Shown in pieces: positions 1 through 64,000 of a stretch of 64,000 nucleotides of DNA; position 1 is the first letter of the stretch; each line of letters starts with the position of its first letter. The notes beneath the pieces were generated by a model. That model was not told the origin of the DNA. It did no database searches and worked only from the letters and a program-made list of their open reading frames with translations. Source of the DNA: Streptomyces sioyaensis (GTDB taxonomy: Bacteria > Actinomycetota > Actinomycetes > Streptomycetales > Streptomycetaceae); assembly GCF_004122735.1 (NCBI RefSeq), contig NZ_SDIF01000008.1:1-64000 (forward strand). The letters are read 5' to 3'. The position numbers and the translations under genes were made by a program.

Positions 1-1
1 G

Positions 2-58
2 GAGCTCTCCGGCCAGGAGTACGTCGACATCTACGCCACCAAGGCCAGGGCCGCCTGA
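2..58 (+). CDS. C-terminal end of an unidentified protein
   Basis: The window opens inside a forward reading frame that encodes about 18 residues ending in YVDIYATKARAA and stops at TGA, 56-58. It is followed by a strong terminator hairpin, which supports it being a real gene end. The tail is too short to name a family, so no function is offered. Confidence 0.6.
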   Translation, partial: ELSGQEYVDIYATKARAA

Positions 59-75
59 CCCCTCGGCGGTGCGCC

Positions 76-104
76 GGGCCCCCTCCGTTCCGCGGAGGGG
101 GCCC
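76..104 (+). terminator. Strong intrinsic terminator-like hairpin
   Basis: A perfect 12-bp GC stem (76-87 pairs with 93-104) encloses a 5-nt loop, 18 nt after the stop of the forward gene and facing the 3' end of the reverse gene at 132. It lacks a T-run, as usual for Streptomyces, and may serve both convergent genes. Confidence 0.75.
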
Positions 105-131
105 GTTCGCGTGTGCGCCGGTCCGCGGAGG

Positions 132-2102
132 TCAGCAGGGCACCCGGAAGCCGTCGGGGCCGCGCCGGCCCTCGGCGCCGCCGGGCCGCGCCGTACGCAG
201 CGCCGCCTCGGGCCGCGGGACCGGGCTGCCGTCGGCCTGGAGCAGCTGCTGGTGACGGACGACGGTGCCGGTGCGGGCGCCGGGCACCCCCGCGTTCTTG
301 ACCGACACCCGGTTCAACGGGGCGGGCGCCAGCTGCTTCTTGGTGCGGACGAAGGAGACGAAGCTCTCGAAGTCACGGGTGTGCCGGACCGGTGCGGTGA
401 ATCCGGTGAAGGCGCTGAAGCCGTCCTGGTTGATGAGGGTGTAGGAGGGGGCGGCGAGGCGGTAGCGGCGGGTGAGGTCGAGGGCGGTGCCGTCGATGAA
501 GACGTCGGACGGGTCGATCCGCCGGCCGACCGGCGCCGCGGCGTCGAAGGTGTAGCGGACGTTGGCGGAGACGGCCAGCGGCGAGTAGCCGAGGCCGCCG
601 CCGGCGGTCGGCGCCCACTGCTCCTCCAGGGCGTCGTGGATCTGCCGGCCGGTGACGGTGACGGTCATGATCGGGTCGCCGAAGCCGACGGAGTTCCAGG
701 CCTGCGCGAAGGTGACGGTGCCGTCGGACTCCTCGTCCCGGATCAGATCGCCGGCGATCAGGGCCTGGCCGACGCGCGGTGCGACCGCGATGACGGCGAG
801 GTCGGCGGGGGTGTTGGGGTACTCCGCGGGGTCGTCCATCGGGCCGTGCTCCTGGCGGCCCGCCCACAGGGCCCAGTCGGCCACGAGGTTGCCCATGGTG
901 CTCTCCCCCGCGGCGTTGCGCCGCCGGGTGAAGGAGGCCGTCTGGGTGCCCAGGCGGCTGCGGGCGCGCCGGCTGGCGTAGTCCGCCCAGTAGCCGGCGA
1001 TCGAGCGCAGCTCGGGGTCCGGCGTCACGTCGTGGGTGTTGGGGTGGTTGACGGAGGTGGTCAGCTCCCGGACCACCGAGCCGGTGTCGGGGTCGAGCCG
1101 CAGGTTGATCTCGTTGATGAGCTGGCCGTAGCAGCCGGCCTCGACGAAGGGCCGGGGGTCGCCGTTGGGGTCGGGCAGCATCATCGTGAAGGCGCAGTGC
1201 CAGTGGCCGGTGACGATGGCGTCGATGTCCGGGGAGGCGCGCAGCGCCAGTTCGTAGGCGGGCCCCGAGGGGTTCTTGCCGCTGGAGAAGTCGCTGCCGG
1301 CCACCGCGCCGTCGTGCATGCTGAGCACGATCGCGTGGACGCCGCGTTTCTTGAGCTCCGCGGCGCAGCGGTTGGCGGTTTCCAGCTCGTCCAGGGTGCG
1401 CAGTCCCGGCTGGTAGGAGCCGGGGAAGGACTCGGTGCCGATGGCGGTCAGATGGATGAAGCCGACCGGCAGCCGGCGGCCGCCGCCGGCGTCCACCTGC
1501 ACGATGTTGTACGGCGGCAGCACCAGTTCGCCGTTGGAGCGCCACACCATGTTGGCGCTGTAGTAGGGGAACTCGGCGCCACGGTAGCGGCGGCCGGTGG
1601 AGTCCGTGAAGTCGTCGTCGCGGCCGACCGTCGGGTAGCCGTCGCCGTCCTCCATGTGCGAGGTGAGGAAGGTCGCGGACTTGTCGAACTCGTGGTTGCC
1701 GGCCGAGGCGAAGTCCAGGCCCATGGCGTTGAGCGCCTCGATGGTGGGCTCGTCGGCGAAGGCGGCGGCGTCGAACTCCCAGCCGGAGAAGAGGTCACCG
1801 GGGGCGAAGAAGAGGGAGTTGCGGCGGCCGTCGCGCAGTCGCTCCAGGTGGGCGGCCATGGAGGCGACGCCCCCGACGGTGTAGGTCTTCCCGCCGGCTC
1901 CGGTGATGATCGAGTGGGCGCCGGGCGCGCCCTGCAGATAGCCGTGAAGGTCGGTGATGTTGAGGAGTTGGACGTCGACGTATTCGTCGGCGGTGGCCGC
2001 GTCGCGGGCGTGGCCGGTGGCGTAGGCGTTGCTGCCGATGGCGCTCGCCGTGGCCAGAGCCCCCGCGGCGGTGAAGAAGGAGCGTCGTCCGATGTCGCGC
2101 AC
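132..2102 (-). CDS. Tat-exported bifunctional metallophosphatase / 5'-nucleotidase family protein
   Basis: Predicted 656-aa calcineurin-like phosphoesterase of the UshA/5'-nucleotidase class, expected to hydrolyse nucleotides or other phosphoesters outside the cell. The start chosen is GTG at 2102, which sits 7 nt behind AGGAGAG and puts the twin-arginine signal (GRRSFF, then an Ala-rich hydrophobic stretch) at residues 5-29; an upstream in-frame start at 2153 would add 17 residues and has no ribosome site. Metal-binding motifs are visible in order: DLHG near 51-54, GDLFSG near 102-107, GNHEFD near 135-140 and a later GHWH. The second half matches the C-terminal nucleotidase domain that binds substrate. 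The gene stands alone. Substrate cannot be read from the sequence. Confidence 0.9.
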   Translation of the reverse strand: MRDIGRRSFFTAAGALATASAIGSNAYATGHARDAATADEYVDVQLLNITDLHGYLQGAPGAHSIITGAGGKTYTVGGVASMAAHLERLRDGRRNSLFFAPGDLFSGWEFDAAAFADEPTIEALNAMGLDFASAGNHEFDKSATFLTSHMEDGDGYPTVGRDDDFTDSTGRRYRGAEFPYYSANMVWRSNGELVLPPYNIVQVDAGGGRRLPVGFIHLTAIGTESFPGSYQPGLRTLDELETANRCAAELKKRGVHAIVLSMHDGAVAGSDFSSGKNPSGPAYELALRASPDIDAIVTGHWHCAFTMMLPDPNGDPRPFVEAGCYGQLINEINLRLDPDTGSVVRELTTSVNHPNTHDVTPDPELRSIAGYWADYASRRARSRLGTQTASFTRRRNAAGESTMGNLVADWALWAGRQEHGPMDDPAEYPNTPADLAVIAVAPRVGQALIAGDLIRDEESDGTVTFAQAWNSVGFGDPIMTVTVTGRQIHDALEEQWAPTAGGGLGYSPLAVSANVRYTFDAAAPVGRRIDPSDVFIDGTALDLTRRYRLAAPSYTLINQDGFSAFTGFTAPVRHTRDFESFVSFVRTKKQLAPAPLNRVSVKNAGVPGARTGTVVRHQQLLQADGSPVPRPEAALRTARPGGAEGRRGPDGFRVPC

Positions 2103-2220
2103 TGCGTCACTCTCCTGAGCGGGCCGTCCGTGAGGGGACGACGGGAGAGTCAAGCAAGCCGCTCGGGACGACCGGTCACCGTGGTGCGTACCGGGCGTGA
2201 ACGGGCGGGGGACAGTCGCC

Positions 2221-2284
2221 CCCAGGGCGTGTCCCGTGGATCATGGCGGGTGCGTGGCACCTGATCCACAGGACACGCCCTGGG
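2221..2284. repeat. Long inverted repeat, MITE/REP-like
   Basis: Arms of 23 bp (2221-2243 and 2262-2284) match with one mismatch around an 18-nt loop that itself holds a small hairpin (GGTGC/GCACC). The arm core GGGCGTGTCC resembles dispersed palindromes seen in many Streptomyces intergenic regions. It lies between the metallophosphatase start and the MFS stop, so it could also end efflux-gene transcripts. Confidence 0.75.
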
Positions 2285-2334
2285 GCGCGGTGGGGCCCGC
2301 CGTCCGGCGGAGCGGCCGTTCGGCGAGACGGGTG

Positions 2335-3972
2335 TTACAGGCGTTCCACCGGGTCGCCGGCCGCCGGGCCGGGCCCGGGCCCCGGCTGCCGCCCGGCCGT
2401 GGCGAAGGCCGCGTTCCCGGTCCGGCCCGGGCCGCTGCCCAGCTGCTGGCCGCGGAGCAGGAACCAGGCGGCTCCCGCGGCGGACAGCAGAACCACCGCC
2501 CCCACCCCGGCCGCGACGTCCACCCCGTTCACGAAGGAGTCCTGAGCGGCCTTCACCAGTGCCGCTCCCTGGTCGGCGGGGAGTTGGCCGGCCGTCTCCA
2601 CGGCGCCGCCGAGCGATTCCCGGGCGGCGTCGGCGGCGGGCTCGGACACCCCGGAGGGCGTGGCGAAGCCCCGGTAGATGCTGGTGACGATGGAGCCGAG
2701 GAGGGCGATGCCGAGGGCCGCGCCGAGTTCGTAGGCCGTCTCGGAGACCGCGGAGGCCGCTCCCGCCTCCTCCTTGGGCACATTGGAGAGGATCACATCG
2801 GCGGTGACGGTGAACGAGAAACCGGCGCCGACGCCGACGATGAAGAGGATGAAGCACAGCGCCGCGGTGCCGGTGTCGGCGTGCAGGGTCGTGCAGCCGA
2901 CCAGCGACAGCCCGACCACGGCGAGACCGCCGGCCACCACGATCCGTACGGACAGCTTCCGGGCGACCCAGCCGGCGGCCAGGCCCGCGCCCACCGCGCC
3001 GACCGCGGCCGGGAGTTCGACGAGTCCGGCGTTCAGCGGCGAGCGCTGCTGCACCATCTGGAGGAACTGGGAGAGGAAGAAGACCAGCCCGGACAGCCCG
3101 AGGATGGTCAGCAGATCCGCCAGCACCGCCCCGGAGAAGCCGCGGTGCGCGAAGAGCTTCATGTTCAGCAGCGGGGCGGGCAGGGTGAGCTGCCGGCGGA
3201 CGAACCAGACCAGTGCGAGCACCCCGATGGCGGCCGCCAGGGCGATGTCCCAGCGGTAGCCCTCCACCGCCGCTTCCTTGATGGCGTAGACGACACCGAC
3301 GATGCCGACGAGGGAGAGCGCGACGCTGGGGATGTCCCACGGCCCGGGGTCCGGGTTACGTGACTCCGGGATGACCTTGGCGCCGACGGCGACCAGCAGC
3401 GCCATCACCGGCAGGTTGATCAGGAAGACCGAGCCCCACCAGAAGTGCCCCAGCAGAAAGCCGCCGAGGACCGGCCCGACGGCCATACCGGCCGAGGCCA
3501 TCGCGCCCCAGATGCCGATGGCGAGGCTGCGTTCCCTGGGGTCGTGGAAGAGGTTGCGGATCAGCGCCAGGGTGGCGGGCATCAGGGTCGCCCCGGCCAC
3601 GCCCTGGAGGGCCCGCGCGGCGATCATCATCTCCGGGCTGGAGGCGTACGCGGCGAGCACCGACATCGCGCCGAAGCCGACGGAGCCGATCAGCAGCAGC
3701 TTCTTGCGGCCGACGCGGTCGCCGAGGCTGCCCATGGACACCAGCAGACCGGCGATGACGAAGGAGTAGATGTCGCCGATCCACAGTAGCTGGGCGCCGG
3801 AGGGGCGCAGGTCTTCGCTCAGGAAGGGGGTGGCGAGGCCGAGGACCGTGGCATCGACGCCGACCAGCAGGACGGCGAGGACGAGGACGGCGAGCGCGAG
3901 CCAGCGACCCGGGCGGGGCTGGTCGTCCACATGGGCCGAACCGGCCGGTCCTGACGCTATGGTCTCGGTCAT
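2335..3972 (-). CDS. MFS drug efflux transporter, DHA2 (14-helix) type
   Basis: A 545-aa integral membrane protein of the major facilitator superfamily, QacA/SmvA-like, expected to export toxic compounds by proton antiport. Features include the motif GDRVGRKK in the first cytoplasmic loop (about residue 84), the antiporter-type GPVLGG signature near residue 165, and enough hydrophobic segments for about 14 helices. Its ATG overlaps the stop of the upstream tetR gene (ATGA), so the two are translationally coupled and probably co-regulated by that repressor. Substrate is unknown. Confidence 0.9.
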   Translation of the reverse strand: MTETIASGPAGSAHVDDQPRPGRWLALAVLVLAVLLVGVDATVLGLATPFLSEDLRPSGAQLLWIGDIYSFVIAGLLVSMGSLGDRVGRKKLLLIGSVGFGAMSVLAAYASSPEMMIAARALQGVAGATLMPATLALIRNLFHDPRERSLAIGIWGAMASAGMAVGPVLGGFLLGHFWWGSVFLINLPVMALLVAVGAKVIPESRNPDPGPWDIPSVALSLVGIVGVVYAIKEAAVEGYRWDIALAAAIGVLALVWFVRRQLTLPAPLLNMKLFAHRGFSGAVLADLLTILGLSGLVFFLSQFLQMVQQRSPLNAGLVELPAAVGAVGAGLAAGWVARKLSVRIVVAGGLAVVGLSLVGCTTLHADTGTAALCFILFIVGVGAGFSFTVTADVILSNVPKEEAGAASAVSETAYELGAALGIALLGSIVTSIYRGFATPSGVSEPAADAARESLGGAVETAGQLPADQGAALVKAAQDSFVNGVDVAAGVGAVVLLSAAGAAWFLLRGQQLGSGPGRTGNAAFATAGRQPGPGPGPAAGDPVERL

Positions 3973-4520
3973 TTCTCCATGCTCCGTCGGATGCCGCCGA
4001 GCAGCAGCTCGGCGATCGAGTGGTGAAGGTCGTTACGGGCGACCCGTCCTTCGTGGACGGCCCAGGCGCCGGCGCCGATCAGTCCGTAGAGCGCCTCGGC
4101 GAGCCAGGCGGGGCTCAGATCGATCCGGAAGTCGCCCTCTTCCTGGCCGCGTCGGAACAGCGCGGTGATCCGGGCGTCGAGCCGGTCCCAGCCGGCGTTG
4201 ACCTCGTCGCCCTCGAAGAGCTGGTTCTCGGTGGCGAGAAAGGCCAGCATGTCGGCCACCGGTTCGGTTTCGGTGATCAGCCGGCGCAGCGCACCGGCGG
4301 CGTCCCCCTCGTCCAGCCGCGCGCTGTCCATCGCCTGCCCGAACTGCGCTATCCCCTGCTCCTCCAGCGCTTTGATCAGGGCGTCCCGCCCGGCGAAGTG
4401 CCGGTGCAGGGTCGCCCGGCTGATGCCCGCGGCGCGGGCGATCTCGTCCATCGACGTCGTCGCCCGCCGCGTGAGCAGCGCGGCGGCTTCCTTGAGTACC
4501 TGTTCCCGGTCCACAGCCAT
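3969..4520 (-). CDS. TetR-family repressor of the adjacent efflux pump
   Basis: A 183-aa TetR-type regulator. The N-terminal helix-turn-helix (SMDEIARAAGISRATLHRHF) spans roughly residues 24-43; the rest is the ligand/dimer domain. The ATG at 4520 is preferred over one 30 nt upstream because the latter lies inside the operator. It overlaps the MFS gene by 4 nt, a classic repressor-pump operon, and three copies of a 6-bp half-site occur just upstream. Ligand unknown. Confidence 0.9.
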   Translation of the reverse strand: MAVDREQVLKEAAALLTRRATTSMDEIARAAGISRATLHRHFAGRDALIKALEEQGIAQFGQAMDSARLDEGDAAGALRRLITETEPVADMLAFLATENQLFEGDEVNAGWDRLDARITALFRRGQEEGDFRIDLSPAWLAEALYGLIGAGAWAVHEGRVARNDLHHSIAELLLGGIRRSMEK

Positions 4521-4557
4521 GAGACATATGGTAACCGAATGAGACGTCAATGTCTCA
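4520..4557. promoter_or_regulatory. Candidate TetR operator
   Basis: TGAGACGTCAATGTCTCA at 4540-4557 is a perfect inverted repeat (6-bp arms, 6-nt spacer) placed in the promoter region of the tetR-MFS operon. A third TGAGAC half-site starts at 4520, exactly 20 bp from the first. Position and symmetry fit autoregulation by the TetR protein. Confidence 0.65.
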
Positions 4558-4586
4558 CACCCTCATGGCTCACCTCTTCCCGGCAC

Positions 4587-4638
4587 GTACGACGGCGGCC
4601 CGCCCCCGGTCTCTCCCGGGGGCGGGCCGCCGTCGTAC
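4587..4638 (-). terminator. Terminator downstream of argH
   Basis: A perfect 23-bp inverted repeat (4587-4609 with 4616-4638) and a 6-nt loop lie 12 nt after the argH stop. It isolates argGH transcription from the tetR-MFS operon in the same direction. Confidence 0.85.
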
Positions 4639-4649
4639 GCCTGAGCCGG

Positions 4650-6101
<1,452 letters not shown>

Positions 6102-6124
6102 TCATGGCTGCTGTGGTGTACGAA

Positions 6125-6190
6125 CTCCCCCAAGGTCTCAAGGACCAGGGGGTGCCCCCCACCTGGCCGAAGGCAGGGAGGCGGTCGTTG
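6125..6190. repeat. Dispersed Streptomyces-type repeat in the argG-argH gap
   Basis: The gap between argG and argH is mostly a GC-rich imperfect inverted repeat centred on CCAGGGGGTGCCCCCC, resembling the CCCCCC/GGGGGG elements scattered between Streptomyces genes. TGTACGAA occurs on both sides (near 6117 and 6189). It may act as an mRNA stability or attenuation element. Confidence 0.45.
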
Positions 6191-6211
6191 TACGAAGGTA
6201 ACGGGGCGGGC

Positions 6212-7405
6212 TCAGGCCAGGTCGCGCTTGGCCGCGATCTTGCTCGACATACCGAAGAGCTCGATGAAGCCCTTCGACAGCGACTGGTCGAAGGTGTCGC
6301 CGGTGTCGTACGTCGCCAGGTTGAAGTCGTAGAGCGACTGGTCGGACTTCCGGCCGGTGACGACCGCGCGGCCGCCGTGCAGGGTCATCCGGATGTCGCC
6401 GCTGACCGCCTGGTTGGCCTCGTTGATGAAGCCGTCCAGGGCGCGCTTGAGCGGGGAGAACCACAGGCCGTCGTAGACCAGCTCGCCCCAGCGCTGCTCG
6501 ACCTGCCGCTTGTAGCGGGCCAGTTCGCGCTCGACGGTGACGTTCTCCAGCTCCTGGTGCGCGGTGATCAGCGCGATGGCGCCGGGCGCCTCGTACACCT
6601 CGCGGGACTTGATGCCGACCAGCCGGTCCTCGACCATGTCGATCCGTCCGATGCCCTGGGCGCCGGCCCGCTCGTTGAGCTGCTGGATCGCCTGGAGGAC
6701 GGTGACGGGCTTGCCGTCGATGGCGACCGGGACGCCCTCCTTGAAGGAGATGATGACCTCGTCGGCCTCCCGCTGGGTGGCCGGGTTCTCCGTGTACTCG
6801 TACACGTCCTCGATCGGCGCGTTCCAGATGTCCTCCAGGAAGCCGGTCTCCACGGCCCGCCCGAAGACGTTCTGGTCGATGGAGTACGGCGACTTCTTGG
6901 TGGTCGCGATCGGGAGGTTCTTCTCCTCGCAGAAGGCGATCGCCTTGTCCCGGGTCATCGCGTAGTCACGGACCGGGGCGATGCACTTCAGGTCGGGGGC
7001 GAGGGAGGAGATGCCGGCCTCGAAGCGGACCTGGTCGTTGCCCTTGCCGGTGCAGCCGTGGGCGACGGTGGTGGCGCCGTGCTTCTTGGCGGCGGCGACC
7101 AGGTGCTTGACGATGGTCGGCCGGGAGAGCGCGGAGACCAGCGGATAGCGGTCCATGTACAGGGCGTTGGCCTTGATCGCCGGGAGGCAGTACTCGTCGG
7201 CGAATTCGTCCTTGGCGTCCGCGACCTCGGCCTCGACCGCGCCGCAGGCAAGCGCACGCTTGCGGATGACGTCCAGGTCCTCGCCGCCCTGGCCGACGTC
7301 CACGGCAACGGCGATGACCTCGGCGCCCGTCTCCTCGGCGATCCAGCCGATACAGACGGAGGTATCCAGGCCGCCCGAGTAGGCGAGTACGACGCGCTCG
7401 GTCAC
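6212..7405 (-). CDS. argG: Argininosuccinate synthase
   Basis: ATP-dependent condensation of citrulline and aspartate to argininosuccinate. The start is GTG at 7405 behind AAGGAG; a longer open frame upstream overlaps the operator. The 397-aa protein carries the PP-loop SGGLDTS at residues 10-16 and the family blocks [13 protein letters not shown] and KSPYSID. It heads an argGH unit. ARG-box-like sequences lie 25-85 nt upstream, so repression by ArgR with arginine is expected. Confidence 0.97.
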
Positions 7406-7430
7406 GGGTTTCTCCTTACGGTGCATTCGC

Positions 7431-7489
7431 TGATGGGTATAAGTATGCACTCCACCGTATGTTTCGTCAACGCGTCGATGAATATGCAG
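7431..7489 (-). promoter_or_regulatory. ARG-box-like operator region of argG
   Basis: Read on the reverse strand, two A/T-rich segments stand out in a very GC-rich context: GTGCATACTTATACCC (about 7450-7435) and CTGCATATTCATC (about 7490-7478). TGCAT followed by an A/T tract is typical of actinobacterial ArgR boxes. The gene argR is in this window. Confidence 0.55.
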
Positions 7490-7522
7490 GTCAGCGGCGG
7501 GTCGTCGGCGTGGCGCGAGCCC

Positions 7523-7900
7523 TCAGGCCCCCTCTCGGAGCACCTCGGCCAGCACAGCCGCTTGGCTGATGGACGCATCCTTCGTGGCCGTCAGCAGCGT
7601 CAGCGGCCCCTTGGCGGCGAGCGCCCGCAGCCGCTCCAGCGCCCGCCGGGGCCCCTCCTGCGCCAGCTCCGCGCGATAGCGCTCGGCGAACCGCTCGAAC
7701 CGCTCCTCCTGATGGCCGTACCAGCGCCGCAGCTCGGCCGAGGGCGCCACGTCCTTGCACCACTCGGTGAGCTGCGCATCCGCCTTGGACAGCCCGCGCG
7801 GCCACAGCCGGTCGACCAGCACCCGCGCCCCGTCATCCGGCTCCGGCGCCTCGTACACCCGGCGCACCCGGACGGCCTCCGCCGGGGACATTTCACCCAT
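7523..7900 (-). CDS. DUF488 (YeaO-like) protein
   Basis: A 125-aa small cytoplasmic protein of the DUF488 family, of unknown biochemical role. Diagnostic segments are RVLVDRLWPRGLSK (about 26-39) and DVAPS-LRRWYGH (about 50-63). The ATG three codons further in (7891) has a better-placed GAGG and may be the true start. It lies alone upstream of argG and downstream of the tRNA; the family is occasionally noted near stress genes but no function is inferred here. Confidence 0.85.
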   Translation of the reverse strand: MGEMSPAEAVRVRRVYEAPEPDDGARVLVDRLWPRGLSKADAQLTEWCKDVAPSAELRRWYGHQEERFERFAERYRAELAQEGPRRALERLRALAAKGPLTLLTATKDASISQAAVLAEVLREGA

Positions 7901-8042
7901 ACCTCATCGAACCACGGGCCGGGAGACCCCGCAGGGAGGGCGGGACGCACCCCCGTGGGGCCCCGCTTTGGATTCAGGGCCCGGGACAGGGTATTTTTCT
8001 TCTGCACACCCCGGCCGGGCATCGTCCGGCCGGTACGAGCAC

Positions 8043-8116
<74 letters not shown>

Positions 8117-8135
8117 CGGTGTTTTTGCAGGTCAG

Positions 8136-8167
8136 AGGCCGCTTCCTGAGATGGGGAGCGGCCTTTG
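8136..8167 (+). terminator. Terminator of tRNA-Pro
   Basis: An 11-bp stem (8136-8146 with 8154-8164, one G-T pair) followed by TTT lies 20 nt after the tRNA. Confidence 0.7.
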
Positions 8168-8307
8168 CCGTTGCGGCGGCGGCGCGGAGGCCCGGGCCCG
8201 GCAGCCTTCCCGGGACTGCGACGGGCCCGGGAAGGCGGGGTCCGGCCGGGCCGGCAGCGGCCCCGGCGGGTGTGCGGCCCGCGGGGCGGCCGGCCCCGCG
8301 GCGTCCG

Positions 8308-9402
8308 CTACGGCGCGGTCTCCGAGTACGGCGCGGTCTCCGAGAGGTCGCGCTGGTGCGGAATCGCGATCTCCTCCGGTTTCTGGAGGGCCACGGTCCG
8401 GGCCGGGGAGGGGATCCGGATGCCCTCGTCGCGGTAGCGCCGGTGCAGGCGCTTGATGAATTCGTGCTTGATCCGGTACTGGTCGCTGAACTCGCCGACG
8501 CCCAGGATCACCGTGAAGCCGATCCGGGAGTCGCCGAAGGTGTGGAAGCGGACGGCCGGTTCATGGTCCGGGTCACCGCCGTTGATGTCCTTCATGACGC
8601 TCTCGACGACCTCGGTGGTGACCCGCTCGACGTGGTCGAGGTCGCTGTCGTAGCCGACCCCCACCTGCACCAGGATCGTCAACTTCTGTTCCGGGCGGGT
8701 GAAGTTGGTCATGTTGGTGCCGGCCAGCTGGGTGTTGGGGATGATCACCAGGTTGTTGGAGAGCTGCCGCACCACGGTGTTACGCCAGTTGACGTCGACG
8801 ACATAGCCCTCCTCGCCGCTGCTGAGCCGGATGTAGTCGCCGGGCTGCACCGTCTTCGAGGCGAGGATGTGCACGCCCGCGAAGAGGTTGGCGAGGGTGT
8901 CCTGGAGGGCCAGGGCGACCGCGAGACCGCCCACGCCCAGCGCGGTCAGGAGCGGGGCGATGGAGATGCCCAGGGTCTGCAGGACGACGAGAAATCCCAT
9001 CGCCAGCACGATGATGCGGGTGATGTTGGCGAAGATGGTCGCCGATCCGGCCACCCCGGACCGGGACTGGGCAAGGGACCTCACCAGCCCGGTGATCACC
9101 CGGGCCGCGGTGAGCGTGACGACCAGGATGAGCAGCACCATCAGCGCCCGGTCGACGGTGTGTCCGACCCGCTCCGTCAGCGGCAGTGCGGCGGTCGCCG
9201 CCGCCAGCCCGCCGGTGATCGCCGCCCAGGGCACCACGGCCCGCAACGCGTCGACGATGACGTCGTCCCCGCTCCAGCGGGTGCGCAGCGCGTGTTTGCC
9301 CAGCCACCGCAGGGCCACCCGCAACAGCAGGCCCGCCACGATGCCGGCGGCCAGCGCCGCTCCGGCCACGATCAGGTCGTGCAGTGTCACCGCGCGGTTC
9401 AC
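8308..9402 (-). CDS. MscS-family mechanosensitive channel
   Basis: Predicted 364-aa small-conductance mechanosensitive channel, a plasma-membrane safety valve in osmotic downshock. The start is GTG at 9402 with AGGAGG 9 nt upstream. Four hydrophobic segments are followed by the pore-helix-like stretch LTALGVGGLAVALALQDTLANLFAGV and the beta domain containing PGDYI and NWRNT. The extreme C terminus is an exact repeat, SETAP-Y-SETAP, produced by an 18-bp tandem duplication. It is transcribed from its own promoter, converging on the tRNA. Confidence 0.88.
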   Translation of the reverse strand: MNRAVTLHDLIVAGAALAAGIVAGLLLRVALRWLGKHALRTRWSGDDVIVDALRAVVPWAAITGGLAAATAALPLTERVGHTVDRALMVLLILVVTLTAARVITGLVRSLAQSRSGVAGSATIFANITRIIVLAMGFLVVLQTLGISIAPLLTALGVGGLAVALALQDTLANLFAGVHILASKTVQPGDYIRLSSGEEGYVVDVNWRNTVVRQLSNNLVIIPNTQLAGTNMTNFTRPEQKLTILVQVGVGYDSDLDHVERVTTEVVESVMKDINGGDPDHEPAVRFHTFGDSRIGFTVILGVGEFSDQYRIKHEFIKRLHRRYRDEGIRIPSPARTVALQKPEEIAIPHQRDLSETAPYSETAP

Positions 9403-9496
9403 CGGCCGGCTCCTCCTGCGACCGGAAGGAGCGGACGTGCTATGAGCCGGATGTGATGTCTCGTCACCATGCCACCTTGTCTCTAGGGCTGCGAAG

Positions 9497-9526
9497 GCGC
9501 CGGGACATCCGCGGACGTCCCGGCGC
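9497..9526 (-). terminator. Hairpin downstream of argR
   Basis: A 10-bp perfect stem (9497-9506 with 9517-9526) lies about 130 nt beyond the argR stop and is the best terminator candidate for the argCJBDR operon. The surrounding 255-nt gap (9403-9657) holds nothing else recognisable. Confidence 0.5.
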
Positions 9527-9657
9527 GAACTGCCATCCTGCCGTATGGGGTTCGGCAGGCAACGGGTGGCTCGGTGGATTCTCGACACGGCCGCCGCACG
9601 GGGCGGGGCGAGGTGCTCCGGGGCGTGACGAGGCGCCCGGGTAGCTCCGGGGGGCGC

Positions 9658-10200
9658 TCAGTGCGCCTTCTGCGCCAGCCGCAGCAGGTGGTCGGCGAGG
9701 GCCTGACCGCCCGTCGGGTCGCGGCTGATGAGCATCAGGGTGTCGTCGCCCGCGATGGTGCCGAGGATGTCGTGCAGCTCGGCCTGGTCGATGGCCGAGG
9801 CCAGGAACTGGGCGGCGCCCGGCGGGGTGCGCAGGACAACGAGGTTGGCGGAGGCCTCGGCGGAGATGAGGAGTTCGCCGGAGAGGCGGCGCATCCGCTC
9901 CTCCTTGGCCGACTCGCCCAGCGGCGCCCGCGGCTTGCGGTCGCCGCCCTCACTGGGCACCGCGTAGATCAGCTCTCCACCGGTGTTGCGGATCTTCACC
10001 GCGCCCAGCTCGTCCAGATCGCGCGAGAGCGTCGCCTGGGTGACGGACAGTCCGTCGTCGGCGAGCAGCTTGGCGAGCTGGCTCTGGGAGCGGACCGGCA
10101 GCCGGTTGAGGATGTCCACGATCCGGCGGTGGCGGGCGGTGCGGGTCTGCGGCACGGCCTGGCCACCGTTGTGCAACTCGTTGTCCTGCGGCTCGGTCAT
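9658..10200 (-). CDS. argR: Arginine repressor
   Basis: A 180-aa ArgR/AhrC regulator that represses arginine synthesis when bound to arginine. The winged helix lies around residues 25-85 ([32 protein letters not shown]) and the C-terminal hexamerisation/arginine domain contains [15 protein letters not shown] at about 146-160. It is last in the argCJBDR operon, 8 nt after argD, so it likely represses its own transcription through the operator upstream of argC. Confidence 0.96.
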
Positions 10201-10208
10201 CGTTGTCG

Positions 10209-11444
10209 TCAGTCTCCGGATCGTCGTTCCCCGTCGGTCCCTTGGCGGGCCGTGTTGAGGACCGCGGGCAGCTTCCGGAGGAACTCTTCCGCTTCGTCGT
10301 CGGAGACGATCAGCGGCGGGGCGAGCCGGACGACGTCCGGCGCGACCGCGTTCACCAGGAGGCCCGCGTCCTGAGCCGCCTGCTGCACCTGTGGCGCGAG
10401 CGACTCCGTCAAGACGATACCCAGGAGCAGCCCCGCACCGCGGACCTGGCCGACCAATGGGTGCCCCAGGGCCTCGGTCCCCTCACGCAGCCGCTCGCCG
10501 ACCCGCTTGACGTGGTCGAGGATGCCGTCCTTCTCGATGGTGTCCAGGACGGCGAGGGCGCCCGCGCAGACCACCGGGTTGCCGCTGAAGGTCGAGCCGT
10601 GCGAACCGGGGGTGAGCAGGTCGGCGGCGCGGCCGAAGGCGAGGGTGGCGCCGATCGGGAGGCCGCCGCCCAGGCCCTTGGCGAGGGTGATGACGTCCGC
10701 CTCGACGCCCTGGGCCTGGGACTCCAGCCAGTGGCCGGTCCGGCCGATACCGGTCTGGATCTCGTCGAGGACGAGCAGGGTGCCGGTGGCTGCGGTGATC
10801 TCGCGGGCGGCCCGGAGGTAGCCGGGCGGCGGCGCGACGACGCCGTTCTCGCCCTGGACGGGCTCCAGGATGACGAAGGCGGTGTCGGTGGTGACGGCGG
10901 CGCGCAGGGCGTCGGCGTCCCCGTACGGGACGTGGTCGACGTCGCCGGGCAGCGGGGCGAACGGGGCCTGCTTGGCGGGCTGGCCGGTGAGCGCGAGGGC
11001 GCCCATGGTCCGGCCGTGGAAGCCGCCGGCGGTGGAGACCATGTGGGTGCGCCCGGTCAGCCGGCCGATCTTGAAGGCGGCTTCGTTGGCCTCTGCGCCG
11101 GAGTTGGAGAAGTAGACCCGGCCGGGGCGGCCGGCCAGCGCGAGCAGCCGCTCGGCCAGCGCGACGGTGGGCTCGGCGACGAAGAAGTTCGAGACATGGC
11201 CGAGGGTGGCGACCTGGTCGGAGACCGCGCGGACCACCGCGGGGTGGGCATGGCCGAGGGCGTTGACCGCGATGCCGCCGAGGAAGTCGAGGTACTCCTT
11301 GCCGTCGGCGTCCCACACCCTGGCGCCCTCGCCGCGTACCAGCGGGACGCGGGGGGTGCCGAAGTTGTCCATCATGGCGCCCTGCCAGCGCCCGGTGAGA
11401 GCCGCGTTGGTCACCGGTCCGTGGCCGTGTGCCGGCTCGCTCAT
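10209..11444 (-). CDS. argD: Acetylornithine aminotransferase
   Basis: PLP enzyme converting N-acetylglutamate semialdehyde to N-acetylornithine. The 411-aa class-III aminotransferase shows GAEAN-EAA (phosphate site, about 117-123), LDEIQTG (about 226-232) and the Schiff-base lysine K256 in [10 protein letters not shown]. Its ATG overlaps the argB stop by 4 nt (ATGA), indicating coupling. Confidence 0.96.
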
Positions 11445-12358
11445 GTCGCCCCCTCGATCGTGTTCGCGTCCGGCACGACCATCGTGCCGATTCCTTCGTC
11501 GGTGAAGATCTCCAGCAGGATCGAGTGCTGGACCCGCCCGTCGATGACCCGGGCGGTGTGCACGCCGTTGCGCACGGCGTGCAGGCAGCCCCGCATCTTG
11601 GGGACCATGCCGCTGGCCAGGTCGGGCAGCAGCTTCTCCAGTTCGGAGGCGGTGAGGCGGGAGATCACCTCGTCGCTGTCGGGCCAGTCCTCGTAGAGGC
11701 CCTCGACATCGGTGAGGACCATCAGGGTCTCGGCGCCGAGCGCGGCGGCCAGCGCGGCCGCGGCGGTGTCGGCGTTGACGTTGAAGACCGCCGAGGCGTC
11801 CTCCTCGTCGCTGCTGCGGGCGATGGAGGAGATGACCGGGATCCGGCCGTCGTCCAGCAGCGCCTGGACCGCGCCGGGGTCGATGGCGGTGATCTCGCCG
11901 ACCCGGCCGATGTCCACCCGCTCCCCGTCGATGTCGGCGTAGTGCTTGGTGGCGGCCATCAGGTGGGCGTCCTCGCCGGTCATGCCGACGGCGAGCGGGC
12001 CGTGCTCGTTGAGCAGCCCGACCAGCTCGCGCTGCACCTGGCCGGCCAGCACCATCCGTACGACGTTCATGGCCTCGGGCGTGGTGACCCGCAGGCCGCC
12101 CTTGAACTCCGACTCCAGGCCCAGCAGGTCCAGCTGGGCGCTGATCTGCGGGCCGCCGCCGTGCACGACGACGGGGCGCAGCCCGGCGTGCCGCAGGAAG
12201 ACCACGTCCTGGGCGAAGGCGCGCTTGAGCTCCTCGTCGATCATGGCGTTGCCGCCGAACTTGATGACGACGGTCTTGCCGTGGTGCCGGGTCAGCCAGG
12301 GCAGCGCCTCGATGAGGGTGCGTGCCTTGGGAAGTGCGGTGTGCTTACGGGTGCTCAT
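11441..12358 (-). CDS. argB: Acetylglutamate kinase
   Basis: Phosphorylates N-acetylglutamate with ATP, the committed and usually arginine-inhibited step. The ATG at 12358 ([12 protein letters not shown]) has GAGG about 10 nt upstream and is preferred over an ATG 27 nt earlier. The 305-aa amino-acid kinase fold is marked by [15 protein letters not shown] and the nucleotide segment [14 protein letters not shown]. The mobile N-terminal helix typical of arginine-sensitive enzymes is present. The argJ-argB gap of 94 nt contains a repeat. Confidence 0.96.
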
Positions 12359-12376
12359 GCCGGGCCGGCCTCGTTT

Positions 12377-12410
12377 CTCCCCCACGCCTCTCGCGGGAGG
12401 TACCCCCAGG
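12377..12410. repeat. Dispersed CTCCCCC...TACCCCCA-type repeat in argJ-argB gap
   Basis: The gap carries a hairpin with CTCCC/GGGAG arms followed by GGTACCCCCA, the same class of GC-rich element found at 6125 and, within a coding region, at 53867. It interrupts an operon without an obvious effect on the genes. Confidence 0.45.
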
Positions 12411-12452
12411 CGGGCTGTGCGGACAGCGCGCGCCGGAGCCTCGGGTGCGCGC

Positions 12453-13604
12453 TCATGACGAGTACGCGCTGTTCTCGTGGACGTAATCGGCGGTGAGGTC
12501 GTTGGCCCAGATGACCGCGGACTCGGTGCCGGCGGCGAGGTCCGCGGTGATCCGCACCTCCCGGTAGCGCATGTCGACCAGCTCGCGGTCCTCGCCCACC
12601 GAGCCGTTCTTGCAGACCCAGACGTCGTTGATGGCGACGTTCAGCTGGTCGGGCTCGAAGACGGCGGACGTGGTGCCGATGGCCGAGAGAACCCGGCCCC
12701 AGTTGGGGTCCTCGCCGTGGATGGCGCACTTGAGGAGGTTGTTGCGGGCGATCGAGCGGCCGACCTCCACCGCGTCGTCCTCGCTGGCCGCGCCCACGAC
12801 CTCGATCCGGATGTCCTTGCTGGCGCCCTCGGCGTCCCCGATCAGCTGCCGGGCGAGGTCGGCGCAGACCGTGCGCACCGCCTCGGCGAAGGCGCCGGTC
12901 TCCGGAACGATGCCGGAGGCGCCGGAGGCGAGCAGCAGCACCGTGTCGTTGGTCGACATACAGCCGTCGGAGTCGATCCGGTCGAAGGTGGTACGGGTGG
13001 CCGCGCGCAGGGCCGGGTCGAGGTCGGCCGACGGCAGATCGGCGTCGGTGGTCAGCACGACGAGCATGGTGGCCAGGCCCGGGGCGAGCATGCCGGCGCC
13101 CTTGGCCATGCCGCCGACGGTCCAGCCGTCCTGGGTGACGACGGCGGTCTTGTGCACGCTGTCGGTGGTCTTGATGGCGATGGCGGCCTTCTCGCCGCCG
13201 TGTGGGGTCAGTTCGGCCGCGGCCCGCTCCACCCCGGGCAGCAGCTTGTCCATCGGGAGCCGCAGGCCGATCAGCCCGGTGGAGGCGATCGCGACCTCGC
13301 CGGCGCTGTGCCCCAGCACCTCGGCGGCCTTCTCCGCGGTGGCGTGGGTGTCCTGGAAGCCGAGCGGTCCCGTACAGGCGTTGGCGCCACCGGAGTTGAG
13401 GACGACGGCGGAGACCGCGCCACCCTTGAGGACCTGCTCGGACCAGACGACCGGCGCCGCCTTGACGCGGTTGGAGGTGAAGACACCGGCGGCGGCGCTC
13501 CGGGGCCCGGTGTTCACCACGAGGGCGAGGTCGGCACTGCCGTTCTCCTTGATCCCGGCGGCGATGCCCGCCGCCGTGAATCCCTGTGCTGCCGTGACGC
13601 TCAC
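12453..13604 (-). CDS. argJ: Bifunctional ornithine acetyltransferase / N-acetylglutamate synthase
   Basis: Recycles the acetyl group from N-acetylornithine to glutamate. The 383-aa precursor is expected to cut itself between A178 and T179 (context [14 protein letters not shown]), making the beta-chain N-terminal threonine the nucleophile. Oxyanion-hole segment ASTGLIG is at 107-113. Whether it is truly bifunctional or only recycles cannot be told from sequence alone. It lies 64 nt after argC. Confidence 0.95.
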
Positions 13605-13668
13605 TGCTTCTCCTCCGTCGCTTCTCCGGCCCCGCCGGTCACGCCTTGCTCTCCTGTGCCGCTCCGGG

Positions 13669-14752
<1,084 letters not shown>

Positions 14753-14901
14753 GGTGGGGTGGGGGTGCCCGGGGCCGGTGTGGTCGGGTGGCCGGGCGGA
14801 CGATCCCTTCGCTCGGTGGGTGAGCGCGCGGGGCGGCACTTCGGCGCGGCCCGCTCGGCGAGGGCATCACCGCAGGTCACGGCCCCGATGGCGAGTGGTT
14901 T

Positions 14902-17562
14902 TCAGCCCAGCCGCATACCGAGCACGAGGCCGAGGGCGAGGGCGACGGCGAAAGCGACGGCAATGACGACGAGGATGCCGATGACAACGGTGCGGGCCGT
15001 CTGCTTCAGCCCTTCCTTTGCCTTGCGAGGGATCTCGGTGGGGTCTCGCTGAAAAGCGGTCGAGATCGCTCGCCGCAAGGGCCGGGTCAGCCGCCGGAGC
15101 CATCGGCGCTTTCTGTTCTCCTTGCCCGCCAGGTCGGCCTTGCTCAGGAACGGGTCAAGGACGCACTCTCCGTACGCCACAACGGTCTCCCACACCGCCG
15201 CCCAGCGAGGCACGGGGCCGCGAGCCGGCTGCTTTCCCGACTCCTTGAGCAGCCTCCCGACGGATTCCATGACGTCCTTCAGGGTCTCCTTGGCCCTGTC
15301 ATTGCCGCGATAGAAGGCCTCCATGAGGTCGTGGTTCGACATCTGCTGCTTTTGCAGGTTTCCTTCCATCCATGCGCGCGCGGCGCGCGCGGTAGCCAAT
15401 TCACCCGTGGGCCCCCGCGGCGCCTCCGCCCGGAGGATGGCCAAGTGGAGTTCCACCTCCGCACTTCGGCGGTCCTGGTCGCTGAGCCCCGGCAGTAGGT
15501 ACAGCAAATGGTGCGCACCATCGAGGCGGCCCCAGGCGAAGTCGGACCTTCGCCATTCGGGATCGATGAATGCACCGAAGTGCTCGAATTTGATGCCAAA
15601 GAGCTTACGGTCACCCATTCCGTCATATCGGTCTTCGTCGAACAGGGGGCTGATGTTATCGGGGCCGAGTCGCAAGAAATCGAATTGTGGCGCAAGGGGT
15701 TCGACGACCTCCGCGGGAGGTGCATACGTGCGGCAGAGCACCTCGACCGCCAGACAGGCGGCCACTACTGAATTCGCATCCCAATTCCCCTGGTATGCCC
15801 ACTCGGTGCCGAAATCGGAGCCGTCCTCGCTCATGAGGCGCGTTGCCTCGCGAACTGCCTCGATATAATCGTTCGCCGCCTGCAGGATGATTCCCGCCGC
15901 CTTCTGAGGAATGGCCAGATCATCGAACACCCGCTGGCAGAGCCGAGCCGCTCCGTCGTCGGCGAACTCCCCTCCTCGCGCATGCGTGAGGAGCTCGAGG
16001 TTGGCGGCGTCCGTCATCGCCAATACGTCGCGCAGCCCTTCGCTGATCTTCCGTGCACCTTCGCTCAAGGGACCCCGCGCCGTGTCGAACTTCCCGCCCC
16101 GGTCGACAACGAGTGGCTGATGAAGATGCCCGATGAGGCATTGCAGGACCCGCTCCGCCGTGGAGAGCCCCCAGGACCAGCGAGTGGCCCGCTCCCCCTC
16201 AAAAGGCCGCAGGATTTCACTCGCATCGCTGCGCGGGACCCAGTTGGGGCGCGCCCACGTCCCCTCTTCCGGCCGGCCTGCCCCGAGAACCTCGTCGACC
16301 CACTTTCGCTCCGCTTCCGGCGTCGCGGCCAGGCAATTCACCCTGCCCAGTGCCGTCATGCGCTTGCGCACGTCGTACAGCACGGCACGAGCCCGGTTCC
16401 GGCGGTACTCGGGAAGCAGGTCCGACGCCACCTTGCGCGTGGTCTCGTCCAGGTCGGAGTCGGTCGCCATTCTCTGAAAGAGTTCGAGTTGCCGGTCCCG
16501 AATGCTGCTTGCCAGACGTTTCGCCAGGTCCTCGGTGCCGGAGCGAAAATTGACCTCCCCCGGATACCGGACGGCGCTCATGCCGGCTGCGAACCACTTG
16601 ACCTCGTCGCACGCCCGGTCCTTGGTGTCCTCCGGTGGAATCCGTCCGGAGGACGGGACGAGGAAGGCGACGACGCGTCGAACCGGAAGGTCGATCTTTC
16701 GCCGGGTGATCGCGTCGAGCACCGGCCCGAACGGGGCGTTGTTCAGCACTCCGCCGTCCATGACGCAGCTCGCGGGGAACCCCAGCGCCGCGGGCGGCTC
16801 CTGCCGGTACTTCATCAAAAGGCTCTCGCTGACCGGACCGAAGGCCACCGGAAAGCTCGCCGTGGCACGTGCGGCCAGCACGAGGCAATCATCGTTGGCC
16901 TTGTCGAAGTCGGTGTGCAGCTTTCGCTTCATGTCCCAGGTTTGGCGCGCGTTCTTCGTGTAGGTCACCCGCTCACCCTGCTGGAAGCGGTACAGGCGCC
17001 GATGGTCACGGACATCGAAGACCGCCCCGAAGCCGTCGCTGAACTGTTTGCTCCGGCCGTCCAGCGCGGTCGCGGTGATGAACAACGTCACCGGCTGCTG
17101 GGGACATGCGGCGCAGTCACCGATGGTATTGAGGGCCGCCCGCATCTTTTCCTCGAATGCCTGCCCCCTGAGCACGCTGTTCACCGGTTTTGTCAGCGGC
17201 TTCAGAAGCTGGTCCAGTGCGGCCGACTCCTGCCACACCGAACGGAGATTGGGAAGGGCCGAACCGCGGGCGAGAGCAGTCGCGAGCAACAGACCGTTCA
17301 ATCCCCCGGCAGAGGTGCCGGATACGATATCGATCGAAATCTTGGTCCCGGCATTACGAGCCAGCCGCTCCCAGATCTCGAAGACCGGCCGGTCCTCGTC
17401 GGCCACGGCACCCGGCGAGTCGACACCGCTGGAAGCCCGCCGGAGAAGGTCCAGTTCGTGTGTCACGCCACCCATCCACACGGCCAGGCTGACGCCGCCG
17501 TTCAGGACGAGCGCGAGCCGGGTTTCATGGCGTGTGGGGGTGTTCGCATCCGTCATATGCAC
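14902..17562 (-). CDS. Patatin-like phospholipase with C-terminal membrane anchor
   Basis: An 886-aa protein of the large actinobacterial patatin-related (DUF3376-like) class. The oxyanion motif NGGVSLAVWMGGV (21-33), nucleophile elbow GTSAGG with S84, and the Asp of the dyad in MDGGV (D269) are all intact, so lipid acyl hydrolase activity is expected. The last 25 or so residues (TVVIGILVVIAVAFAVALALGLVLGM) form one transmembrane helix, placing the enzyme on the inner face of the membrane. Codon use is visibly less GC-rich than neighbours in its second half. Start is uncertain by two codons (ATG 17562 or 17556), with only a weak ribosome site. Confidence 0.85.
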   Translation of the reverse strand: MHMTDANTPTRHETRLALVLNGGVSLAVWMGGVTHELDLLRRASSGVDSPGAVADEDRPVFEIWERLARNAGTKISIDIVSGTSAGGLNGLLLATALARGSALPNLRSVWQESAALDQLLKPLTKPVNSVLRGQAFEEKMRAALNTIGDCAACPQQPVTLFITATALDGRSKQFSDGFGAVFDVRDHRRLYRFQQGERVTYTKNARQTWDMKRKLHTDFDKANDDCLVLAARATASFPVAFGPVSESLLMKYRQEPPAALGFPASCVMDGGVLNNAPFGPVLDAITRRKIDLPVRRVVAFLVPSSGRIPPEDTKDRACDEVKWFAAGMSAVRYPGEVNFRSGTEDLAKRLASSIRDRQLELFQRMATDSDLDETTRKVASDLLPEYRRNRARAVLYDVRKRMTALGRVNCLAATPEAERKWVDEVLGAGRPEEGTWARPNWVPRSDASEILRPFEGERATRWSWGLSTAERVLQCLIGHLHQPLVVDRGGKFDTARGPLSEGARKISEGLRDVLAMTDAANLELLTHARGGEFADDGAARLCQRVFDDLAIPQKAAGIILQAANDYIEAVREATRLMSEDGSDFGTEWAYQGNWDANSVVAACLAVEVLCRTYAPPAEVVEPLAPQFDFLRLGPDNISPLFDEDRYDGMGDRKLFGIKFEHFGAFIDPEWRRSDFAWGRLDGAHHLLYLLPGLSDQDRRSAEVELHLAILRAEAPRGPTGELATARAARAWMEGNLQKQQMSNHDLMEAFYRGNDRAKETLKDVMESVGRLLKESGKQPARGPVPRWAAVWETVVAYGECVLDPFLSKADLAGKENRKRRWLRRLTRPLRRAISTAFQRDPTEIPRKAKEGLKQTARTVVIGILVVIAVAFAVALALGLVLGMRLG

Positions 17563-17658
17563 GAAACTAATTCCGCATGATCCACGGCGCCTTGGGGACA
17601 GGGCTATTCGGCTTGTGGCACCGCAGCGCGTCCGTACTTCCCGGCCGGCCCGGGCGGA

Positions 17659-19056
17659 TCAGGCAGAACGCTCGTGCAGGACGGCGACGTGCCGGCCGGA
17701 AGACAGCGCGGTCAGGACCTCCTGGGCGGCTCGCTCGCCGGAGCGCACCGCGCCCTCCATCAGACCGTGCATCAGCGTGGCCGACTCGGTACTGGCCCAG
17801 TGGATCCGGCCCACCGGCTCGCGCAGCGCGCTGCCGTAGTTGGTGAGGGTGCCGGTCGGGAAGTGGCCGATCATCCCGCCCAGCGACCACTGCTGGGAGG
17901 ACCAGTCGGTCTCCAGATACTGGCTCGGGCGGCGTGCCTGGGCACCGAACCGCTCGGCCAACGCGGCCAGCCAGACCTCGCGCCGTTCGGCCGGGTCCAG
18001 GCGCCCCATCCGCAGGGCTCCGGTACTGAAGGCGTAGCTGCTGAGCACCCCCGGCTCTCCCGACTGTGGTGTCTGGTCGATGGTGATCGGGACGGGCGAC
18101 CGGGGCGCGAGCGTCTGTCCCGACAGGCCCAGCGCGCGCCAGAACGGCCGCGGGTAGACCGTGTGCACCCGGATGATCGACCCCGGTACCACTCGCTGCA
18201 GCAGATGGCTGGCCGCGGTGGAGAGCGGCGGGTCGAAGCTGATCCGCCCCGCCAGCAGCGGCGGCGTCGCCACGATCACGCGCCGCGCCCGCACGGTGAG
18301 CGAGGCGGAAGCGATCCGCACACCGGTGCCGTCGTGTGCGATCCGCTGGACGGGGCTGGACAGGTGCACCCGCTCTCCCAGCTGCTCGGCCATGCGCCTG
18401 GCCAGTTCGGGGGCTCCGCCGTCCACGAGGTGGGATTCGGTTCTGCGGGAGTCGGTGTAGTAGCCGAAACCGCCGCCACCCCGGGCCAGGGTGAGGGCGC
18501 CCAGCAGCGAGACCTCCGCCGGGTCGGCGCAGAACAGCAGGTGCATGGTCGACCTGAGCAGGGTGCGGGCGGCCGCCGAGGGCACGTTGAGCGGGTCGGA
18601 AAGCCACTGCCCGAGCGTGCGGGCGTCCCACGCCCGAGCGCTCCGGGCCCGCCACGGGGCATCCGCCGGGAGGCTCCGCGCCATCAGATGCAGACGCGAA
18701 AACGCCAGGCCGAGGGCGAAGAGCGTCCCCGGGCCCATGACGGGGAAGGCACCGCGGTAACGGTGGTTGACGCCGTCCAGGCGCAGGAGATGATCGCCCT
18801 GCTCGTACTGGGGGTACACCGCGAGTCCCAGTTCCCGGCAGAGCTGGAACATGCGGTCCTGCCCCTTGCCCAGCCAGGTGCCGCCGGCCGAGACCACCGT
18901 CCCGTCGGGAAGCTCCCGGTTCCACACCCGGCCGCCCACCCGGTCCCTGGCCTCAAGGACGACCACCTCATGACCGGCTTGGACCAGCCGTCTGGCAGCT
19001 GCGAGCCCGGCGAAGCCGGCGCCCACCACGCACACGTCTGCCTGCACCTTTCCCAT
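17659..19056 (-). CDS. Flavin-dependent amine oxidase (MAO-type)
   Basis: A 465-aa FAD enzyme of the monoamine/putrescine oxidase family, oxidatively deaminating amines to aldehydes, ammonia and peroxide. ATG at 19056 follows GGAGGTGGG; a longer open frame upstream is unsupported. Residues 7-20 hold the dinucleotide fold (CVVGAGFAGLAAAR), then EARDRVGGRVW, and the C-terminal FAD block GLMEGAVRSGERAAQEVL. It diverges from an XRE-cupin regulator of PuuR type, suggesting amine-responsive control. Substrate unknown. Confidence 0.88.
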   Translation of the reverse strand: MGKVQADVCVVGAGFAGLAAARRLVQAGHEVVVLEARDRVGGRVWNRELPDGTVVSAGGTWLGKGQDRMFQLCRELGLAVYPQYEQGDHLLRLDGVNHRYRGAFPVMGPGTLFALGLAFSRLHLMARSLPADAPWRARSARAWDARTLGQWLSDPLNVPSAAARTLLRSTMHLLFCADPAEVSLLGALTLARGGGGFGYYTDSRRTESHLVDGGAPELARRMAEQLGERVHLSSPVQRIAHDGTGVRIASASLTVRARRVIVATPPLLAGRISFDPPLSTAASHLLQRVVPGSIIRVHTVYPRPFWRALGLSGQTLAPRSPVPITIDQTPQSGEPGVLSSYAFSTGALRMGRLDPAERREVWLAALAERFGAQARRPSQYLETDWSSQQWSLGGMIGHFPTGTLTNYGSALREPVGRIHWASTESATLMHGLMEGAVRSGERAAQEVLTALSSGRHVAVLHERSA

Positions 19057-19225
19057 GACCCACCTCCACGGCTCAGCCTCACCCAGCGGGCTCGGCTCCG
19101 CCCGGCGGGTGATCCATCGGGGCGTGACGGGTGCCCACGAACCCATCCGCGACGCCACGCGACTCAGGTGAGCAGCTGAAGCGGCACCCGGCAGAGGTGT
19201 CCTACTGGCGTGTAGCGTTGCCCGT

Positions 19226-19816
19226 GTGGCAGGTGAACGGGATGTCGATCTGTGGGTGAGCCGGCGGTTGCGGGAGTTGCGCACCGCACGCAATCTCACG
19301 CTGGCCGCGCTGGCCAAACAGACCGGCATCTCCGCTCCGCATCTGTCGCGGCTGGAAAAGGGCGAGCGGCAGCCGTCGATCGGCGGTCTGCTCCAGATCG
19401 CCCGGGTCTACGGTGTCTCGCTCAGCGAGCTGGTCGAGGAGGACCACGAGGAGGGCTTCCACCTGCTGCGGGCCGCCGATGTCGTCCGCCACGACACCGG
19501 TAACGGCGTCTTCGCCGTGCTCAGTGGCCCGCGCAGCGCGATCTCGATGATTCGCATCGAACTGCCGGTCGGCAAGGCCACCCAGCCCGCGCAGCACGAC
19601 GGCGAGGAGTGGCTGCACGCCCTGGCCGGCACGGTCGAGCTGCGGATCGGCGACAAGGACGTCCGCCTGTCCGAGGGTGACTCGGTGCACTTCGACTCCT
19701 CCCGCCCGCACCGACTCTCCGCTGTCGGCGAGCGCCCCGTCACGGTGCTCATGGCCTCCACCGCGACCACCATGCCCTTGCACCACCCCGTTCCGGCCGC
19801 GTCGCGCGGCCGCTGA
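19226..19816 (+). CDS. XRE-cupin transcriptional regulator (PuuR-like)
   Basis: A 196-aa regulator with an N-terminal helix-turn-helix (about 13-67; ALAKQTGISAPHLSRLEKGERQPS) and C-terminal cupin sensor (about 112-180; GEEWLHALAGTVELRIGDKDVRLSEGD). This architecture is that of PuuR/SutR regulators that sense small amine or acid ligands. It lies between a divergent amine oxidase gene and a downstream aldolase/racemase operon and could control either. The start is GTG at 19226. Confidence 0.88.
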   Translation: MAGERDVDLWVSRRLRELRTARNLTLAALAKQTGISAPHLSRLEKGERQPSIGGLLQIARVYGVSLSELVEEDHEEGFHLLRAADVVRHDTGNGVFAVLSGPRSAISMIRIELPVGKATQPAQHDGEEWLHALAGTVELRIGDKDVRLSEGDSVHFDSSRPHRLSAVGERPVTVLMASTATTMPLHHPVPAASRGR

Positions 19817-19916
19817 CCGCTCCGTCGGCGGCTGCCCTCGCGGCGGCCGCCGACGACGGCTCCCTGGTCCCCGGCGCGCTGCCATACAGCCCCCACACTC
19901 CCCAGAGCGTGCCTGT

Positions 19917-19947
19917 CAGGCAATTTCTATTGCCTGCGAGGTTGCCT
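19917..19947 (+). promoter_or_regulatory. Palindromic operator before the aldolase-racemase operon
   Basis: CAGGCAATTTCTATTGCCTG (19917-19936) is a perfect inverted repeat with 7-bp arms and an A/T-rich centre, followed by a third half-site TTGCCT at 19942-19947. It is the only A/T-rich spot in the 362-nt gap 19817-20178. Nothing else in the gap is recognisable as a gene. Confidence 0.6.
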
Positions 19948-20178
19948 CATGGGAGAGTGGCTCCACTGAACAGCCATGCTGCGGGACAGCGGACGAACCT
20001 GGCGAGCACCGGAGACCGTCGCCGAGCCGGCGGACATGCTGCTGGATCAACGTTTCCCGCGGGTGGATCCCACTCCCGCACCCGCCACGCCCGGCCGTCG
20101 ACGACGGCTCCGACAGAACACCCGTGCGACCGGCTCCGATGCCACGCCGCACGCATCTGGCCACGGAAGGACGAGCAG

Positions 20179-20982
20179 ATGACCGTCCAGCAGAAACCAC
20201 GAAGGACCGCCGACGAACCCGAGATGCTGGATCTCCCCGACCTCCCCGCGAGCCGGGAGTCCGTCGAGGCCGAGCGCGCGCACCGCAAGCGCCAACTGGC
20301 CATCGCCTTCCGCATCTTCGCCCGCTACCGCTTCGACGAGGGAATCGCCGGCCATCTCACCGCCCGCGACCCGGAGTTCCCGGACCGCTTCTGGGTCAAC
20401 CCGTATGCCGTCCACTTCTCCCGCATCAAGGTCAGCGACCTGCTGTTGATCGACGAGCTGGGCCATGTCATCGAGGGTGAGCGCCGTACGAACAAGGCGG
20501 CCTTCTGGATCCACTCCTCGGTGCACCACGCGCGTCCCGACGTCGTCGCCGTCGCCCACGCGCACACCATCCACGGCCGGGCGTTCGCCACCCTGAACAA
20601 GCTGCTCGACCCGATCGTTCAGGAGAGCTGCGCCTTCTACCGTGACCACGTCCTGTTCGACGCATACCAGGGACTGGTGCTGGAGAGGACCGAGGGCCAG
20701 GCCATCGCGAAGAAACTCGGCGACAAGCGCGCCGCCATCCTCCGACACCACGGCCTGCTCACCGTCGGCCGCTCGGTCGAAGAGGCTGCCTGGTGGTTCA
20801 TCGCCATGGACCGCGCCTGCCAGATGCAGCTGCTCGCCGACGCCACCGGTGGGCCACGCGTCATGACCGACGAGGAAGCCGCTGTGGCGCACCGGCAGTT
20901 CGGCAACGCCGGCATGGCTCGGCACAGCTTCCAGGTGCTCGCCGACCTCGTCGCCGAGCAGGAACCCGACGTCCTCGACTGA
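20179..20982 (+). CDS. Class II aldolase/adducin-family protein
   Basis: A 267-aa zinc-dependent lyase/epimerase-fold protein, related to fuculose-phosphate aldolase and adducin heads. Metal-binding histidines are seen in VAHAHTIHG (H127, H129) and LRHHGLLTVG. The ATG at 20179 follows GGAAGGACGAG and sits well inside a longer open frame. It is 45 nt upstream of a racemase-family gene in one operon behind a palindromic operator. Family members act on varied hydroxy-acid or sugar substrates, so the reaction is left open. Confidence 0.86.
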   Translation: MTVQQKPRRTADEPEMLDLPDLPASRESVEAERAHRKRQLAIAFRIFARYRFDEGIAGHLTARDPEFPDRFWVNPYAVHFSRIKVSDLLLIDELGHVIEGERRTNKAAFWIHSSVHHARPDVVAVAHAHTIHGRAFATLNKLLDPIVQESCAFYRDHVLFDAYQGLVLERTEGQAIAKKLGDKRAAILRHHGLLTVGRSVEEAAWWFIAMDRACQMQLLADATGGPRVMTDEEAAVAHRQFGNAGMARHSFQVLADLVAEQEPDVLD

Positions 20983-21027
20983 CAGAGCGCGGCCACCGGC
21001 CGCTGTCGATCCACTGGAGGGAATGAA

Positions 21028-21717
21028 ATGGCGATCGTGGGTATATGCATCGCGACGATAGAAGGTGGCGTGGTATGCCACCAGGAGATCGGCCGCGAAG
21101 CCGCAAGGCGCGGCATCGAGTGTCCGGAGATAGTGACCCACACGCCGAAGTACGAGAAAATCGGCCGCGCCATCGCTGCGGATGACTTCTCTGATCTCGG
21201 CTCGACTCTGGCCGATTCGGTCAACCTTACAGCGGCGGCGGGTGCCGATTTCGCGATAATCCCGTCCAACACGATGCATGCCGTATTTGATGAGGTCGTG
21301 CGGCACGCAAAGATTCCGGTACTCAGCATCATTGACAGCACCGCGGCTCAATGCCGAAAGGACGGGTACCGTCGGGTGGGTGTTCTCGGCACCACATCGA
21401 CCGCGAAGCGCCGCCTGTATGACGCCCCCTTGGCGTCGATGGGGATCGAGGTGGTCTACCCATCGGACGAGGACCAGGACGCGGTGTCCGGGATCATTTC
21501 AAACGAACTGACAAAGGGTGTTTTCCTGGACGAGAGCCGACGTGTGCTCGAAAGTGTCGCCCACCGAGTCGAGCGAGAGGTGGACGCCATTCTTCTCGGC
21601 TGCACCGAACTTCCTTTGGTGATGAATGCCGAGGGCTTCGAGGTGCCCTGCGTGGACACCACCAGACTTCTTTCGCATGCGGCGCTGGACATGGCGTACG
21701 AGAGCTGGCCCGGATGA
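21028..21717 (+). CDS. Aspartate/glutamate/hydantoin racemase-family protein
   Basis: A 229-aa protein of the Asp/Glu racemase superfamily with ribosome site GGAGGGAATGAA before ATG. The second catalytic cysteine is present (C192 in LLGCTELPL), but the position of the first, normally in a C-N-T motif, is serine (S80 in IIPSNTMH). Related enzymes with a non-Cys residue here act one-sidedly or on other substrates, so simple racemisation is not assured. Codon use is noticeably less GC-biased than the aldolase gene before it, which may reflect separate origin. Confidence 0.82.
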   Translation: MAIVGICIATIEGGVVCHQEIGREAARRGIECPEIVTHTPKYEKIGRAIAADDFSDLGSTLADSVNLTAAAGADFAIIPSNTMHAVFDEVVRHAKIPVLSIIDSTAAQCRKDGYRRVGVLGTTSTAKRRLYDAPLASMGIEVVYPSDEDQDAVSGIISNELTKGVFLDESRRVLESVAHRVEREVDAILLGCTELPLVMNAEGFEVPCVDTTRLLSHAALDMAYESWPG

Positions 21718-21770
21718 GATGTCCGTGAAAGCGGGGCAGGCCGCCGACGGGCGACGGGCCACGACCGCCG

Positions 21771-21790
21771 GTCGACCGTCGACCGTCGAC
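21771..21790. repeat. Triple 7-bp tandem repeat between convergent genes
   Basis: GTCGACC is repeated almost three times in the short gap between the racemase gene and DUF5997. Being self-complementary (GTCGAC) it may form a small hairpin, but termination function is only a guess. Confidence 0.4.
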
Positions 21791-21813
21791 GGGTCAGGAA
21801 AGCGTCAGCGGAG

Positions 21814-22209
21814 TCATTCCGCCCGCTTCGCGTCCTTCTCCTGCTGCTTCTCCTTGATGCGTACGGCTTCCTTGCGGACCTCGGCCTGGGTGGCGCGTTC
21901 CTTCTGCAGCCACTCGGGAAGCTCCTGCTTCAGCGCGTCGATCTGCTCGGTGGTGAGGGGCTCGGTGACGCCGCCGCGCACCAGGCCCGAGATGGAGACG
22001 CCGAGCTTCGCCGCGACCACCGGGCGGGGGTGCGGGCCGTTGCGCCGCAGCTCCACCAGCCACTCCGGCGGATCGGCCTGCAGCGCGTTGAGCTCGCTGC
22101 GCGAGACCACACCCTCCTGGAACTCGGCGGGGGTGGCTTCGAGGAACACACCCAACTTCTTTGCCGCGGTCGCGGGCTTCATGGTCTGGGTGGTCTGGTG
22201 CGACGTCAT
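21814..22209 (-). CDS. DUF5997 family protein
   Basis: A 131-aa soluble, highly charged protein matching the actinobacterial DUF5997 pattern (MKPATAAKKLGVFLEATP-EFQ, then a C-terminal Lys/Glu/Gln helix). Function unknown. ATG at 22209 lacks a ribosome site but lies 8 nt after TACCCT, so translation from a leaderless mRNA is likely. It diverges from a stand-alone LysR effector-domain protein, a pairing that appears functional. Confidence 0.85.
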   Translation of the reverse strand: MTSHQTTQTMKPATAAKKLGVFLEATPAEFQEGVVSRSELNALQADPPEWLVELRRNGPHPRPVVAAKLGVSISGLVRGGVTEPLTTEQIDALKQELPEWLQKERATQAEVRKEAVRIKEKQQEKDAKRAE

Positions 22210-22267
22210 GGTGTCAAGGGTAGCCAGCGTGTGCGAGGGCTCCGACCACGACCGGTAACCTGGCGGC
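22210..22267. promoter_or_regulatory. Divergent promoters, apparently leaderless on both sides
   Basis: The 58-nt gap has TACCCT 8 nt before the DUF5997 ATG on the reverse strand and TAACCT about 7 nt before the GTG of the LysR-domain gene on the forward strand. Both fit the TAnnnT -10 element of the main Streptomyces sigma factor and neither start has a Shine-Dalgarno sequence. Confidence 0.5.
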
Positions 22268-23056
22268 GTGACAGGCTCCGATGTGCCCCCCTCGTTCCGG
22301 CTCGCGTACGTACCGGGCGTGACGCCGGCCAAGTGGGTGCGTATCTGGCAGGAGCGGCTGCCCGGCATCCCGCTGACCCTGGTCGCGGTGGCCGCCACCG
22401 AGGCCGCCGGTGTGCTGCGGGACGGCGGCGCCGACGCGGGTTTCGTACGGCTGCCGGTCGACCGCACGACCTTCAGCGCGATCCCCCTCTACACCGAGAC
22501 GACGGTGGTCGTGGTCCCGAAGGACCACCTCGTGGCGGCGGTCGACGAGGTGTCCGCCGAGGACCTGGCCGACGACATCGTGCTGCACCCCCTCGATGAC
22601 ACCCTCGACTGGGAGACCCTGCCGGGCCGCCCCGCGAACGAGCGTCCCGCCACGACCGCGGACGCCATCGAGCTGGTGGCGGCCGGGGTGGGCGTGCTCG
22701 TCGTCCCGCAGTCGCTCGCCCGGCTGCACCACCGCAGGGACCTCACCTACCGGCCCCTCACCGATGCCCCCCAGTCGCGGGTCGCGCTGTCCTGGCCGGA
22801 GGACGCGACCACCGACCTGGTGGAGGACTTCATCGGGATCGTGCGCGGGCGGACGGTCAACAGCACCCGGGGCCGCACCACCGCACCGGCCGAGCCGAAG
22901 TCGTCGAAGCGCGCTCCCGCCGGCGGTGCGCGGCGCAAGCCCGCGGCCGGCAAGACGGCCGGTAAGACGACTGGAAAGACGGCCGGCAAGACCCCGCGCG
23001 GCGGTGCCGGCGGGGCCAAGGGCGGCAAGAGCGGCAAGCCCCGCCGCCGGTCGTAG
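22268..23056 (+). CDS. Stand-alone LysR effector-binding domain with Lys/Arg-rich tail
   Basis: A 262-aa protein whose residues 1-195 match the periplasmic-binding-like effector domain of LysR regulators (FRLAYVPGVTPAKW, then LHPLDD and GVGVLVVPQSLARL) but with no helix-turn-helix. Residues from about 200 to the end are low-complexity basic sequence with repeats of the type GKTAGKT, like histone-H1 or HU tails, likely to bind DNA non-specifically. GTG start, probably leaderless. It may form a two-gene module with divergent DUF5997. A regulator lacking its own DNA-binding head would need a partner or use the tail. Confidence 0.85.
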   Translation: MTGSDVPPSFRLAYVPGVTPAKWVRIWQERLPGIPLTLVAVAATEAAGVLRDGGADAGFVRLPVDRTTFSAIPLYTETTVVVVPKDHLVAAVDEVSAEDLADDIVLHPLDDTLDWETLPGRPANERPATTADAIELVAAGVGVLVVPQSLARLHHRRDLTYRPLTDAPQSRVALSWPEDATTDLVEDFIGIVRGRTVNSTRGRTTAPAEPKSSKRAPAGGARRKPAAGKTAGKTTGKTAGKTPRGGAGGAKGGKSGKPRRRS

Positions 23057-23146
23057 CCCCCCGCCGCCGGTCAGTGGCCCCTGCGGCGCGCGTCCGGGCA
23101 CGACGAATCCGCCGCCCCTTGCCAGGACGGCGTATCGCCGTGCGCG

Positions 23147-23338
23147 TCAGGCGTGCTGCGGAACCTCGTTCTTCAGCTCGGCCTTGATCTGCTCCCGCAG
23201 TTCGGGGCTGTCCGCGTGCCCATGGACGGAGACCGCGTGCTCGGCGGCGGCGCGGATCACTTCGTCCTCCTCGCCGGAGATGACGAGGGTGCAGTTCATC
23301 TCGCTCGGGTGATCCCGGCAGTCGACCTTCTTCCGCAT
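23147..23338 (-). CDS. DUF1059 small protein
   Basis: A 63-aa cytoplasmic protein with the DUF1059 pattern: MRKKVDCRD near the start, a C-x(n)-CTLVISG segment, and a C-terminal helix VHGH-ELREQIK. Function unknown. GAGGAGG precedes ATG at the ideal distance. It diverges from the methyltransferase gene. Confidence 0.85.
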   Translation of the reverse strand: MRKKVDCRDHPSEMNCTLVISGEEDEVIRAAAEHAVSVHGHADSPELREQIKAELKNEVPQHA

Positions 23339-23462
23339 GGTGCACCTCCTCGTTCTTCCAGTGTCGGCCGGTGCCGTCCCCCCGTCGAATACGGCGAATC
23401 CCGTATGGCGCGGCGGGCGGCCGCGCTGCTGCAGTGGGAGAGGACGGAGGAGGTGGGCGCGC

Positions 23463-24551
23463 ATGGCGACCTCTGCCGACCTCACACCCGGTGGGGCCCT
23501 GGACGAGGAGCGGGTGCAGCAGTTCCTGGAGAAGGTGATCTCGGACAGCGCCGCCGCGGTCGCCGGCCTGTGCACCTCGCTCGGCGACCGGCTCGGGCTG
23601 TACGCGGCCATGGCCGGTGCCGGGCCGCTCACCTCCACACAGCTCGCCGACCGCACCGGGCTGGCCGAACGCTATGTGCGCGAATGGCTGGCCGCCCAGG
23701 TGGCCGGCGAATACGTCACCTACGCGCCCGGCACCGACACCTACCTGCTGCCCGACGAGCACGCCGCCGTCCTGGCGGACCAGGACGCCCCCACGTACGC
23801 GGCCGGTTTCTTCACCCTGCTGCAGGCCCTCTACGCCACCGAGGACGCCCTCATGACGGCCTTTCGCACCGGAGAGGGCGTCGGCTGGGAGGAGCACGGC
23901 CCGGCGCTGTTCGCCGGTACCGCGAAGTTCTTCCGCCCCGGCTATGCGGCCGCGCTGGTACCGGAGTGGCTGACCGCGCTGGACGGCGTGGTGGAGAAGC
24001 TGGAGCGCGGCGCGCTCGTCGCGGACGTCGGGTGCGGATACGGCTACTCCACGACGCTGATGGCGCAGGCCTTTCCCCGGTCACGGTTCCGCGGCTTCGA
24101 CTTCCACCGCCCGTCCGTCGAGGCGGCCCGCGAGAACGTGGCCGAGCAGGGCCTGGGCGACCGGGTCAGCTTCGAGGTCGCCACCGCCCAGGACTTCCCG
24201 GGCGAGGACTTCGACCTGATCACGTTCTTCGACTGTCTACATGACATCGGCGATCCGGGCGGCGCCCTCCACCACGCCGAGGAGGCACTGGCCGACGACG
24301 GGACCTGCATGCTCGTCGAGCCGAACGTCTCGGCGCACGCCGAGGAGAACACCAACCCCATCGGCCGGGCGATCACCGCATCCTCGGTCGCCGTCTGTCT
24401 GCCGTCCGCGCTGGCCCAGCACGGGCCGCAGGCACTGGGAAACCACGCGGGTGAGGAGGCGATGCGGCAGATCGCCGACGAAGCCGGCCTCCACCACTGG
24501 CGACTCGCCGCGGAGACCCCCGTCAACCGCGTCTATGCCGTCGGACGCTGA
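23463..24551 (+). CDS. Class I SAM-dependent methyltransferase with N-terminal winged helix
   Basis: A 362-aa methyltransferase. Residues about 20-90 form a winged-helix dimerisation region (LADRTGLAERYVREWLAAQVAGEYV) like that in O-methyltransferases, and VADVGCGYG at about 187-194 is the SAM-binding motif I, followed by the acidic motif FRGFDFH. The start at 23463 follows GGAGGAGG. Substrate unknown; proteins of this build methylate small molecules. It is monocistronic and followed by a terminator. Confidence 0.85.
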   Translation: MATSADLTPGGALDEERVQQFLEKVISDSAAAVAGLCTSLGDRLGLYAAMAGAGPLTSTQLADRTGLAERYVREWLAAQVAGEYVTYAPGTDTYLLPDEHAAVLADQDAPTYAAGFFTLLQALYATEDALMTAFRTGEGVGWEEHGPALFAGTAKFFRPGYAAALVPEWLTALDGVVEKLERGALVADVGCGYGYSTTLMAQAFPRSRFRGFDFHRPSVEAARENVAEQGLGDRVSFEVATAQDFPGEDFDLITFFDCLHDIGDPGGALHHAEEALADDGTCMLVEPNVSAHAEENTNPIGRAITASSVAVCLPSALAQHGPQALGNHAGEEAMRQIADEAGLHHWRLAAETPVNRVYAVGR

Positions 24552-24564
24552 GGCGTCTGACGCG

Positions 24565-24593
24565 CCCGGCCGGTCTTCCCCCGGCCGGCCGGG
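24565..24593 (+). terminator. Terminator of the methyltransferase gene
   Basis: A 9-bp perfect stem (24565-24573 with 24585-24593) 14 nt after the stop codon. Confidence 0.65.
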
Positions 24594-24680
24594 TGGCCAC
24601 CGTCGGGCGGGTGTCCCCGTCGGCCGGGTGGAAGCCGCCGTTCGTCCTCCGGGCGTCCCGCCCGCCGGGCGGGCCCTCGT

Positions 24681-24709
24681 TTGACTGGCCCCTGCCCCCT
24701 CGGCACGCT
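24681..24709 (+). promoter_or_regulatory. Leaderless sigma-70-type promoter of the LuxR gene
   Basis: TTGACT (24681-24686), 17-nt spacer, CACGCT (24704-24709), then ATG only 6 nt later with no ribosome site. The spacing places the transcription start at or beside the A of ATG. Confidence 0.5.
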
Positions 24710-24715
24710 GGACGT

Positions 24716-25465
24716 ATGAGCGCGGCCGCGGAGGCCGGCCTGCGGCGCATTCTCGCCGTCGTGGACCTCTTGGGCGATGCCGTCGACGAGGAGTCCCTCG
24801 TTCCGGCCCTGCTGCCGCTGTTGCTCGCCGCCGTCCCCGGCGACAGCATCGTCTGGTCCCCCCGCGCCGGCTCCGCCGACCGCCCGCTCACCCTGCCCGC
24901 CGGCCTGCTGACCGACGACATCCGGGAGGCGTTCGCCCGCGAGTCGGCCGCCGACCCCCTCGTCGCCCACACCACCCTGGGCCCGGGCACCCCGATGCGC
25001 CGCTCCACACTCCAGACCCCCGGCGAATTCCATGCCCTCGCCGCCTACACCGACGTCTACCGGCCGTGCGGCAGCGAGCATCAGCTGGCGATGTCGTTCC
25101 CCGCCGGCAATGCGGACGGGGTGCCGCGGAGGGTCTGTGTGGCGTTCAGCCGCAGTGGCGGCGACTTCTCCGACGACGACGTGGCGGCCGCCGCCGTCCT
25201 GCGCACCCGGCTCAGCCGCGTCCTCGGCCGGCTCGCCCCGCCGACGCCCGTGCCGTCCCCCGTCACCCGCCGCGAGTCCGCCGTCCTCGCCCTGCTCGCC
25301 CGGGGCCTGACGAACCAGCAGATCGCCCACCGGCTGGCGATCAGCCCGCGGACCGTCGACAAGCATCTGGAGCACGCCTACGCAAAGCTCCAGGTGGGCG
25401 GCCGGGTCGAGGCGGCGAACGCCTGGCGGTCCCGCAGCCCGGCGGTGGCGCGGCCCGCGCCGTAG
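24716..25465 (+). CDS. LuxR-family transcriptional regulator
   Basis: A 249-aa regulator. The C-terminal GerE-type helix-turn-helix is clear at about residues 182-232 (TRRESAVLALLARGLTNQQIAHRLAISPRTVDKHLEHAYAKLQV). The N-terminal 170 residues have no receiver aspartate and look like a small sensory domain, so it is not a classical response regulator. No partner is evident; IS110 lies immediately downstream. Confidence 0.85.
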   Translation: MSAAAEAGLRRILAVVDLLGDAVDEESLVPALLPLLLAAVPGDSIVWSPRAGSADRPLTLPAGLLTDDIREAFARESAADPLVAHTTLGPGTPMRRSTLQTPGEFHALAAYTDVYRPCGSEHQLAMSFPAGNADGVPRRVCVAFSRSGGDFSDDDVAAAAVLRTRLSRVLGRLAPPTPVPSPVTRRESAVLALLARGLTNQQIAHRLAISPRTVDKHLEHAYAKLQVGGRVEAANAWRSRSPAVARPAP

Positions 25466-25599
25466 GGATACGGGCGGGGACACGGACCAGGAGGCCGCGG
25501 CCGGTGGGCCGCCCACAGGGACGACGTCCGCACGGCCCGCACCGATGAGTTTCCGTGGCCGTCGGCGTCTACCCGTTGCACAGCACAGGCGGGCGCTGC

Positions 25600-27010
25600 G
25601 GCGCCGGACGACGGGAGTCTCAATGACTGAGTCAAGCCGCGTGCGCGACCGGTGGGTCGGAGGTGAACACCCGGTTGTCGCGCAGGAGGGCCCACAGGAC
25701 GCCGGCTCGTCGGCGGGCCAGGGCGATGACGGCCTGGACGTGCTTGCACCCCTCGGCACGCTTCTTGAGGTAGAAGTCCCGGTTCGGCCCCTCGCGGATG
25801 ATGCTGGTCTGCGCGGACATGTAGAACACCCTGCGCAGGCGACGGCTGTAGCGCTTGGGACGGTGCATGTTGCCAGTCCTGCGGCCGGAGTCACGCGGAA
25901 CGGGCACGAGACCGGCAGCGGAGGCCAGGTGGCCGGCGTCCGCATAGGCCGTGAGGTCGCCGGCGGCAACGACGAACTCGGCGCCGAGTATGGGGCCCAT
26001 GCCGGGCAGAGACTCGATGGTCCCGGCCTGCGGATGGGCGCGGAAGGTCTCGCGGATCTGCTTGTCGATGCGCTTCAGCCGGTCGTCCAGCGCGAGAATC
26101 TCGGCAGCCAGCTCAGCGACGATCGGCCCGGCGACGTCCTCACCGGGCAGGGCGGTCTGCTGGGCTTGAGCGGCCTCCAGAGCGGTGGCCGCGACCGCGT
26201 CGGCATTGCGGACACCGCGGTTGGCAAGCCAGGCTGTCAGCCGGGCCCGCCCGCGGCGGCGTATCGCAGCCGGAGTCTGGTACCCGGTCAGCAGCACCAG
26301 GGCACCCTTGTGGGCCGAGTAGTCAAAGGCTCGCTCCAGGGCCGGGAAGACGCCGGTCAGCACGTCGCGGAGCCGGTTGATCATCCGCACCCGGTCGGCC
26401 ACCAAGTCGGACCGGTGAGCGGTCAGCAGCGCGAGGTCGGCGGCCAGCTGAGCCGGCACATCAATCGCGGCGAAGTCCCGACGGTGACGCGACGTCTCGG
26501 CGATCACGTAAGCGTCGCGGGCGTCGGTCTTCGCCTCGCCCCGATAGGCACCGGCCATGCGGTTGACAGTCCGGCCGGGCACGTAGACCGCCTGCTGACC
26601 GTGAGCCGCGAGCAGGGCCAGCAGCAGCGCCGAGGACGTCCCCGAGATGTCCACTGCCCAGCGGACCTCGTCCGCCAGCTCCAGGATCTCGCCGAGCGCG
26701 GCAAGGATTGCCGACTCGTCGTTCTCGATCTTCTTCGACCACAACGTCGCACCGGTCCCATCGACCACCGCCGCCCAGTGGTGCCCCTTGCCCGCGTCGA
26801 TACCGACCCAGACCTCGCTCCGTCGGTCGCTCACTCGCCCCTCCTCGTTCCGCACAGCGTGCCGTTGGCCCGAGGAACACCCCGCCGTCATCTCCGTAAT
26901 CAGCGACCGCACAAGCGCGCACATCTCAATCAGCAGCCAGGGCGCCCCGGAGAGCCGGACGGCCACTCCCATCGAGCCACTGAAGGCAAGACCTCATAAG
27001 CCACATCCGG
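25600..27010 (-). mobile_element. IS110-family insertion sequence (ends approximate)
   Basis: One transposase gene flanked by about 200 nt of non-coding DNA on its 5' side and a short 3' side. IS110 elements lack terminal inverted repeats and target duplications, so the boundaries cannot be fixed by eye. The 5' non-coding end is the place where IS110 elements carry their guide (bridge) RNA. The gene is intact, so the element may be active. Confidence 0.7.
25632..26834 (-). CDS. IS110 transposase (DEDD serine-type recombinase)
   Basis: A 400-aa IS110 recombinase, complete. The N-terminal RuvC-like DEDD domain begins VWVGIDAGKGHHWA and contains AKTDARDAYVIAETSR; the C-terminal Transposase_20 domain contains ESLPGMGPILGAEFVVAAGDLTAYADAGHLASAAGLVP and the catalytic-serine region. 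GTG at 26834 follows GAGGAGGGG. It cuts and rejoins DNA during excision and RNA-guided insertion in characterised relatives. Confidence 0.93.
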   Translation of the reverse strand: MSDRRSEVWVGIDAGKGHHWAAVVDGTGATLWSKKIENDESAILAALGEILELADEVRWAVDISGTSSALLLALLAAHGQQAVYVPGRTVNRMAGAYRGEAKTDARDAYVIAETSRHRRDFAAIDVPAQLAADLALLTAHRSDLVADRVRMINRLRDVLTGVFPALERAFDYSAHKGALVLLTGYQTPAAIRRRGRARLTAWLANRGVRNADAVAATALEAAQAQQTALPGEDVAGPIVAELAAEILALDDRLKRIDKQIRETFRAHPQAGTIESLPGMGPILGAEFVVAAGDLTAYADAGHLASAAGLVPVPRDSGRRTGNMHRPKRYSRRLRRVFYMSAQTSIIREGPNRDFYLKKRAEGCKHVQAVIALARRRAGVLWALLRDNRVFTSDPPVAHAA

Positions 27011-27046
27011 CCCTCCCGGGCCACCTAACAACTTACGGAGGACCTC

Positions 27047-27499
27047 ATGACGACCGACAGCGAACGGAAGGCGGACGAGGCGCGGATCCGGGAGGTGCTG
27101 GAGGACCGGGCGGCCGCGACGACGGCGCGGGACGCCCGGCGGTTTCTGTCGCACTGCGCGCCGGACATCGTGGAGTTCAGCCTGGCGCCGCCGCTGCAGT
27201 ACAAGGGACCGCAGGCGCGGGACCAGCGGGCCGTCGAGGCCTGGTACGCGACCTGGCGGGGACCGATCGAGGTGACGCTGACCCAGCTGGAGATCACGGT
27301 CGGCGACGATGTCGCGTTCGGCCACAGCATCAACCGGATGCGCGGGACGAAGACGGACGGCTTCGAGGTGGAGCTGTGGAGCCGCGCCACCGTCGGACTC
27401 CGCAGGATCGACGGCACCTGGAAGATCACGCATGCGCATGACTCGGTGCCGTTCCTGATGGACGGATCGGGGCTGGCCGCGCTGGATCTGACGCCGTAG
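27047..27499 (+). CDS. SnoaL/NTF2-like (nuclear transport factor 2 fold) protein
   Basis: A 150-aa cone-fold protein of the SnoaL-like family (KADEARIREVLEDRAAATTARDARRFLSHCAPDIVEFS, later RRIDGTWKITHAHDSVPF). Such proteins are small isomerases, hydrolases or ligand binders. ACGGAGG precedes ATG. It lies right behind the IS110 5' end, so its native promoter may have been displaced. No pathway partner nearby. Confidence 0.85.
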   Translation: MTTDSERKADEARIREVLEDRAAATTARDARRFLSHCAPDIVEFSLAPPLQYKGPQARDQRAVEAWYATWRGPIEVTLTQLEITVGDDVAFGHSINRMRGTKTDGFEVELWSRATVGLRRIDGTWKITHAHDSVPFLMDGSGLAALDLTP

Positions 27500-27530
27500 C
27501 GGGACGGGACGGACCCGGCCGCGGCGCCGC

Positions 27531-27893
27531 TCAACGGGGCAGCGAGTGGCGCCGGTAGGTGACCATGTTGTGGCGGACGCGGGTGACTTCGACGGTCAGG
27601 TGGCGGTCCCGTCCGAGGGGGAAGTGCGCCGTGCAGCGCACCGCGTCGTACGGCACGGGCCGCAGGTCGCCGAAGCAGTGCACCGCGTCTGGCCCGCTGC
27701 GGAACGGCAGGGTGAGCTGGCCGCTGATCGCTCTGGCGATCTCGGTGCGCAGCACGGTGTGGGTGCCGTCGTCGACCTCGCTGGTGGCCTCGCGGTCGCG
27801 GAGCCGGGCGGCGGCGAACGCCAGCGCGCCCGCCGTGACCAGGGCCGTGAGGAGGCCGATGAGCAGGCCGCGCCGGAGCGGATGGGGCTCCAC
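27531..27893 (-). CDS. Small membrane-anchored protein, DUF4333-like pattern
   Basis: A 120-aa protein with an N-terminal membrane segment (GLLIGLLTALVTAGALAFAAARL) and an exported domain with two cysteines spaced as in DUF4333-like domains (VHCFGDLRPVPYDAVRCTAHFPLG). GTG start lies 5 nt after the stop of the upstream gene, so the two are coupled. Function unknown; the family name is tentative. Confidence 0.7.
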   Translation of the reverse strand: MEPHPLRRGLLIGLLTALVTAGALAFAAARLRDREATSEVDDGTHTVLRTEIARAISGQLTLPFRSGPDAVHCFGDLRPVPYDAVRCTAHFPLGRDRHLTVEVTRVRHNMVTYRRHSLPR

Positions 27894-27898
27894 CGCCG

Positions 27899-28636
27899 TC
27901 AGCTCCCGGTGCCGCGGGTGCCCCGGCGGCGGGCGAGGGCGCCCCAGCCGGCCGCGGCCATCAGCAGCAGGCCGCCGGCCGTCGTGGCCGTCCGGCCGGT
28001 ACCGGCCGCGCCGCCGAGGCCGGTGTCGGCGCCGCCCTGGGGGACGGTTCCGTCGGCGCCGCCGGAGACGATCATGGTGCCGGTGAGGACCTTCCGGCCG
28101 TCGCCGGATTCCTTGCCGCGCCCGCCGGCGTCCCCGTCGCCCTGTTCGGTGCCGTACCCCGCGCCGTGGTCCTCGTCGTCGCCGTCCCGGCCGGATGCCA
28201 GCGCGCTGGGCCGGGCGCCCGAGGTGCCGCCGCAGGTGAGGGTGACCGTGTACGAGCCGGGCGCCGTGCTCTCCGGGAGGATCGCGGTGCCCTCGGTCCG
28301 GCCGCTCTGGCCGGGCAGTTGCATCGCGGGGATGTCCGCCGCGTCGCCGAAGGTCGCCGTGGCGGATTCGCCCCCGCAGCTGCCGCCGTCGTGGACGGAG
28401 AAGGCGGTGCCCGGTGCCACCGGGTCGGGCTGTACGACCACCGTGCCGGCGGTGTCCTGGGCGGCGGGAGCGGCCTCGTTGACGGCGTCGCTCACCGCCC
28501 CGCCGACGGCCTCGGTGGCGGCGTCCGCACCGTCGCCGTCGCCGACGAGCAGGACGATCACCACCAGGGCGCCGGCCGCCAGGGCGTACGGGGATATCTG
28601 CCGTATGTGCATAACCCGAGACAAGCGCCCGGTCAC
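27899..28636 (-). CDS. Cell-surface protein with C-terminal membrane anchor
   Basis: A 245-aa secreted or surface protein. N-terminal hydrophobic segment (about 14-32) acts as signal or anchor; the middle has two cysteines (GSCGGES and LTCGGTSG) in an Ig-like domain reading APGTAFSVHD and APGSYTVTLTC; a Gly/Asp-rich linker follows; the C terminus is hydrophobic plus basic tail (GLLLMAAAGWGALARRRG) as in sortase substrates, but no LPXTG or LAXTG motif is seen. GTG at 28636 has GAGG upstream; ATG at 28612 is an alternative. Coupled to the next gene. The 236-nt gap 28637-28872 is empty. Confidence 0.7.
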   Translation of the reverse strand: MTGRLSRVMHIRQISPYALAAGALVVIVLLVGDGDGADAATEAVGGAVSDAVNEAAPAAQDTAGTVVVQPDPVAPGTAFSVHDGGSCGGESATATFGDAADIPAMQLPGQSGRTEGTAILPESTAPGSYTVTLTCGGTSGARPSALASGRDGDDEDHGAGYGTEQGDGDAGGRGKESGDGRKVLTGTMIVSGGADGTVPQGGADTGLGGAAGTGRTATTAGGLLLMAAAGWGALARRRGTRGTGS

Positions 28637-28872
28637 CCGCCGCGCACCTCGATCGAATGCCGCACCGGGGGCGAACTACCCGGGAACCCGTTCCGGCGCT
28701 CGCTGTTTCCGCAGGTCACACGGGTGCGTACGCCCCGTACGGCGGAGCGCGCGGAATGGGCTTTCCGGGTGGTGCGCCGGGACGGCCCCGGGACGTGCAC
28801 CGCACACCGCGTGAGAATGCTCCGCCGCCCGGCCGCCCGGCCGCCTCGTTCCGCTGGTGCGCGGGCGGCGGG

Positions 28873-29442
28873 TCAGGTCGCCAGCTGGAGGTCCCAGCCA
28901 CCGGACCGGCTGGTGAAGGTGGTCACCGACAGCGGCTGCACATCGATCCGCCAGAACGCGTGCGGGGGCGCCTGGAGCACATAGACCAGGGCGGCGCGGA
29001 TGACGCCGGGTTCGGCGACCGCGAGCAGTCCGGCGGCGTCGTCGGTCGGCCGGGTGTCCAGCCAGCCGCCGACCCGGGAGATGAACGCCGGCAGCGACTC
29101 CCCGCCGTGCGGTGCGGTGCGCGGATCGGCCAGCCAGGCCTCCACCGCGCGCGGTTCGGCGGCGGTCACCTCGCCCAGCGTGCGGCCGCGCCAGCGCCCC
29201 ATGTCGCAGTCGCGCAGCGCCGGCTGGGCCAGCGGGCGCAGCCCGAGCGCCTCGCCGGTGTCCCGGCAGCGGGCGGACGGCGAGCAGTAGCGCAGTTCGG
29301 CGGCGGCGAGCCGGCACAGGGCGGGAGCGGCCCGCTCGACCTCGTACCAGCCGGCGGTGTCGAGCGGGCGGTCGTCGTCGAAGCGGGTTTCGAGCAGCGA
29401 GGAGTTGCGGGCGGCGGCGAGCAGCTTGAGTCGAACGCTCAT
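28873..29442 (-). CDS. Histidine-phosphatase-fold protein lacking catalytic histidines
   Basis: A 189-aa protein of the phosphoglycerate mutase/CobC fold. The usual RHG motif reads ARN (R12, N13), and the second catalytic His motif reads AVAEPGVIRA instead of a serine-histidine-glycine context. Structural motifs around them survive (CSPSARCRDTGEALGL, HGGESLPAF). It is therefore probably an inactive phosphatase, a binding protein. ATG at 29442. No close partner. Confidence 0.8.
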   Translation of the reverse strand: MSVRLKLLAAARNSSLLETRFDDDRPLDTAGWYEVERAAPALCRLAAAELRYCSPSARCRDTGEALGLRPLAQPALRDCDMGRWRGRTLGEVTAAEPRAVEAWLADPRTAPHGGESLPAFISRVGGWLDTRPTDDAAGLLAVAEPGVIRAALVYVLQAPPHAFWRIDVQPLSVTTFTSRSGGWDLQLAT

Positions 29443-29485
29443 TCGCCGATGGTAAGAGGGGTGCCGCCCCGGTGGCACCAGTTGA

Positions 29486-29938
29486 TCACAATTCGACAGG
29501 ACCCGGGTCGATCAGCCCCAAGGTCATCCACTGCTCCGGCGACACCAGGGGGCGGAAGCCGATCTTCTCGTACACCCCGTGGGCGTCCTGGGTGGCGAGC
29601 GTCAGCCGGCTGAGGCCGCTGGGCGCCATGTGGTCGGCGACGGCCTCGACCAGGGCCGTGCCCAGCCCCTTTCCGCGGTCGTCCCGGCAGATGTAGACGT
29701 CGCAGAGCCAGGCGAAGGTGGCGTGATCGGTGACCACCCGGGCATAGCCGGCCTGACGCCCCGAACCGGACACGTACAGGCCGAAGTTGAGCGAGCCCGC
29801 CACGGCGCGGTCGTGCAGCTCCCGCGGGCGGCCCACGGCCCAGTAGGCGTCGGTGGACAGCCAGTGATGGACCAGGCCGGCGTCCAGGCGGGCCGGGTCG
29901 GTGGAGATCTCGTAGCCGTCGAGGGCAGGGGCGTTCAT
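29486..29938 (-). CDS. GNAT-family N-acetyltransferase
   Basis: A 150-aa acetyltransferase with the acetyl-CoA pyrophosphate loop RDDRGKGLGTALV (about 85-97) and the C-terminal VYEKIGFRPL motif. Start ATG at 29938. Substrate unknown. It sits 43 nt upstream of the phosphatase-fold gene, possibly cotranscribed. Confidence 0.9.
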   Translation of the reverse strand: MNAPALDGYEISTDPARLDAGLVHHWLSTDAYWAVGRPRELHDRAVAGSLNFGLYVSGSGRQAGYARVVTDHATFAWLCDVYICRDDRGKGLGTALVEAVADHMAPSGLSRLTLATQDAHGVYEKIGFRPLVSPEQWMTLGLIDPGPVEL

Positions 29939-30065
29939 GCCGGGAGGTTCGCAGAACGGCGGGGCGGCGTCGAACCGGTGGGCGAGCGGGATCCCCTCGG
30001 TGCCGCCCCGCGCTCCGTGGACGGCCCGGCTCGGCGGCGCTGGCGTACCTCGCCCCTCCCCGCCC

Positions 30066-31559
30066 TCAGCTCACCTCCACCCCCAGCTCCGCACACGCCG
30101 CACGGAGCCTGCGCACGCCCTCGGCGATCTCGCCGGTGCCGGACGCCGCCGCGAAGCTCAGCCGCAGATACGCGCCCGGCGGCTCGGCGGCGAAATACGG
30201 GCGGCCGGCCGCGACCGCGACCCCCGCCCGCAGCGCCGCACCGGTCAGCGCCGCCTCGTCGGTGCCGTCCGGCAGCCGCAGCCAGAGGTGGAAGCCGCCC
30301 GGCGGGACGTACACACCACCGGGCGCGGGGTCGTGACCCGGCGCCGGGCGGTGCCGGGTGAACGCGGGCAGCTGCCGGTGCAGGGCGGCGGTCAGGGCGT
30401 CGCGGCGGGCGGTCAACTCACCGGCGATCAGCCGCAGATGACGGGGCCAGGCGGGCGAGCCGACGAGTTCCAGGGCGGCTTCCTGGAGCGGCCGGGGCAC
30501 GAAGAAGCTGTCGACGACCTGGATGGCGCGCAACCGGTCGAGCACCGGGCCGCGGGCGGCCAGGGCCCCCACCCGCAGATTGGGCGAACTGGCCTTGGTG
30601 AGCGAGCGGACGTGGACGACGGTGCCGTCCTGGTCGTCCGCCATCAGGGTCGGCGGGAGCGCGGGGGCGTCGGCGTGTGCCAGCAGCCGCGCGAAGTCGT
30701 CCTCGATCACGAAGGCGCCGGCCGCACGGACCACCCGCAGCACCTCGCGGCGCCGCTCGGCGGCGAGCACCGCGCCGGTCGGGTTCTGGAACAGCGGCTG
30801 GCAGACGAAGAGCCGGGCCCCACTGGCGCGGAAGGCCTCGGCGAGCAGATCCGTACGGACCCCGTCCTCATCGATCGGTACGGGCACCGGCCGCAGCCCC
30901 GAGGCGCGGGCGACGGCCAGCACGCCCGGGTAGGTCGGGGACTCGACGAGCACCGGGGCGCCGGGCGCGGCGAGCGCGCGCAGCGCCGCGGTCAGCGCGC
31001 TCTGACCGCCCCCGGTGATCAGCACGTCATTGGCGCCGAGCGGGCCGCCGGCGCCGGCGATCTCCCGGGCGAACCAGGCCCGCAGCTCCGGCACCCCGCC
31101 GACCGGCGGGCGTCCCCAGGCGCCCGGCCGCCGGCCGGCCCGGGCGAGTGCGGCGGCCAGGGCGCGTTCAGGCTGCAGATCGGCGTGCAGGTAGCCGCCG
31201 TCGAACTCGATGACGCCGGGGGCCGGGGTGGCGAGGGTGGCCAGCACGCCGGTGGCGTCCACGCTGCGCGGCACCTGATCGCCGGCCGGCTCCGCGCTCA
31301 GCGCGATCTCCTGCCAGGAGGTGTCGATGGGACGCGGCGCCTCGCCCCGCGGTTCGGCCCGGAAGGCCCCGGCGCCGGGCCGGGTGACGACCAGGCCCTC
31401 CGCCGCCAGCTGGGCGAGCGCCCGGGACACGGTCACCGGGCTGACCCGGTGCCGTTCGACGAGGGCACGACTGGACGGCAGCTTCTCTCCTGGAGAGTAG
31501 CGGTCCAGCTCTTTACGGAGGATAGCGGCCAGCTCGGCACCACTGCTACGCTCTTGCAT
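30066..31559 (-). CDS. MocR-type regulator (GntR helix-turn-helix fused to aminotransferase)
   Basis: A 497-aa chimeric regulator: GntR winged helix at about 5-70 (LPSSRALVERHRVSPVTVSRALAQLAAEGLVVTRPGAG) and class-I aminotransferase domain from about 115, with PLP lysine K322 in VRSLTKASSPNLRVG. Such proteins sense PLP or amino compounds. ATG at 31559 shares two bases with the ATG of the divergent EamA gene; a -10-like TATCGT lies 8 nt upstream, implying leaderless mRNA. It most likely regulates that exporter. Confidence 0.9.
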   Translation of the reverse strand: MQERSSGAELAAILRKELDRYSPGEKLPSSRALVERHRVSPVTVSRALAQLAAEGLVVTRPGAGAFRAEPRGEAPRPIDTSWQEIALSAEPAGDQVPRSVDATGVLATLATPAPGVIEFDGGYLHADLQPERALAAALARAGRRPGAWGRPPVGGVPELRAWFAREIAGAGGPLGANDVLITGGGQSALTAALRALAAPGAPVLVESPTYPGVLAVARASGLRPVPVPIDEDGVRTDLLAEAFRASGARLFVCQPLFQNPTGAVLAAERRREVLRVVRAAGAFVIEDDFARLLAHADAPALPPTLMADDQDGTVVHVRSLTKASSPNLRVGALAARGPVLDRLRAIQVVDSFFVPRPLQEAALELVGSPAWPRHLRLIAGELTARRDALTAALHRQLPAFTRHRPAPGHDPAPGGVYVPPGGFHLWLRLPDGTDEAALTGAALRAGVAVAAGRPYFAAEPPGAYLRLSFAAASGTGEIAEGVRRLRAACAELGVEVS

Positions 31560-31599
31560 GAAGCACAACGATAGCGCTATCGCCACCGTAGGAATAGCG
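31522..31599. promoter_or_regulatory. Overlapping divergent promoters and ATAGCG repeats
   Basis: ATAGCG occurs at 31522, 31571 and 31594, and CGATAGCGCTATCG (31569-31582) is a perfect 14-bp palindrome. TACGCT lies 5 nt before the forward ATG and TATCGT 8 nt before the reverse ATG. Both start codons sit in CATG at 31557-31560. The operator sites therefore lie inside the two coding sequences. Confidence 0.6.
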
Positions 31600-32571
31600 G
31601 TCAGCACCCCTGCCGCCGGTGATCCGGACACCGCGACGACCGCCGCCGAGGAGCCGGGCACCCCGAAGGCCGCCGTCAAGGGGCCGGGCCTCCCGAAGCC
31701 CACCACCACCGCCCACGTCGGCCGCGGCCTGCTGCTCGCCGTCCTCGGCGTCGCCGCCTTCTCTCTCACCTTCCCTGCTACCGCCTGGGGACTGGAGGGC
31801 ATGGGCCCGTGGACGGTGGTGATGCTGCGCAGCGTGCTGGCCACCGTCCCGGCCGGCGCCGCACTCCTCGCGCTGCGGGTACGCCCGCCGGGGCGGCGCC
31901 ACTGGGCGGGCATCGCGGTGGTCGCGGGCGGCGTCGTGCTCGGCTTCCCGCTGCTGACCACCCTGGCCCTGGAGACGTCCACCACCTCGCACGCCGCCGT
32001 CGTGGTCGGTCTGCTGCCGCTGGCCACCGCCGCCTGCTCGGCCGTACGGACCGGCGCCCGGCCCTCCCGTACGTTCTGGATCGCCTCGCTGGTCGGCGCC
32101 GTCGTCGTCATCGGCTTTGCGGTGCAGCAGAGCGGCGGGATGCCGAACCGCAGCGATCTGCTGCTGTTCGTCGCGCTGCTGGTCTGCGCGGCCGGCTACA
32201 CCGAGGGCGGCCGGCTGGCCCGCCACATGCCGGGCTGGCAGGTGATCGGCTGGGCGCTGGTGCTGGCGCTGCCCGTGACCGTGGCGGGCGCGGCGCTGGC
32301 GCTGTCCGCCGAGCCGCTGGAGCTGACGGCGCGCTCGGTCGCCGGGGTGCTGTGGCTGGCGGTCGGCTCGCAGTTCCTCGGGATGGTCGCCTGGTACCGC
32401 GGGATGGCCGTGATCGGCATCGCCCGGGCGAGCCAGCTGCAGCTCGCCCAGCCGCTGCTGACCCTGCTGTGGTCGGTGCTGCTGCTCGGCGAGCGCCTGC
32501 CACCGGCCGCGCCCGCCACGGCGCTGGCCGTCCTGGCGTGCATCGCGGTCACCCAGCGGGCCCGGGGGTGA
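31558..32571 (+). CDS. EamA/DMT-family exporter
   Basis: A 337-aa ten-helix drug/metabolite transporter, two EamA repeats starting at GLLLAVLGVAAFSLTFPATAW (about 57) and again in the second half, ending QPLLTLLWSVLLLGERLPP. A charged 55-residue N-terminal extension precedes helix 1; no alternative in-frame start exists before the first helix is lost, so the ATG overlapping that of the MocR gene is real or the extension is non-coding. Probably exports an amino acid or metabolite sensed by MocR. Confidence 0.85.
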   Translation: MKHNDSAIATVGIAVSTPAAGDPDTATTAAEEPGTPKAAVKGPGLPKPTTTAHVGRGLLLAVLGVAAFSLTFPATAWGLEGMGPWTVVMLRSVLATVPAGAALLALRVRPPGRRHWAGIAVVAGGVVLGFPLLTTLALETSTTSHAAVVVGLLPLATAACSAVRTGARPSRTFWIASLVGAVVVIGFAVQQSGGMPNRSDLLLFVALLVCAAGYTEGGRLARHMPGWQVIGWALVLALPVTVAGAALALSAEPLELTARSVAGVLWLAVGSQFLGMVAWYRGMAVIGIARASQLQLAQPLLTLLWSVLLLGERLPPAAPATALAVLACIAVTQRARG

Positions 32572-32823
32572 CAGACGGGCCGCCGGGGCGGGCTGCCGGG
32601 CGGGACCGTGGGCACGGGCCGCCGACGGCCCCCGGGACGGAACAACCCGGCACTTCCCGGGTGCGTCGGGCCGCTGCGGACGTAAACTTGCGGCGATGGC
32701 AGATAGCGCCGTCCGGGTCACGACAGGCCCGTAAACCGTTGAAACCGTTGGCCGTTCAACCGTTGGCCGGCGCACCGTCGGCCGCACCGGTCACACGGCC
32801 GCCCCAGACGGGGAGGAGCCCTG

Positions 32824-33033
32824 ATGCACGCGAACAGGGGCGACCGGCTGGTGGTGCACGGCAGGACCGTCGGGCATCACGACCGGGTCGTCGAGATCAT
32901 CGAGGTAATCGGCACGAACGGCGATCCGCCCTACCGTGTCCGCGGCGAGGACGGGCATGAGGCGATCATGTCCCCCGGCCCCGACTCCGTCGTCCGGCAC
33001 GTCAAGGCCACCGACACCGAATCCGGCCGCTGA
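32824..33033 (+). CDS. DUF1918 protein
   Basis: A 69-aa SH3-like barrel protein of DUF1918 (MHANRGDRLVVHGRTVGHHDRVVEIIEVIG, PYRVRGEDGHEAIMSPGPD). Unknown role. GGGGAGGAG precedes ATG. The upstream 252-nt gap (32572-32823) contains direct repeats AAACCGTTG x2 and a related CAACCGTTG around 32732-32765, which may be a regulator site. Confidence 0.85.
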   Translation: MHANRGDRLVVHGRTVGHHDRVVEIIEVIGTNGDPPYRVRGEDGHEAIMSPGPDSVVRHVKATDTESGR

Positions 33034-33062
33034 CCCGGTCCCGTACGCGGACCACCGAAACG

Positions 33063-33093
33063 TCGGCCGCGCGGCCACGGTCCGTGCGGCCGA
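33063..33093. terminator. Convergent-gene hairpin
   Basis: TCGGCCGC (33063) pairs with GCGGCCGA (33086) around an inner CACGG/CCGTG hairpin, between the convergent DUF1918 and glycosidase-like genes. Confidence 0.5.
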
Positions 33094-33116
33094 TCCGTGC
33101 GACGGCCCCGGAGGCC

Positions 33117-34346
33117 TTAGGCCCGTGCCGCGCTGGCGTAGTGGTCGCGTACGACCCGCGCCATGGCGCCGGACGGGTCCTTGGCGACCACCTTCGCCGA
33201 GAAGTACACATGGCCACCGACCTGCGGATAGCCGCGGGCGAAGGTGAGATGGCGAGAGATCTCGGCGGGGTCCTTCCAGGCGACGGGCTCCGTCCCGCCC
33301 GCCTTGTAGAGCGCCTCGCCGATGTAGAGGTCGACCCCCGTGCCGTCGACGGTCCGCGCCCACCAGGGCACGAGTTCGGCGTAGTCGGCGGCCTTGGTGC
33401 CCAGCGGCCAGTAGACCTGCGGCACGATGTAGTCCAGCCAGCCCTCGCGCACCCAGCGGCGGGTGTCGGCGTACAGATCGTCGTAGGTCTGCACCCCCGC
33501 CTGGGTACGGGAGCCCTGCGGGTCGGTGGCGTGGTTGCGCCAGACCGCGAACGGGCTGACCCCGAACCGCACCCGGCGCCCGCGGCGCTCGCCCTCGTCG
33601 CGGAGCTTGCCCGCCATCTCGTGGACCAGCCGGTTGATGTTGTCCCGCCGCCAGGCGTCCCGGCTCTCGGAGTCGCTGCCGTACTCCTGGAACGCCGCGT
33701 CGTCGTCCAGGTGCCGGCCGGCGACCGGATACGGATAGAAGTAGTCGTCGAAGTGCACCCCGTCGACGGGGTAGCGCCGCACCGCGTCGAGCATCGCGTC
33801 CTGGACGAAGGCGCGGACCTCCGGCAGCCCGGGGTTGTAGTAGAGCTTGCCGCCGTACGACAGGACCCACTTCGGGTGCCGGCGGGCGGGGTGGTTCGCG
33901 ACGAGCCGGCCGGGGTCGTCGTGGTTGGCGATCCGATAGGGGTTGCACCAGGCGTGCAGTTCCAGATCGCGCCGGTGCGCCTCGCGGACCGCGAAGTCGA
34001 GCGGGTCCCAGCCCGGGTCGCGGCCCTGCTGCCCGGTCAGATACTGCGCCCACGGCTCGTACGGGGAGGGCCACAGGGCGTCCGCGGTCGATCGCACCTG
34101 GAAGAACACGGTGTTGAGCTTGCGTGCGACGGCGGTGTCGAGGAGGCCGCGCAGTTCCCGCTGCTGCTCGGCCGGCGTGAGCCTTGCGCTGGAGGGCCAG
34201 TCGAGGTTGGCGACGGTCGCCAGCCACATGCCGCGCATCTCGCGCCGCGCCGCGCCGGCCGCGGGCGCCGCCGCCCCCGCGGTGAGCAGGGAGGAGGCCG
34301 CACCCAGTGCGGTCACCGCGAACCCTCGTCGTGTCATCCGTCTCAT
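33117..34346 (-). CDS. Tat-secreted GHL10-type glycosyl hydrolase-like protein
   Basis: A 409-aa exported protein with a twin-arginine signal (MRRMTRRGFAVTALGAASSLLTAGA). The mature part is a GHL10/DUF187 beta-barrel: REMRGMWLATVANLDWPS, then NTVFFQVRSTADALWPSPYEPW, DGVHFDDYFYPYP with acidic residues, and YIVPQVYWP. Family members are secreted or lipid-anchored and probably cut peptidoglycan or polysaccharide. ATG at 34346; the in-frame ATG at 34337 is also possible. Single gene. Confidence 0.9.
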   Translation of the reverse strand: MRRMTRRGFAVTALGAASSLLTAGAAAPAAGAARREMRGMWLATVANLDWPSSARLTPAEQQRELRGLLDTAVARKLNTVFFQVRSTADALWPSPYEPWAQYLTGQQGRDPGWDPLDFAVREAHRRDLELHAWCNPYRIANHDDPGRLVANHPARRHPKWVLSYGGKLYYNPGLPEVRAFVQDAMLDAVRRYPVDGVHFDDYFYPYPVAGRHLDDDAAFQEYGSDSESRDAWRRDNINRLVHEMAGKLRDEGERRGRRVRFGVSPFAVWRNHATDPQGSRTQAGVQTYDDLYADTRRWVREGWLDYIVPQVYWPLGTKAADYAELVPWWARTVDGTGVDLYIGEALYKAGGTEPVAWKDPAEISRHLTFARGYPQVGGHVYFSAKVVAKDPSGAMARVVRDHYASAARA

Positions 34347-34505
34347 CAAAAGTCCCCAAGTGTCTGGTTCGTACCGTCTTGAGGGCTCAGAATGCCCGCC
34401 CCGGCGCCGGTAGCACAGCACCTCGCGGAGTAACGTCGGGGCCGAAAGCGGGCGTCGCACCTTACGGCGCACCGCCGGTTTCCGAAGATCAGCGAAAGGC
34501 ACGAG

Positions 34506-35375
34506 GTGACGGACACATTTGCCGACATTGCACGCGTCGGAGTGGTCGGCTGCGGCCAGATGGGCGCAGGCATCGCCGAGGTGTGCGCCCGCGCCGGGCT
34601 GGACGTCATGGTCGCCGAGACCACCGGCGAAGCACTGGAGCTGGGGCGCACCCGCCTGACCAACTCTCTCGGCAAGGCCGCCGAGCGCGGCAAGATCACC
34701 ACCGCGGAGCGCGACGAGACGCTCGGCCGGCTCAGCTTCACCACCGACCTCGGCGAATTCGCCGACCGTGACCTCGTCATCGAGGCCGTGGTGGAGAACG
34801 AGCAGGTCAAGACCGAGATCTTCCAGATCCTCGACCAGGTGATCACCCGGCCGGACGCCATCCTGGCCTCCAACACCTCCTCGATCCCCCTGGTGAAGCT
34901 GGCGGTCGCCACCTCCCGCCCCGACCAGGTCATCGGGATCCACTTCTTCAACCCGGCGCCGGTTCAGAAGCTGGTCGAGCTGATCCCCGCGCTGACCACC
35001 GGCGAGGAGACCATCAAGCGCGCCGAGGCGCTGGTCCAGGACGTCCTGGGCAAGCACGCGATCCGCGCCCAGGACCGCTCGGGCTTCGTCGTCAACGCCC
35101 TGCTCATCCCGTATCTGCTCTCCGCGATCCGGATGTTCGAGTCGGGCATCGCCAGCCGCGAGGACATCGACAACGGCATGGAGATGGGCTGCGCCCACCC
35201 GATGGGCCCGCTCAAGCTGACCGACCTCATCGGCCTGGACACCGTGGCCTCGGTCGCCGCCTCCATGTACGAGGAGTACAAGGAGCCCCTGTACGCCGCT
35301 CCCCCGCTGCTCGCCCGGATGGTCGACGCGGGCCGGCTGGGCCGGAAGTCCGGTTCGGGCTTCTACTCGTACTGA
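34506..35375 (+). CDS. 3-hydroxybutyryl-CoA dehydrogenase
   Basis: NAD-dependent oxidation of 3-hydroxyacyl-CoA to 3-ketoacyl-CoA in fatty-acid or polyhydroxybutyrate turnover. The 289-aa protein has the dinucleotide motif VGCGQMGAGIAEV (14-26), FFNPAPVQKLVELI and the catalytic His-Glu pair region GIHFFNP. GTG start. It is alone; a terminator follows. Divergent from the GHL10 gene. Confidence 0.94.
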   Translation: MTDTFADIARVGVVGCGQMGAGIAEVCARAGLDVMVAETTGEALELGRTRLTNSLGKAAERGKITTAERDETLGRLSFTTDLGEFADRDLVIEAVVENEQVKTEIFQILDQVITRPDAILASNTSSIPLVKLAVATSRPDQVIGIHFFNPAPVQKLVELIPALTTGEETIKRAEALVQDVLGKHAIRAQDRSGFVVNALLIPYLLSAIRMFESGIASREDIDNGMEMGCAHPMGPLKLTDLIGLDTVASVAASMYEEYKEPLYAAPPLLARMVDAGRLGRKSGSGFYSY

Positions 35376-35386
35376 GCCCGAGAGGC

Positions 35387-35423
35387 GTCCGCCCGCCGCT
35401 CGGGGGAAAACCGGCGGGCGGAC
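35387..35423 (+). terminator. Terminator of the hydroxybutyryl-CoA dehydrogenase gene
   Basis: A perfect 12-bp stem (35387-35398 with 35412-35423) with an A-rich loop, 12 nt after the stop. A second 8-bp hairpin follows at 35430-35452. Confidence 0.8.
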
Positions 35424-35534
35424 CCCGGGCCGGCGGGCGCCCGTCCGCCGGCGTCGGCCCCCGTGGCACCTTCGAGTGAACTCCCCCGCGGGCGCGAGCG
35501 GGAGCGTGTGAACCGCCCCGGTCGGGGTGCGCGA

Positions 35535-35598
35535 TTCACACCCCGTACGAACGCGCCGCACCGCCCGTCACCCCGTGTCATTTCGCACGGGGTGTGAA
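35535..35598. promoter_or_regulatory. Inverted copies of ACGGGGTGTGAA before the small membrane gene
   Basis: TTCACACCCCGT (35535-35546) and its exact reverse complement ACGGGGTGTGAA (35587-35598) flank a third, weaker copy TCACCCCGTGT (35569). The same 12-mer occurs once more at 38015 before the NsdA-like gene. Confidence 0.6.
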
Positions 35599-35709
35599 AC
35601 ATGGACCAGCATCTCCCCGCCACACACGCTCCCGCCCGTCGCCGCAGCGCAGTTGACTGGTAGCCGTATGGACTACGAACTCGCGACACGAAGGAATGAG
35701 GAGCGGACC

Positions 35710-35967
35710 GTGACCGCCCACCCCCGAACCGACCCGGTGATCGCCGACTTAGCCGAGTTGAGACGTCTGCACGACGTCGGCATCACCCGGGTCGACGGTC
35801 AACTCGCGCTGCTGGCCCAGCGCTCCGAGCAGCAGACGCGTGACGCGGACGAACTGCAGGTCCGCGTCACGCAGTTGGAGAGCGCCCGCTGGCCACTGCC
35901 CTCGCTCGCCGCGCTCACGGGGCTCGCGGCGCTGGCGGTGGCGGTGTGGCAGGCCACGGGCCGGTGA
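35710..35967 (+). CDS. Small coiled-coil membrane protein
   Basis: An 85-aa protein: a predicted amphipathic coiled coil from about residue 10 to 58 (heptad leucines and alanines, ELRRLHDVGITRV...LALLAQRSEQQTRDADELQVRVTQLE) followed by one C-terminal membrane helix (LPSLAALTGLAALAVAVWQ). GTG at 35710 has GAGGAGCGG upstream; ATG at 35668 has none. Function unknown. Its promoter shares an operator motif with the nearby NsdA-like regulator gene. Confidence 0.7.
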   Translation: MTAHPRTDPVIADLAELRRLHDVGITRVDGQLALLAQRSEQQTRDADELQVRVTQLESARWPLPSLAALTGLAALAVAVWQATGR

Positions 35968-35998
35968 CCGCCGGCCGCGGGTCACCGGCCGGTACCGG

Positions 35999-36529
35999 TC
36001 AGCCCAACCGGATGTGATGCAGCATCAGCAATGCGGCGGCCATGTTGGCGGCCGGCACCTCCCCTCGCGCCACCATGTCGGGCACCAGCTTCAACGACAC
36101 CCACTCCCGCCGCTCGGACTCGAACCCGTCCTGGGCCGGACCGGTGTACTCGGCCCGGTCGGACCAGTAGATGTGGTGCCGCGCGTCGGTGAGGCCGTTG
36201 GACGGCTCCACCGTGAGGAGATGGTGGAGGGGCCCCGGGCGCCACCCGGTTTCCTCCTCCATCTCCCGGGCGGCCGCCGCCGCGATGTCCTCGCCGTCCT
36301 CGACGACCCCGGCGGCCAGCTCCCAGCCCCAGGTGTCGGTGATGAAACGGTGCCGCCACAGCAGCAGCACCTCGTTGGCCTCGTTGACCACGGTGGCCAC
36401 GGCGACGGGCCGCATCCGGATCAGATAGTGATCCAGATGACGGCCGTCCGGCAGCTCCACATCGGCCAGTTGGACCCGGAACCAGGGATTCGCATAGACG
36501 GGCTTTTCGCTGAGCATGTTCCAACGCAC
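35999..36529 (-). CDS. NUDIX hydrolase
   Basis: A 176-aa pyrophosphohydrolase, ADP-ribose-pyrophosphatase-like. The Nudix box is complete at residues 74-96 (G-x5-E-x7-REMEEETGW). GTG at 36529 follows GGAAGGTGG. It is downstream of the NsdA-like regulator in the same direction, gap 48 nt, so a two-gene operon is likely. Substrate unknown. Confidence 0.92.
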   Translation of the reverse strand: MRWNMLSEKPVYANPWFRVQLADVELPDGRHLDHYLIRMRPVAVATVVNEANEVLLLWRHRFITDTWGWELAAGVVEDGEDIAAAAAREMEEETGWRPGPLHHLLTVEPSNGLTDARHHIYWSDRAEYTGPAQDGFESERREWVSLKLVPDMVARGEVPAANMAAALLMLHHIRLG

Positions 36530-36577
36530 GTAACTGCCACCTTCCGCTGTTTGGCCGGCAAGGTGACACGAGCCCGG

Positions 36578-37915
36578 TCACAGCGGAACGCGCAGCACCT
36601 CGTCGATGAGATCGGCAGCCTCGTCCGTCGCGGAGCTCCCGGTCCTGGCCAGATGCTCGCGCACCGCCCGCAGCCGGTCCCGCAGCCGTTGCGACTCCAT
36701 ACCCCGAGCCTGCTCCGTCATCTGCGCGGCATCGGCCACGGCCCGGTCCGCATCGCCTTGGCGCAGCTCGATATGGGTGAGCATGGCCAGCCGGTGGACC
36801 CGGCCGCGGTCGTGTGCGGGGGTGTCGACGGCGGCGTCCGCCTGCTCCCGGGCGGCCCGCAGGTCCCCGAGGCTCAGCAGCGCCTCCGCCACCTGTACGT
36901 TCACCAGGCCGGGCTGGACATAGCCCGTCTCGGCCGGCTCCTGCCCGGGCCGGATGCGCTCCGCGGCCGCCTCCGCACGCCGGATGCACGACAGCGCGCT
37001 GACGCCGTCGCCGAGCCGGGCGTAGGACTTGGCCTGCATCGCGTAGAGGTCCGCGGCGAGCGCCGGGGTGATCTGCGGGCCCGCGGCCCGCAGCGCCGCC
37101 TCCGCGAAGGCGACCGCCTGGCGGTATTCCCGTACGAAGAGGGACTGGTTGACCAGCAGCGCGATGACATACGCGCCGAGGCCGCGGTCCCCGCTGGCCT
37201 TGGCCAGCCGCAGCGCCTGATGGAAGTAGCGCTGGGCCAGCCCGAGCGAGTCCGAGTCGTACGCACAGATGCCGGCGACCGCGACCAGTCCGCCGGTCGC
37301 CCGGTGGAGCTGACGCCCCGTCGCATCGCTGTAGCTGCCCCGCAGCAGCGGCGCCGCCTCGGCGTTGAGGAATCCCACGATGCGTGCTCTGGTAGCGATA
37401 CCACCCGCCTTCCGGTACATCGTCTCGTAGTGCGTCCGCGCGGCGCGCAGCATCTCGATGTCGGCCATGCCGACGCGCGTCAGCCCGTCGCGGGACACAT
37501 CGGAGTCCTCGGGAGGGTTCTCCCACTCCCACACGGGGATGACCGCCGAGGTACCGGTCAGCGCGGGCGCGTCGAGGATGTGCGGCCGCTGCTGCTCGTC
37601 GGACCGCCACAGCGCGGTGGCCCGCTCGACGAATCCGGAGAGCGGGGTGTCCGTGCTGCGCCGGTCACCCGGTCCGCTCAGCCCGATGTCGTCCAGCCCG
37701 ACCGGGCGGTGCAGCCGTTCGCCGAGGATCTCGCAGATGAGGTCCGGCACCTGCCCGCGCGGCCGCTGGCCCTTCAACCACCGGGCCACCGCGGTGTGTT
37801 CGTAGCGCAGCGCCAGGCCGCGACACCGGCCGAGCTGGTTGATGCGCGCGGCGAGCCCGGCGTGCGAGATGCCGGACTCGTCGAGAATCGCGTCGAGCAG
37901 GGTGTTGGGCTCCAT
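36578..37915 (-). CDS. NsdA-like TPR transcriptional regulator
   Basis: A 445-aa regulator: an N-terminal xenobiotic-response-type helix-turn-helix (about 15-60, LAARINQLGRCRGLALRYEHTAVARWLKGQRPRG) and a large C-terminal set of tetratricopeptide-like helices (residues about 155-430). This is the build of NsdA-family proteins, which repress development and antibiotics in Streptomyces. ATG at 37915. It leads the NUDIX gene and has a perfect half-palindromic motif at 38011 upstream, also found before the small membrane gene. Confidence 0.82.
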   Translation of the reverse strand: MEPNTLLDAILDESGISHAGLAARINQLGRCRGLALRYEHTAVARWLKGQRPRGQVPDLICEILGERLHRPVGLDDIGLSGPGDRRSTDTPLSGFVERATALWRSDEQQRPHILDAPALTGTSAVIPVWEWENPPEDSDVSRDGLTRVGMADIEMLRAARTHYETMYRKAGGIATRARIVGFLNAEAAPLLRGSYSDATGRQLHRATGGLVAVAGICAYDSDSLGLAQRYFHQALRLAKASGDRGLGAYVIALLVNQSLFVREYRQAVAFAEAALRAAGPQITPALAADLYAMQAKSYARLGDGVSALSCIRRAEAAAERIRPGQEPAETGYVQPGLVNVQVAEALLSLGDLRAAREQADAAVDTPAHDRGRVHRLAMLTHIELRQGDADRAVADAAQMTEQARGMESQRLRDRLRAVREHLARTGSSATDEAADLIDEVLRVPL

Positions 37916-38010
37916 ACCGGCCTCCTGGTGAGCCGGGCCCGCCCACGGGCCATCAGCTCATGGCCTTGTCGACTTCACCACTCCGTCAGTTGAGCGTAGT
38001 GAAGCGCCCC

Positions 38011-38026
38011 TCACACGGGGTGTGAA
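38011..38026. promoter_or_regulatory. Palindromic site TCACACGGGGTGTGA before the NsdA-like gene
   Basis: A perfect inverted repeat with 6-bp arms TCACAC/GTGTGA, containing the 12-mer ACGGGGTGTGAA seen twice at 35535-35598. It lies in the 124-nt gap between this gene and the convergently oriented tail of a tetR gene. Confidence 0.6.
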
Positions 38027-38039
38027 GGGTGACGGCGAC

Positions 38040-38642
38040 TCAACTCGGCCCGCAGCCCCGCAGTATGTACGCGAACACCGCGTCGAAGCCGGAGGTGGCC
38101 TCCTCCGCGGAGAGCACGCCGCTCACCGCGAAGCTGGCGAAGCCGTGCAGGGTGGTGAACACCGGCATCGCGATGCTGTCGACGGGCCCCTCCCGTACCT
38201 CACCGCTGCGCTGGCCCTCCGCGACCAGCTCCCCCGCCATCGCGCCCAGCCGCTGGCCGGCCGCGATCAGCGCCTCGGACGCCGCCGGACCGTGCTTGAT
38301 CGTGTACATCAGGTCGAGCAGCTCGGCGTTGGCGCGGGCGAAGTCCACATAGGCGCGGACGAACCCGCGGAGCCGGTCGGTGAATGCCTCGCCCGCGGCG
38401 TCCCGGGACGCGCTCAGGGCCTCGTCCAGCCGCTCGAAACCGGCCAGCGCCAGCGCGTCGAGCAGCGCCTGCTTGTCCTTGAAGTGCCGGCTCGGCGCGG
38501 CGTGGCTGACGCCGAGGTCGCGGGCCAGTTCCCGCAGGGACAGTGCGCCCGGCCCCTTCTCGCGGAGCGTCTGCTCGGCGCGGGTGAGCAGCGCGGCGCG
38601 CAGGTCTCCGTGGTGGTAACGACGAGTGTGCATGCCGGCCAT
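38040..38642 (-). CDS. TetR-family regulator of the divergent SDR gene
   Basis: A 200-aa TetR regulator with helix-turn-helix [28 protein letters not shown] at about 32-58 and the TetR_C-type ligand domain. Start ATG at 38642 chosen for the preceding GGGAG; 38633 and 38651 are alternatives. It diverges from an SDR gene across 18-bp repeats and likely represses it. Confidence 0.85.
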
Positions 38643-38668
38643 CCTATCTCCCATGTATTCACTGGCTA

Positions 38669-38714
38669 CATTGTTGGCATTGACAGCATTGTTGGCGTTG
38701 CCTACATTGGCGCC
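38669..38714. promoter_or_regulatory. 18-bp tandem repeats overlapping a leaderless promoter
   Basis: CATTGTTGGC occurs at 38669 and 38687, with CATTGGCGCC at 38705, each exactly 18 bp apart. They overlap TTGACA (38680-38685), a 17-nt spacer and TACATT (38703-38708), which stands 6 nt before the SDR ATG at 38715. No ribosome site, so the SDR mRNA is probably leaderless. Confidence 0.65.
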
Positions 38715-39650
38715 ATGGCTCACACCCCGAAATGGAACTCCACCGACCTTCCCGACCAGACCGGCCGCACCGCCGTGGTGACCGGCGCCAACAGCGGACT
38801 CGGCCTCGCCACCGTCGATGCCCTCGCCCGGGCGGGTGCCCATGTGGTGCTCGCCGTACGGGACCCCGGGCGCGGCGAGGCCGCGGCGGACACCGTGCGG
38901 GGCGCCCGGGGCAGCGTCGAGGTCCGCCGCCTCGACCTGGCCGACCTCGCCTCCGTGCGCGCCTTCGCCGCCGACTGGCAGGACCCGCTCGATCTGCTGA
39001 TCAACAACGCCGGGGTCATGAACATCCCCGAGTCCCGGACCAAGGACGGCTTCGAGACGCAGTTCGGCACCAACCACCTCGGCCACTTCGCGCTGACCAA
39101 CCTGCTCCTGCCGTACGTCACCGACCGCGTGGTGACCGTGGCGTCCGGGGCCCACCGGCTGCCCGGCAACCGCATCCACTTCGACAACCTGAACCTCACC
39201 GGCGCGTACCGCCCCGTCACCGCCTACAGCCAGTCCAAGCTGGCCAACCTGCTGTTCACCCTGGAACTGCAACGCCGCCTCACCGCCGCGGGATCGCCGG
39301 TGCGCGCCCTGGCCGCACACCCGGGCTGGGCCGCCACCAACCTGCAGGGCGCCGACGCCAGCCCGCTGCGGCGCGCGGTGATGCAACTGGGCAACCGCGT
39401 GGTCGCCCAGGACAACAGGGCCGGTGCACTCCCCACCCTCTACGCCGCCACGCAGGACCTGCCCGGTGCCTCCTATCTCGGCCCCGACGGGCTCGGCGAG
39501 ATGCGCGGCGCACCGGCGATGGTCGGCAGGACGGCCGCCGCCAGCGACCCGGAGAGCGCCGGCCGGCTGTGGCAGGCGTCCGAGCGGCTGACCGGTGTCA
39601 CCTTCCCGCCGCTGGGCGGCCGGCAGGTCAGCGCGGAAGCCGCGCGCTAG
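38715..39650 (+). CDS. Short-chain dehydrogenase/reductase (retinol-dehydrogenase-like)
   Basis: A 311-aa SDR oxidoreductase with TGANSGLG (23-30), LINNAGVM and catalytic YSQSK. It has the longer C terminus of the RDH-like class acting on lipophilic alcohols or ketones. Controlled by the divergent TetR. Its 3' end overlaps the last 23 nt of the convergent PP2C gene. Confidence 0.9.
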
Positions 39651-40845
39651 GAGGCGTGGTGCCGGCCGACCGCGCCGGCACCCGCACCCGGTCGTTGCTC
39701 AGCATCACCAGCGCCACGTCGTCGGTGAGGCGCCCGCCCGCATGCCGCAGCAGCGCCTCCCGCACCTCCCCGACCACCCCCGCCGGCGAGGGGCCGCACG
39801 GCGCCGCGGCCGCCTCGACACTGCTGCGCAGCTCCTGCGCCAGCGGAAAGAACTCCCCCGCCGCGTCCCGCGCATCGGCCGCCCCGTCGGTGTGCAGAAA
39901 CAACCCCTCGCCGGGCCGCAGCCGCCCGCACCGCACCGCGGACAGCTCCTCGGGCAGCGGAAACAGCCCCAGCGGCGGCATCGGCTCGGCCGGCGCGACC
40001 GGGGCGACCGCCTGGCAGGCGACGCGGTACGGCCACGGATGCCCGCAGTTCAGCGCAGTGACGGAGCCGTCCCGCGCCACCTGAAGCAGCAGCAGGGTCA
40101 CGAACTCCTCCGCGAGCCGGCCCACCGACTCCCCGCCGCCCGGCGGCTGCCCCTCCCCCGCCCGCTCGCGCAGATGCCGCTGGTGCGACCGCTCCAACCG
40201 CCGCAGCACATCGCCGAGTTCGGGCTCGTCGTGCACCACTTCGCGAAAGCTGCCGAGCATCGCGGCGACCGTGCCTATGGCCTCCAGCCCGTGCCCGCGC
40301 ACATCCCCGATCACCGCCCGTACGCCATGGCGGGTCCCCACGACCTCGTACAGATCACCGCCGACCTCGGCCCCCTCGCTCGCGGAGAGATGGTCGGCCG
40401 CCAGCAGCACCCCGTCGATCCGCCGCGGCAGCGGCCGCAGCACCACCCGCTGGGCGGCGACCGCGACCTCCCGGGTCCGCTCCAGCTCCCGTACCAGCCG
40501 CAGCCGCCGGCCGGCCGTCAGATAGCTGGCGCCGATCACCGCGAGGATCGCGCCGCAGGTCACCATGCGCGTGCCCAGCCCGGCCCCGGCCTCGACGCCG
40601 CCGAACGGCACCAGCGCGAGCAGGGCGCACACGCCGCCGAGCAGGACGCACTGCCGGCGGCCGGTGCCCGCGCAGGCGATGGCCGGCGCGGCCGCGAGGA
40701 GTTGCAGCAGCTGACCGCTGGTCGGGCGGCACAGCTCCCAGGCCACCACACCGAGCACCCAGAGGCCGGGCAGGACGAAGACGAAGGCGCGCCGGGCGCG
40801 TGCCGCACCGGCGCGCACTCCGCCCCTCGCCCAGGTTCGGATCAT
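39628..40845 (-). CDS. Membrane PP2C-family phosphatase (SpoIIE domain)
   Basis: A 405-aa protein: three to four hydrophobic segments within residues 20-115, then a SpoIIE/PP2C phosphatase domain starting near 140 ([57 protein letters not shown]) with the metal-binding aspartates. It probably controls an anti-sigma factor partner elsewhere. ATG at 40845. Its tail overlaps the SDR gene on the other strand. Confidence 0.88.
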
Positions 40846-40977
40846 GCCGATGGTCCCCCTAGCCGGTGGTCCCCTAGCAGGCGTTGAGCGGGTTGGTGCG
40901 GCCCGCTGCCGCGGTCACGCGGGCCGCCCGGACCCGACCGATTCTGGCGACGTTCCGTGTCCACCCGACGACGATGC

Positions 40978-41009
40978 GTACATAATCACCCGATTGGGTG
41001 ATCGTGTAC
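40978..41009. promoter_or_regulatory. 32-nt imperfect palindrome
   Basis: The two 16-nt halves match at 13 of 16 positions when folded (arms GTACA and ATCACCC conserved). It is the only long symmetric element in the otherwise featureless 360-nt region 40846-41205, about 130 nt upstream of the phosphatase gene; pheT terminator follows. It could be an operator of the phosphatase promoter. Confidence 0.45.
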
Positions 41010-41128
41010 GGATCTGATGGTCTCCCCGGGGCGGAGTGCTCTGCCCCTGCCTCCCCACGGCCGTCTTCCCCACCCCGGGTACGCCCCACCGGCCGCGCAG
41101 GACCCACCCGTCGCACACCGCACATGCC

Positions 41129-41161
41129 GAGGGCGCAGACGGCCATACCGTCTGCGCCCTC
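41129..41161 (-). terminator. Terminator of the pheST operon
   Basis: A perfect 14-bp stem (GAGGGCGCAGACGG with its complement) and 5-nt loop, 45 nt after the pheT stop. Confidence 0.85.
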
Positions 41162-41205
41162 AGCCTTCAGCACGCCGTTGCGGCGGTCGCGGGCAGCGCC
41201 CACGC

Positions 41206-43731
41206 TCAGCCGCGCAGCACCGCCCCGGTCCGCTCCACGGCCGTCGCGACCGCCGCGTCACGGGCCGCCGAGGCCTCCTCCGCGGTCAGCGTCCGGTCGG
41301 CGGCACGGAAGCGCAGCGCGTACGCCAGCGACTTCTTGCCCGCACCGAGCTGCTCACCGGTGAAGACGTCGAACAGCCGGAGCGACTCCAGCAGTTCACC
41401 CGCACCCTCGCGCAGCGCGCTCTCGACCTCCGCCGCGGGGACGGAGTCGTCGACCACCAGCGCGACATCCTGGGTCGCGACCGGGAAGGCCGAGATCTTC
41501 GGGGCGCGCAGCGGGCCGGTGCCGGCCCGCTCCAGACGGTCCAGGTCGATCTCCATCGCGCACGTACGCTCCGGCAGGGACATCGCCTTGGTGACCCGCG
41601 GGTGCAGCTCACCGGCGTTGCCGACGAGGACCTCCTCGCCGTCGACGAGGGCGAGCAGCGCGGCACAGCGGCCCGGGTGGAACGGGGCGTGCTGGTCCTG
41701 ACGGACGATCAGCTCGACGCCCGCCTCCCGCGCGACCGTGCGGCCCGCCTCGATGGCGTCCGCCCAGTTCGCGGGGCGTCCCTCGCCCCACCAGCCGGCC
41801 TGCTCCCGGCCCCCGGCGAGGACCACGGCGGCGCGCCGCGGCTGCTGCGGCAGCGAGGCGTCCAGCGAGGCGATCTCGTCGTCGGTCGGCCGGCGGTCGA
41901 CCACCAGCCGGCTGGCCGGCTTCTCGTCACCACTCGCCCGGAAGACCGGGCCGGTCTCGAAGAGCGCGAGATCGTGCGTGCCGCGGCCGTAGTTGCGGCG
42001 CAGCGCGCCGAGCAGCCCCGGGACCAGCGTCGTACGGAGGTCGGGCTCCTCGTCGGAGAGCGGGTTGACGAGGGTGACCGCCGCGCGCCGCGGGTCGTCC
42101 TGCTCGATGCCGAGCTGGTCGAGCACGTGCGAGCCGGTGAACGGGTAGTTCAGGGCCTCGACATAGCCCGCACCGGCCAGCGCCCGGCCGACCCGGCGGT
42201 GCAGCCGCTGACGCTCGGTCAGCCCGCGGCCGGCCGGCGGCAGCGGGAGGGTGGAGGGCAGGTTCTCGTAGCCCTCCAGCCGGATGACCTCTTCGGCCAG
42301 GTCGTTCGGCTCACTGAGGTCGGGCCGCCAGGACGGCACGGTCACGACCAGCTCGTCCTGGCCGTAGACATCGCACCCGACCTGCTGCAGTCGGCGGACG
42401 ACGGTCTCCCGGCCGTAGGCGACACCGGCGACCTTGTCCGGGTGGTCGGCGGAGACGGTGATCGTGCGCGGCCCGCTGGGCGTGACGATCTCCGTGACGC
42501 CTTCCTCCGCGGTACCGCCCGCGAGCAGCACCAGCAGGTCGACGGCCCGCTGGGCCGCGGCGGACGCGGCCTCCGGGTCGACGCCGCGCTCGAAGCGCTT
42601 GGCGGCCTCCGAGGACAGCTTGTGCCGGCGGGCCGTACGGGCGATGGAGAGCGCGTCGAAGTGCGCGGCCTCGATCACGACATCGGTGGTGCCGCGCAGC
42701 CGCCCGGTCTCGGGGTCGGCGGCCGCGGCCGCGATCTCGGTGTTCGCACCGCCCATGACACCTGCGAGCCCGATCGGGCCGCGGTCGTCGGTGATGACCA
42801 GATCCGCCGCGTCCAGCACCCGCTTGGTGCCGTCGAGGGTGGTCAGCTGCTCGCCCGGGGTCGCCCGCCGGACACCGATCGGGCCGGACACCGTGGTCCG
42901 GTCGTAGGCGTGCAGCGGCTGGCCGAGCTCCAGCATCACGTAGTTGGTGATGTCGACGGCCAGCGAGACCGGGCGCATCCCGGCCTTCTGCAGCCGGCGC
43001 TGCAACCAGAGCGGGGTGCGCGCCTCGGGCTCCAGGCCGGCGACCGTACGGGCGGTGAAGCGGCCGCAGCCCATCGGGTCGGAGACCTGGACGGGGTAGC
43101 CGCCGGCGTTCGGCGGCGGGACGTCGAGCAGCGCCGGGTCGCGCAGCGGCAGACCGTAGGCGGTGGCGGTCTCGCGGGCGACACCGCGCATCGACAGGCA
43201 GTAGCCGCGGTCCGGGGTGACCGCGATGTCCAGCACCTCGTCGACGAGCTCCAGCAGCGCGATGGCGTCGGTGCCGACCTCGTACTCGGGCGGCAGCACG
43301 ATGATGCCGTGCGTGCCGTCGTCGCCCATGCCCAGCTCGTCGCCGGAGCAGATCATGCCGTGCGAGGTCTTGCCGTACGTCTTGCGCGCGGCGATCTTGA
43401 AGTCGCCGGGCAGCACGGCGCCGGGGAGGACCACCACGACCTTGTCGCCGACGGAGAAGTTCCGCGCGCCACAGACGATTTCCTGCGGCTCGCCGGTGCC
43501 GTTGGCCTGGCCGACGTCGACCGTGCAGAAGCGGATCGGCTTCTTGAAGCCCTCCAGCTCCTCGATGGTCAGCACCTGGCCGACGACGAGCGGGCCCTTG
43601 AGGCCCTCGCCGAGGCGCTCGACGGTCTCGACCTCCAGGCCGACCGCGATGAGCTTTTCCTGTACGTCACGACCGGTTGCCGTGGCCGGCAGGTCGACGT
43701 ACTCCCGCAGCCAAGAAAGCGGGACCCGCAT
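41206..43731 (-). CDS. pheT: Phenylalanyl-tRNA synthetase beta chain
   Basis: The 841-aa beta subunit of PheRS, which binds tRNA and edits mischarged Tyr. Domains in order: N-terminal EMAP/OB domain (about 40-150), B3/B4 editing region, B5, core fold, and C-terminal FDX anticodon-binding domain. Starts [14 protein letters not shown], usual for the family. Its ATG shares one base with the stop of pheS (TGATG), so the subunits are translationally coupled. Confidence 0.97.
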
Positions 43732-44855
43732 CAGATCTCCATCCCGAACGGCCGGGTGAACCGGACGTCGCCTTCGAACATGTCACGCATGTCTTCCACG
43801 TTGTGCCGGAACATCAGCATCCGGTCGATGCCGAACCCGAAGGCGAAGCCGCTGTACTTCTCGGGGTCGACGCCGCAGGCGATGAGCACCTTGGGGTTGA
43901 CCATTCCGCAGCCGCCCAGCTCGATCCAGCCCTCGCTGGAGCAGGTACGGCAGGGACGGTCGGGGTTGCCCACGGACTCGCCACGGCAGACGTAGCAGAC
44001 CATGTCCATCTCGGCGGACGGCTCGGTGAACGGGAAGTAGTTCGGCCGCAGCCGGGTCTTCATGTCCGGGCCGAAGAGCGCCCGGACCATGTGGTCGAGC
44101 GTGCCCTTGAGGTCGGCCATGGTCAGGCCCTCGTCGACGGCGAGCAGCTCGATCTGGTGGAAGACCGGGGAGTGCGTGGCGTCCAGCTCGTCGGTGCGGT
44201 AGACCCGCCCCGGGCAGACGACGTACACCGGCGGCTCGCGGTCGACGAGCGTCCGGGCCTGGACCGGCGAGGTGTGGGTGCGCAGCACGACGCCGCTCTC
44301 ATCGCCCTCGGTGCCGTTGCCCTGGACGAAGAAGGTGTCCTGCATCTGGCGCGCCGGGTGGTCGGGCACGAAGTTCAGGGCGTCGAAGTTGAACCACTCC
44401 GCCTCGACCTCGGGGCCCTCGGCTACCTCATAGCCCATCGCCACGAAGACGTCCGCGACCCGCTCCATGAAGGTGGTCAGCGGGTGCCGGGCGCCGGCCG
44501 GGGTGCGGTCGTAGGGCAGCGTGACGTCCACGGCCTCCTCGACCAGCACGCGCGCGTCGCGCTCCGCCTCCAGCTCCTCCTGGCGGGCCTTGAGCGCCTG
44601 GTTCACGCGGCCGCGGGCCTGGCCGACGCGCTTGCCGGCGTCCGCCTTGGCGTGCGGCGGCAGGGCGCCGATCTCGCGGTTGGCGAGCGCGAGCGGCGAG
44701 CGGTCGCCGGTGTGCGCGACCTTCACCTCACGCAGCGCCTCCAGATCGTCCGCGGCGGCGATGGCGGCCAGCGCCTCGTCCAGCCGGGCGGCGATCTCTT
44801 CCGGTTTCAGGGCTTCGACCTCGACAGGGTCGTACGACTTATTGGGTGCGGACAT
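43731..44855 (-). CDS. pheS: Phenylalanyl-tRNA synthetase alpha chain
   Basis: The catalytic 374-aa alpha subunit. Starts [17 protein letters not shown] as in other Streptomyces; an upstream GTG at 44918 has no ribosome site. Class II motifs include [10 protein letters not shown], the [18 protein letters not shown] block and [11 protein letters not shown] with [18 protein letters not shown] near 45010-45005 on the reverse strand is a possible -35. CGACGT repeats three times around 44921-44958 in the leader, of unknown meaning. Confidence 0.97.
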
Positions 44856-45071
44856 CTCTTCCCGTGCTTCCGGTGGACTGGCTTGGCTTGGCTCGCTTCG
44901 CCTCGGCTCTTCGTTCACAAACGTCGATGACCAGACGTCGCTCGGAGACGTCGGATGCCGAGCCCGCGCGGTGCCCGCGATGCCTGTGCGCCAAAGGTGC
45001 CAAAGGTCAAGTCTAAGGGGGACGGGCCACGCGGCAGGCCCGAGCCCCTGCGGGGCGCCCGGCGCGGGTCC

Positions 45072-46232
45072 TCAGGCCAGGAAGGCCGGGGCCGCGACGG
45101 GCAGACTGAATCGGAACTGCGCGCCGCCGGCCGGCGCCCGGCCGACCGTGATCGTCCCGCCGTGGGCCTCGACGATGCCCTTGACGATATAGAGGCCCAG
45201 GCCGGTGCCGCCGCGCTTGCTGCCCCGCCAGAAGCGGGTGAAGACGCGGCTCATCGACTCCTCGGGGATGCCGGGGCCCTCATCGCTCACGGTGACGCTC
45301 GTCCCCTCCGTGCTGGTCGCGTCCGATACCGGTCCGACCTCGATGGTGACGGTCCCCTCGCCGTGGCGCACCGCATTTTCCAGCAGGTTGCCCAGCACCT
45401 GGTCGACCTTGTCCGGGTCCGCCCACAAATCGGGCAGCGGTTCCAGCATCCGGATCAGGAAGCGGTCGGGCCGCTGGCCGGCGGTGGTCTGCGCCTGGAC
45501 GTTCCGGCGGACCGCGGCGCTCATGTCGACCCGCTGCCGGCGCACCTCCAGCCGCCCGGAGTCGATCCGGGAGATGTCCAGCAGCTCGGCGATCAGCCGG
45601 GTGACGCGGTTGGCGTCGGCGTCCACCGTCTCCAGCATCAGCCGCTTCTGGTCGTCGGTGAAGCGTTCCCACTTCTGGAGGAGGGTGGCAGTGAACCCCT
45701 TGACGGAGGTCAGCGGCGAGCGGAGCTCATGGGCGACGGTGGCGATCAGCTCGGCGTGGCTGAGCTCCGTACGGCGCCGCGCCTCGGTGCCGCGCAGCGC
45801 GATCACCAGCCGCTGGACGGGGCCGGTCGGCCCGCTGCGGACGTAGCGGGCCGAGACCAGCACCTCGCGGCCGCCGAGCAGCAGATTGCGCTCCGGCTGG
45901 CCGCGGCGGATGGCCGGCCCGCCGTAGGGGTCGGTGAGCCGCCACCAGCGGCGGCCCTCGATGTCCTGCAGCGGCAGGGCGTGTTCGAGGGGGTGGCCGA
46001 GCGCGTCCTCGGGGGCGATGCCGGTGATCCTGGCCGCCGCGGCGTTGAAGCAGATCACCCGGCCTGTCTCATCGGCGACCACCAGGCCGTCGGGCAGATC
46101 GTCGGGGTCCAGCCCGAGACCGGTCCCCGGGGCGTCCGCTGCTCCGGCCGTGGCGGGCGACGGCTCGCGCGGCGGTCCGCCGGACGGCCTGCCGCCGGCA
46201 GTGGCTGTGGTGCCGGAAGTCCTCACACTCAT
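45072..46232 (-). CDS. Soluble orphan PAS sensor histidine kinase
   Basis: A 386-aa kinase with no membrane segment. A PAS domain spans about 42-150 (LPDGLVVADETGRVICFNAAAARITG), the HisKA box has H168 in VAHELRSPLTSVKG, and HATPase_c shows N-box LLENAVRHGEG, DEGPGIP and GGTGLGLYIV. No response regulator adjoins it. Position next to pheS is conserved in Streptomyces, but its signal is unknown. Confidence 0.9.
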   Translation of the reverse strand: MSVRTSGTTATAGGRPSGGPPREPSPATAGAADAPGTGLGLDPDDLPDGLVVADETGRVICFNAAAARITGIAPEDALGHPLEHALPLQDIEGRRWWRLTDPYGGPAIRRGQPERNLLLGGREVLVSARYVRSGPTGPVQRLVIALRGTEARRRTELSHAELIATVAHELRSPLTSVKGFTATLLQKWERFTDDQKRLMLETVDADANRVTRLIAELLDISRIDSGRLEVRRQRVDMSAAVRRNVQAQTTAGQRPDRFLIRMLEPLPDLWADPDKVDQVLGNLLENAVRHGEGTVTIEVGPVSDATSTEGTSVTVSDEGPGIPEESMSRVFTRFWRGSKRGGTGLGLYIVKGIVEAHGGTITVGRAPAGGAQFRFSLPVAAPAFLA

Positions 46233-46315
46233 CCCCGTTACCCCCTTCCGGGCCCCCGGGCACGCAAGCCTACTAGCTCACACCACCCGTGCCGCGAGGA
46301 TCCGGACTACGCCCC

Positions 46316-47170
46316 TCAGGCGGGTGACACCGCACGGCATCCGCCGGTGCCGCGCTGGGCGCGGGCGGAGGCGTAGAGGCAGACCGCGGCGGCCGTCGCG
46401 AGGTTGAGGCTCTCGGCCCTGCCGTGGATCGGTACGCGCACGACGGCGTCGGCCAGCGCCCGGGTCTCCTCCGGCAGCCCCCAGGCCTCGTTGCCGAACA
46501 CCCAGGCGGTGGGCCCGCCCATGGAGCCGGCGTCCAGTTCGGCGTCCAGGTCACGGTCGCCCGCCCCGTCGGCGGCGAGGATCCGCACCTCGGCGTTCCG
46601 CAGTCCCTCCACCACCCGCTCGACCGGTACGCCCACCGCGACCGGGAGGTGGAAGAGCGAACCGACCGACGCCCGCACCGACTTGGGGTTGTACAGGTCC
46701 ACGGAGGCGTCGGTGAGCACCACCGCGTCCGCACCGGCGGCGTCCGCGCAGCGCAGCACCGTGCCGGCGTTGCCGGGGTCCCGGACGTGGGCGAGCACCG
46801 CGATCAACTGCGGGCGGGCGGCGAGGATCTCCTCGAACGGCGAGTCCAGGAAGTGGCAGACGCCGAGCAGGCCCTGCGGGGTGACGGTCTGGGAGATGTC
46901 GGCGATGGTCCGGTCGTCGGCGAGGTGCACCCGCACCCCGGCCGCGCGGGCCGCCTCGACGATCTCGGTGTGCCGCTCGGCGGCCTCGACGGTGGCGAAC
47001 AGCTCGATCAGGGTGGGCACCCCGTCCGTGCGGTGCGCGATGGCCTCCCGTACGGCCTGCGGCCCCTCGGCGATGAACCGGCGCTCCTTGCCGCGGAAGG
47101 CGCGGCGGGCCAGCCGCCGGGCGGCGGTGACACGCGGGGAACGCGGGGAGATCAGCTCGGGGGTGCCCAT
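46316..47170 (-). CDS. TrmH/SpoU-family RNA 2'-O-methyltransferase
   Basis: A 284-aa SPOUT methyltransferase. An N-terminal substrate-binding domain precedes the knotted domain with motifs NAGTVLRCADAAGADAVVL, and C-terminal VFGNEAWGLPEETRALADAVVRVPIHG-AESLNLATAAAV. It probably methylates 23S rRNA or tRNA. Located between the rplT terminator and the sensor kinase. Confidence 0.92.
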   Translation of the reverse strand: MGTPELISPRSPRVTAARRLARRAFRGKERRFIAEGPQAVREAIAHRTDGVPTLIELFATVEAAERHTEIVEAARAAGVRVHLADDRTIADISQTVTPQGLLGVCHFLDSPFEEILAARPQLIAVLAHVRDPGNAGTVLRCADAAGADAVVLTDASVDLYNPKSVRASVGSLFHLPVAVGVPVERVVEGLRNAEVRILAADGAGDRDLDAELDAGSMGGPTAWVFGNEAWGLPEETRALADAVVRVPIHGRAESLNLATAAAVCLYASARAQRGTGGCRAVSPA

Positions 47171-47240
47171 GGGCGGCGGCTCGCTTCTGTTGTTTCGGTG
47201 CGTGGGGCCCGGACCGGGCGGGATCCGGTCCGGAAAAGCG

Positions 47241-47272
47241 GCGGACCCGCAGGCCGGGGCCTGCGGGTCCGC
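47241..47272 (-). terminator. Terminator of infC-rpmI-rplT
   Basis: A 14-bp perfect stem with tetraloop CGGG, followed in the reverse direction by TTTT, 25 nt after the rplT stop. Confidence 0.9.
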
Positions 47273-47296
47273 GTCACAACGTCGTCAGGCTGAGGT

Positions 47297-47680
47297 TCAG
47301 GCAGCCTTCGGGGCGTTGACGTCGCTCGGAAGCGCCTTCTGGGCGACCTCGACGAGCGCGGCGAACGCGTTGGCGTCCGTCACCGCGAGGTCGGCCAGGA
47401 TCTTGCGGTCCACCTCGATGTTGGCGGCCTTCAGACCCTGGATGAAGCGGTTGTAGGTCATGCCGTTGGCGCGGGCAGCGGCGTTGATCCGCTGGATCCA
47501 CAGCTGACGGAAGTCGCCCTTGCGCTTCTTGCGGTCGTTGTAGTTGTAGACGAGGGAGTGGGTGACCTGCTCCTTCGCCTTGCGGTACAGGCGGGAGCGC
47601 TGGCCACGGTAGCCGCTGGCCTGCTCGAGGATCGCCCGGCGCTTCTTGTGGGCGTTGACTGCCCGCTTGACGCGTGCCAC
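47297..47680 (-). CDS. rplT: 50S ribosomal protein L20
   Basis: A 127-aa L20 protein ([72 protein letters not shown]). Early assembly protein of the large subunit; in many bacteria it also represses its own operon. Last gene of infC-rpmI-rplT. Confidence 0.98.
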
Positions 47681-47784
47681 TTGTTAACTCCTTGTAGCGG
47701 GGCCGTGGGGGTACTCACACGGCCCGGTTCGATTGGGTCCCGGTCGAAGTCGCGCGCCCCGTACGTCATGCGGGGCGCGGCGGC

Positions 47785-47979
47785 TCACTTGCCGAGAAGC
47801 TTCTTGATCTTCGCGGCGTCGCCCGGGGCCATCTCGGCGTTGCCGGTGAGGCGACGCGTCACGCGGGACGACTTGTGCTCGAGCAGGTGGCGCTTGCCGG
47901 CGCGCTCACGCAGCACCTTGCCGGAGCCGGTGACCTTGAAGCGCTTGCTGGCACCGCTGTGCGTCTTGTTCTTCGGCAT
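47785..47979 (-). CDS. rpmI: 50S ribosomal protein L35
   Basis: A 64-aa L35 protein beginning [22 protein letters not shown] and ending [11 protein letters not shown] at 47979 is chosen; an upstream in-frame start would add 11 residues and lacks family support. AGGAGAGAAC precedes it. Confidence 0.98.
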
Positions 47980-48105
47980 GCGCCGTTCTCTCCTCGTCAG
48001 TGGCGCTCCCACCGGGACGGACCGGGCTGGCGGGAGCGTCAGATGTATCGGTTGGTGTCCGGGGCGGGGTGCCCCGGCATGAATCCGGGGCTCGCGCCCT
48101 GGGGA

Positions 48106-48723
48106 TCACGCCTCGGCGGGCTCCTCGGCGGGCTCCTCCGTGGGAGCACCACCCTGGCGCGTCGCCTTGCGGGCGGCCTGCGCCTCACGGGCTTCGGCCA
48201 TCGCCTCGGTCTTCTTCTTGTGCGGACCGAGAACCATGATCATGTTTCGGCCGTCCTGCTTGGGGTTCGACTCGATGAAGCCGAGCTCCTCCACATCGGA
48301 CGCGAGCCGCTGCAGGAGCCGGAAGCCCAGCTCGGGGCGGGACTGCTCGCGACCACGGAACATGATCGTGATCTTGACCTTGTCACCCTGCTTGAGGAAC
48401 CGGACGACGTGACCCTTCTTGGTGTCGTAGTCGTGCGGGTCGATCTTCGGCCGGAGCTTCATCTCCTTGATGACCGTGTGCGCCTGGTTCTTGCGCGCCT
48501 CACGGGCCTTCATGGCCGACTCGTACTTGAACTTTCCGTAGTCCATGAGCTTGCAGACCGGCGGACGGGCGTTCGCCGCCACCTCGACCAGGTCGAGGTC
48601 GTACTCCTGCGCAAGCTCCAGGGCCTTGGCAAGCGGCACAATGCCGACCTGCTCGCCGCTGGGACCGACGAGTCGCACCTCGGGGACGCGAATCCGGTCG
48701 TTGATGCGGGGCTCGGCGCTGAT
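48106..48723 (-). CDS. infC: Translation initiation factor IF-3
   Basis: IF-3 checks start-codon pairing on the 30S subunit. The conserved protein begins with [24 protein letters not shown], and the codon before it is ATC at 48723-48721, with GAGGAGG 4 nt upstream. No ATG, GTG or TTG with a ribosome site occurs in frame before it, so a non-canonical ATC start, known to allow self-control of infC, is the best reading. 205 aa; the tail is an acidic extension. First gene of infC-rpmI-rplT. Confidence 0.93.
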
Positions 48724-48807
48724 GGATCCTCCTCGGTAGCACCACGCGACGGCCTGGCGGACTGCCGCGTAACGTCTTTTCGGTGTGACCAACCGCGCCG
48801 GTACATG

Positions 48808-48838
48808 AAAAATGCCCCGGACGGGACACAGGCGGGGC
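48808..48838 (-). terminator. Candidate attenuator in the infC leader
   Basis: On the reverse strand GCCCCG (48838-48833) pairs with CGGGGC (48819-48814) and is followed by ATTTTT, a classic terminator shape 85 nt before infC. The leader 48724-49125 (402 nt) has no gene; TATCCT at 48989-48984 is a possible -10 of the operon promoter. Confidence 0.55.
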
Positions 48839-49125
48839 TCCACGTGGATCTGGAGCACCGCCGCGAAGTCTCCGCGGGGCGCAGCCGGACCGTTGACCCG
48901 CCGGCCGGTGAGGCCAGTCGGGTGGGAGATCGGAGCCTCCACTTGTGGGCCGGTCACATGCGTGTCCGGCCGGTCGGAACACCAGGATACACGAGTCAAG
49001 GGGTGGCACCCACTCCTGTGCGGTTGCCGCGGGCGGGGCCGCGGTCACGGGCACTCCCGCACGCGGGGGCCGGACGCGCTGGCCATAGGCTGGAGGCGAC
49101 CCCTCAGCAGGAAGAAGCCCGAGAC

Positions 49126-49506
49126 ATGAGCGACCAGACCCCGCAGCAGCCCGACGCCCCGAACGCGGCGACCCCTGACTTCGACGCCATGACCCGAGAC
49201 ATCGCGGAGGTGCCGGCGGTCGAGGTGATCACCACGGTCGCGGTGCATCTGATGAGTTCGGCGGCGGTCAACCTCGGGCTCGCCGAGGAGGGCGAGGCGC
49301 ACAAGGACCTGGACGAGGCGCGCAAGCTCATCCAGGCGCTGGCCGGGCTGGTCACCGCCAGCGCCACCGAGATCGGCTCGTACCACGCGGCGCCGCTGCG
49401 GGACGGGCTGAAGTCTCTGCAGCTGGCGTTCCGCGAGGCCTCGGTGGTACCCGACGAGCCCGGCCAGGGCCCCGGCGAGAAGTACACCGGGCCGGTCCAC
49501 GGCTAG
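49126..49506 (+). CDS. DUF1844 protein
   Basis: A 126-aa actinobacterial protein matching DUF1844 (TRDIAEVPAVEVITTVAVHLMSSAAVNLGLAEEGEAHKDLDEARKLIQALAGLV). Helical, no membrane segment, unknown role. It is always found diverging from infC in Streptomyces. Terminator downstream. Confidence 0.9.
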   Translation: MSDQTPQQPDAPNAATPDFDAMTRDIAEVPAVEVITTVAVHLMSSAAVNLGLAEEGEAHKDLDEARKLIQALAGLVTASATEIGSYHAAPLRDGLKSLQLAFREASVVPDEPGQGPGEKYTGPVHG

Positions 49507-49530
49507 GCGTTCTAAGCGTTTCCGCGACAC

Positions 49531-49576
49531 CGCACAGACGGGCCCCGGCCGGACACGGCCGGGGCCCGTCTGTGCG
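49531..49576. terminator. Bidirectional terminator
   Basis: A perfect 20-bp stem (49531-49550 with 49557-49576) and 6-nt loop between the convergent DUF1844 and aquaporin genes. Confidence 0.9.
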
Positions 49577-49596
49577 CGGAGAGCGGGCGGCGGGTG

Positions 49597-50367
49597 TCAG
49601 ATCGGCTCGTGGGGCTCCGTCGGGGCGTTGTGGGGCATGCCTTCGTCGGCGATGAGGAAGGGCTCGTGCGGCGGGTGGGTGACCTGGTGCACCGCCGCCG
49701 CGAGGGCGCCGCCGATCAGTGGCGCGACGATGAACAGCCACAGCTGGGTGATGGCCGCGCCGCCCGCGAAGAGCGCCGGGCCGATGGAGCGCGCCGGGTT
49801 CACGGAGGTGCCGTCGAGCGGGATGCCGATGAGGTGGACGGTGGCCAGCGCCAGGCCGATCCCCAGACCGCCGAAGCCGATCACGGCCACCTTGTGGGTG
49901 ACCGCCAGCCACACGTAGACGAGCAGGAAGGTCATCACCATCTCGACGACGAAGGCGCCGCCGAGGTTGAGATGCACCGCCGAGCGGTCGCCCCAGCCGT
50001 TCGTGCCGAACGACGCGTGGGTCTGCAGGCCCGGGACCTGCTTGGCGACCAGGAAGAGCAGGGCCGCGCCGACGATGCCGCCGACGACCTGGGCGATCCA
50101 GTACTCGGCCGCCGTGCGCAGCGTGATCCGGCGGACCAGCAGCATGCCCAGGGTCACCGCGGGGTTGAGCTGGCTGCCGGAGACCGGGCCGAGCGCGTAG
50201 GCAAGCGCCACCATGGTGAAGCCGAAGGCCAGGGCGATGCCGAAGGTGCCGATGTATTCGCCCGCCAGCACTGCCGAGCCGACGGCGAAGAACACCAGGA
50301 GCAGCGTGCCGAGGAACTCGGATACGACCGGGCGGGTCAAGACCGTCGAGATCTCCGTTTTCTCCAT
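49597..50367 (-). CDS. Aquaporin (MIP family)
   Basis: A 256-aa channel with six helices and two half-helices, each with NPA (68-70 in QLNPAVT and 190-192 in SVNPARS). The selectivity context fits a water channel (AqpZ-type) rather than glycerol. C-terminal 30 residues are cytoplasmic and Pro/His-rich. Start ATG follows GGAGA. Confidence 0.93.
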   Translation of the reverse strand: MEKTEISTVLTRPVVSEFLGTLLLVFFAVGSAVLAGEYIGTFGIALAFGFTMVALAYALGPVSGSQLNPAVTLGMLLVRRITLRTAAEYWIAQVVGGIVGAALLFLVAKQVPGLQTHASFGTNGWGDRSAVHLNLGGAFVVEMVMTFLLVYVWLAVTHKVAVIGFGGLGIGLALATVHLIGIPLDGTSVNPARSIGPALFAGGAAITQLWLFIVAPLIGGALAAAVHQVTHPPHEPFLIADEGMPHNAPTEPHEPI

Positions 50368-50484
50368 GGGGGCTCTCCTCGCGTGGATCTTGAGCTCTCC
50401 TCCGCATTGTGCGGCCCTGGAGACGAACCCGCCCGTCGGCGGCCCGGGGACCGGCAGCGGGTGCCGGGCCCCGTGGGTGGGGTG

Positions 50485-51219
50485 TCAGCGCCGGAAGAGC
50501 GGCTCCCCGTCGGTGGTGGCGCCGGGCGGCAGCAGGGCCAGATCCAGGCCCTTCACCAGGCGGGCGCGCAGCACCTCGTCGGCGGCCACCGCCCGGGCCA
50601 GCCGCTGGGCGACCGTGGCCGGGTCCGCTTCGGGGGCGAGGCCGAGGGCGAGGGTGGCGTCGGTTTCCCCGGAGGGCACGAGCCGGGCGAGCCGCACTGC
50701 CGGCTCGGCGTCGAGCAGGGCGCGCAGGGCGCCGGTGACGGCCGGGTCGGCGAGCGGGTCGGCGCTGGTGCGGCCCTCGGCGAGGGCGCGCAGGGCGGGG
50801 CCGGTGAGCTGGTAGGTGACCGGGCCGGCCAGGTCGACGACGACGGTGTCCGCCTGCTCGTGGGACGCGGCCAGCAGGGCCTGCTGGAGCGGGACCGCGA
50901 CGGGCCGGGCGTCGGCGCGCCAGCGCTGGAGGGTCTCCATGGAGGTGAAGGCGGGGAGGGCCCGGCGGCCGCCCGGGGCCTGGAGGGTGGGGACGGCCAT
51001 GTCGCTGCTCTTCTCGCGGCGCAGGCCGTCGGGTCCGGTCTCGGCCTCGCCGAGCACGGCCACCACGGGGACCAGGACACGCGCCCCGGCGAGCGCCGCC
51101 AGGAGTTCCGGCTCGGCGTCGCGGTCCCGCTCGTAGGCCGCCAGTGCCGCGGTCAGTGCCGGGTCGGCGGAGCCGTCGTCGTCGGGGAAACCGGAATCGG
51201 GGATGTTCTTCTGCACCAC
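50485..51219 (-). CDS. SseB-family protein
   Basis: A 244-aa protein with the SseB-like fold (LVPVVAVLGEAETG near 49-62, LPAFTSMETLQRW near 88-100, VVVDLAGPVTYQLTG). In enteric bacteria SseB relates to type III secretion, but this domain is common in actinobacteria with unknown role; it lies beside a mycosin gene. GTG start at 51219. Confidence 0.85.
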   Translation of the reverse strand: MVQKNIPDSGFPDDDGSADPALTAALAAYERDRDAEPELLAALAGARVLVPVVAVLGEAETGPDGLRREKSSDMAVPTLQAPGGRRALPAFTSMETLQRWRADARPVAVPLQQALLAASHEQADTVVVDLAGPVTYQLTGPALRALAEGRTSADPLADPAVTGALRALLDAEPAVRLARLVPSGETDATLALGLAPEADPATVAQRLARAVAADEVLRARLVKGLDLALLPPGATTDGEPLFRR

Positions 51220-51292
51220 GTGAGCGTATCGGCCGGGGGTGCGGTGTCCGCGGCGCGGGCCGGGGTCCGGAGGCTGCCGGGGTGCGTACCGG

Positions 51293-52462
51293 TCAGGGGT
51301 GGGTCCGGCGGCCGCGCCAGAGGACGACCGCGGCCGCGACGAGGGCCAGTCCGGCGGCGCCGGCGGTCCAGGGGAGCCAGTTGACCGGGGAGTCCGCGGC
51401 GTCGCCGGCGGTGGGGCCGGGGCCGAAGTAGCGGTCGGCGTAGGCGGCGGGGGACGGCTTCTGCGGCGTGGGCTTGAGGTCCCCCGCGGCCGTGAGGGCG
51501 GCGGCGGGGTCGATCAGCCCGGCACCGTAGTCGTCGTCCCGGCCGCCCTCGGGGCTGTCCTGGGCGGTGGAGGTGAGCAGCCGGCGGATCTGGGCCGGGC
51601 TCAGGTCGGGGTGGGCGGAGCGGATCAGGGCGATGGCGCCGGAGACGAAGGCGGCGGCGGGGCTGGTGCCCCAGCCCGAGAGGTAGCCGTTCCCGGCGTC
51701 GGCCATGACGATGTCGAAGCCGGGGGCGCTGACCGTGGCGTACCAGTGGCGGGTGGAGAAGCGGGCGCGCGCGCCCACATGGGTGACGGCGGTGGCCGCG
51801 ATGACGCCCGGGTAGGCGGCGGGGTAGGAGACGTGGTTGCCCTTCTGGCCGCCGTTGCCCGCCGAGGCGACGACGGGGATGCCCTTGCCGAGGGCGTACT
51901 GGATCGCGGCGTCCTCCCGGGGCTCGGGGTGTGCGGACGAGCTGTCGTCGCCGAGGGACATGTTGATCACGTCGGCGCCGTGGTCGGCGGCCCAGCGGAT
52001 GCCGTCGGCGAGCGCGCCCGCCTTCTCCGTACGGGCCCGGCCGCGCTGTGGGTCGTTGTCCTCCAGGATCACCCGGACCGGCAGGATCCTGGCCTGCGGG
52101 GCGAGCCCGAGCACACCGTCCTGGCGGCCGGCACCATGGCCGTGACCTGCGATGATGCTGGCCATGCCGGTGCCGTGCTGCGCCCAGGCGGTGTCTCCGG
52201 GCCCGGCGCCGAAGCCGACCAGGTCCTGTTCGGGCAGCACCTGGCCGTCGAGGTCGGGGTGGTTGGCGTCCACGCCGGTGTCCAGGACGGCGACGGTGAC
52301 GCCGGCGCCCTTGGTGGTGCGCCAGGCCTGCTGGGCGTGCACGGCTTGGAGGGCCCACTCCTGGGCGCGCAGGGCGTCGGCCCGGGCGGGGACGGCGGGC
52401 AGCACCGCGAGCGCCGCGCAGGACAGTGCGACGGCGGCGCCGCGCAGCACGGTCTTCGTCAT
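51293..52462 (-). CDS. Mycosin-type subtilisin protease (S8)
   Basis: A 389-aa secreted serine protease tethered by a C-terminal helix (about 365-383). Signal peptide 1-28. Catalytic residues: D61 in VAVLDTGVD, H96 in AQHGTGMAS, S267 in GTSPAAAFVSG, with oxyanion N203. The usual GTSMAAP reads GTSPAAAF. Resembles MycP of type VII secretion, but no ESX ATPase genes are in the window. Overlaps its upstream partner by 4 nt (ATGA). Confidence 0.9.
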   Translation of the reverse strand: MTKTVLRGAAVALSCAALAVLPAVPARADALRAQEWALQAVHAQQAWRTTKGAGVTVAVLDTGVDANHPDLDGQVLPEQDLVGFGAGPGDTAWAQHGTGMASIIAGHGHGAGRQDGVLGLAPQARILPVRVILEDNDPQRGRARTEKAGALADGIRWAADHGADVINMSLGDDSSSAHPEPREDAAIQYALGKGIPVVASAGNGGQKGNHVSYPAAYPGVIAATAVTHVGARARFSTRHWYATVSAPGFDIVMADAGNGYLSGWGTSPAAAFVSGAIALIRSAHPDLSPAQIRRLLTSTAQDSPEGGRDDDYGAGLIDPAAALTAAGDLKPTPQKPSPAAYADRYFGPGPTAGDAADSPVNWLPWTAGAAGLALVAAAVVLWRGRRTHP

Positions 52463-53603
52463 GACGATGCCTCCGTGGTCTGCCGGGGGCCGCCGGCTGC
52501 CGTGCGGAAGTCCTTCCCGATGCGGTCCGCCAGGTCCTTGGCGTCATGGCCCAGACCGGATTCGGCCGGGGCGGTGGTGGCGCCGGGCTTCGTCGCGGCC
52601 TCGGCGGGCTGCGGCGCGGCGAAGGTGCGGCCGTCGGCGAAGCCGGAGACGGCGTAGACGACGACCGGGATGTCGGTGAGCACCCGGACGGTCCAGCTGG
52701 CCCGCTGGGCGCGGCCGAAGTCCTCGGCCGGGGTGTCCCGGGCAGCGTACGGCAGCGGCATCAGGTCGGTGCGGGTGCCCAGACTCCTGGTGCTGAAGCG
52801 GGTGTTGAGCGCCGTCATCCCGGCCTGGTCGGCCTTGGTGATCTGCGCCCCGACGGTGATGACGCTGCTGCGGGTGGCGTCGACGTAGGTGGCGCGCAGC
52901 AGGCGGACGCAGCCCGCCCGGGCGAGCGCGTCGGCGAGCTTGGGGTCGTAGGCGCCGGTGCAGCCGCTGTCGGGGGCGACGGCGATCCGGCTCCAGGTCC
53001 GGTCGGCGCCGCCGGGGCCGGCGCCGAAGCCGTGGACGGTGCGCGGGAAGAGGGTGTCGACGGGGGTGTTGTGCCAGACGTCGCGGCCCTTGGCGAAGGT
53101 GGCCGCGGCGTCGGGGGTGGCGCCGGCGGCCTCGTCGGTGAGCCAACTGCCCGCCGCCGCACCGCCGATGAGGCCGACGCCGAGGACGAGGCAGGCCGCG
53201 GCGGCCAGCGCCCGGGCGCCGGGGCGGCTCGCCGGGGGGCGGCGCGGGAGCCCGCCGGGCCCACCTCCGTGCACGGGCCGGGGGGCCGGGGCCCACGGCG
53301 GCTGTGCCAGGCGCGCGGATGCGGGGCCGGGCGCTTCGCCGCCGGCGGCCGCCTGCGGGGTGGCGGGGTCGGGCTCGCCGGGGCGCGACGGCGCGCCCGG
53401 CCCGCTCCACAGGCCCTGGCTGTGCGCCAGATGGAAGGCGGCGGGACGGGGGGCGTCCCCGGGGCGGAAGGTTCGCCCGGCACCCGGCGCAGCACGGCCG
53501 TGTGCGGGTCCCCCGCAGGCTCCGGCGGAGCGGGCCGCCGGGGCGGCTGCGGGGGTATGGGCGGGATGCGCCGCGCATCGGCGAATTCGGCGTCGGTGCT
53601 CAC
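52459..53603 (-). CDS. Proline-rich membrane-anchored partner of mycosin, with an apparent frameshift
   Basis: Two reading frames together look like one protein. GTG at 53603, behind AGGGGGAGCG, opens MSTDAEFADARRIPPIPPQPP, which is good to about 53465; after that the coding pattern continues in the -1 frame (DAPRPAAFHLAHSQGLWSGPG) to the stop at 52459. Adding one base to the C4/G4 run at 53457-53464 joins them. The second half has a membrane helix (ALAAAACLVLGVGLIGGAAAGSWL) and an exported domain with two cysteines. Coupled to mycosin. Either a sequencing error, a mutation or slippage. Function unknown. Confidence 0.6.
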
Positions 53604-53770
53604 CCGCGCTCCCCCTTGCACCGCTGACCGCCACGACCCGATCCGGAATCGGGGCACGGTGGTTCGTATCCGGACAACAGCCGCTGACCTGCTGGTTGCG
53701 GTGTCGGGCCACTCTAAGGGCTGGCGGCGTCCGTGCTCCAACCCCTGTCCGCTCTGTGGCCATCTCTCCC

Positions 53771-53786
53771 CCTACCCAGTGGTAGG
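53771..53786. promoter_or_regulatory. Palindrome CCTACC-CAGT-GGTAGG before the PLP enzyme gene
   Basis: A perfect 6-bp-arm inverted repeat (extended to 9 bp with one mismatch, 53768-53789), 22 nt before the ATG at 53808, in a 204-nt divergent promoter region. Likely a repressor or activator site. Confidence 0.5.
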
Positions 53787-53807
53787 AGGTTCTGGCAGGC
53801 TGCGGCC

Positions 53808-55106
53808 ATGTCACCGCAGACTGCCGACGCGCATGGCGACAGGGCCCGTCCCCCGGCTCCCGACTCCTCCCCCGCTCTCGGCTCCGCGCGAGCGGGGGGA
53901 CCCCCACGCGCGGCGGAGACCCCCTTCGACCGGGCCACCGCGCACCTCGACGCCCCGCTGGCCGTCGTCGACCTGCGGGCCTTCGACGCCAACGCCGCCG
54001 ATCTGGTGCGCCGTTCCCAGGGGAAGCCGATCCGGGTGGCGAGCAAGTCGGTGCGCTGCCGGGCGCTGCTGGAGCGGGTGCTGGCCCGGGAGGGCTTCGC
54101 GGGGCTGATGAGTTTCACGCTGGCCGAGTCGCTGTGGCTGGCCCGCTCGGGCTTCCGCGACATCCTGCTGGCGTATCCGACGGCGGACCGGGCGGGGCTG
54201 GCCGAGCTGACCGCCGAGCCGGACCTGGCGGCCGCGGTGACGGTGATGGTCGACGACCCGGCGCAGCTGGATCTGATCGACGCGGCCCGCCCGGACGGTG
54301 CGCACGGCGGCACGGAGGTGCGGGTGTGCCTGGAGCTGGACACCTCCTTCCGGCTGCCGGTCGGGAACGTCCGGGTCGGTGCGCGCCGCTCTCCGCTGCG
54401 GGAGCCGGCCCAACTGGCCGCGCTGGCCCGGGCGGTGGTGAGCCGGCCCGGGTTCCGTCTGGTGGGACTGATGGCGTACGAGGGGCATCTGGCGGGGGTG
54501 GGCGACGAGGTCGCCGGCCGGCCGGTGTTCTCCCGGGCGGTCCGGATGATGCAGGCGGCGGCGCGCAAGGAGCTGGCGCGGCGGCGCTGGGAGGCCGTAC
54601 GGGCGGTGCGGGCGGTGGCACCGCGGCTGGAGTTCGTCAACGGCGGCGGGACCGGCAGCGTGCAGCACACCGCAGCGGAGGCGGCGGTCACCGAGATCGC
54701 GGCCGGCTCGGGACTGTACGTACCGCGGCTGTTCGACAACTTCCGTTCGTTCAGCGGGCGTCCGGCGGCGCTGTTCGCCCAGCCGGTGGTGCGCCGACCC
54801 GGCCCGGGGGTCGTGACGGTGCTGGGCGGCGGCTATCCGGCGTCGGGGGTGGCCGGCGCGGACCGGCTGCCGGTGCCGTATCTGCCGGCCGGGCTGCGCT
54901 ACGACCCGCAGGAGGGCCCCGGCGAGGTGCAGACGCCGCTGCTGGGGCCGGCCGCCGACGGGCTGCGGATCGGCGACAAGGTGTGGTTCCGGCACGCGAA
55001 GGCCGGTGAGCTGTGCGAGCGGTTCGCCGAGCTGCACCTGGTCGACGGGGACCGGGTGGTGGACACGGTGCCGACGTACCGCGGGGAGGGCCACGCCTTT
55101 CTGTGA
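53808..55106 (+). CDS. PLP-dependent alanine-racemase-fold enzyme (D-amino-acid aldolase/deaminase-like)
   Basis: A 432-aa protein with an alanine-racemase N-terminal barrel. The PLP lysine is in IRVASKSVRC (about residue 86 of the full protein), with AVVDLRAFDANAADLV before it. The later part resembles the D-threonine aldolase/D-serine dehydratase group (FVNGGGTGS, ELHLVDGD-VVDTVPTYRGEGHAFL). Residues about 15-42 are encoded by a dispersed GC-rich repeat and are not conserved-looking. Start at 53808 lacks an ideal ribosome site. Confidence 0.82.
   Translation: MSPQTADAHGDRARPPAPDSSPALGSARAGGPPRAAETPFDRATAHLDAPLAVVDLRAFDANAADLVRRSQGKPIRVASKSVRCRALLERVLAREGFAGLMSFTLAESLWLARSGFRDILLAYPTADRAGLAELTAEPDLAAAVTVMVDDPAQLDLIDAARPDGAHGGTEVRVCLELDTSFRLPVGNVRVGARRSPLREPAQLAALARAVVSRPGFRLVGLMAYEGHLAGVGDEVAGRPVFSRAVRMMQAAARKELARRRWEAVRAVRAVAPRLEFVNGGGTGSVQHTAAEAAVTEIAAGSGLYVPRLFDNFRSFSGRPAALFAQPVVRRPGPGVVTVLGGGYPASGVAGADRLPVPYLPAGLRYDPQEGPGEVQTPLLGPAADGLRIGDKVWFRHAKAGELCERFAELHLVDGDRVVDTVPTYRGEGHAFL
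53867..53909. repeat. Dispersed GC-rich repeat inside a coding region
   Basis: CCCCCGCTC (53869) pairs with GAGCGGGGG (53890) and is followed by GACCCCCA, the hallmark of an intergenic Streptomyces repeat, here within codons about 20-34 of the PLP enzyme gene. Confidence 0.6.
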
Positions 55107-55123
55107 CCGGCGCGGCCCTCCCC
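55083..55123 (+). terminator. Hairpin at the end of the PLP enzyme gene
   Basis: GGGGAGGGCC (55083-55092, inside the last codons) pairs perfectly with GGCCCTCCCC (55114-55123) after the stop, between convergent genes. Confidence 0.55.
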
Positions 55124-55140
55124 CGTACGGAGCCGGTGGC

Positions 55141-56409
55141 TCAGTACACCGTGTCCTGCTGGTCCGGGATCACCGAGCCGTCGGGGCGGTGGATCGGGGC
55201 GAGGGTGCCGTCCGGCTGGACGTAGCCGGCGGTCGAGCACGGGTAAGCGTCGGTCTTGCGCTTCTTCGGCTCGATGAACATCGGGTTGATGATCCAGCGG
55301 TGGTCGCTGTTGTCGTACGCCCGGCACATCAGCTCGGTCTTGTTGCGGTTGATGGCCAGGTGGCCGGCGGTGGCATCGCCGACGAACGTCACATCGGTCT
55401 CGGCGTCGCCCGCCGCGAAGGCGGCGCGGTGCGCCGGGTCCTGCTGCTGCCAGGCCTTGGCGCCCTTGACGTGGAAGATCTCCTGGTTGATCCAGCAGCG
55501 CTTGCCGTCCATGTACGTCAGGACCTCACCGTTGGTGTCCTTGACGTCACCGCAGCCCTGGACGCCGGTGGTGAGCCGGCCCTGGCTGACGATGTTGCGG
55601 ATGCCGACGATGTGGTCACGGTCGATGCCCACACCGGGCGCCCAGGCGCGCACCAGCGGCTCGGCGGACGCCGAGACGATGTAGACGTCGAAGCCGGCCT
55701 TCTTGAGGGTGCCGATCAGGTCGCGCTGCTGCTCGTAGTAGCGGATGTATCCGGCCCACTTGTGCGTGCCGACCGTCTGCTCCGTACCGATCGGCGCGGC
55801 GAGGTTCTGCTTGCGCGCCTTGGCGGCGTACGAGGTCAGGGCGTCCGGAGTGTGCCCGGCGAACAGCTGGGTGATCCAGACGTAGGAGGGCACCGTGCGC
55901 CGGTGGTTCCACTCCCCCGCGAACGCGGTCTTGCCGCCGGAGGTCTTCTCGTCGTTGTAGACGTCGAGGATCTCGTCGGTGCAGCCGGTGTCGGTCGAGG
56001 TCGGCAGCGGGTGGCCGGCCGGCACGGAGGTGCCGCAGGCCTTGGTGAGCGCGGCAGCCGCGTCGTCGGTCAGCCACTTGTTGGTGGCCTTCCAGCTGGC
56101 GGGGCGCAGCACCTTGTCGTGCCGCAGCATCCAGGCCAGCGTGGCGTCGGAGATGTCGTTCTTGACGACGGTGTTGTCCCAGTCGAAGGTGGCGACCGGC
56201 CGGGCGCCGTCGGAGCCGGCGCAGCTGCCCCGCTCGTCGATCATTTTCTGCAGCTTGGCACGGTTGTCGCCGTACCAGCCCTTGGTGACGTGGAGGGTGG
56301 GGCACTGACGCGGTGCCGGGCCCGCCGTGGCCGTCTGGGCGGACGCGACGCCGCCTCCCACGACCGCGAGGGCGGCACCCGCTGCCAGCCAACGACGTTT
56401 GGTGAGCAT
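55141..56409 (-). CDS. Secreted HAD-family phosphatase
   Basis: A 422-aa exported phosphatase. A Sec signal covers residues 1-29 (LTKRRWLAAGAALAVVGGGVASA). The HAD nucleophile motif is ATFDWDNTVVKND with D76 and D78; motif II is VYIVSASAEPL, and motif IV is FVGDATAG. Seven or more cysteines suggest extracellular disulphides. It resembles phosphoserine-phosphatase-like secreted enzymes. ATG at 56409 with AGGAG upstream. Possibly phosphate scavenging. Confidence 0.85.
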   Translation of the reverse strand: MLTKRRWLAAGAALAVVGGGVASAQTATAGPAPRQCPTLHVTKGWYGDNRAKLQKMIDERGSCAGSDGARPVATFDWDNTVVKNDISDATLAWMLRHDKVLRPASWKATNKWLTDDAAAALTKACGTSVPAGHPLPTSTDTGCTDEILDVYNDEKTSGGKTAFAGEWNHRRTVPSYVWITQLFAGHTPDALTSYAAKARKQNLAAPIGTEQTVGTHKWAGYIRYYEQQRDLIGTLKKAGFDVYIVSASAEPLVRAWAPGVGIDRDHIVGIRNIVSQGRLTTGVQGCGDVKDTNGEVLTYMDGKRCWINQEIFHVKGAKAWQQQDPAHRAAFAAGDAETDVTFVGDATAGHLAINRNKTELMCRAYDNSDHRWIINPMFIEPKKRKTDAYPCSTAGYVQPDGTLAPIHRPDGSVIPDQQDTVY

Positions 56410-56455
56410 GGAACACACTCCTGTCGAACGAAGAATCGAAGGCGGAGGCTAGCGC

Positions 56456-56491
56456 ATGGCGGCCGGGCGTGGTGCGAAGCCCGGCCGCCAT
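56456..56491 (-). terminator. Terminator of the glnA4 operon
   Basis: A perfect 13-bp stem (56456-56468 with 56479-56491) 31 nt after the SDR stop. Confidence 0.8.
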
Positions 56492-56521
56492 GACGCGGAA
56501 GTGGAGGTGAACAACTAGTGG

Positions 56522-57307
56522 TTACACCGGGGTGACGTACGCACCCGCGATCCCTCCGTCGACCAGGAATTCGGCGGCGTTGACGAACGAGGAGTCGTCG
56601 CTGGCCAGGAAGGCGACCGCGGAGGCGATCTCCTCGGGCTCGGCGAACCGGCCCACCGGGACGTGCACCAGACGGCGTGCGGCGCGCTCGGGGTCCTTGG
56701 CGAACAGCTCCTTGAGCAGCGGGGTGTTGACCGGCCCCGGGCACAGCGCGTTGACCCGGATGCCCTCGCGGGCGAACTGCACGCCCAGTTCACGCGACAT
56801 GGACAGCACGCCGCCCTTGGAGGCGGTGTAGCTGATCTGGGAGGTGGCGGCGCCCATCACGGCCACGAAGGAGGCGGTGTTGATGATGGAGCCCTTGCCC
56901 TGCCGCTGCATGTAGGGCAGCGCGTGCTTGCAGCAGAGGTAGACCGAGGTGAGGTTGACCTCCTGCACGCGCTTCCAGGCGTCCAGGCCGGTGGTGAGGA
57001 TCGAGTCGTCGTCGGGCGGGGAGATGCCGGCGTTGTTGAACGCGATGTCCACCGAGCCGTAGGTGTCGAAGGCGGTCTTGTAGAGCGCCTCGACCTGCTC
57101 GGAGTCGGTCACATCGACCTGGACGAAGGTGCCGCCGACCTCTTCGGCGGCGGCCTTGCCCGCCTTGTCGTCGATGTCGGCGCACACGATGTGGGCGCCC
57201 TCGGAGGCCAGTCGGCGGGCGGTGGCCAGGCCGATGCCGCTGCCGGCTCCGGTGATCACGGCGGTACGGCCGACGAGGCGGCGGCACACTGCGGTCTGGT
57301 CGGTCAC
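56522..57307 (-). CDS. SDR-family alcohol dehydrogenase of the glnA4 cluster
   Basis: A 261-aa classical short-chain dehydrogenase: TGAGSGIG (19-26), NNAG (91-94), Y160-x3-K164. GTG start immediately follows the TAA of the aldehyde dehydrogenase gene. In this context it is the candidate for oxidising the hydroxyl of gamma-glutamylethanolamide to the aldehyde; that role is inferred from position. Confidence 0.9.
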   Translation of the reverse strand: MTDQTAVCRRLVGRTAVITGAGSGIGLATARRLASEGAHIVCADIDDKAGKAAAEEVGGTFVQVDVTDSEQVEALYKTAFDTYGSVDIAFNNAGISPPDDDSILTTGLDAWKRVQEVNLTSVYLCCKHALPYMQRQGKGSIINTASFVAVMGAATSQISYTASKGGVLSMSRELGVQFAREGIRVNALCPGPVNTPLLKELFAKDPERAARRLVHVPVGRFAEPEEIASAVAFLASDDSSFVNAAEFLVDGGIAGAYVTPV

Positions 57308-58684
57308 TTAGCGCTCCTCTGTGCTGATGAAGATGTTCTTGGTCTCGGTGAAGGCGGTCAGCGCGTCCGGTCCCAGTTCACGGCCGAGGCCGGACTGCTT
57401 GAACCCGCCGAAGGGGGTCCAATACCGCACGCTGCTGTGGGAGTTGACGGAGAGGTTGCCGGCCGCCACGCCGCGGGAGACCCGCAGTGCGCGGCCGACG
57501 TCCCGGGTCCACAGCGAGCCGGACAGGCCGTAGTCGGTGGTGTTGGCGATCCGGACCGCGTCGGCCTCGTCGTCGAAGGGCATGACCACCGCGACCGGGC
57601 CGAAGATCTCCTCGACGGCCGTACGGTCCTCGGGGCGGCCCTCCAGGACGGTGGCCGGGTACCAGAAGCCCTTGCCGGCGGGCGCCTCGCCGCGGATGGC
57701 GGCCGGGGCGTCCTCGGGGACGTAGGACCGTACCCGCTCGCGCTGGGCGGCGGAGATCAGCGGGCCCATCTGGGTCGTGGGATCGGCCGGGTCGCCGACG
57801 GTGAACGCCTTGACCGCGGGCTCCAGCAGCTCCATGAAGCGGTCGTACACGGAGCGCTGGACGAGGATGCGGCTGCGGGCGCAGCAGTCCTGGCCGGTGT
57901 TGTCGAGGAAGGAGCCGGGGGCGGCGGCCGCGGCGGCCTCCAGATCGGCGTCGGCGAAGACGATGTTGGGGCTCTTGCCACCGAGTTCGAGGGTGAGCCG
58001 CTTGGTCTGTGCCGCGCAGCGGGCGGCGATCTGCCGGCCGGTCGCGGTGGAGCCGGTGAAGACGACCTTGGCGACGCCGGGGTGGTCGACCAGCGCGGTG
58101 CCGGTGACCGGGCCCTCGCCGGGCAGGACCTGGAAGAGGCCTTCGGGCAGCCCCGCCTCCAGGGCGAGTTCGGCGAGCTCGATCGCGGTGAGCGGGGTGG
58201 TCTCGGCGGGCTTGAGGAGCACCGCGTTGCCGGCCGCGAGCGCGGGGGCGGTGCCCCAGGCGGCGATCGGCATCGGGAAGTTCCAGGGGGCGATCACCGC
58301 GACCACGCCGAGCGGCTCCTGAACGGTGATGTTCAGGCCGCCGGCGACCGGGATCTGGGTGCCGTTCAGGCGCTCCACTCCCCCGGCCGCGTAGTGCAGC
58401 AGATCGCGGACGTTGACCGCTTCCCACCGGGCGTTGCCCAGCGGATGGCCGGCTTCCTTGAGTTCGAGCGCGGCCAGCGGCTCGATATGGGCGTCGACGA
58501 CCTCGGCGAAGCGGCGCAGCAGCCGGGCCCGGTCGCCGGGTGCCACCGCGGCCCAGGACTGCTGGGCGGCGGCGGCCCGGCGGACCGCGGTGTCGACCTC
58601 GGCGGGGGAGGTGGTGGGGACGGTGGCCACCACCTCCTCGGTCGCCGGGTTGAGAATCTTCAGCTCGTGCAGACCAGTGGACAC
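57308..58684 (-). CDS. Aldehyde dehydrogenase of the glnA4 cluster
   Basis: A 458-aa NAD(P)-dependent aldehyde dehydrogenase. E233 in LELGGKSPN and catalytic Cys in GQDCCAR (C267) are both present, along with FTGSTATGR (209-217). In context it would oxidise gamma-glutamyl-aldehyde to the acid, as PuuC does for putrescine. It lies 10 nt after glnA4, in one operon. Confidence 0.93.
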   Translation of the reverse strand: MSTGLHELKILNPATEEVVATVPTTSPAEVDTAVRRAAAAQQSWAAVAPGDRARLLRRFAEVVDAHIEPLAALELKEAGHPLGNARWEAVNVRDLLHYAAGGVERLNGTQIPVAGGLNITVQEPLGVVAVIAPWNFPMPIAAWGTAPALAAGNAVLLKPAETTPLTAIELAELALEAGLPEGLFQVLPGEGPVTGTALVDHPGVAKVVFTGSTATGRQIAARCAAQTKRLTLELGGKSPNIVFADADLEAAAAAAPGSFLDNTGQDCCARSRILVQRSVYDRFMELLEPAVKAFTVGDPADPTTQMGPLISAAQRERVRSYVPEDAPAAIRGEAPAGKGFWYPATVLEGRPEDRTAVEEIFGPVAVVMPFDDEADAVRIANTTDYGLSGSLWTRDVGRALRVSRGVAAGNLSVNSHSSVRYWTPFGGFKQSGLGRELGPDALTAFTETKNIFISTEER

Positions 58685-58694
58685 GGTCGGTTCC

Positions 58695-60062
58695 TCACAT
58701 GCGCTCGAAGGAGCGGAAGCGCTCCCAGTCCGTGACGGCGGCGTCGTAGGCGTCCTGCTCGACGCGGGCCATGTGGCGGTAGTGGTCGACGACCTCGTCG
58801 CCGAAGGCCTCGCGGGCGATCGGGCTGTTCTCCCACAGCTCGGCGGCCTCGCGCAGGGTCGTGGGAACGTGGGCGGCGTCGCCGGTGTAGGCGTTGCCGG
58901 TGGTGGCCTCGGGGAGTTCCAGCTCGTGCTCGATGCCGTACAGGCCGGCCGCGACCATGCCGGCGACCGCGAGATAGGGGTTCACATCCCCGCCGGGCAG
59001 CCGGTTCTCCAGGCGGTGGGCGCGGCCGTGGCCGACCACCCGCAGGGCACAGGTGCGGTTGTCGGGGCCCCAGGCGACGGCGGTGGGCGCGAAGGAACCG
59101 GGGCGGAAGCGCTTGTAGGAGTTGATGTTGGGCGCGTAGAAGAGCGTGAAGTCACGCATCGCGGCGAGCTGGCCCGCCAGGAAGTGCCGCATGGTCTTCG
59201 ACATGCCGTACGGGCCGCTCTCGTCGGCCAGCACCGGCCGGCCGTCCTCGTCCTGCAGCGAGAGGTGGATGTGACAGGAGTTGCCCTCGCGCTCGTCGTA
59301 CTTCGCCATGAAGGTGAGCGACATGCCCTCCTGGGCGGCGATCTCCTTGGCACCGGTCTTGTAGATGCTGTGCTGGTCGCAGGTGGTGAGCGCCTCGTCG
59401 TAGACGAACACGATCTCGTGCTGGCCGAGGTTGCACTCGCCCTTGGCGGACTCGACGGTCATCCCGGCCGCGCCCATCTCGTTGCGGATCCGGCGCAGGA
59501 CGGGCTCGACGCGGCCGGTGCCGAGGACGGAGTAGTCGCCGTTCCACTGGTTGGCGGGGTTCATCTCGCGGTAGCCGCGGGACCAGGCGTCCTCGTAGGA
59601 GTCCTTGAAGAGCATGAATTCCAGCTCGGTACCGGCGTACGCGCTCCAGCCCCGCTCGGCGAGACGGTCGAGCTGACGCCGCAGGATCTGCCGGGGCGAG
59701 GCGGCGACCGGGGAGCGGTCGTGCCAGGCGAGGTCGGCGGTGATCAGCGCGGTGCCGGGGTTCCAGGGGGTGCGGCGCAGGGTGGCGACGTCGCCGTGCA
59801 TGGCGAAGTCGCCGTAGCCGCGTTCCCAGGAGGACATGGCGTAGCCCTCGACCGTGTTGAGGTCGACATCGACGGCGAGGAGGTAGTTGCAGCCCTCCGT
59901 GCCGTGGTCGAGGACGGTGTCGAGGAAATATCGGGCCGCGAACCGCTTGCCCTGGAGTCGGCCTTGCATATCGGTGAAGGCGAGGACGACAGTGTCGATC
60001 TCCCCGGCGTCGACGAGGTCTCTGAGCTCCTCGACGGAGAGTGGGGGCGTGCGGTCTGCCAC
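58695..60062 (-). CDS. glnA4: Gamma-glutamyl-amine ligase of glutamine-synthetase family (GlnA4-type)
   Basis: A 455-aa glutamine-synthetase-like enzyme. GS motifs are ECNLGQHEIVF (metal site), CHIHLSL, and R-ENRLPGGDVNPYLA. GTG at 60062 follows AGGAGG. By cluster position and partners it corresponds to Streptomyces GlnA4, described as gamma-glutamylethanolamide synthetase, and not the ammonia-assimilating GlnA. It diverges from a FadR-type regulator. Confidence 0.85.
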   Translation of the reverse strand: MADRTPPLSVEELRDLVDAGEIDTVVLAFTDMQGRLQGKRFAARYFLDTVLDHGTEGCNYLLAVDVDLNTVEGYAMSSWERGYGDFAMHGDVATLRRTPWNPGTALITADLAWHDRSPVAASPRQILRRQLDRLAERGWSAYAGTELEFMLFKDSYEDAWSRGYREMNPANQWNGDYSVLGTGRVEPVLRRIRNEMGAAGMTVESAKGECNLGQHEIVFVYDEALTTCDQHSIYKTGAKEIAAQEGMSLTFMAKYDEREGNSCHIHLSLQDEDGRPVLADESGPYGMSKTMRHFLAGQLAAMRDFTLFYAPNINSYKRFRPGSFAPTAVAWGPDNRTCALRVVGHGRAHRLENRLPGGDVNPYLAVAGMVAAGLYGIEHELELPEATTGNAYTGDAAHVPTTLREAAELWENSPIAREAFGDEVVDHYRHMARVEQDAYDAAVTDWERFRSFERM

Positions 60063-60135
60063 GGTGTTGCCTCCTGTCACTGCATCCGGAGGTCATAAGG
60101 TAGGCACACGAACCATTGATTGGGAAGGGGTATCG

Positions 60136-60855
60136 ATGGACGGTGCGGCTGACCGACTGGCACCCGTGCTGCGGCCGGTGCGGGCGGGCAACGGCTTCGA
60201 GGAGGCGCTGGAGCAGATACTCCAGATCGTCCGGCTCGGCCTGGTACCCCAGGGCGAGCGGCTGCCCGCGGAGCGGGAGCTGGCGGAGCGGCTGCAGATC
60301 AGCCGGGTCACCCTGCGCGAGGTGCTCAAGGTGCTGCAGGACGAGGGCCTGGTGGAGAGCCGGCGCGGACGCTACGGCGGCACGTTCGTCCGGGTGCGGG
60401 CGGAGAATCCGGGCGAGGCCGAGCTGCGCCGCCGGACCGAGAAGATCGACGTCGAGGACACCCTGCGCTTCCGGGAGGTGCTGGAGGTGGGCGCGGCCGG
60501 GCTGTGCGCCACCCACGGGCTCTCCGACGTGCAGCGAGGCCGGCTGCGGGCGGCGCTCGCGGCGACCCAGGAAGCCCCGCTGGCCGACTACCGCCGGCGC
60601 GACACCCTGCTGCACCTGACGCTCGCCGAGCTGTCCGGCTCGCCCTCGCTGGCGGCGCAGTACGCGGCGGTGCGGGCGAGCGTCAACGATCTGCTGGACT
60701 GCATCCCGCTGCTGGTGCGGAATCTGGAGCACTCCCAGACCCAGCACAGCGCGCTGGTCGAGGCGGTGCTGGAGGGCGACGCGGACGGCGCCCGCGAGGT
60801 GATGCGGGAGCACTGCGCGGGCACCGCGGCCCTGCTGCGCGGCTTCCTGTCATGA
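60136..60855 (+). CDS. FadR-family regulator of the glnA4 cluster
   Basis: A 239-aa GntR/FadR regulator: winged helix at about 20-90 (LPAERELAERLQISRVTLREVLKVLQDEGLVESRRGRYGG) and an all-helical FCD ligand domain. ATG at 60136 follows GGGAAGGGG. A 73-nt gap separates it from divergent glnA4; TAAGGTA at 60096-60102 holds overlapping -10-like hexamers for both directions. Likely ligand: ethanolamine or a metabolite. Confidence 0.88.
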   Translation: MDGAADRLAPVLRPVRAGNGFEEALEQILQIVRLGLVPQGERLPAERELAERLQISRVTLREVLKVLQDEGLVESRRGRYGGTFVRVRAENPGEAELRRRTEKIDVEDTLRFREVLEVGAAGLCATHGLSDVQRGRLRAALAATQEAPLADYRRRDTLLHLTLAELSGSPSLAAQYAAVRASVNDLLDCIPLLVRNLEHSQTQHSALVEAVLEGDADGAREVMREHCAGTAALLRGFLS

Positions 60856-60929
60856 AACTTCCCGTCCCGGGAAACCTGACCGTCACGAGATATTTCCGTC
60901 CAGGTCTTGCGCTCAGCTCTCCTGGGAGC

Positions 60930-60951
60930 AAAGGTATCGCCCCATACCTTT
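60930..60951 (+). promoter_or_regulatory. Inverted repeat AAAGGTAT/ATACCTTT before the permease gene
   Basis: A perfect 8-bp inverted repeat with 6-nt loop in the 166-nt gap between the FadR gene and the permease. It could be a weak terminator (TTT follows) or an operator. Confidence 0.5.
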
Positions 60952-61021
60952 ATTGCGAGGCAGGGAGCGGTTCGTCGGACGCCGTGCCCGCCACGGATTC
61001 TTCAGGCCCCTCGGAGGCGTT

Positions 61022-62575
61022 GTGTCGATCGACAAGCACGCGACGGACCCAGACCAGGAACATCAATCTCCTCAGCTGTCCAGCGATGAAGAGCGCCTCC
61101 ACCAACTCGGTTACGCGCAGGAACTCGCACGCTCCATGTCGGCGTTCTCCAACTTCGCCGTCTCGTTCAGCATCATCTCGGTGCTCTCCGGCTGTCTGAC
61201 GCTGTACGGCTTCGGCATGAACACCGGTGGCCCCGCCCTGATCACCTGGGGCTGGCCGGTGGTCGGCATCATGACCCTGTTCGTGGGCCTGGCGATGGCC
61301 GAGGTCTGCTCCAGCTACCCGACAGCGGGCGGCCTGTACTACTGGGCGGCGAAGCTGGCCCCCTCACGCGGCCCGGCGTGGTCCTGGTTCACCGGCTGGT
61401 TCAACTTCCTCGGCCAGGTCGCGGTGACCGCGGGCGTCGACTTCGGGGCCGCGTCCTTCCTGAACGCGCTGCTGGACCTGCAGTTCGGCTTCACCGCCAC
61501 CCCGGCACACACGATCATGCTGTTCGGAGTGATACTGCTGGCGCACGGCCTGCTGAACACCCTCGGCGTGAAGCTGGTCTCCCTGCTCAACAACGTCAGC
61601 GTGTGGTGGCACGTCTTCGGTGTGCTGGTCATCGTGGGCGCGCTGGTCGTCCTGCCGGCGAAGCACCAGTCCGCCTCCTTCGTCTTCACGCACGTCGTCA
61701 ACAACACCGGCTGGCACTCCAGCCTCTACGTCGGCCTGCTGGGACTGCTGCTCGCGCAGTACACCTTCACCGGCTACGACGCCTCGGCGCACATGACCGA
61801 GGAGACCCACGACGCGGCCAAGGCCGGGCCGCGCGGCATCGTGATGTCGATCCTCGTCTCGCTGGTCGCCGGCTGGATCCTGCTGGTCGGCATCACCTTC
61901 GCCATCCAGAGCTACGACGGCGCGCTGAACAGCAAGACCGGCGTCCCCCCGGCGCAGATCTTCATCGACGCCCTCGGCAGCACCGGCGGCAAGCTGCTCC
62001 TGCTGATCGCCATCGGCGCCCAGTTCTTCTGCGGCATGGCGTCGGTCACCGCCAACTCGCGCATGATCTACGCCTTCTCCCGGGACGGCGCGCTGCCCGG
62101 CTCGCGGCTGTGGCACAGCATCAACAAGCGGACCAAGACCCCGACCAACGCGGTCTGGCTGGCCGCCGGCGGCGCCTTCCTGCTGGGCCTGCCGTACCTG
62201 TGGAACACCACGGCGTACGCGGCCGTCACCTCGATCGCCGTGATCGGCCTGTACATCGCCTACGTCATGCCCATCTTCCTCCGGCTGCTGCAGGGCGACC
62301 GGTTCGAGCGCGGCCCGTGGCACCTCGGCCGCTGGAGCAAGGCCATCGGCACCATCGCCGTCGGATGGACCGTGGTCATCTCCGTCCTGTTCATGCTCCC
62401 GACGAGCAGCCCGGTCACGACGGACACCTTCAACTACACCCCGATCGCCGTCCTCGTCGTCCTCGGCTTCGCCGGCATCTGGTGGCTGGTGTCGGCCCGC
62501 AAGTGGTTCACCGGCCCGAAGGTCCAGGGCTCGGCCGAGGAGCTGGCCGCCATTGAGCACGAACTGGAATTCTGA
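61022..62575 (+). CDS. APC-superfamily amino-acid/amine permease
   Basis: A 517-aa membrane permease with about 12 helices, of the amino acid/choline (eat/PuuP-like) type: AFSNFAVSFSIISVLSG start of helix 1, GLAMAEVCSSYPTAGGLYYW. GTG at 61022 follows GGAGG. It is 13 nt before the amidohydrolase gene. Proposed substrate ethanolamine or similar amine by cluster context. Confidence 0.88.
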   Translation: MSIDKHATDPDQEHQSPQLSSDEERLHQLGYAQELARSMSAFSNFAVSFSIISVLSGCLTLYGFGMNTGGPALITWGWPVVGIMTLFVGLAMAEVCSSYPTAGGLYYWAAKLAPSRGPAWSWFTGWFNFLGQVAVTAGVDFGAASFLNALLDLQFGFTATPAHTIMLFGVILLAHGLLNTLGVKLVSLLNNVSVWWHVFGVLVIVGALVVLPAKHQSASFVFTHVVNNTGWHSSLYVGLLGLLLAQYTFTGYDASAHMTEETHDAAKAGPRGIVMSILVSLVAGWILLVGITFAIQSYDGALNSKTGVPPAQIFIDALGSTGGKLLLLIAIGAQFFCGMASVTANSRMIYAFSRDGALPGSRLWHSINKRTKTPTNAVWLAAGGAFLLGLPYLWNTTAYAAVTSIAVIGLYIAYVMPIFLRLLQGDRFERGPWHLGRWSKAIGTIAVGWTVVISVLFMLPTSSPVTTDTFNYTPIAVLVVLGFAGIWWLVSARKWFTGPKVQGSAEELAAIEHELEF

Positions 62576-62588
62576 AGGGACGGGATCC

Positions 62589-63284
62589 GTGTCCAAGCCT
62601 CTCATCGGCATCAGCACCTACCAGCAGGAAGCCAGCTGGGGGGTCTGGACGCTGCCGGCCGCGCTGGTGCCCGCCGGATATCCGCGGCTGGTGCAGCGCG
62701 CGGGCGGGCTGCCCGTGCTGCTGCCGCCGGGCGATCCGGCGGCAGCCGCCGCGACGGTGGCGCGGCTGGACGCGGTGGTGATCGCCGGCGGCGCGGATGT
62801 GGCACCGGCGCGGTACGGCGCGGAGCCGCACCCCCGCACCGGCCCGCCGTCCCTGGACCGGGACGCCTGGGAACTGGCCCTGATCGAGGCCGCGTTGGCG
62901 GACGGCGTCCCGCTGCTGGGCATCTGCCGCGGCCTCCAGCTGCTGAACGTGGCGCTGGGCGGCACCCTCGTCCAGCACCTCGACGGCCACGCGGGCGCCC
63001 CCGGCGTCTTCGAGCGGCACGACATCAAGCCGGTTCCCGGGACGCTGCTGGGCCGTACGCTGCCCGAGCCGGTCTCCGTGCCGACGTACCACCACCAGGC
63101 CGTGGACCGGCTCGGCCGCGGACTGCTGGCCTCGGCCTACGCGGAGGACGGCACCATCGAGGCCCTGGAGCTGCCGGACGCGCCCGGCTTCACGCTGGCG
63201 GTGCAGTGGCACCCGGAGGCCGGCGACGACACCCGGGTGATGGAAGCCCTGGTGGCGGCGGGCGGGGCGGCCGCCACGGAGTGA
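62589..63284 (+). CDS. PuuD-like gamma-glutamyl hydrolase (class I amidotransferase, C26)
   Basis: A 231-aa peptidase C26/gamma-glutamyl-GABA hydrolase. Cys nucleophile C113 in LLGICRGLQLLN, and H208-P-E210 in VQWHPE form the triad. It would release glutamate from the oxidised gamma-glutamyl product (for ethanolamine, gamma-glutamylglycine). GTG start at 62589, coupled to the permease. Confidence 0.9.
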   Translation: MSKPLIGISTYQQEASWGVWTLPAALVPAGYPRLVQRAGGLPVLLPPGDPAAAAATVARLDAVVIAGGADVAPARYGAEPHPRTGPPSLDRDAWELALIEAALADGVPLLGICRGLQLLNVALGGTLVQHLDGHAGAPGVFERHDIKPVPGTLLGRTLPEPVSVPTYHHQAVDRLGRGLLASAYAEDGTIEALELPDAPGFTLAVQWHPEAGDDTRVMEALVAAGGAAATE

Positions 63285-63321
63285 TCCCGCGGGCGGGGCG
63301 GCCCGCCGGTGCGGGGGCCGC

Positions 63322-64000
63322 TCAGGCCGTCGGGCGGGTCAGTCCCAGCAGCTGGCGGGCCGGGCCCGCCGGGCGCTGACCGGCCGGCCACACGGCACGC
63401 AGCTCCCGGCCCAGCCGCAGCCCGCGTACCGGAATCTCCACCAGCCGGCGCGCGGTCAGCTCCTCCCCGACGGCGAGTTCGCTCAGGACGGAGGGGGCCG
63501 CCTCGCTCACCACCGCCGCCTTCACGGCGGTGGTCGAGGCGAGTTCGAGGAGCGGTGCGGCCAGTCCGCCGTGGCGGGCCAGCGCCGCGTCCAGCACCTG
63601 CCGCGTCCCCGAGCCGCGCTCGCGCAGAATCAGCGGGGTGGCCGCGAGTTCGGCGGCGGTCAGCTCGGTACGCCGCCGGGTCCAGGGGTGGGACGGGGCG
63701 GCGACCACGATCAGCCGGTCGTGCCCGATGACCGTCCCGTCCAGCCCCTCCGGCACCTCGAGCCCCTCCACGAATCCGAGGTCGGCCGCGCCGGTCAGCA
63801 GCCGCTCGGCGACCGCGCGGGAATTGCCGGCGAGCAGCGAGACGGCGGTCCCGGGCCGCTGGGCGCGCAGCGCGATCAGCCACCCCGGCAGCAGATACTC
63901 GGCGATCGTCATGCTGGCCGCGACCCGCAGCCGGGAATCGCGCCGGCCGCGCAGCGCCTGCGCCCCCGCGTCGAAGGCCTCGGCCGCCTCCACCACCCGC
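63322..64000 (-). CDS. LysR-family regulator, N-terminal part beyond the window
   Basis: Reverse frame runs off the end. What is seen (about 225 aa) is the effector domain of a LysR regulator: RLRVAASMTIAEYLLPGWLIALRAQRPG, then PLILRERGSGTRQVLDAAL. The missing part should hold the helix-turn-helix. It is convergent with the PuuD-like gene. Target unknown. Confidence 0.85.
   Translation of the reverse strand, partial: RVVEAAEAFDAGAQALRGRRDSRLRVAASMTIAEYLLPGWLIALRAQRPGTAVSLLAGNSRAVAERLLTGAADLGFVEGLEVPEGLDGTVIGHDRLIVVAAPSHPWTRRRTELTAAELAATPLILRERGSGTRQVLDAALARHGGLAAPLLELASTTAVKAAVVSEAAPSVLSELAVGEELTARRLVEIPVRGLRLGRELRAVWPAGQRPAGPARQLLGLTRPTA

Follow-up and report, generated by a model that had tools for sequence, protein, structure and literature searches.

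When two genes point away from each other and share part of their start codons, one has to ask whether the overlap is real and where their promoters and operators can be accommodated. The question arises in the 64,000-nucleotide stretch of Streptomyces sioyaensis DNA analysed here (contig NZ_SDIF01000008.1; hereafter, the window), in which a MocR-type regulator gene on the reverse strand (30066–31559, 497 aa; identified by Pfam) and an EamA/DMT-family exporter gene on the forward strand (31558–32571, 337 aa; identified by Pfam) both begin in one CATG at 31557–31560. An earlier note on this DNA had proposed that the two ATGs overlap by two bases, and direct reading of the sequence bears this out: the regulator ATG occupies 31559–31557 and the exporter ATG 31558–31560. 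Our main reading, to which we assign a probability of roughly 0.7, is that the locus is a MocR operator and promoter region that works in both directions and leaves no DNA between the genes, in which two leaderless promoters would share one operator and bound MocR would shut both.

The regulator joins a GntR winged helix-turn-helix (PF00392, residues 11–66, 1.9e-12) to a fold-type-I aminotransferase-like domain (Aminotran_1_2, PF00155, residues 129–485, 5.3e-25), the domain combination of the MocR subfamily. Within its segment SLTKASSPNLRVG, the K aligns with the SFSK lysine of the solved aminotransferases 2egy and 8tn2, and we take this residue to be the PLP-binding lysine. The NCBIfam models of named MocR proteins, equivalogs and exceptions alike, all stayed below their curated scores: PdxR (204.6 against a cut-off of 320), YczR (202.5 against 487.4), EhuR (164.1 against 480), rhizopine MocR (116.5 against 650), and GabR (63.6 against 600); the best named orthologue is that of S. 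kronopolitis, with 94% identity. The exporter matches EamA (PF00892) in two stretches at 5.3e-24, scoring 85.5 bits against a gathering score of 28.2, and carries about 50 additional N-terminal residues ahead of the first transmembrane segment (TM1). Beyond the 3' end of the regulator, and in the same direction, come the genes of a GNAT acetyltransferase (29486–29938, reverse strand), matched by tblastn in 52 of 80 loci, and of a histidine phosphatase (28873–29478, reverse strand).

To judge conservation, we used a close set made up of the best 80 of 326 relatives found by the MocR search, 79 of which are titled Streptomyces and one Microtetraspora glauca. The tblastn matches to MocR in these 80 start at query residue 1. 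The set was aligned gap-free on the MocR start, and relative positions are counted from the A of the exporter ATG (31558 = 0). The earlier note had suggested conservation of the CATG as a check, and the tetranucleotide is kept in 81 of 81 sequences (the window and the best 80 of 326 relatives). It is also present in 30 of 30 orthologues from same-genus genomes that lack the wider sequence pattern described below, in 18 of 18 distant orthologues, and in 12 of 14 plasmid relatives.

One might ask how often such a CATG would turn up by chance. As a background, we took 0.8 Mb of another Streptomyces genome, where a crude gene caller that misses some genes reported 472 genes and 90 divergent neighbour pairs. 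There were three in-frame CATG positions, within two of the pairs, and by this rough estimate none of the divergent pairs in the 0.8 Mb had a CATG with TAnnnT on both sides. When the 12 loci of MocR paralogues in the same genome (the locus itself included) were searched for a CATG with long frames on both strands, leaving out the TAnnnT criterion, chance frames were obtained, for example at L095 and L101. Since the arrangement is retained in nearly all relatives examined, it is probably a working genetic switch and not a product of chance.

The TAnnnT elements themselves are the first evidence of how the two genes may be transcribed. TACGCT (31547–31552, forward strand), the proposed −10 box of the EamA promoter, lies within MocR codons, at a spacing of 5 nt from the A of the exporter ATG; TATCGT (31568–31573, reverse strand), the proposed −10 box of the MocR promoter, lies 8 nt before the A of the MocR ATG and within EamA codons. 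The earlier note had pointed to one such element per gene at leaderless distance, and each is found at fixed spacing in all 81 sequences of the window and the best 80 of 326 relatives. In these, the left hexamer (−11 to −6) reads TACGCT in 79 and TACTCT in two, and the right hexamer (+15 to +10 on the minus strand) takes seven forms, every one of them a TAnnnT. Over the 128 aligned loci of three sets, TAnnnT occurs at spacing 5 from the exporter A in 128 and at spacing 8 from the MocR A in 126, against at most 2 (EamA side) and 13 (MocR side) at any other spacing from 0 to 39; pattern-negative, distant, and plasmid rows were placed for this test by requiring CATG and TA at −11. The CATG and left-hexamer counts for the pattern-negative and distant sets rest on separate readings of each locus and not on this placement.

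It had also been claimed that neither gene has room for a ribosome binding site, and Shine–Dalgarno-like 4-mers 4–16 nt upstream are indeed absent on both sides, with 0 of 128 for either gene. From the fixed TAnnnT spacing together with the missing Shine–Dalgarno sequences, we infer that both mRNAs have leaderless 5' ends. On the MocR side, 8 nt is a long distance if transcription is to start precisely at the A, and a leader of 1–2 nt would fit this spacing as well. In S. coelicolor, a TANNNT −10 box is found at 80.4% of transcription start sites, and leaderless starts make up 21.0% of the primary ones, according to the portions of PMC4895711 drawn on here.

The candidate operator consists of three half-sites that overlap the promoters. 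Half-site C, GTAGCA on the reverse strand (TGCTAC on the forward strand; 31544–31549), overlaps the EamA −10 box. The palindromic half-site pair B, CGATAGCGCTATCG (31569–31582; core TAGCGCTA at 31572–31579), overlaps the MocR −10 box; the earlier note had placed this palindrome inside coding sequence, where it is the sole match in the window with up to three mismatches. Half-site A, ATAGCG (31594–31599, forward strand), falls in the −35 region of the MocR promoter, and 23 bp separate it from the B arm of matching orientation. C is separated from the reverse arm of B by 31 bp, or about three turns, and C, B, and A are locked in mutual spacing. Spacings of 31 and 23 bp would be in keeping with a repeat-bound MocR.

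ATAGCG occurs in the locus at 31522, 31571, 31575 (reverse strand), and 31594, and three copies had been noted earlier as a possible part of the switch. Of that idea, site A (TAGC in 78 of 81) and the B core (80 of 80) stand as conserved elements, and the copy at 31522–31527 falls away as an operator site, being private to the window (1 of 81, the window and the best 80 of 326 relatives). The true third half-site is C, which that note did not include. The number of ATAGCG copies is of no use as evidence, with 11 in the window against 9.1 expected; because the count is not enriched, the motif has meaning by position and conservation alone.

Half-site C reads TGCTAC in 111 of 140 aligned rows and TGCTAT in 12, with other variants in 17. 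The B core, written as TA[AG]C[GA][CT]TA at +14, is present in 80 of 80 close loci (the best 80 of 326), 29 of 30 pattern-negative loci, 16 of 18 distant loci, and 11 of 11 placed plasmid rows. Site A stands in the forward direction at +37 in nearly all close loci, including 79 of the best 80 of 326 relatives. The pattern TAGCGCTAN{0,30}TAGCG (TAGCGCTA-N0..30-TAGCG) has a single match in the whole genome, at this locus, so the operator looks dedicated to this gene pair. A fourth half-site D, TAGCG (31498–31502, forward strand; −60; MocR codons 20–21), is possible and uncertain: it is found in 81 of 81 sequences of the Streptomyces set, whose best 80 of 326 relatives were fetched using the peptide DRYSPGEK, which spans the codons of D, and in 1 of 29 distant and plasmid rows. 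Its conservation may be that of the protein only. In the same region (MocR codons 20–24), serine codon 22 is a rare TCT or TCA in 62 of 79 loci, which might reflect a further half-site or a codon effect near the 5' end.

Beyond the close set, we searched 295 same-genus genomes for CGCTA-N14..18-TAGCGCTA-N11..13-ATG and found it in 179, with 6 for the reversed-pattern control; among the matches listed, the length is 43 bp and the end is CATG. The first 40 by handle of the 116 pattern-negative genomes were then searched by protein. A MocR orthologue was present in 30 of these 40, and all 30 best loci had the CATG and both hexamers, the difference from the pattern lying mainly at site A. Two of the 40 genomes had a second match, 60–62% identical. 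Across the class, the pattern was found in 38 of 296 genomes. Outside the genus, the reversed control cannot serve as a measure of rarity, as it gave about 66 against these 38, and 32 against the single match of TAGCGCTAN{0,30}TAGCG in the genome itself; because the control outnumbers the pattern, class loci had to be read individually. Fifteen non-genus loci read in this way all had both genes starting from the CATG, a result that is partly circular since they were chosen by a pattern containing the MocR ATG, and they are kept outside the 128. Three class hits in one family (G548, G457, and G572; f25) are 42 bp long and without CATG, and look like chance. Viral contigs gave two pattern matches and no relative of the exporter.

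A further sample comes from 58 genomes hand-picked by family code from the class sample (one, G434, already known from the pattern). These yielded 18 distant orthologues in 17 genomes, from nine other actinobacterial families, at 43–57% identity. The left hexamer is TAnnnT in 18 of 18 and the right hexamer in 16 of 18. The 15 distant loci that have an EamA gene include 14 with site A at +37 or +42; among all 18, ten have the site reversed at +42, and from either position the distance to the B arm of matching orientation is 23 bp. The two exceptions at the right hexamer, L178 and L189, read TTTCCT there because B and A have both become AAGCG (from TAGCG). This coordinated change of both half-sites suggests a regulator of altered specificity and lends indirect support to MocR binding these sites and controlling the neighbour. 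The two loci are a natural experiment that could show which residues of MocR recognise the half-site.

A conserved stretch that is translated on both strands could also be explained by selection on the two N termini, with no operator at all. In favour of protein constraint, conservation is seen at the amino-acid level in EamA S6-A7 (81 of 81) and around ERSS in MocR. The codons behind them tell otherwise. In the window and the best 80 of 326 relatives, EamA codon 7 is GCT in 81 of 81, against 1.0% of alanine codons elsewhere in the same genes, and EamA codon 13 is ATA in 80 of 81, against 1.3% of isoleucine codons elsewhere. On the other strand, MocR codon 4 is CGT in 79 of 81, against 5.5% of arginine codons elsewhere, and MocR codon 6 is AGT in 55 of 81, against 3.3% of serine codons elsewhere. 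The rare codons at MocR positions 4 and 6 speak for half-site C, and the one at EamA position 13 speaks for half-site A. EamA residue 5 varies (D in 44, S in 27, and N in 10), and its third base is T in all 81. Fixed rare codons, and a changing residue under a constant third base, are the opposite of what protein-level selection leaves behind. Between B and A (+22 to +33), the commonest base drops to 44–79% in the same 81 sequences, which shows that they have diverged enough for the invariant columns to represent constraint. With the joint alteration of B and A in L178 and L189, and the switch of site A in orientation between lineages within the same 23-bp register, an explanation by protein constraint alone is hardly credible. 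Judged from codon usage, the constraint acts on the DNA.

The plasmid relatives extend the comparison and also qualify it. We read 14 of 20 matches and placed 11; L234 (in which MocR is annotated in two pieces), L241, and L243 were left unplaced. The CATG is in frame with MocR in 12 of the 14, the others being L241, which lacks it, and L243, which has CGTG instead. In the latter, from Deinococcus aetherius, the exporter could use the GTG; the regulator ATG is lost, and RefSeq takes a downstream TTG. Among the 11 annotated plasmid records, RefSeq itself gives the two-base overlap in three (Arthrobacter sp. U41, A. agilis, and Microbacterium sp.), and the remaining records have at least one RefSeq start off the CATG (for example that of MocR in L238 and L239, and that of the MFS transporter in L242). 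Long frames on both strands from the CATG, together with GTTATC-type half-sites, are seen in Deinococcus sp. QL22, with a DMT transporter, and in Rhizobium and Mesorhizobium, with MFS transporters. In L239 and L242, which are Mesorhizobium and Rhizobium plasmids, the MFS transporter opposite MocR adjoins a gene for a SidA/IucD/PvdA-type monooxygenase.

In the 11 placed rows, TAnnnT is kept in nine on the left and six on the right, and site A in seven; three of the four that lack A (L238, L239, and L242) have a transporter frame from the CATG. As the hexamers and site A are less well kept, the case for leaderless promoters is weaker in the plasmid relatives. A wider proposal would be that MocR regulators of one whole clade, which reaches from Actinomycetes as far as Deinococcus and Rhizobiales, use a zero-intergenic switch with crossed leaderless promoters that start on one CATG, half-sites that form part of the −10 boxes, and peptide motifs dictated by the operator. 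Because the plasmid rows, with their six TAnnnT of 11 on the right, are the ones that include Deinococcus and Rhizobiales, we hold this wider proposal tentatively, at a little under even odds.

The position of the exporter start deserves separate attention. If starts were misplaced, the overlap would be an artefact: the exporter would start downstream with its own ribosome binding site, and the region would be an ordinary untranslated operator. Wherever the contig is long enough (79 of 79 loci), the frame from the CATG continues into the exporter; the other two of the 81 end after 18 and 29 codons. The earlier note had named a conserved downstream start codon as grounds for giving up its reading, and no such codon emerges for the exporter. 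We counted start codons in 78 exporter frames (the two short contigs and L086, in which no TM1 motif was found, were left out), and 49 of these have no ATG, GTG, or TTG from codon 2 to TM1. In the remaining 29, which could be taken in favour of a later start, TM1 is preceded by some in-frame start codon, most commonly a GTG at codon 15 (15 loci), which overlaps site A; an in-frame start codon upstream of the CATG is present in 17 of 78.

Further points that would suit a later start come from outside the close set. RefSeq starts the Tsukamurella exporter 60 nt downstream, and the CATG is retained at five loci without a long exporter frame after it. Three of these (L175–L177) are distant loci without a divergent EamA match, where CATG, C, and B are kept, A is absent, and the frame from the CATG is 27–48 aa long. 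The other two are the BenE pairs of Prescottella and Rhodococcus (L232 and L235), in which that frame is 28–29 aa, so BenE starts elsewhere. Since the CATG persists at five loci with a divergent frame of 27–48 aa, conservation of the C that precedes the MocR ATG serves more than the exporter start. Against a later start stand the 49 frames that offer none, the uninterrupted frame in 79 of 79 loci, and the three RefSeq records with both starts on the CATG. In addition, GC3 in EamA is 0.58 over codons 2–16 and 0.90–0.93 over codons 17–45, a step that is expected if codons 2–16 contain the operator and the frame is translated throughout. We regard misplaced starts as a very improbable explanation.

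In the bidirectional switch that we favour, transcription of each gene would use a leaderless promoter with its −10 box among the first codons of the gene opposite, and both RNAs would begin at, or a few bases from, the shared CATG. MocR would bind half-sites A, B, and C (roughly G-A/G-TAGC-G/A). As C covers the EamA −10 box and B that of MocR, a MocR oligomer occupying all three half-sites should keep RNA polymerase from both promoters, so that the regulator would repress itself as well as the exporter. A ligand acting through the PLP of the aminotransferase-like domain, probably an exported amino compound or B6 vitamer, would lift the block. The transcripts would run at once through each other's promoter, and the promoters would compete; polymerase has a footprint of about 75 bp, so the two would be mutually exclusive. 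In the portions of PMC5320631 drawn on here, PdxQ regulons contain DMT transporters together with RimI acetyltransferases. With the GNAT gene beside MocR, this makes a B6-related amine or amino acid a reasonable guess for the substrate and ligand.

A pure repressor would depart from the family norm, since MocR regulators are often described, in the same parts of PMC5320631, as activating the divergent gene. The same leaderless layout could accordingly be worked by a classical MocR that represses itself and activates the exporter with its effector, for example by moving between half-site pairs. GabR and PdxR, as described there, activate their divergent genes; the EamA −35 columns show, by eye, no strong consensus, as at activated promoters; and site D is at −60 throughout the Streptomyces set. 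An activator would be poorly positioned here, with A and B downstream of the proposed EamA start and C over its −10 box, and D is nearly absent from the distant and plasmid rows. We consider activation of the exporter unlikely, and double repression the better account.

How does the locus compare with known systems? There are precedents for MocR divergons, for DMT targets, and for leaderless genes in actinobacteria. With a regulator divergent from its putative target and conserved repeated half-sites, the locus has the layout of a MocR divergon. The divergons described in the parts of Suvorova and Rodionov 2016 (PMC5320631) used here, GabR, PdxR, and the regulogs among them, likewise have a regulator divergent from its target and half-sites repeated two to four times, as direct and inverted copies with nearly constant spacing, and DMT transporters are already among the targets in PdxQ regulons. 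In PdxR, however, the sites occupy a common intergenic region, whereas here they lie in both coding regions and over both −10 boxes. The main text of that paper holds nothing on leaderless genes, start codons, overlap, or Streptomyces; its site search spanned −350 to +50, which would cover these sites, and the motif may be in its supplementary tables.

The YczR-YczE divergons, as presented in the sections of Milano et al. 2016 (PMC4944035) consulted, also place a MocR opposite a membrane-protein gene in actinobacteria, Streptomyces among them, and correspond to the RegPrecise regulog PdxR3-Streptomycetaceae. They differ in having another membrane protein, a very variable promoter-region length, and the motif GGCCA, and those sections mention no gene overlap. 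The proposed promoters resemble those of Streptomyces leaderless mRNAs (Jeong et al. 2016, PMC4895711; PMC4681348, 2014), with a TANNNT −10 box, a preference for AUG, and many regulators among the genes; the text of these two papers, as far as it is used here, includes no pair of leaderless genes back to back. Our literature search found the overlapped arrangement in no paper, and the motif alone may be on record in RegPrecise or in supplements.

If the proposed switch is correct, the starts of transcription, repression, and translation of two opposed genes would all fall within about 60 bp and would be deeply conserved, a compression that is possible only if both mRNAs manage without leaders. 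The locus would then provide a clean test of polymerase competition at crossed promoters, and the conserved motif at the exporter N terminus would be the imprint of an operator. Searches for binding sites that are confined to intergenic DNA would miss such switches.
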